Shown here: positions 1 through 23,929 of the stretch, one piece after another | Numbering within the stretch: position 1 is the first letter of the stretch | How the letters are laid out: every line of letters starts with the position of its first letter | IMG/VR virus record: IMGVR_UViG_3300025282_000242 | Coordinates: 1-23,929 of that record | DNA: 23,929 nucleotides | Strand: one strand, 5' to 3' | Source of the DNA: a virus | The notes under the pieces: generated by a model | What the model was told of the DNA's origin: nothing | Database searches by the model: none | What the model saw: the letters and a program-made list of their open reading frames with translations, nothing else | Position numbers and translations under genes: made by a program

Positions 1-29
1 GTCGTTTCTTTCAATGTCATTTTACCCAT
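1..29 (-). CDS. N-terminus of a leftward gene, cut off by the window edge
   Basis: Read on the minus strand, an ATG at 29-27 opens a frame that runs off the window and starts MGKMTLKET. The AAGGAG-type ribosome binding site (CTCCTT on the plus strand at 35-40) lies five bases upstream, which is ideal spacing and is the main reason to call a gene from only nine codons. The 5' side holds an alternating TG/TA tract (41-60) and then a block also found upstream of the other leftward gene. Too little protein is visible to name a function. The direction suggests a transcription unit diverging from the packaging and virion operon. Confidence 0.6.
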
Positions 30-65
30 ACTGTCTCCTTCGTGTGTGTGTATATATATAATAGA

Positions 66-137
66 AGAATTAAGTGTGCCAAGGCAGTCAATACCCGTAA
101 AATAGTTGTAATTTGTTTACTACCAACACCTTATAAA
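66..137 (-). promoter_or_regulatory. Duplicated leftward regulatory element, copy 1
   Basis: Read leftward, this block has a GTGTTGGTAGTAAAC segment, then AACTATTTT, then TTGGCACACTTAATTCT, ending 37 bases before the ATG of the left-edge gene. The same three segments recur in the same order and with identical spacing at 1167-1238, upstream of the other leftward gene. The 17-base TTGGCACACTTAATTCT is exact in both. Such spacing conservation between two promoter-proximal sites points to a phage promoter or an activator site. No good sigma70 -10 box is correctly placed in both copies, so a phage RNA polymerase or an alternative factor is possible. Function is inferred. Confidence 0.5.
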
Positions 138-271
138 TACCAGGCACGTCATGCTTTTTGGCACATTGATCAAGTGTCTCATCTCGCGGTGATACACTGA
201 TGATACATCTGATGCACCTGACTTTCAACGCAGAACAGGGCTTAATTGAGAGGCACCGCGGATATTAGATG

Positions 272-560
272 TTATTGGCCAATTATTGGATTCGTAATAT
301 GTCATAAGTGTCATAATACTATATACTTAGGAATCTGTAAATAACATATTATTGGGTTATTGGTATTTTTGTGGTATTTTATTTGTACTTTTTTGTGTAA
401 ATGTTTTGAGATTGACCCTGATTTATCAAAGACCAATAACCCCAATAACGTACTGACATCACGAACAAAAGTAATCAAGGGTGTATAAAACATAATTTTA
501 AGGGTGTATAAGGATATTGGTTATTGTCATGTCCAATACATAGCCAATAACACCCAATAT
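272..560. repeat. Cluster of CCAATAA/TTATTGG short repeats
   Basis: The heptamer TTATTGG occurs at 272-278, 283-289, 349-355 and 357-363, and its complement CCAATAA at 433-439, 442-448 and 544-550, with near copies at 533-539 and 554-560. Two further exact copies lie at 1738-1744 and 1875-1881. Such density is far above expectation even in AT-rich DNA. Candidate roles are iterons of a replication origin, or binding sites for a regulator. The orientation switches from TTATTGG to CCAATAA between 363 and 433. Confidence 0.5.
477..511 (+). repeat. Tandem 12-bp direct repeat AAGGGTGTATAA
   Basis: Exact copies lie at 477-488 and 500-511, 23 bp apart, about two helical turns. The 9-bp core also appears inverted near 1632-1640 as TATACACCC. 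The position inside the CCAATAA cluster suggests a shared role in DNA binding, but no function can be assigned. Confidence 0.45.
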
Positions 561-719
561 AATGTTACGGGTTGTTACACCTTTTTAACTGATTTGGCAT
601 ACTTTTAACTGCAAGATCTTCCAGAAAGCCGCACTGACCATGTTCACTTCAGGTACTAGGGCGAGATGTATGACTCTCTTCAAATTGTGTCGGAAATAAC
701 CCCCCTCGGATAAAAACAC

Positions 720-750
720 AAAAAAAGGGGCGGGATTTTCATCCCGCCCC
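720..750 (-). terminator. Intrinsic terminator of the leftward gene
   Basis: The arms GGGGCGGGAT (727-736) and ATCCCGCCCC (741-750) form a 10-bp perfect stem with a four-base loop. On the minus strand the stem is followed at once by seven T residues (plus-strand A 720-726). It begins seven bases beyond the stop codon of the leftward gene, as expected for its rho-independent terminator. Confidence 0.9.
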
Positions 751-757
751 AGTAACA

Positions 758-1060
758 TTATTCCATTGTGATCCAGCCAGCGTCAATCAGGCTCTTTCTG
801 TAATACTGGAACACTCTGTATGGATCTTGCTTTGTAACCAACCCGCAATCATCCACGAACAGGTCAACGAGCCCCTGTTCAGAGATTTCTTCCTGCTCCA
901 AGGAGCAGATAATCTCCAGGCATTTGACTGCCTGTGGTGAGAGCTTTACATTCAGGTCACCATCAGATTTGACAGTGAACGTTCTGTTCATGACTCTCTT
1001 GCCACGAACCTTGCTGTTAGCTTGCAACGTCGCAATGACGTTGCTCATTTTTGATGTCAT
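758..1060 (-). CDS. Small leftward protein, possible winged-helix regulator
   Basis: This 100-residue protein starts at the ATG of MTSKMSN, chosen over an upstream in-frame start because GGAGGT lies six bases ahead of it (plus strand 1067-1072). The N-terminus is basic (KVRGKRVMNRTF). The second half is built of predicted helices (about 54-69, 72-84 and 89-98), ending DPYRVFQYYRKSLIDAGWI, a shape compatible with a winged-helix DNA-binding fold. I do not recognise the family, so this is a guess from pattern. The gene is monocistronic, ends at a strong terminator, and carries a 9-bp inverted repeat in its leader that could be an autoregulatory site. It is the only complete leftward gene in the window, which fits a regulator separated from the virion operon. 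Confidence 0.7.
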   Translation of the reverse strand: MTSKMSNVIATLQANSKVRGKRVMNRTFTVKSDGDLNVKLSPQAVKCLEIICSLEQEEISEQGLVDLFVDDCGLVTKQDPYRVFQYYRKSLIDAGWITME

Positions 1061-1078
1061 ATTGACACCTCCGTTTAA

Positions 1079-1101
1079 TACACATGCTGTGTGCATGTGT
1101 A
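1079..1101. promoter_or_regulatory. Perfect inverted repeat in the leader of the leftward gene
   Basis: TACACATGC (1079-1087) and GCATGTGTA (1093-1101) are exact complements, nine base pairs with a five-base centre. It lies just upstream of the ribosome binding site of the leftward gene (1067-1072). It could be a dimeric operator for that gene's product or an RNA hairpin affecting its translation. Confidence 0.5.
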
Positions 1102-1166
1102 AGATTTATACACAAGATTCTATATTCAGATTTCAAAGAACATGTAACAAATAACAGGTTGTATGT

Positions 1167-1238
1167 AGAATTAAGTGTGCCAACGTATCAATTTAGGTGA
1201 AAATAGTTATAAGTCGTTTAATACCAACACTTTACAAC
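1167..1238 (-). promoter_or_regulatory. Duplicated leftward regulatory element, copy 2
   Basis: This copy lies upstream of the leftward gene at 758-1060, 107 bases from its ATG. Relative to copy 1 it keeps AGAATTAAGTGTGCCAA (1167-1183), AAAATAGTT (1200-1208) and TACCAACAC (1222-1230) at offsets of 0, 33 and 55, exactly as at 66, 99 and 121. Sequence between the blocks has diverged, so the blocks rather than the whole stretch appear to be selected. Confidence 0.5.
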
Positions 1239-1257
1239 TGTAACATTTTTATACACA

Positions 1258-1316
1258 TGTCTCACTGTATCATATCATCGTGTCTCGTGTCTCAATACGA
1301 TATGAAACGTGAGACA
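1258..1316. promoter_or_regulatory. TGTCTC repeats with an inverted GAGACA partner
   Basis: TGTCTC occurs at 1258-1263, 1281-1286 and 1288-1293, and its complement GAGACA at 1311-1316. A further TGTCTC lies at 175-180, beyond copy 1 of the duplicated element. TGTATCA at 1266-1272 is the complement of the TGATACA repeats at 190-207. The same two motifs thus sit beside both copies of the leftward element, as operators might. Function is inferred only. Confidence 0.35.
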
Positions 1317-1323
1317 ATGCCAC

Positions 1324-1388
1324 ACTGGTACCAATATCCATAAGCTGTTGGTAGATAAGAGGTTACAATCAGATCTATTGGTACCAAT
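1324..1388. repeat. Two KpnI-like palindromes flanking the first 28-bp repeat
   Basis: ACTGGTACCAAT lies at 1324-1335 and the perfect 12-bp palindrome ATTGGTACCAAT at 1377-1388. They bracket the first copy of the 28-bp direct repeat symmetrically. Together they make a seven-base-pair ACCAATA/TATTGGT closing stem around that copy. They could be protein-binding sites. Confidence 0.4.
1341..1368 (+). repeat. 28-bp direct repeat, copy A (rightward element)
   Basis: This is identical over 28 bases to 1421-1448, 80 bp downstream. It begins TAAGCTGTTGGTAG and ends GGTTACAA. With the base before it, it also matches the reverse strand of the leftward element copy 1 at about 23 of 29 positions (ATAAG, TGTTGGTAG, TTACAA blocks). 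It is therefore a rightward member of a four-copy family. Confidence 0.75.
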
Positions 1389-1420
1389 CGACTCTCAAAC
1401 CACGCCGAATCGAGTAGCTG

Positions 1421-1448
1421 TAAGCTGTTGGTAGATAAGAGGTTACAA
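1421..1448 (+). repeat. 28-bp direct repeat, copy B (rightward element)
   Basis: Exact second copy of the 28-bp repeat. Its flanks differ from copy A, so selection or recent duplication is limited to the 28 bases. It lies about 490 bp upstream of the first packaging gene and 216 bp before the best sigma70-like promoter. Confidence 0.75.
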
Positions 1449-1663
1449 ATTTTCGTGTCCTGACTCTATTCTGCTTTCTCACACATATTACCAGGTGATG
1501 AAGTCTGCGAAACTTTCTTGAAGATATGCTCATAGGGGGGAGATGTATGGACGGGGTATATACACCATCCCCCACGCTGGAATCCTGAGCCAATGATGAA
1601 ACGAGTATTTATCCCGCAATATCAATTGCTTATATACACCCTTATACATATGTTAACGGGGTA

Positions 1664-1692
1664 TTGACCTTATATTCTATATGCAATATATT
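1664..1692 (+). promoter_or_regulatory. Sigma70-like promoter for the packaging operon
   Basis: TTGACC (1664-1669) and TATATT (1687-1692) are each one mismatch from consensus and are 17 bp apart. The position, about 245 bases upstream of the first packaging gene and pointing to it, makes this the best promoter candidate for the packaging and virion operon. It would give a long untranslated leader. Confidence 0.5.
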
Positions 1693-1747
1693 CTAAGTAT
1701 ATCCCTAGTATATACTTATGGACTCCTAAACAATGCTTTATTGGCTA

Positions 1748-1777
1748 TTGACACCTCTCAAATTATATACGAATGAT
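1748..1777 (+). promoter_or_regulatory. Second sigma70-like promoter candidate
   Basis: A consensus TTGACA (1748-1753) is followed after 18 bp by AATGAT (1772-1777), four of six matches. It is weaker than the upstream candidate at its -10 box. A TTATTGG motif (1738-1744) lies directly upstream, where a regulator could touch the polymerase. Confidence 0.35.
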
Positions 1778-1939
1778 CATCCTTGAAGATATATCCAGGG
1801 TCAATACCTCAATAATCTATTATTTTCGTCCTCATATGTATATACATAGTAAGGGCTTAAGACATATTACGAATCCAATAACCTACTAATAACAACAATA
1901 GGTAAATTATCCCGTTTACATAGTATACCCACGTGTCCT

Positions 1940-2449
1940 ATGATAGCCCCTGTTATGACAACCGCGATCCAAGGTCCTAGCGACTTACGACAACGTCTGT
2001 TGGCCATACGGTCTGGTGCAACGCCAACTGAGATGCGTGAACGAATAATTAGCGTTTGTCGTGAAGCTGGTTATGATCCCATAGCCGAGTTAATTGCAGT
2101 TGCTCAGTTCGAGGGTAATGATCTTCATGATGAGCTTATGGAGATGGCGGAAAAGATGCCTGGTAAAGCAAGAGCTGCTCGACTTAAAGAAATTGCACTG
2201 ATGTGTAAAGCTCTTGGCCCTGATATCAAAGAAGCTATCGGTATACATAAGGAAATCCTCAAGTATCTTGCTCCTCAACTTCGGTCTCTAGACGTGAGTG
2301 GTCAAGTAGATACAGATCTAAATATAAGTATACGTACATTCGAAGGAGAAGAAAATGGCAAAATCATCGACGGAGAAACAGTCAACGCCAAAACGGCCGC
2401 CGCCCGCACAGCGCTCAACATCGCAAAAACAGAAGATAACGAAACCTGA
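1940..2449 (+). CDS. Probable terminase small subunit
   Basis: A 169-residue, mostly helical acidic protein immediately ahead of the large terminase. A segment around residues 36-54 (AGYDPIAELIAVAQFEGND) and another around 103-119 (HKEILKYLAPQLRSLDV) resemble the central part of small terminases, where a YxPxxEL helix is followed by a YxxPxLRxVDVxG turn before a variable tail. The small subunit recognises the packaging site and regulates the large subunit. No helix-turn-helix is evident. Neither the ATG at 1940 nor the in-frame ATG at 1955 has a Shine-Dalgarno sequence, so the exact start is uncertain. Its 3' end overlaps a second reading frame (2355-2513). The assignment rests on pattern and position. 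Confidence 0.65.
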   Translation: MIAPVMTTAIQGPSDLRQRLLAIRSGATPTEMRERIISVCREAGYDPIAELIAVAQFEGNDLHDELMEMAEKMPGKARAARLKEIALMCKALGPDIKEAIGIHKEILKYLAPQLRSLDVSGQVDTDLNISIRTFEGEENGKIIDGETVNAKTAAARTALNIAKTEDNET

Positions 2450-2513
2450 TGCCACCCCGGCAGAAACCGTATCGGCTAGAAATCTTAGACGTCAGAGGCA
2501 GAAGGTTAAGTAG
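2355..2513 (+). CDS. Small basic ORF overlapping the terminase small subunit gene
   Basis: A 52-codon frame starts at the ATG at 2355, in the +1 frame relative to the small terminase, and ends at 2513. A perfect AAGGAG (2343-2348) lies six bases upstream, stronger than the sites of either neighbouring terminase gene. The product is rich in Lys, Arg, Pro, Gln, Ser and Thr, has no hydrophobic core and ends NLRRQRQKVK, so it is probably disordered and could bind nucleic acid. It fills the gap up to the large terminase and so could translationally couple to it. The frame is too short for automatic gene calls. Function unknown. Confidence 0.6.
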   Translation: MAKSSTEKQSTPKRPPPAQRSTSQKQKITKPDATPAETVSARNLRRQRQKVK

Positions 2514-2524
2514 AAGAATAGATT

Positions 2525-3856
2525 ATGGATATTGCGCTTCCACTTGATTATACACCTAGAGAATACCAACTTCCGGCTTGGAATTTCTTTATGGAAGGTG
2601 GGAAGCGTGGCGTTTGTGTATGGCATCGTCGTGCTGGTAAAGACTTACTAGCAATTAATCTTATTGTAACGAAAGCTGTTCAACGCACTGGTTTGTACTG
2701 GCACCTTCTTCCCACATACAATCAAGGGCGGAAAATTGTGTGGGATGGATTTACCGGTGATGGTAAGAAATTCCGTGATGCTTTTCCTAAGGAGCTTATC
2801 AAACGTCAAAACAATACTGATATGCGTATCGAGATGACAACCGGATCTATTTATCAGGTTGTCGGTACAGATGAGGTTGATCGTCTGGTGGGTACGAATC
2901 CTATAGGTTGCGTGTTCAGCGAGTACTCTCTCCATGATCCCAGAGCCTGGGATTACATTCGTCCAATCCTTTCTGAGAATGGTGGATGGGCTCTCTTTAT
3001 ATATACGGCACGAGGTAAAAATCATGGATATACTCTTCTGCAAATGTCAAAGAAGCGGGAATCATGGTTTTCATCTACTCTTACCGTTGAGGATACTTTC
3101 AAGCCTGGCGGTGGACGTGTCATAACAGAAGAAGCTGTTGAGGAGGAACGTTTATCAGGAATGCCCCCTGAACTTATCCTTCAAGAATTCTTCGTTAACT
3201 TTGATGCTCCTATTGTTGGAGCATACTATTCTAAGCAACTGCGTGATCTCGAGAATAAAAAGAGGTTCACTAAAGTTCCATATGATCCAGCGTTAGTAGT
3301 GCATACTGGTTGGGATCTTGGTATGTCGGATACTACTTGTATTTGGTTCTTTCAAGAGTATGGCTTCGAAATAAGAGTGATTGATTACTATGAAAACTCT
3401 GGCGAAGGTCTGGCTCATTATAAACAAGTTCTCAATGATCGAGGATATACCTACGGAAGACATTATGGTCCTCACGATATTACTGTGCGCGAGTTGGGTA
3501 CTGGTAAGAGCCGACTCGAAGTGGCGAAAACGTTAGGTATGAGATTTATCGTGGTTGATCGTCATAAAGTGGAGGATGGCATTGAAGCTACCAGAAATCT
3601 TCTACCAATGTGTTATTTTGATGAAGAAAATTGTTCTCGTGGAATTGAAGCGCTCAGAAGTTATAGGAAAGAACGCGACGAATCAAAAGAGCAAAAAGGA
3701 GCAGACGGAAATTTTGAATTTTTTAAGTCGTCCCCAGTCCATGACTGGGCCTCACACCCCGCGGATGCCTTTAGGACTTATTCGTGGGGGCGTAAGAAGC
3801 GTAAAAAACAACAAAAGCGCCCAGAATTTGCGATAGATGGACATGCGTATATCTAA
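2525..3856 (+). CDS. terL: Terminase large subunit (packaging ATPase-nuclease)
   Basis: This 443-residue protein is the DNA-packaging motor. The N-terminal ATPase has a Walker A-like HRRAGKD (34-40, with Lys39) and a Walker B-like GCVFSEYS (128-135) in which Glu133 would be catalytic. The C-terminal RNase H-like nuclease shows Asp264 in GWDLGMSDT, Asp318 in YGPHDI and Asp414 in HPADA, the expected three acids. The very basic tail (GRKKRKKQQKR) may contact DNA. Only a weak ribosome site precedes the ATG. The strong site of the small ORF just upstream suggests coupling. The length matches compact podovirus terminases. Confidence 0.93.
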   Translation: MDIALPLDYTPREYQLPAWNFFMEGGKRGVCVWHRRAGKDLLAINLIVTKAVQRTGLYWHLLPTYNQGRKIVWDGFTGDGKKFRDAFPKELIKRQNNTDMRIEMTTGSIYQVVGTDEVDRLVGTNPIGCVFSEYSLHDPRAWDYIRPILSENGGWALFIYTARGKNHGYTLLQMSKKRESWFSSTLTVEDTFKPGGGRVITEEAVEEERLSGMPPELILQEFFVNFDAPIVGAYYSKQLRDLENKKRFTKVPYDPALVVHTGWDLGMSDTTCIWFFQEYGFEIRVIDYYENSGEGLAHYKQVLNDRGYTYGRHYGPHDITVRELGTGKSRLEVAKTLGMRFIVVDRHKVEDGIEATRNLLPMCYFDEENCSRGIEALRSYRKERDESKEQKGADGNFEFFKSSPVHDWASHPADAFRTYSWGRKKRKKQQKRPEFAIDGHAYI

Positions 3857-3871
3857 ATAAAAGGAGATATT

Positions 3872-4186
3872 ATGGGAAGAAATACAAGAACGCCACCAAA
3901 ACCAGAGCCAATCGTTTTTCCTAAGTGGCCGAAGCCGGCGGCTTTCGTACCGCCGCCTCCACCACCTCCACCGCCAGCGCCTCCACCGCCTCGTGGTGGG
4001 TTTGCTACAAATGTAGGCCAGAAAATACGATCGACAGAAGCTAAGCAACCTCCATCGGCTGCTGGTGGAAGATCAAGCACAATTCTTACATCAGCCGCAG
4101 GAGCTGCAGGAAGCGGTGCTGTTAAGCGTAGGAAACTTTTAGGTATGGAAGATCCAGGTTCCGTTGGTACATTGCTAGGAGGATAA
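3872..4186 (+). CDS. Proline-rich small virion-type protein between terminase and portal
   Basis: A 104-residue protein with AAGGAG (3861-3866) six bases before its start. The N-terminal part is a proline-rich arm with nine successive prolines (27-35), an alanine, and four more (37-40). The C-terminal half has GRSSTILTSAAG and ends near KRRKLLG, a pattern common in small proteins encoded beside podovirus portals and resembling the gp7.3 type of T7 phages, which take part in tail assembly or ejection. That likeness is from memory of the pattern and not a demonstrated homology. The polyproline stretch would make translation dependent on EF-P. It ends two bases before the portal start. Confidence 0.75.
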   Translation: MGRNTRTPPKPEPIVFPKWPKPAAFVPPPPPPPPPAPPPPRGGFATNVGQKIRSTEAKQPPSAAGGRSSTILTSAAGAAGSGAVKRRKLLGMEDPGSVGTLLGG

Positions 4187-4188
4187 TC

Positions 4189-5814
4189 ATGGCAGGCCCA
4201 GTATCACCACTCGCCAAGAGTGTTGTTGAAAAATATGATAAACTTAAGGCTACCCGATCTGTATGGGAACGTATTTGGGGTGATCTCAAAGATCTTGTAC
4301 GACCAGATACTTCAAGCTTCTCAAGCACAGCTACAAGAAGCGGGATGAGCAATACAGATAGGTTGTTTGATGGTACTGCTCCTTGGTCCTTGGAGCAGTT
4401 AGCATCAGGTCTTCATAGTTATCTTACATCTCCTACTGATAGATGGTTTGGTCTTACATTAAAAGGGGTGGACCCAAATTCACTAACCGATTCAATACGA
4501 CTCTGGTTAGAATTGAATAGTGACATTATATACCAAGAATACGCCCGTCCAACAGTGAACTTCAATCCTATGGTTCATGAGATGTATCTGGATATCGGTG
4601 CATTCGGAACCTCAGTTATGTTTGAAGGTTATTCGTTTAAGACGAATTCTTTAATGTTTCGTTCTATACCATTAGCTGATGCATGGGTCGAGGAGAACGA
4701 TGAAGGTATTATCGATACCTTGTTCAGACGAATTAAATGGAATCTTCGTCAGATTGAACAGCAGTTCGGCGAGATTCCTCCTGAGACTAGGAAAGACGCT
4801 GAGAAACAACAGGGGAAAGAATTCGAAGTTATTCATGCCGTATTTCCACGAGCTAATCGTGATACTGGTAAACTTACTCAAACTAATATGAAGTTCGCTT
4901 CTATTTGGGTAATCAAGGAACTTAAGTACGTTATTCGTGAATCAGGATTCATGGAATTTCCGTACCCTACACCGCGTTGGACAAAAGTTTCAGGGGAAAC
5001 ATATGGCCGTTCCCCCGGCATGGTATGCCTACCTGATATTAGGATGCTGAATGCAATGAGTAAGACGCTGATCAAGGCCGCTGAGAAAGCAGTTGATCCA
5101 CCCCTGTTAGTACCTGATGACGGATTTATGCTACCTATTAAGACAGCCCCTGCGAGTCTTATTTACCACGAAACAGGATTACAAGACGAGCTCAAGCCCC
5201 TGATTAGCGGTGGTGATCCTGGGCTCTCATTAGAACTTATGGAGCAACGTCGTGAACAAATACGTCGTACATTTTTCACAGATTGGTTGATACGTCAAAG
5301 GAAGAAAGAACGTCAGACGACTGTGGAGATAATGGATGAACGTAATGAAATGCTCCAACAATTAGCTCCCATGCTTGGTAGATTACAGACTGAGTTTATG
5401 GGTCCTACGATTAGACGTTCAATTAGACTTTTAGATCGAGCGGGTCGTTTGGTTCCACCACCGCCAGAACTTGAGGGTGCGAAGATAGACATCATTTATA
5501 CTTCTCCGGCGGCTAAAGCTCAGATGAGTGGTAAAGCTACTGTGATGCAGGCCTATGTTCAAGATATTGCTAGTCTCGCACAGATAGATCCTACAGCGCT
5601 TGATGGTATTGATTTTGACGCCATGGCAAAGGAACTTGGTAAATTAAGAGATGTTTCACAAACCATTATGAGATCTGATGAACAGATCATGCAATTACGT
5701 GAGCAGCGTCAGATGAAAGAACAGCAGCAAGAATTGCTTACCGGTGGTGTTGAGGCAGCTAAAGCAACTAAGGATTTCGCAATGGCTGAGAAAGCATTAG
5801 GTGGTAGTAGATAG
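4189..5814 (+). CDS. Portal (head-tail connector) protein, T7 gp8-like
   Basis: A 541-residue protein. Its opening (KYDKLKATRSVWERIWGDLKDLVRP) followed by a DGTAPWSLEQLASGLHSYLTSP-type segment is characteristic of T7-type head-tail connector proteins. Twelve copies would form the ring through which DNA is packaged and the tail attaches. The last 60 residues are Gln/Glu/Lys-rich and helical, as in portals of this group. AGGAGG (4177-4182) sits inside the end of the preceding gene. Position after the large terminase and before the scaffold and capsid genes is as expected. Confidence 0.93.
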   Translation: MAGPVSPLAKSVVEKYDKLKATRSVWERIWGDLKDLVRPDTSSFSSTATRSGMSNTDRLFDGTAPWSLEQLASGLHSYLTSPTDRWFGLTLKGVDPNSLTDSIRLWLELNSDIIYQEYARPTVNFNPMVHEMYLDIGAFGTSVMFEGYSFKTNSLMFRSIPLADAWVEENDEGIIDTLFRRIKWNLRQIEQQFGEIPPETRKDAEKQQGKEFEVIHAVFPRANRDTGKLTQTNMKFASIWVIKELKYVIRESGFMEFPYPTPRWTKVSGETYGRSPGMVCLPDIRMLNAMSKTLIKAAEKAVDPPLLVPDDGFMLPIKTAPASLIYHETGLQDELKPLISGGDPGLSLELMEQRREQIRRTFFTDWLIRQRKKERQTTVEIMDERNEMLQQLAPMLGRLQTEFMGPTIRRSIRLLDRAGRLVPPPPELEGAKIDIIYTSPAAKAQMSGKATVMQAYVQDIASLAQIDPTALDGIDFDAMAKELGKLRDVSQTIMRSDEQIMQLREQRQMKEQQQELLTGGVEAAKATKDFAMAEKALGGSR

Positions 5815-5825
5815 AAAGGAGAGAG

Positions 5826-6050
5826 GTGAATCGCAGGTCAAGGAGAGAGGACTACTTGGCCGTGTTTGATAATCCGCAAGGGAAGCGGGTTCTTAAGCAC
5901 TTATGTCGAGTGGGGTACGTGGATAAATCAACATTTGTTTCTGGAGATCCTCATCAGACAAGTCTGAATGAGGGAATGAGGAGAATAGTGTTGTCAATTC
6001 TTAAACTTATAAATACAGAACCTCAGGAAATACTTGAGGAGGAGGAGTAG
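5826..6050 (+). CDS. Bbp19-like small phage protein
   Basis: A 74-residue protein starting at GTG 5826 behind AAAGGAGAG. The pattern VFDNPQGKRVLKHLCRVGYVD, then FVSGDPHQTSLNEGMRRIVLSI, matches the Bbp19-like domain named after Bordetella phage BPP-1. That domain is widespread beside podovirus portal and scaffold genes, but its biochemical role is not established. The C-terminal string of four glutamates is encoded by repeated GAG codons, which also make the ribosome binding site of the next gene, so the two are coupled. Confidence 0.8.
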   Translation: MNRRSRREDYLAVFDNPQGKRVLKHLCRVGYVDKSTFVSGDPHQTSLNEGMRRIVLSILKLINTEPQEILEEEE

Positions 6051-6051
6051 A

Positions 6052-6948
6052 ATGAACTGGTTAGAACTACTATTAACAGTATTCCCTATTATGGGGTTTC
6101 AACTCGGATTCGCTGACGGAGATGGAGGAGATGATAGCAAAGGGAGCAATGAGACGCAAGAACCAGAAGCTTGGAGAACACAAATACCTGAAGCTATTCG
6201 TGGTGAGAAGGTGTTTGAAAATGTTCAAGGTGTCGGAGATATGGCAACACAGTTTCTTAATTCTCAGAAACTTGTAGGTGTCGATCGTATAGCTAAGCCT
6301 CAGGAGAACTGGACTGCTGAGCAGTGGGGTGAATTCCACGAATCAGCTGGTCGACCCAAGTCAGCCGCTGATTATCCGAAATTATCTGATGAGCAGGCTA
6401 AGGGGATCACACTTGATGAATCTTCTCTTTCTGCGGCTAATGGGAGACTTCATGAGCTGGGCTTAAGCACTGCCCAAGCAACAGGTGTTATGGGGCTATA
6501 TCATGAGACCCTGGCAGGATTATCAGAAGCGGAAGAAGAAGCTGCCAGGACGGAACAAGCGGTTTCTGTTACTAGACTTAAGGATATGTTCAAGGAGGAT
6601 TTCGATTCTAATATCAGTATTGCTAGATCAGTTATCAGTAAATTTGGTAATGAGGAATTTGGAACTTTTTTAGATGAAAGTCGATTGGGAGATAACCCTG
6701 CTTTTGTCGAGGCAATGGTTAAGATTGGTAAGTCAATGCTTGAAGATACTGCTCAAGGTAGTGGCGGTGGAAATCTTGATATTAGTAGCGAGGCTTCAGC
6801 TAAAGAAGAAATTGCTACTTTAAGACTTGATACTGAATTCATGATTAAACTTAATAATAGAGATGTTGCTGGCCATACTGAGGCAGTAGCTCGTTGGACA
6901 GAGCTCCATAGGAAGAGCTACCCAGGTGTGCAGGAAGATCAAGGTTAA
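6052..6948 (+). CDS. Probable capsid scaffolding protein
   Basis: A 298-residue acidic helical protein between portal and major capsid genes, where podoviruses encode scaffold. I start it at ATG 6052 because a run of GAGGAG (6036-6047) precedes it, not at the upstream TTG at 6034. The N-terminus is oddly hydrophobic (LELLLTVFPIMGFQLGF) before a Gly/Asp-rich linker. The middle has helical segments and a PKSAADYPKL motif often seen in phage scaffold-like proteins. The last third is helical and charged, fitting a capsid-binding tail. No protease motif is seen. Assignment is by position and composition. Confidence 0.75.
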   Translation: MNWLELLLTVFPIMGFQLGFADGDGGDDSKGSNETQEPEAWRTQIPEAIRGEKVFENVQGVGDMATQFLNSQKLVGVDRIAKPQENWTAEQWGEFHESAGRPKSAADYPKLSDEQAKGITLDESSLSAANGRLHELGLSTAQATGVMGLYHETLAGLSEAEEEAARTEQAVSVTRLKDMFKEDFDSNISIARSVISKFGNEEFGTFLDESRLGDNPAFVEAMVKIGKSMLEDTAQGSGGGNLDISSEASAKEEIATLRLDTEFMIKLNNRDVAGHTEAVARWTELHRKSYPGVQEDQG

Positions 6949-6956
6949 TTTTCCTG

Positions 6957-6985
6957 TTTACTTGCACTATATGATATGATACTAT
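6957..6985 (+). promoter_or_regulatory. Candidate promoter of the capsid unit
   Basis: TTTACT (6957-6962) and TACTAT (6980-6985) are 17 bp apart, and TGA directly before the -10 box makes an extended -10. Each hexamer has four of six consensus matches. It sits just after the scaffold stop codon and ahead of a 140-base leader to the capsid gene, a place where T7-type phages commonly keep a promoter. Confidence 0.4.
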
Positions 6986-6991
6986 CGATTT

Positions 6992-7126
6992 GTTGGGCAG
7001 CTAGGTCACTAGTCCAGCTCACGCGGTGAATCCGTCGCCTGACCCACGTGAGGGTCAAGGTTGAGTCCGCAAGACGGGCAGCTCTTCCAAGTGTGTTCTT
7101 GATTGAGTAACTAAGGAGATTCTCGC
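6992..7126 (+). other. Structured, GC-richer leader of the capsid mRNA
   Basis: This non-coding stretch contains TGACCC/GGGTCA arms (7040-7045 and 7051-7057 region, six base pairs with a short loop), an alternative CTCACG/CGTGAG pairing (7018-7023 with 7047-7052) that excludes the first, and an eight-base direct repeat GGGCAGCT (6995-7002 and 7076-7083). AAGGAG (7113-7118) for the capsid gene ends it. Competing pairings suggest mRNA stabilisation or a switch, but this is inference. Confidence 0.35.
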
Positions 7127-8023
7127 ATGTCCTTTCAAGTAGAAACCGCTCTGGTACAAGCGTATAAGAGCAACATCGAGATTCAATTCCAGCAGAAGGG
7201 ATCCCGCCTCCGTGATACAGTGATGGTGGAACCCCAGAACGCTGAATTTGAATTCTACGATCGTATTACCCAGACAGAGGCTGTTGAGGTCACGAGTCGC
7301 CACGGCGATACTCCTCTGATTTCCACTCCTCATGATCGTCGGAGAATTTCGACGGCTGATTATGACTGGGCTGATATGATCGATCGTCGTGATCGTATTC
7401 GTATGTTGGCAGATCCAACATCGTCTTATTCTATAAACGCCATATATGCTCTCGGTAGAAAAGTTGATGATGTAATCATCGCTGCTGCCGTAGGTTCGGC
7501 GTCAACAGGTAAGACTGGTAGCACAACTGTTACTTTCCCAGCAGGTCAGACGATTGCTGTGAATTATGTAGAAAGTGGTGTTGCAGCGGATTCCAATCTG
7601 ACGATTGGTAAACTTCGTCGTGCACAGTTCCTAATGCTGAGCCAAGAAGTTGTAAGTGAAGCAGATGAAGAAGAAATGTTCTGCATCCTTACGGCATCTC
7701 AGTTGCAGGGATTGCTTCGCACTACCGAGGTTACAAGTGCAGATTATAATACAGTTCGTGCCCTGGTAAAAGGTGAGATCGATACATTCATGGGATTCAA
7801 GTTTAAGCGTACAGAACGTTTAACGAAGACCGGCGATGATCGTTCCGTTCTCTTTTACCCTCGCTCAGCTATTACCCTGGGTCTGGCAGACGAATTAACG
7901 GTCGATATCGGACCGCGGCGCGATAAGCGCAATTCAGTTCAAGTGTACGTTACCGGTTCATTCGGTGCCGTTCGCATGTGGGAAGAAAAAGTCATCGAGT
8001 GCCTGTGCGACGAAACTACCTAA
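7127..8023 (+). CDS. Major capsid protein
   Basis: A 298-residue protein that forms the head shell. It follows the scaffold gene and has the layout of short HK97-fold podovirus coats: an N-terminal helical part, a basic-acidic RRRISTADYDWADMIDRRDRI segment near 68-88, an insertion rich in Thr/Gly/Val (about 120-150), and a C-terminal strand-rich part ending TGSFGAVRMWEEKVI. The ribosome site AAGGAG lies eight bases upstream. Base composition is richer in GC than in flanking genes, with preferred codons such as CGT and CTG, as expected for the most abundant virion protein. It is enclosed by its own promoter candidate and downstream terminator. Confidence 0.88.
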   Translation: MSFQVETALVQAYKSNIEIQFQQKGSRLRDTVMVEPQNAEFEFYDRITQTEAVEVTSRHGDTPLISTPHDRRRISTADYDWADMIDRRDRIRMLADPTSSYSINAIYALGRKVDDVIIAAAVGSASTGKTGSTTVTFPAGQTIAVNYVESGVAADSNLTIGKLRRAQFLMLSQEVVSEADEEEMFCILTASQLQGLLRTTEVTSADYNTVRALVKGEIDTFMGFKFKRTERLTKTGDDRSVLFYPRSAITLGLADELTVDIGPRRDKRNSVQVYVTGSFGAVRMWEEKVIECLCDETT

Positions 8024-8053
8024 ACGGTAGTTTCTAGTTAGTGCTCTAACTGG
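8012..8053 (+). other. Two tandem hairpins at the capsid stop codon
   Basis: GAAACTACC (8012-8020) and GGTAGTTTC (8026-8034) form a perfect nine-base-pair stem whose five-base loop holds the capsid stop codon TAA (8021-8023). Next, CTAGTTAG (8034-8041) pairs with CTAACTGG (8046-8053), with one G-U pair and a four-base loop, and its 3' arm covers the first two G residues of the next gene's ribosome site (GGAGAG 8052-8057). This could set the expression ratio of the two products or guide RNA cleavage. Confidence 0.55.
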
Positions 8054-8062
8054 AGAGAAATT

Positions 8063-8557
8063 ATGGCTATTACGATTGATCAATACAGCCAGGAGCTGAC
8101 GACAGTTCGCGCTGAAGGCAACTCGAAACTGGCCCCCAATGTTGATGGTGGTAGAATGCGTATTAAGCATTTCAATCACAACACCAACGACGATGGGGTA
8201 AGTGGTGATGCTGACGGTCAGAACATTGCGCTTTGCAAGATTCCTAAGGGTGCTCGCATCCTTGAAGTCTTCCTCGCGTTTGAGGCTATGGGCGGATCTT
8301 CCGTTCTGGATCTCGGTCTGGCTGGTACAGATGGTTCCGGTTTCATTGATGAAGCCGATACCGTTGCAGATGACGACGACCTTTTTGCAGCAGCATTAAG
8401 TGTTGTGTCAGCCGGTGAAGCAGTTGTGGCAGATACAATTGCTCAGAATTACGCCTACGAAACGGATAAGGAGGTATACCTCGTTGCCACCGTCGAGACA
8501 GACGCATGGGACGCGGATAAGGATCTCACAGGCCACGTGGTTTACGTGGTCGACTAA
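8063..8557 (+). CDS. Capsid decoration-like structural protein
   Basis: A 164-residue, strongly acidic protein directly after the major capsid gene. The central segment (NIALCKIPKGARILEVFLAFEAMGGS) and the beta-rich remainder with repeated Asp (DEADTVADDDD) resemble small proteins that follow coat genes in many marine and gut podovirus genomes, generally annotated as structural or decoration proteins. Codon use matches the capsid gene, and both share one transcription unit ending in a strong terminator, so high expression is likely. The role is inferred from position. Confidence 0.7.
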   Translation: MAITIDQYSQELTTVRAEGNSKLAPNVDGGRMRIKHFNHNTNDDGVSGDADGQNIALCKIPKGARILEVFLAFEAMGGSSVLDLGLAGTDGSGFIDEADTVADDDDLFAAALSVVSAGEAVVADTIAQNYAYETDKEVYLVATVETDAWDADKDLTGHVVYVVD

Positions 8558-8580
8558 CCCCACACCTCCCGCTCCTCAGT

Positions 8581-8618
8581 GCGGGCGGTCGACCATCGGT
8601 TGACCGTCCGCATTTTTT
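8581..8618 (+). terminator. Strong rho-independent terminator after the capsid unit
   Basis: Arms at 8581-8594 and 8598-8611 pair over 14 positions with no mismatch (two G-U pairs) and a three-base loop, followed by one A and six T residues (8613-8618). The place, between capsid and tail tube A genes, corresponds to T-phi of T7. Partial read-through would let the tail genes be expressed at lower level. Confidence 0.93.
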
Positions 8619-8632
8619 AAGGAGAATTGACG

Positions 8633-9223
8633 ATGGCGCATAGTGATGTTGAGGTTTGTAATGCTGGTTTGATCGCTATAGGCGCCAAGCCAATTATGTC
8701 TTTATCAGATAATGTGAAAACGGCTCGTCTCTGTAAGAATCGTTTTGAGCATTGCCGAGACGCTGTACTTAGAATGCACCCATGGAACTGCGCGATTAAA
8801 CGTGTGGTTCTTTCTCCATTAGTGGGGGCCCCTGCTTTTGGTTTTGACGCTCGATTTCAAATTCCTTCCGATTGTCTTAGGGTTCTTACTGTATCTCCTG
8901 AAGATGACGTTGAATATCGAATAGAATCCAATGAGATCCTTGCTGATGAATCATCTTTAGATCTTAAATACATTAGACAAGTAGTCAATTCAGCTGAGCT
9001 TGACGAAGGAGCAGCTGAATCTATTGGAGCTTACTTAGCCTGGAAGATAGCTTTCTCTTTAACTGAATCAGCTACTGTGGAACAGATTGCTGAGAAGAAT
9101 TTCGAAAAAACCTTTAAGCGAGCTAAGACTCATGACGCTCAAGAAGATGACGTTGTAGTTATAGAAACAGATACTTGGATAGGTGCTCGTCAATCTGAAC
9201 CTATAGGTCGGAGTAACAGATAG
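8633..9223 (+). CDS. Tail tubular protein A, T7 gp11-like adaptor
   Basis: A 196-residue protein. The opening VEVCNAGLIAIGAKPIMSLSDN is the hallmark of podovirus tail tube A/adaptor proteins, followed by the conserved RDAVLRMHPWNCAIKR and FDARFQIPSDCLRVL segments. It forms the ring joining portal and tail nozzle. I start it at ATG 8633 (AAGGAG at 8619-8624), not at the TTG six bases earlier. The ribosome site abuts the T-run of the terminator, so translation does not disturb hairpin formation. The stop codon overlaps the GTG start of the next gene. Confidence 0.93.
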   Translation: MAHSDVEVCNAGLIAIGAKPIMSLSDNVKTARLCKNRFEHCRDAVLRMHPWNCAIKRVVLSPLVGAPAFGFDARFQIPSDCLRVLTVSPEDDVEYRIESNEILADESSLDLKYIRQVVNSAELDEGAAESIGAYLAWKIAFSLTESATVEQIAEKNFEKTFKRAKTHDAQEDDVVVIETDTWIGARQSEPIGRSNR

Positions 9224-11691
9224 TGGGTCAAGCTGATCTAATTCAAACTAACTTTACGTCAGGCGAGTTATCTCCTCTGATGAAAGGACGTGTAGATGTT
9301 ACTCGTTACTTTAACGGAGTTCAAACTTTAGAGAATTTTATAGTTCGTCCGCAAGGCGGGGCAGATAGAAGAACAGGTTCTATCTTCATTAATGAGACTA
9401 AAGATTCTTCTAAAGCTTCTCGTCTACAGGAATTTGAATTCTCTACAGTTCAAACATATATTTTGGAGTTTGGGCATCTTTATATACGTGTATACAAAGA
9501 TGGTGGTATAGTAGAATCAGCTCCTACAGTTCCAGTAGAAATCGTTTCTCCTTGGGGAGAATTTGCTGTTACTGATTTGTATTTTGCACAATCAGCCGAT
9601 GTTCTCTATATATGCCATCCGGTTTTTCAGCCCCGTAAATTATCAAGAACAAGCCATACTGACTGGACCCTGTCACTGCTGGAACAGGAAGATGGCCCAT
9701 ACCTGGATTATGATGAAAATGATGTTACGTTAACAGTTGAGTCTATTGTAGATCGAATGACTATAACTTCTTCTCTGGCTGAATTTGTTGCTGGAGATGT
9801 TGGTGATATTCTTGAATACAAGTTAGATGGTGAGAGAACGATAGGACAGGTTAAAACATTTGTATCTACAACTGAAATTACTATAGAACCTTTTGATAAT
9901 GTAATTGCGGCCTTTGAAAAAGAAGTAACATTAGAAGAGAAAGATGGTTCTACTATTACAGCGTCACATGCTGTATTTCATAGAGGCAATGTTGGCAGTT
10001 ATGTAAAACTTGTAGGAGATGATGCCTCTCTTGATGATACTTGGAGGAGAATTACAGGATATGATGGGCAGGATAGGGATCAAGTAGAAGTAGGTAGTGC
10101 CCTTACAATGGTTGATACTGATCCAACATACGGAAACTTAACCCATAAGAATAGAGTCGTAACCGCCACAATTTTAGCGTCTTCAGCTATTTTTACTTCT
10201 GATGACGTTGGAAGACATTTACGATTAACTTTTGATACAGAACAAATATGGGCAGATATTACCGCATTTACAAATACTACCGAAGTAGATGTTACTCTTT
10301 CACGTAATCTTCCTTTGAAAACCAATGATTCTAGTGAATACCTGAATGATGGAATGACCCAGCAATGGAGATTTGGTGCTTGGTCTGAAACTACTGGTTG
10401 GCCTTCTATTGTAACGTTTCATGAAGAACGATTAGTATTTGCCAATACCCCTGTTAATAAGCCCCAGACAATTTGGATGAGTCAAGCTGCTAATTATGAA
10501 AGTTTTGCCCCATCAGAAGAGGATTCTACAGTTGTTGATAGCAACGCTGTAACATATACAATTGCATCTAATAAAGTTAACTATGTTCAATGGATGAATT
10601 CTGGCCCCGTACTTTTGATAGGTACAATAGGATCTGAATGGTTGGCTAAAGCTTCTACGGTAAATGAACCTATCACACCCACTAATTTAAATATTCGTCA
10701 GCAATCGACACATGGGGCTACATTTATTAAACCTGAAAGAGTTGCAAGTGCAGTATTGTTTCTTCAGCGGTCTAAAAATCTTCTTAGGGAATTAGTGTAC
10801 GATTTTGAGATAGATTCTTATATCGCTCATGATCTCAACATTGTAAGTGAGCATATACTTCGAGATGGGCAGGGAGCCACTGATATGGCATATCAGCAAA
10901 CCCCTAATAGTATTTTATGGATTACTAGAGCAGATGGACAATTAGTCGGAGTTACCTATGTTAAGGAACAAGAGGTCGTTGCCTGGCATCGTCATATTCT
11001 CGGTGGTTCTTTTGGCGCTAGTAATGCTGTGGTAGAAAGCATCGCTGCTGTGCCTGCAAGTGATGATGCAGCCCATGTTCTATATATGATCGTTAAGAGA
11101 ACTATTAATGGTGTAACTAAGCGTTATGTCGAATACCTCTCACCTAGTTTTGATCCGCTAGCTTCTACAGATAAAGATGATATGAGATATATGGATAGCT
11201 TGCTCAGTTATGATGGTGTAGCGGTTTCTACTCTTACAGGACTTGATCATCTTGAAGGAGAAACAGTTTCAATTGTTGGAGATCAAACTATTCTTCCTGA
11301 TGCTGTTGTTTCTGGGGGATCTATAACTCTTGCTAATCCTATATCTAAAGCTCATGTTGGATTAGCGTATACCTCTTTACTTAAAACAATGCCTCCTGAG
11401 GGAGGTGGAAATGCTGGAACAGCTCAAGGAAAAATTAAAAGAATTAGCCATGTCACTTTCAGATTACTTAATTCTATTGGCTTTAGTTATGGCGTTGATA
11501 GCTCTGATCTTACATTGCATTCCATGAGATCATCTGATGATGATATGGATGTTTCTCCAGATCTATTTACAGGAGATATACGAATAGAACTAGACCAAGA
11601 TTATGAACGCGATGGTTCTTATTTCGTTGCTCAAGATCAAGCATACCCACTAACTATTATAGCTTTAATGCCTGAACTGGTGGCACATTGA
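9223..11691 (+). CDS. Tail tubular protein B, T7 gp12-like nozzle
   Basis: An 822-residue beta-rich protein starting with GTG within TAGTG of the preceding stop; GGAG lies at 9210-9213. The N-terminus (TNFTSGELSPLMKGRVDVTRYFNGVQTLENFIVRPQGGADRRTGS) is highly characteristic of tail tube B proteins of T7-like phages, and FHEERLVFANTPVNKPQTIWMSQ near residue 400 is a second family landmark. It makes the tapering nozzle of the short tail. Typical length for the family. Its last bases overlap the TTG start of the gp13-like gene by four. Confidence 0.93.
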   Translation: MGQADLIQTNFTSGELSPLMKGRVDVTRYFNGVQTLENFIVRPQGGADRRTGSIFINETKDSSKASRLQEFEFSTVQTYILEFGHLYIRVYKDGGIVESAPTVPVEIVSPWGEFAVTDLYFAQSADVLYICHPVFQPRKLSRTSHTDWTLSLLEQEDGPYLDYDENDVTLTVESIVDRMTITSSLAEFVAGDVGDILEYKLDGERTIGQVKTFVSTTEITIEPFDNVIAAFEKEVTLEEKDGSTITASHAVFHRGNVGSYVKLVGDDASLDDTWRRITGYDGQDRDQVEVGSALTMVDTDPTYGNLTHKNRVVTATILASSAIFTSDDVGRHLRLTFDTEQIWADITAFTNTTEVDVTLSRNLPLKTNDSSEYLNDGMTQQWRFGAWSETTGWPSIVTFHEERLVFANTPVNKPQTIWMSQAANYESFAPSEEDSTVVDSNAVTYTIASNKVNYVQWMNSGPVLLIGTIGSEWLAKASTVNEPITPTNLNIRQQSTHGATFIKPERVASAVLFLQRSKNLLRELVYDFEIDSYIAHDLNIVSEHILRDGQGATDMAYQQTPNSILWITRADGQLVGVTYVKEQEVVAWHRHILGGSFGASNAVVESIAAVPASDDAAHVLYMIVKRTINGVTKRYVEYLSPSFDPLASTDKDDMRYMDSLLSYDGVAVSTLTGLDHLEGETVSIVGDQTILPDAVVSGGSITLANPISKAHVGLAYTSLLKTMPPEGGGNAGTAQGKIKRISHVTFRLLNSIGFSYGVDSSDLTLHSMRSSDDDMDVSPDLFTGDIRIELDQDYERDGSYFVAQDQAYPLTIIALMPELVAH

Positions 11692-12119
11692 AAATAGTAG
11701 AAACAGAATTATGGCATCTTAAATACCTTGAGGATAGGTATCCTGAGACTGGCTTTGGAAGCTTGGATAAGGCCTGCTTAACAAGTATAGCTTATACAGG
11801 GTTTATTGACGAAGAGCCTATAGGTATGGCAGGTATCATGACGATGTGGCCGGGAGTAGGAGAAGCGTGGGCATTGATTACTGACCAAGCCAGAGGACAA
11901 GCCCTGTCGATGCACCGTGCAGTTTACCGGATTATGAATGATTCTAATACTTGGGATGAATTTCATAGAGTACAATGTGTAGTTCTTGTGGGAGATTCTA
12001 AAGCCTTGCATTGGGCAGAACATTTAGGATTCAAGGCTGAAGGTCTTCTATCTGATTACGATTCCAATAAAGTATCTTATATAAGAATGGCGAGGTTGCG
12101 AAATGGCTGTAGCATTTAG
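11688..12119 (+). CDS. gp13-like internal virion protein with GNAT-type fold
   Basis: A 143-residue protein starting at TTG in TTGA, coupled to the previous stop. A GNAT-like core can be followed: a strand with EEPIGMAGI, a helix after the position where acetyl-CoA would bind, and a C-terminal ALHWAEHLGFKAEG, the usual final helix and strand of acetyltransferases. The usual R/QxxGxG/A loop is replaced by TDQARGQALSMH, so CoA binding is uncertain. Position before a gp14-like gene and size fit T7 gp13, which helps assemble the internal core. The fold may be structural, with lost catalysis. Confidence 0.7.
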   Translation: MKIVETELWHLKYLEDRYPETGFGSLDKACLTSIAYTGFIDEEPIGMAGIMTMWPGVGEAWALITDQARGQALSMHRAVYRIMNDSNTWDEFHRVQCVVLVGDSKALHWAEHLGFKAEGLLSDYDSNKVSYIRMARLRNGCSI

Positions 12120-12864
12120 TGTAGGCACATTCCTAACTGCCTCAGCAGCGTTTGCAAGTGCGGCAATCGGTTATGCCAACGCCTCTAGCATGGCTGATCA
12201 AGCCCAGGCTACTGCTGAGTGGAACGCAGCTATGCAGCGAATGCAAGCTGAGAACTCGGCGCGACTTGCTCAAGCTGTAGGAGAAGGTCAAGCTGCTAAT
12301 ATAAAGGTGACGGCTGATTATCAAGCGGCAGTTGCTAAGAACAATGCTATTCTGGCTAAAAATGATGCTATAATCGCCACACAATCAGCACAACTTGCTA
12401 GAGATAATTCTGTTTATAGCGCCGATAGATTGAGAAAAAGAAACCGTTTATTGAGAGGAGCTCAAATTGCAAAAGCAGGCGCTGCCAGTGTTACAATATC
12501 AGGAAGTGTGGCTGATGTCGTATTTGATTCTGCTCTTGAAGGGGAATTAAATGTTCTTAATGAATTATATATAGGCGGCATACAAGCAACTAGCGCAGCT
12601 AATAGAGCAAGAGGTCTTCAGTATCAATCAGATTTCTATGATCATAGTTCAGAGGTTATTTTGCAAACCGGTATAAATAATGCTAATTCGGCACTTTGGG
12701 AAGGGGAGACAGGGGCGTTAACTTCTTTATGGTCTGGTCAGGCAAGAAGCAATATTGCTTTGTATACTGGTAGAGCTCGTAGTTCCTATTATACTGGTGA
12801 AGCACGAGGATCGTTAGTTTCTGGTGGATTACGATTTGGAGCAAGTTTCTTCCCCGAGGAGTAG
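12103..12864 (+). CDS. gp14-like internal virion protein B
   Basis: A 253-residue protein beginning 17 bases inside the preceding gene. It opens with a small hydrophobic Ala/Gly/Ser helix (residues 5-30, membrane-type), continues as a long Ala/Gln-rich coiled helix (about 30-110), then RLRKRNRLLRGAQIAKAGAASVTISGS, typical of gp14-like ejection proteins, where the AGASGVxxxGS turn is conserved. The product is expected to leave the virion and insert into the outer membrane to start the DNA channel. The C-terminal Gly/Ser/Tyr repeats are low in complexity. Confidence 0.85.
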   Translation: MAVAFSVGTFLTASAAFASAAIGYANASSMADQAQATAEWNAAMQRMQAENSARLAQAVGEGQAANIKVTADYQAAVAKNNAILAKNDAIIATQSAQLARDNSVYSADRLRKRNRLLRGAQIAKAGAASVTISGSVADVVFDSALEGELNVLNELYIGGIQATSAANRARGLQYQSDFYDHSSEVILQTGINNANSALWEGETGALTSLWSGQARSNIALYTGRARSSYYTGEARGSLVSGGLRFGASFFPEE

Positions 12865-12868
12865 TATA

Positions 12869-15223
12869 ATGGCAAAGTTTCCAACACTTCTTAGACAGGC
12901 AGCAAGCTCAACTGCTCTTCAAGGCGGAAGTGGAAGAGTATCCCCAGTATCAACAGCTATTTCAACCCCTAGAGCATCAGTTCCAAGAGCTCCTAATCTT
13001 CCAGATGTTGAGGTAGGTGATGGCTTGGGGATAAATTTTGCTCCATTCCTTAAAGATCTTTCGACAGTGGGGGCGAGCCTTCAAAATAGGCTGAAGAAAA
13101 GAGAAGATCTTTCAGACATGATGTGGGTGGAAGACCATAGTTCAGAAACTAGAGTTAAGTACCTTGGTCACCTTAAGGCTCTTGGAGAAAATCCAAGCGA
13201 TGACATAATTGCCAAGCTCGATACCGATTATACCGAATATGTTGGTAAGCTCCTGGAAGACTCTCCTTCTGATAAAGCAACTTATGCACTTACCAGGGAT
13301 CTTAATTCATTTAGGGAAACTCTATTAGGGGCTAGCTTGGGAATAAAAGCTAGACTTAATGTCCAACGAAATATTACAAGCCTAAATAAAATATTCACCA
13401 ATGCTTCCGATATTATCTCTAAGGATCCCCGCGCTGAAACCCTAGCCGAGCAGCAGCAGAATCTTATAACACTTGTAAATGCGTCCAGGGGACAGGGAGC
13501 AATAGACGAGAAGGTACATAGGTCGTATATAGACAGCATTCATAATTTGTCTGCTGAACTGGCAGAGAACCTTGTGGGAGATGATCCAAGGGCGGCTCAA
13601 GGAATCCTCGATGATGCTAAACATCTTTCTCTTCCGGTCAGAACCAGGATACAAAGTAAGATAGATAGAGCACTTAGTACTCTTGGAAATCTTGCAGTCT
13701 TCCGCGCCAAACAAGACCTAGAGAATAATAAAGTTTCTATATTAAAAAATGGTAAAGAAGATCCTAACTGGGATATAGCTGATTACGCAGATATAATGAC
13801 ACCAGCAGCTGTTGAAGAAGCTGAAGGAGAGATCCAGACTAATAAAGATTTGTATGCCGCTCAGGAATCTATGAGAGCGCAATCACCCAATGAGATGAAT
13901 ACGATACTAGCTGAGTTTGTAGGAGATGATCGATTATCCTATATGCGTGACGCTATGATACCAAGGCTTACTACTTTTAGAAATAATCAGGAAAAACTTC
14001 TTAATACCGACCCATATGCATATACTATGCAGTCCCCCGTAATGGGCAGCCTCGCTAAACAATTTGATAGTATATCTGAGGATAATGAAGCACTTCGCCT
14101 AGCAACCATGCAGGAGATGATTGAGACAAGCTACGGCATACAAAAACATCTTGGTATAAATGATGGAGTTAGGGCTCCTATACCGCTGGATAGAGCTGAA
14201 GAGATCGCTGGCTTTCTGAATGGTGCAGATCCGAATGACATAGGCCCCAAGTTAAGAGAGGTAATGACATTGTATGGTGATTATTACCCCGATGTCTTTA
14301 GGACACTGGTGGGATTACCTAAAAGTCAACGTATTGACACCTCTATCCACATCACAGCCCTTCATCCAAATGCTATATGGATTAAGGAATTCAATGACGC
14401 TATGCGGGTTGATGAATCGGAATATAACTTTAGTAACGATAACAATAACTTATTCGAAGATACGGCTGTAACTCATTCGGATATAGATAATTTTATGCGG
14501 GCTTCTGTTGCAGCAGATTCTAGTGAGGATAGAACGTCATATGCATTTGGATTTCAATCCTCTATTATTAAGTACGCAAAATCGTTATACTTTAGGGGCA
14601 AAGTAAATTCCCCTGTTAAGGCTATTAATCTAGCAACAGATCGAATTATTAATAGTAAGTATTCATTTGATGAAATAAATGGGCAAGTTTACGCTATACG
14701 AAGAGATCTTAGATCCACTGATGGTACCCCTGTTGATCTTGATGACAGTGACTTTAATAAGATAAACGCATTCTTAGAGCAGAAGATAAAATCTGGTTCC
14801 TTGGGGCTACAACTAGATGATTTAGATCTATCTAACTTTTATTCAACGTTCACAATGGGCGACGAAGCTAAACTTAGAGAAGTAAGTAACGCCTTAAGAA
14901 GAAACACTTTTTGGGTTACTACAGAAGATGATCAATCAGCTAGGCTTTATCTCAAAGGACGAGATGATACGTCAGATCCCGTTAGATACAAAGATCAAAC
15001 TCTTGTCGAATTCAATTTTTCAGAGATTCCTGCACTATATGATCTTGACCGGCACAAAGGACGAGCTCGTCGTGGCGGTCGACCTATACGAGATAATCTT
15101 GGGACGGAGGGGGAAACACGGTCTTCTCTTGGAGCCCCTGATTCTGCTAAGAGACTAGTTGAGTCCTTACCGAACGACGCTGTGCCCCTGAATACCCAAT
15201 CCCCACAAGGTAGTCAGCCATGA
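12869..15223 (+). CDS. gp15-like internal virion protein C
   Basis: A 784-residue, mostly helical acidic protein. I use ATG 12869 because GAGGAG (12856-12861) is correctly spaced; a GTG 45 bases upstream has none. Size, position between gp14- and gp16-like genes and the N-terminal NLPDVEVGDGLGINFAPFLKDLSTVGASL segment fit internal virion protein C, which forms the periplasmic part of the ejection tube with gp16. No enzyme motif is seen. The last 60 residues are Arg/Gly/Ser/Pro-rich and probably flexible. The stop overlaps the next start as ATGA. Confidence 0.8.
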   Translation: MAKFPTLLRQAASSTALQGGSGRVSPVSTAISTPRASVPRAPNLPDVEVGDGLGINFAPFLKDLSTVGASLQNRLKKREDLSDMMWVEDHSSETRVKYLGHLKALGENPSDDIIAKLDTDYTEYVGKLLEDSPSDKATYALTRDLNSFRETLLGASLGIKARLNVQRNITSLNKIFTNASDIISKDPRAETLAEQQQNLITLVNASRGQGAIDEKVHRSYIDSIHNLSAELAENLVGDDPRAAQGILDDAKHLSLPVRTRIQSKIDRALSTLGNLAVFRAKQDLENNKVSILKNGKEDPNWDIADYADIMTPAAVEEAEGEIQTNKDLYAAQESMRAQSPNEMNTILAEFVGDDRLSYMRDAMIPRLTTFRNNQEKLLNTDPYAYTMQSPVMGSLAKQFDSISEDNEALRLATMQEMIETSYGIQKHLGINDGVRAPIPLDRAEEIAGFLNGADPNDIGPKLREVMTLYGDYYPDVFRTLVGLPKSQRIDTSIHITALHPNAIWIKEFNDAMRVDESEYNFSNDNNNLFEDTAVTHSDIDNFMRASVAADSSEDRTSYAFGFQSSIIKYAKSLYFRGKVNSPVKAINLATDRIINSKYSFDEINGQVYAIRRDLRSTDGTPVDLDDSDFNKINAFLEQKIKSGSLGLQLDDLDLSNFYSTFTMGDEAKLREVSNALRRNTFWVTTEDDQSARLYLKGRDDTSDPVRYKDQTLVEFNFSEIPALYDLDRHKGRARRGGRPIRDNLGTEGETRSSLGAPDSAKRLVESLPNDAVPLNTQSPQGSQP

Positions 15224-18198
15224 GCATAACTTACAGACCAGCTCCAGTGATAAATAAGAACTTTTCTCCAGCACCCGCAGACCCTGGATTATCGACATTC
15301 TTGAAGACTAGTGCTGCTAATGCTTTTTATCATATGCCAACTACCGCGTTATATAGAATACATGAGCAAAGATTAGCTGATACTTCTTCTGATAACTTTT
15401 TTATGAATCTTATTGGGGGAGGAAAAGAAAATAAAGGTCGTCTTCTTTCTGCAGATGAGGCTAATGAAAGGTTTGGAGTCGGTGAGTTTCTTAGTTTTGA
15501 TGAAGACATCAATGAATATGAGGCTGCTTTGCTGCGTGATCGCAAAATCGCCGAATTAGAGCGTATGCGCATTATCCAGCAGGGATCCACTACCGTGGGG
15601 CGAAAATTCGCTGGGTTGGGCGCAGGTCTGGCTGCAACGATAGTGGATCCCATTAATTTAGGAACCATGTTCATACCTATAGTCGGGCAAGCCAAATATG
15701 CGAGGATGACTCAGCAATTTGGTGGTTCAGTAACCAAAGCTCGATTAGCTAGAGGAGCCATTGAAGGTTTTGTTGGCAATGCTATGGTAGAACCTGTAGT
15801 ATTAATAGCCGCTAGTATGGATCAAGCTGAGTATAATTATGTCGATAGTGCAATTAACTTAGGATTTGGAGCCATAGCAGGATCAGGATTGCATGCAGGT
15901 CTTGGTAAAGTAGGCGATCTTATCCAAAGCAGAGCTCTTAATACACAGTTCGCGAGGATCAAAAAAACTTTGGATGAGCTAGACCCTGATGAAGCAGATG
16001 CCATGGTTCGTGCGGCAATAGCAGATGTTATGGATGATAAGCCCATGGCATCTCCTTCAGAAGTATTCGAAGCCACTCTTAATGAGATTGAGGCAAGAGC
16101 CAAATTTGATGTTGAAGAAGCCAGGGCTGAATCATTAAGGGAATTGGGATTCGATAAAAATGCTCCTAAAACTTTTAAATTCTATTCTGAAGATACCGGG
16201 ATTCATGATCCTCAACCTAATGAGCCCTGGTTTCATGCTCGAGCTGCTGGAGGAAACATGGTCTTTTCAAAGAATAGGCCAGCTTTCTTTTCCAGATCTA
16301 TGACAATTCCTCGAAAAGTTGCTTCTATTAAATCTTTAATGCACGGTATCGGAGATGAGCCAGAGATATTCGTTGCTAATCTTAAAATGGAAAATCCGGC
16401 TGGTTTACTCGATCTTCAGAATGTTATCAATACTATGGATAGGGCAACTCTTAATCAAGAGCTCATTGACAATATTCCTAAAGAAAATATCAGAGCCCTG
16501 GGACTCGATGAAGGCAGACTTGATATTGAAGTACCGTTAGCTGATACCTTATTTTCTCCCACTGTTAGAAAAAGGCTTGAAGAGCAAGGATTTGATTCTT
16601 ATTTTGGTCCTCTTATTGGCCATACATTGTACCCTGTATATGATCTTGACTGGCACAAAGCTACGTCTCAACGGGATAATGTACTTGCTGTCGTATTTAA
16701 CCCTGAACAAATTAAATCTCCTGGAGTTAGGTCTAAGCAGTTAAAAGGTAAGGGCCATATTGAGACGTGGATTCGTAAAGTTCTTAATAGGGGTGAGACT
16801 CCAGCAGGCCCCGGAACATCTGGTAATCTTGCGGGTCCTCAACTTGGGGGCGGGAGAGTTGGACAATTTGCAGACGATCTTCCCGAGATTATTGATACAA
16901 TTAAGGACAAGTTTGATCAACCAGTTATAGAAGCAAGAACTGGTGGCGGGGTAGAATCTCTTGTTCTCATTACAGAAGATTTCGTCATTAAGCTTTCACA
17001 TAGCTCGGAAATGTTTAAGCGGGAAATGGGTACACTTACCCCTGACATGCTGTTTGCCAAGAAAATAGGACGTACTTACGTAACTATTGAAGAGTCGGTA
17101 GTTCCCCTTGCTGATGCACATAATCCGTTTGATAAGCTTAATGCCATGTGGCAGAATAAGGTTAGGGCTGATCTTCCTTCTGATGCTGATCTTCATTCTA
17201 ATGCTAGTCAACGTGGGGCGATGCACAATACTCTTGAAAAGGAACTTGAACTAAAGAGAGTTGAACTTGGTCTTGAACAACCTCGATTTCATCATTTCGA
17301 TGCTAAGAGCGATAATATTGGCGTAACCAGAGATGGTGATCTTGTCCTGCATGATCGAGGTGGATTACCTGACGACCTGAGACTTAGAGAAGATTTTACT
17401 AAGGATATTCTTCCTAATAGAGGATCTGACGGCATCTTCTTTGATACTGTTAATAATCTTAAACGATCTGTTGATGATAGAGTAAAGCATCTTCGTAAAT
17501 CTGTTATTCAGAATTTGATAGCTAAGAAACGTCGTGAATTCAAGAAAGCTCAAATAGCTGAAGCACGTCGTCAAATGAAGCGGATGGAAGATCCCACTCA
17601 GCTTATTAAGGCTGATGACGGTCCAGATCAAATAGCGGCTGCTATTAAAGAACAGATCCAAGATTTTCTACCCACGAGACTTAAGTCCCTGGCAGATGAG
17701 ATAGCAAATCTTCCAATTAAGGATTCTGACGGTAAGCCTACTTTTGGCCCTGGCATAAAGTACAGCGAGATCCTAGATAGGGTTAACGCGAAAACTAAAT
17801 CAAAGCTTCTCGATGCATTAAATGATGGAATTAAAGCAAAGATAATTCCTGAAGGACCAGTTGAAGGAGCTGCTGGAGTCTCAACAGTAATAGAGCAGTT
17901 CGATGAGTACTTTCCTATCATCTTAAAAAGATTTATCGGTGAAGAGGGTGGAGGGGCAGACTTACAAGGAGCTGGTGTTGATCTTGAAAGAAGAGTGAGA
18001 ATCACAGAGGAAGGTAACATTGAGATTATACCTGATCGAGAAGTTAGTGTTGATGAAGCCGTCAATGATTTCATAAACAATCTTACTGAGGAAGAGAGAA
18101 GACTTGTGGGTCCGATCTTAGATGATCTTGATAGATTCGACGCTGATGAATTAGGAATCAATGCAGCAATCGATTGCATCATAAGGAGCATGACATAA
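15220..18198 (+). CDS. Large internal virion protein with ADP-ribosyltransferase-like and kinase-like segments
   Basis: A 992-residue protein in the place of T7 gp16, an ejection-channel protein. The N-terminal part has two hydrophobic stretches (about 131-156, with VDPINLGTMFIPIVG, and 188-199) followed by a Gly-rich one, which may insert in the inner membrane. Residues 319-503 resemble ADP-ribosyltransferases of phage polyvalent proteins: WFH at 337-339, FFS at 356-358, and FNPEQIKS at 493-500 with Glu496. Residues 570-716 resemble a protein kinase: Gly-rich TGGGVES (574-580), VIKL with Lys591, a Glu602 helix, HFDAKSDN (692-699) and DRG (712-714). Asp694 to Asp712 is 18 residues, as in classical kinases. 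No lytic transglycosylase motif is visible. Activity is inferred, not shown. Confidence 0.75.
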   Translation: MSITYRPAPVINKNFSPAPADPGLSTFLKTSAANAFYHMPTTALYRIHEQRLADTSSDNFFMNLIGGGKENKGRLLSADEANERFGVGEFLSFDEDINEYEAALLRDRKIAELERMRIIQQGSTTVGRKFAGLGAGLAATIVDPINLGTMFIPIVGQAKYARMTQQFGGSVTKARLARGAIEGFVGNAMVEPVVLIAASMDQAEYNYVDSAINLGFGAIAGSGLHAGLGKVGDLIQSRALNTQFARIKKTLDELDPDEADAMVRAAIADVMDDKPMASPSEVFEATLNEIEARAKFDVEEARAESLRELGFDKNAPKTFKFYSEDTGIHDPQPNEPWFHARAAGGNMVFSKNRPAFFSRSMTIPRKVASIKSLMHGIGDEPEIFVANLKMENPAGLLDLQNVINTMDRATLNQELIDNIPKENIRALGLDEGRLDIEVPLADTLFSPTVRKRLEEQGFDSYFGPLIGHTLYPVYDLDWHKATSQRDNVLAVVFNPEQIKSPGVRSKQLKGKGHIETWIRKVLNRGETPAGPGTSGNLAGPQLGGGRVGQFADDLPEIIDTIKDKFDQPVIEARTGGGVESLVLITEDFVIKLSHSSEMFKREMGTLTPDMLFAKKIGRTYVTIEESVVPLADAHNPFDKLNAMWQNKVRADLPSDADLHSNASQRGAMHNTLEKELELKRVELGLEQPRFHHFDAKSDNIGVTRDGDLVLHDRGGLPDDLRLREDFTKDILPNRGSDGIFFDTVNNLKRSVDDRVKHLRKSVIQNLIAKKRREFKKAQIAEARRQMKRMEDPTQLIKADDGPDQIAAAIKEQIQDFLPTRLKSLADEIANLPIKDSDGKPTFGPGIKYSEILDRVNAKTKSKLLDALNDGIKAKIIPEGPVEGAAGVSTVIEQFDEYFPIILKRFIGEEGGGADLQGAGVDLERRVRITEEGNIEIIPDREVSVDEAVNDFINNLTEEERRLVGPILDDLDRFDADELGINAAIDCIIRSMT

Positions 18199-20744
18199 TG
18201 GCTAAGAAGGCAGATCCTTGTATCGACGCTATCCGACAAGCGGGTGGTGATAAGATTACTGTAGCTCAGGCTCAGGAAATCATTGACGATATTATGAATC
18301 GAGCTGACCGTATTGATATGGCGAAAATGGGCAATGTTGAAAATAAGATCAAGGAAATTGGTAGTAGCATTCTTGATCAAAACAAAATTTCTAAAGAGAT
18401 CCAGAAACGCAATGCCATTTTAATCGTAACGGCACAACGTCGTATCAGAGATTATGTCAGTAGGTTTCCTACCGCAGGCGAGGGTTTACAGGCATTTAAT
18501 GAAGGTGCTACTGGTAGAGCGAGAACAACCCGTGGCGCGAGACTCTCGGTAGATAGTCAAGTAATTGCCCTAAAACATAAGTTTACTGGTGATTTCCTCA
18601 ATGAATTAGAAACTGCTGGACTTGTCGGAGACTTCGTATCCAATAGACTGGAAAGAGAGATCTTCCAAGAGCTGTGGCATATCAACGATCCAAATGCACA
18701 TAACCCTTCAGGAAATAAGAATGCCAAACAGCTAGCTCAGATAATCCGTAGACTTCAGAATGAAATGGTAGATAGGGAAAACAGGGCTGGGGCCTATATA
18801 GGAAGACTCGACAACTACGTAATCAGACAGACCCACGATGCTACTGCTATTCGTAAAGCTGGTGGTATGGGTATGGGTAGAGGATCTAATGAGGCGTCAT
18901 TCCAGGCGTGGAAGGAGTTTATCACGCCCCTGCTTGACGAAGAACTCACATTTAAAGACATGGTCCCTGAGGAGTTTTTAAGGGAAGCTCATCGTGGAAT
19001 AATCACTGGGGTTCATCATCGTAGTCCTATATCAGCAGGTCAAGAATTCGTACCAACAGGATCACTAGCTAGAAAGATAAGTCAACGAAGAGTTCTTCAT
19101 TTTAAGGATGCTGATTCCTCGTTTGCTTACAACTCCCGATTTGGAGCAAGGAATCTTCGTGACGGAGTAATCGGTGATATTAAGAGGTCTTCACATGCAA
19201 TTGGGTTACTCGAAAACTATGGTCCAAATCCCGAGAACACATTTAGAGCTCTCGTCGATGAGTTTAAGCAAGTCGCAAGAACATTACCTGATGATCGAGA
19301 ACAGCTCTTACGTCTCGACAGCCCTAATCTTCAGGCATCCTTCGACGAAATTATGGGTCGTCACGATATACCTCATAATATGACCTTACATAGAGTAACA
19401 CGTGCATTAAGAGATTGGCAAACCCTGTCAAAGCTTGGTGGTGTTACGTTGTCTGCTATTCCAGATAAAGCTTTCTTTCATATGGCAGGGACTTATCAGG
19501 GTATGAAGAGTTTGGATATATGGAGAGAACAGTTAGGCATCTTTATTCCTAAAACTGCTGAAGAAAAGGAAATAATCAGGGCAATGGGAGCTGGTATAGA
19601 TGCTTTCCTTGGAGAAGTTGCAACTAGATTTACTGCCACTGAAAAAGTCGGTGGAACTATGTTCAAGCTCCAACAGAACTTGTTTAAGCTTAACGTAATG
19701 AATTGGTGGAATGATGTTCATAAAGGAGCATTTGCTAAACTTACTGCTATCACTCTCGGAGAACATGGTAAGTTTGATCATGGGCAGCTCAATGATGATT
19801 TAAGGAATTTGTTAAACATCTATGATATTAACGCCCCAGATTGGAACTTGCTCAGATCTCATACATACGACGTAGGTGGTAGAACGTACTTGACACCTGA
19901 TCGTGTCAATGAAATTCCAGAAAGTCGTATAATATCTGAGCTTGAGACAAGGGGCATTGGAGTTTCAGATGGTAACATTCGTAGATTTAGAGATCAGTTG
20001 GAAACGAAACTTAGAGCTCTCATATCCGATCAAGTGGATGATGCAATTCCAACTCCAGGTGGACGTGAGAGGAGACTCTCATATTGGAATACGGAACCAG
20101 GCACTGCAAGAGGAGCTGCTGCTAGATTACTTATGCACTTCAAGAGCTTTCCCATTACTGTGTGGGAAAGAGCCGTCAAGCGTGAAGTTTATGGTCATGG
20201 TTCCAAATCAGTTAAACAATGGCTGTTAAGTGATCGTAAAGGAAACTTTAGAATGCTTCAACTTATCGCTCTTACAACGATAGGTGGATATATTTCTATG
20301 AGCATTAAGGATGCTTTAAGAGGTAGGAAACCACGAAGATTGAAGAACGATGATGGCAGTTTCAACGCTGATGTAGTTCTAGCTGCCATGAAACGTGGCG
20401 GTGGGTTAGGAATCTATGGAGATTTCTTGTTTACGGAATATGATAGAAGTTATAGTAGCGTAGTAAATGTAATGGCAGGACCCGTTGTAGGAACTGCTTC
20501 AGAGGTAATAGGAACTGCTTCTCAAGGTATAAGGGGTAAAGATATTACCAGACCCGCGGAAAAATTGGCCCTGGGTAACACTCCGTTTATTAATTTGTTT
20601 TACATTAGACCAGTCTTAGATTATCTTATACTCTGGAATATTGAAGAAATGCTAAATCCAGGGTCATTAACAAGAATGGAAAAATCAGTTGAAAAGCATA
20701 ATCATCAAGGTTTTCTTGTTCGCCCATCGGAGGTCGTAAGATGA
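18198..20744 (+). CDS. gp16-like C-terminal internal virion protein
   Basis: An 848-residue protein starting at ATG in TAATG of the previous stop, with AAGGAG at 18183-18188. The long helical body and the C-terminal region (AARLLMHFKSFPITVWERAVKR, then a hydrophobic helix near 687-705, and a closing MLNPGSLTRMEKSVEKHNHQG-type segment) match the C-terminal halves of large podovirus internal virion proteins. It probably works with the preceding protein as two pieces of a gp16-type channel. No enzymatic motif stands out. The ATGA junction couples it to the fibre gene. Confidence 0.8.
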   Translation: MAKKADPCIDAIRQAGGDKITVAQAQEIIDDIMNRADRIDMAKMGNVENKIKEIGSSILDQNKISKEIQKRNAILIVTAQRRIRDYVSRFPTAGEGLQAFNEGATGRARTTRGARLSVDSQVIALKHKFTGDFLNELETAGLVGDFVSNRLEREIFQELWHINDPNAHNPSGNKNAKQLAQIIRRLQNEMVDRENRAGAYIGRLDNYVIRQTHDATAIRKAGGMGMGRGSNEASFQAWKEFITPLLDEELTFKDMVPEEFLREAHRGIITGVHHRSPISAGQEFVPTGSLARKISQRRVLHFKDADSSFAYNSRFGARNLRDGVIGDIKRSSHAIGLLENYGPNPENTFRALVDEFKQVARTLPDDREQLLRLDSPNLQASFDEIMGRHDIPHNMTLHRVTRALRDWQTLSKLGGVTLSAIPDKAFFHMAGTYQGMKSLDIWREQLGIFIPKTAEEKEIIRAMGAGIDAFLGEVATRFTATEKVGGTMFKLQQNLFKLNVMNWWNDVHKGAFAKLTAITLGEHGKFDHGQLNDDLRNLLNIYDINAPDWNLLRSHTYDVGGRTYLTPDRVNEIPESRIISELETRGIGVSDGNIRRFRDQLETKLRALISDQVDDAIPTPGGRERRLSYWNTEPGTARGAAARLLMHFKSFPITVWERAVKREVYGHGSKSVKQWLLSDRKGNFRMLQLIALTTIGGYISMSIKDALRGRKPRRLKNDDGSFNADVVLAAMKRGGGLGIYGDFLFTEYDRSYSSVVNVMAGPVVGTASEVIGTASQGIRGKDITRPAEKLALGNTPFINLFYIRPVLDYLILWNIEEMLNPGSLTRMEKSVEKHNHQGFLVRPSEVVR

Positions 20745-21574
20745 CGTTAGCATCTACAGCAGCTCGTATTCAATATTCACCAAATGGATCAACAACCATT
20801 TTTTCATTCCCGTATCTGTTTCTAGTTGAAGCTCATTTAGTTGTAACTATTACAACAGCTGCTGGTGTAGATACTATTCAAACTATTGCTACTCAATATA
20901 CTACCACAGGAGAAGGATTACAAGTAGGTGGAACTGTTATTATGTTAACGCCTCCTGCATCAGGGACTACTCTTACTATTAAACGTATAGTTCCTATTAC
21001 TCAACTTACAGATTACATTGCTAATGATTCTTTCCCAGCTGAGACTCACGAAGAAGCTCTTGACAAACTTACTATGATTGCTCAGTTCCATCAAGAGTCT
21101 CTTGATCGAGCAATTGTTTTTCCTGACACTGAACCAGCTGCTACTGTAAATGAACTTAGTAACGCTATTAATCGGGCAAGCACGCTTTTCTCTTTCGGTG
21201 CGTCTGGAGAAATCACATATACAACTATCGCCTCGCTCATATCAAGCATAGATATATCTGCTGGAACGAGCATCGTATTGGGTACTCCAGGCGGTACCGT
21301 TAATGCTCGTACGATTACCGTTAATGTGGATAGTACAGGGGTCTTCTACAAAGTTCGATGCTGGTTCGTTGCGAATACCGTCACCACTCCTACACTTACC
21401 CCATCTCTCGATCCTCCTGATCAGCATCTCGGTGGAACTATAGAAGAGATGACGGATACGAACGGAGATGCGACGATCACTATTAACCACCTCGGCAGTT
21501 CTAAATCCTGGCGTTTATGCATTGAAGTAGCTGGAGTCGTTTTACTCAGTGATTCATTCTCAATGGGAAGCTAA
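20741..21574 (+). CDS. T7 fibre-type tail anchor protein with Ig-like C-terminus
   Basis: A 277-residue protein. Residues 1-130 fit the T7 gp17 N-terminal tail-attachment domain: FSFPYLFLVEAHLVVTI near the start, a QYTTTGEG stretch, LTIKRIVPITQLTDY, and AETHEEALDKLTMIAQFHQESLDRAI. A short helical linker follows. The last 90 residues are a beta-sandwich-like module with TDTNGDATITINHLG, typical of Ig-like domains. There is no receptor-binding tip, so it is probably an adaptor that carries other fibre proteins encoded downstream. It ends two bases before the next start. Confidence 0.85.
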   Translation: MTLASTAARIQYSPNGSTTIFSFPYLFLVEAHLVVTITTAAGVDTIQTIATQYTTTGEGLQVGGTVIMLTPPASGTTLTIKRIVPITQLTDYIANDSFPAETHEEALDKLTMIAQFHQESLDRAIVFPDTEPAATVNELSNAINRASTLFSFGASGEITYTTIASLISSIDISAGTSIVLGTPGGTVNARTITVNVDSTGVFYKVRCWFVANTVTTPTLTPSLDPPDQHLGGTIEEMTDTNGDATITINHLGSSKSWRLCIEVAGVVLLSDSFSMGS

Positions 21575-21575
21575 T

Positions 21576-22637
21576 ATGAAGAAACTACTCTATCTACTTC
21601 TTTTAATCGCGACACCGGTATTTGGTCGAATCGTTAAGCCACATGACTTTGGTCCGCTAAACTCTGAGACCCTGGCAACTGTTATCAATCTTATCGGATC
21701 TAACGAGGCTCAAATCGAGATCTCAGCTGGCCAGTATCTGATGTATACCAACCTCATGTTCCCTACTAATATGCATGTGGTTGTTAGTCCAGGGGCAGGA
21801 TTTTTAGTTACCAACAAAGTAGTTCTTACTTTCAATGGCAGCTTATCTGCAGGACCTTACAGAATATTCGAGGGATATGGAATAGTTACAGGGGCTGCTT
21901 ATATAGCTGAAACGCATATTCAATGGACTCCGTCGGATATGACGAACTATTTGTTTACATTCCCTCGCAAACAACTGGCCGATGTGGTTACCAGTGATGA
22001 GATTGCAAACGCAACGATTACAAGCAATCAGATCGCAAGGCTAACGATAAGCACGAACAATCTTGCGGAAAACTTGTTCACTCGCCTGATTCCTGTGGGA
22101 ACGATTTTGCCTTTTGGTGGTTTAGACAGTAAACAACCAGTCGGGTTCCTGATGTGCGACGGTTCGGCCTACACATCGGCAGCGTACCCAGCCCTGTTTA
22201 ACGTGATCGGAACGGGTTGGGGAGACGGATCGACGCTGGGATCCGGCCAATTCAACGTACCCGATTTGCGAGGAACCTTTCTGCGTGGAGACAATGATAT
22301 GTATGATCTGAGGGTAGGGCATTGGGCTGATGCTACCGCTGCTTTCGCGGCCGACGACTATTCCGACCCGGATACTCACGGAGCATGGCGAGTGGCTCGT
22401 CATGCTGGTGGTGGAACGGGGCTAGAAGTTGGTAGCTTTCAGATGTCTACATTTGAGAATCATACTCATGTAATTCAGAGTACTGTGAGTGGCGAGGGAA
22501 CTTCGATCCCCCATATGAATGTGGTGCATGAGGATGCCAATTCGGTAAATAACACTGAAAATACACAAACATATGAAACTGGCCAAGACGAATCTAGACC
22601 AGTAAACGCAAGCGTGAAATTCATAATAAAGTATTAA
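21576..22637 (+). CDS. Secreted-type tail fibre with beta-helix-like part and collar domain
   Basis: A 353-residue protein starting at ATG 21576, where MKKLLYLLLLIATPVFG is a clear Sec-type signal peptide. An upstream in-frame start lies within the previous gene and would hide it, so it is rejected. Residues 45-105 (IEISAGQYLMYTNL, then VVVSPGAGFLV) resemble the first rungs of pectate-lyase-like tail spikes. Residues 172-239 (PVGTILPFGG to FNVPDLRGTFLRGDND) form a phage tail collar domain, and the end, RPVNASVKFIIKY, is the usual tip. A leader on such a fibre is unexpected. Base composition rises in GC over the collar part (about 22100-22400), suggesting mosaic origin. Confidence 0.85.
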   Translation: MKKLLYLLLLIATPVFGRIVKPHDFGPLNSETLATVINLIGSNEAQIEISAGQYLMYTNLMFPTNMHVVVSPGAGFLVTNKVVLTFNGSLSAGPYRIFEGYGIVTGAAYIAETHIQWTPSDMTNYLFTFPRKQLADVVTSDEIANATITSNQIARLTISTNNLAENLFTRLIPVGTILPFGGLDSKQPVGFLMCDGSAYTSAAYPALFNVIGTGWGDGSTLGSGQFNVPDLRGTFLRGDNDMYDLRVGHWADATAAFAADDYSDPDTHGAWRVARHAGGGTGLEVGSFQMSTFENHTHVIQSTVSGEGTSIPHMNVVHEDANSVNNTENTQTYETGQDESRPVNASVKFIIKY

Positions 22638-22639
22638 TC

Positions 22640-23248
22640 ATGAAAAAAATCTATGGCCTATTCGTCCTTTTCTTGTTGATGTTGCCGAGCGTGTCTAAGG
22701 GAGATCTTTGGTATTCGATTTCGTCGTCAAACAACGAGTACGTTGCAATATATCATAATACCGGGGCGCGAGATTACACTGCCAGTAATGCCTTTATTAA
22801 TATTCAGTCGAATTATCTAAAGATGTCTTCTAATACAAATTATCCGTGGGCAGAACGGAGTACCTTTGAAAAGGAGATGATTGATTTGCCGATTGAGTTG
22901 CGTACCTGGACAGGGGTTCATTGGACCAATTCCGGTGACAAGAGCCTCTATGACCGGGACGAAGAATCCGAGGATGCACCACGATTGAAGTCAGCGGAAA
23001 ACGATTTAATTGCTCATATGGTTGTTCACGCAAGCGGGTTTAATACGAATACTGATGTCTATGTGAGTGAAACTCAGGTTAAAACGTATGTCGATAATAT
23101 ATATAAAATTAGCAGTTACACACAAAGGGTGACGGAACTACAGAAAGCATCTGGGTATATGTCCGGCATTAAGCTTACCACAGGAGACTATGGCGATGGT
23201 TGGTATGACAACGTTAGTTGGCACACGAATCATCCGACGTGGCCTTAA
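22640..23248 (+). CDS. Signal-peptide protein of the fibre module, unknown function
   Basis: A 202-residue protein beginning MKKIYGLFVLFLLMLPSVSKG, a typical Sec signal peptide with cleavage likely near residue 21. The mature part is rich in Asn, Ser, Tyr and Trp (WYSISSSNNEYVAIYHN, YDNVSWHTNHPTW), usual for extracellular or carbohydrate-binding folds. A helical stretch lies near 113-165. I do not recognise a family. There is no clear ribosome binding site, and the start lies two bases after the previous stop, so translation is probably coupled. Confidence 0.75.
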   Translation: MKKIYGLFVLFLLMLPSVSKGDLWYSISSSNNEYVAIYHNTGARDYTASNAFINIQSNYLKMSSNTNYPWAERSTFEKEMIDLPIELRTWTGVHWTNSGDKSLYDRDEESEDAPRLKSAENDLIAHMVVHASGFNTNTDVYVSETQVKTYVDNIYKISSYTQRVTELQKASGYMSGIKLTTGDYGDGWYDNVSWHTNHPTWP

Positions 23249-23272
23249 GAACATAATGTAATAAGGAGAAAT

Positions 23273-23788
23273 ATGAAGAAAATAGTAGCACTACTCGTAT
23301 TATTGCCCATGCTTTGCCTTGCAGATGGGGCACGTACATTCTCAGTAACTAATTCATCTGAATTAGTATGCGCTGACAGATCACGGTTCTATTTCAATGA
23401 ACCTAATTGGGTAACATCAACTGCATACGTTAATGGTAATACTGTTACCAATGCTGGCAGTCACTATATGGCTCTCAGTGCGGGAACCTCAGGAGCTACA
23501 GCACCTACACACAACTCAGGTGCTGTTTCCGATGGCACTGTTGACTGGCTTTATATTCCTATGGGGGCAGAAACAAAACCTCTGTATCGTGAAGATATTG
23601 TTTTTATAGTGATGTCAGGTGGGCCGGTTTCATTTAATGTAGGTACAACCGCAGTTCTAAACACCGGTATAACTCTCCCTACCGTCAATTCGTCTTGGTC
23701 CCCTGGCAATGTTCCTCAGGAAGAGATTCATGTCATTGACGGTAATATTGGCTCTGTTATATCAGTATATGAAAGGTCACGTAACTAA
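23273..23788 (+). CDS. Signal-peptide protein with phage carbohydrate-binding-like module
   Basis: A 171-residue protein with AAGGAG four bases before ATG. It starts MKKIVALLVLLPMLCLADG. Cleavage is likely after CLA; Cys15 is not in a proper lipobox, so it is not called a lipoprotein. Residues 46-95 (WVTSTAYVNGNTV, YMALSAGTSGATAPTHNSGAVSDGTVDWLY) form a module found often in phage tail proteins, with Trp, Tyr and the GTSG-PTH-DG-W pattern and thought to bind glycans. The rest is beta-rich. It stops in TAATG, shared with the following gene. Confidence 0.8.
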   Translation: MKKIVALLVLLPMLCLADGARTFSVTNSSELVCADRSRFYFNEPNWVTSTAYVNGNTVTNAGSHYMALSAGTSGATAPTHNSGAVSDGTVDWLYIPMGAETKPLYREDIVFIVMSGGPVSFNVGTTAVLNTGITLPTVNSSWSPGNVPQEEIHVIDGNIGSVISVYERSRN

Positions 23789-23929
23789 TGAATGGACTAC
23801 TTCTTCTCTTGCTCGTCGGACAGGTCTCCATTGGCGGTAGTATCCAGGTTCCTGGTGGTGCAAGTCTGGTTCCAGCATTCACGAACATGAACCAATCCAC
23901 GCTGCTGCTGAACGACCTTGCACCCGCCG
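23788..23929 (+). CDS. Start of a further hydrophobic-leader protein, cut off by the window end
   Basis: The ATG overlaps the previous stop (TAATG) and opens 47 codons to the window end with no stop. It begins MNGLLLLLLVGQVSIGG, a short hydrophobic leader without the usual Lys residues, followed by a Gly/Val/Pro-rich stretch. Function cannot be stated. It makes four successive genes with N-terminal leaders. Confidence 0.6.
   Translation, partial: MNGLLLLLLVGQVSIGGSIQVPGGASLVPAFTNMNQSTLLLNDLAPA

Follow-up and report, generated by a model that had tools for sequence, protein, structure and literature searches.

Gene content of the locus

The window (the whole stretch of DNA analyzed here, IMG/VR record IMGVR_UViG_3300025282_000242) may be a genome fragment, since the virus record comprises 23,929 bases. 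It carries a virion operon with genes for a terminase, portal, protease, major head protein, tail tube proteins, internal virion proteins and a tail fiber with a T7-type N-terminal domain, and the gene order in relatives is the same. Between the tail tubular B/internal virion genes and the tail fiber, as expected for a T7-type ejection protein, lies an intact open reading frame with an ATG start and no internal stop codons, which encodes a protein of 992 aa (Table 1).

Residues ~10–250 of this protein, which form an N-terminal family domain, match phrog_3003 (E = 9.9e-26 and 8.4e-27), and residues 98–274 match phrog_342, the T7 gp16 family (E = 2e-11). Matches to internal virion proteins of Pelagibacter and Pseudomonas phages were also found. 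The original prediction had placed the protein at the gp16 position, which is roughly right. However, this protein and the product of the next gene match different parts of phrog_342, and the two therefore correspond to gp16 jointly rather than the 992-aa protein alone. Judged by its sequence, the protein is a member of the T7-type ejection (internal virion) protein family within a virion operon, and gene family and synteny make it reasonable to infer that it is delivered with the phage DNA.

Three other stretches gave weak or no matches. A 799-aa ORF (positions 12824–15223) occupies the place of the annotated lysozyme or structural lysozyme of relatives, and neither Pfam nor PHROG gave a convincing match for it. 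Near the tail fiber, a 171-aa ORF (23273–23788) weakly resembles the carbohydrate-binding module CBM_5_12 (E = 0.0008, under the cut-off). The C-terminal helical part of the 992-aa protein (17623–18153) matched KAP_NTPase at 18 bits (cut-off 20, E = 0.0018). We rejected this identity, as the match is under the cut-off, covers a charged helical stretch and is probably due to composition.

Table 1. Position, strand and basis of assignment of features in the window
Feature	Position	Strand	Basis
Internal virion/acetyltransferase-like protein, upstream	11688..12119	+	phrog_308, phrog_4177
Internal virion protein, upstream	12103..12864	+	phrog_418
992-aa ejection (internal virion) protein with insert	15220..18198	+	phrog_3003 (E 9.9e-26); phrog_342 (E 2e-11)
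Conserved N-terminal ejection-protein domain, residues 1–300	15220..16119	+	phrog_3003 over residues 10–248
ADP-ribosyltransferase-like region, residues 330–505 (WFHAR with His339; FFSRS; ENPAG; GFDS with Asp459; VVFNPEQIKS)	16207..16734	+	L009 profile, alignment, L146 pattern
Kinase-like region, residues 549–735	16864..17424	+	Homology to L016/L028, profile scores
Gly-rich turn TGGGVES (574–580), Glu579 invariant	16939..16959	+	Three-homolog alignment, motif check
Lys591, predicted ATP-binding lysine	16990..16992	+	Invariant in three homologs
Catalytic-loop motif HFDAKSDN (692–699), Asp694 and Asn699 invariant	17293..17316	+	Three-homolog alignment
DRG metal-site motif (712–714), Asp712 invariant	17353..17361	+	Three-homolog alignment
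Conserved C-terminal tail (...AIDCIIRSMT)	18151..18195	+	Common to relatives without insert; Cys986 invariant
Next gene, 856-aa virion structural protein, other part of gp16 family	18174..20744	+	phrog_684 (E 1.3e-168); phrog_342 (E 1.9e-8)

A variable slot in the ejection protein

Most relatives of the 992-aa protein are 407–642 aa long, and those from Pelagibacter and Pseudomonas phages (~420–580 aa) are annotated as internal virion proteins or as hypothetical. When aligned with the short relatives, the window protein has in common with them its first ~300 aa and the very end of the sequence, where Cys986 is invariant, whereas the ~500 residues between these parts are extra. This insert consists of an ADP-ribosyltransferase (ART)-like region (~330–505) followed by a kinase-like region (549–735). 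There was no sign of recent acquisition of the insert, the GC and GC3 of which are close to those of the remainder of the gene.

Proteins of at least ~1,000 aa were encoded at four loci among 80 IMG/VR relatives (L009, L016, L028 and L019, the last being a near copy of L028). Segments homologous to the kinase-like region were found in L016 and L028, in the same slot. Including that of the window, three distinct copies are known, and these are very divergent (23%–39% identity). Plain tblastn searches of phages, plasmids and IMG/VR with the kinase segment gave no usable match, catalytic-loop DNA patterns searched in IMG/VR recovered L016 only, and a scan of genome contigs with the three-sequence alignment gave no match.

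The slot has other contents as well. L016 has a GNAT domain (Pfam E = 1.3e-4, just under the cut-off), and two distant relatives, L097 and L099, have a clear ADP-ribosyltransferase (ADPrib_exo_Tox, PF03496, E = 1.6e-20 and 6.1e-17). Kinase, ART and GNAT modules are all found at one variable slot across relatives, which points to the known theme of polyvalent proteins. These are large multi-domain proteins of phages and conjugative elements that are thought to be injected, and they carry ARTs, kinases, GNATs and other domains (Iyer et al. 2017, PMC5512222).

Further features were observed in individual relatives. In both L009 (5974–9039) and L016 (5947–8907), a GNAT-acetyltransferase-like domain lies within the same slot. 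The ejection-protein relatives in L097 (5599–9120) and L099 (5668–9159) are 1,164–1,174 aa long, and ahead of ADPrib_exo_Tox they have a segment that by eye resembles a HipA/PI-kinase-type phosphotransferase (HipA_C only E = 0.085). A 778-aa relative in L096 (5929–8262), which had no Pfam match, appears by eye to contain two ART-like segments (FYHGR... and LYHST...).

The ART-like region, which was not part of the original prediction, immediately precedes the kinase-like region within this protein. Residues 330–505 scored 16.3 bits against a profile made from the single L009 sequence (best shuffle 9.4), and the two proteins are co-linear, with EPW[FY]H[AG]R, [FW]F[ST]R, NPA, GFDS and VVF[ND]P in common. 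The same motif order (FFFT, NPL, GYDG, FYPNQIKS) occurs in L146, a genuine Pfam ART-PolyVal match fetched for comparison. Of the ART-PolyVal triad (His in strand 1, Tyr in strand 2 and Asp in strand 5), the window protein has His339 in WFHAR and Asp459 in GFDS, with Phe at the likely Tyr site. The Pfam ART-PolyVal model (PF18760) matched neither the window nor three relatives, and the ART-like label is hence an assignment by pattern. We consider residues 330–505 a probable ADP-ribosylating domain.

Evidence for a kinase-like region

The motifs named in the original prediction were each verified at their residues: TGGGVES (574–580), Lys591 (in FVIKL), Glu602, HFDAKSDN (692–699) and DRG (712–714). 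The Gly-rich loop, the VIK lysine, the catalytic Asp and Asn and the metal Asp are present in that order and are conserved in the homologs. Low shuffle and ORF counts mark this order and spacing as unusual: when the protein was shuffled 20,000 times, a strict pattern (Gly-rich loop, VIK-type Lys, [HY]xD(x4)N and DxG, all at kinase spacing) arose once and the loose half-pattern HxD..N..DxG 195 times, and the window protein was the only one with the full pattern among 438 ORFs (300 aa or longer) of related loci. Motif matching by itself would not settle the kinase question.

Profile comparisons gave further evidence. A profile of L016 and L028 scored 25.9 bits on the window segment (best of 2,000 shuffles 9.4), and the N-lobe part (15.1, best shuffle 6.9) and the catalytic part (14.4, best shuffle 5.9) each exceeded every shuffle when scored alone. 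The L016 segment matched Pfam ABC1 (PF03109) at 25.3 bits, above the cut-off of 22.9, and for the window segment itself there was no sequence match in Pfam, PHROG or the PDB. Against a UbiB/ABC1 kinase profile in hhalign, the window segment alone scored 29.5 (best of 40 column shuffles 20.2), with the alignment falling on the catalytic loop and DRG, and the three-sequence profile scored 55.0 (shuffles at most 21.2); the UbiB proteins compared are a friendly sample of their family, because they were first picked up as weak matches of L016.

Predicted structures differed in quality. The AlphaFold (AF2) model of the window segment was too poor for use (pLDDT 39.8, pTM 0.26); its strand and helix order is kinase-like, and its Foldseek matches, mostly to kinases, were not significant. 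The L016 segment was modeled at a pLDDT of 68.8. Its top Foldseek matches were protein kinases in the viral library BFVD (E = 1.1e-3, probability 0.97–0.98) and phosphotransferases and kinases in the PDB (E = 0.016, probability 0.85), at low TM-scores of 0.3–0.4.

The PDB matches of L016 start with a capreomycin phosphotransferase and contain LicA and WbdD besides protein kinases, and the closest sequences are ABC1/UbiB atypical kinases, the substrates of which, to our knowledge, are not established as proteins. Such neighbors would also be expected of a kinase fold with a non-protein substrate, which would phosphorylate a small molecule (as APH-type and LicA-type enzymes do) or transfer AMP (as SelO does), for example inactivating a defense signal or metabolite. 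We consider this unlikely, given that the region is paired with an ART-like one and that polyvalent kinases, which set a precedent, are predicted to act on proteins (PMC5512222).

Comparison of the three homologs narrows the set of residues that characterize the region. Invariant among them are the GxES turn with Glu579, the acidic position that the N-lobe conserves, Lys591, Asp694, Asn699, a DG turn and Asp712. Glu602 and His692, which the original prediction had counted among the kinase motif residues, are not conserved, and L016 and L028 have no catalytic-loop His. The predicted spacings of 103 residues from Lys591 to Asp694 and 18 from Asp694 to Asp712 were both verified in the window protein, and the latter is common to the homologs, as is the Asp-(x4)-Asn spacing. 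The 103-residue distance is peculiar to the window protein, and because it is 64 in L016, its agreement with classical kinases appears fortuitous rather than a hallmark.

The loss of Glu602 from the conserved set weakens any claim to a classical protein kinase, and no alpha-C Glu pairing with the Lys is conserved among the three. Homology among the segments stops ~25 residues past DRG, with no further kinase motif seen. These sequence features suggest that the region differs from a classical two-lobed protein kinase.

The missing alpha-C Glu and catalytic-loop His, together with DRG in place of DFG, would also suit a pseudokinase or structural remnant, in which the fold is retained as a scaffold or nucleotide binder that transfers nothing. 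However, Lys, Asp, Asn and Asp have been kept in three very divergent copies, which is unexpected under relaxed selection and makes this reading somewhat less plausible still than that of a non-protein substrate. Chance resemblance within the spacer of a long virion protein, for which the lack of a direct database match and the low-confidence window model might speak, is highly improbable in view of the shuffle controls, the same-slot homologs conserving the same residues and the kinase assignment of L016.

In our judgment, a kinase-like fold for residues 549–735 is very probable, and phosphotransfer activity of the region is likely. We regard it as a kinase-like domain of minimal size, carried by a "polyvalent" ejected protein, the activity, substrate and ejection of which we infer.

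Relationship to known systems

Polyvalent kinases are reduced to the catalytic core, with the usual C-terminal subdomain absent and a Glu ahead of strand 2 kept (PMC5512222). The window protein resembles polyvalent proteins in its combination of ART-like and kinase-like effector domains, its apparently minimal kinase core and its Glu ahead of strand 2. It differs in its carrier, which belongs to the T7-type ejection (internal virion) family, and in that the published family model does not recognize its kinase.

We compared the region directly with Kinase-PolyVal (PF18762). The Pfam model did not match the window or three relatives. A Kinase-PolyVal-like consensus composed by us and used as bait only (138 bits on PF18762) fetched 19 real loci, mostly from Bacteroidota along with one Opitutaceae genome. 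Against these members the three-sequence profile gave a weak hhalign score of 20.3 (best of 40 shuffles 17.6, probability ~2%), and the window segment alone did not rise above shuffles. The alignment spans 95 columns and matches up the G-E, K, L[TF]P, D..N and D motifs, and Glu579 lies N-terminal to strand 2, in the same place as the GGE/GAE of members. By contrast, the conserved Gln of the last N-lobe strand is absent at the aligned site in all three homologs, and the window protein, with H692-F-D694, lacks the family's His-Asp insert of the catalytic loop. In its anatomy and setting the region works like a polyvalent kinase, yet we would not assign it to Kinase-PolyVal.

The ABC1/UbiB/ADCK atypical kinases (PF03109) have a similar catalytic loop and metal motif, and the L016 segment scores above their Pfam cut-off, although the likeness is limited to the catalytic half and does not extend to a Pfam match in the window itself. 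T7 gp0.7, compared here by description only, is also a phage kinase and modifies host proteins. It is made early in the cell and is not a virion protein. Ordinary phrog_3003 and phrog_342 internal virion proteins share the N-terminal 300 aa and the C-terminal tail with the window protein but have no insert. Phage T4 Alt provides an example of a head-packaged, injected host-modifying enzyme (PMC5512222), although it is an ART of the R-S-E type, has no kinase and belongs to another virion type.

No report of a kinase-like domain inside a T7-type ejection protein was found in the literature searched, which is weak evidence of novelty as subscription journals were outside its scope. Injected polyvalent proteins with kinases and ARTs have been known since 2017; what appears to be new is this sub-lineage of kinases and its location within an ejection protein of the T7 type.

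Potential role at DNA entry

Our main reading, to which we assign a probability of roughly 60%, is that the gene encodes a T7-type ejection protein turned polyvalent effector carrier, with kinase-like and ART-like cargo acting on the host. The conserved N-terminal domain and C-terminal Cys tail would place the protein in the virion core and ejection complex, as in its short relatives, and the variable slot between them holds the ART-like and minimal kinase-like domains. The protein would be packaged and would enter the cell with the DNA or ahead of it. There, the Gly-rich turn and Lys591 would bind ATP, Asn699 and Asp712 would hold Mg2+, and Asp694 would act as the catalytic base. The kinase-like domain may then phosphorylate a host protein, acting together with the neighboring ADP-ribosylating domain, so that defense is blunted, or host transcription or translation shifted, ahead of early phage gene expression.

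Action before any phage gene is expressed, as originally proposed, follows only if the protein is ejected and active. The presence of kinase-like and probable ART domains in an ejection-type protein suggests that the host is re-tuned or disarmed by ready-made enzymes before expression begins. We advance more tentatively, at a little short of even odds, the broader view that T7-type ejection proteins have a fixed cargo slot loaded differently in each phage (with kinase, ART or GNAT), and that the kinase represents a new minimal lineage acting at DNA entry.

If the effector-carrier reading is true, T7-like ejection proteins would serve both as a conduit for DNA and as carriers of host-modifying enzymes that act prior to transcription. 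What the host encounters first could be tested using a single protein and its point mutant D694A, and the enlarged central parts of ejection proteins would be a hunting ground for host-takeover and counter-defense enzymes in uncultured phages.
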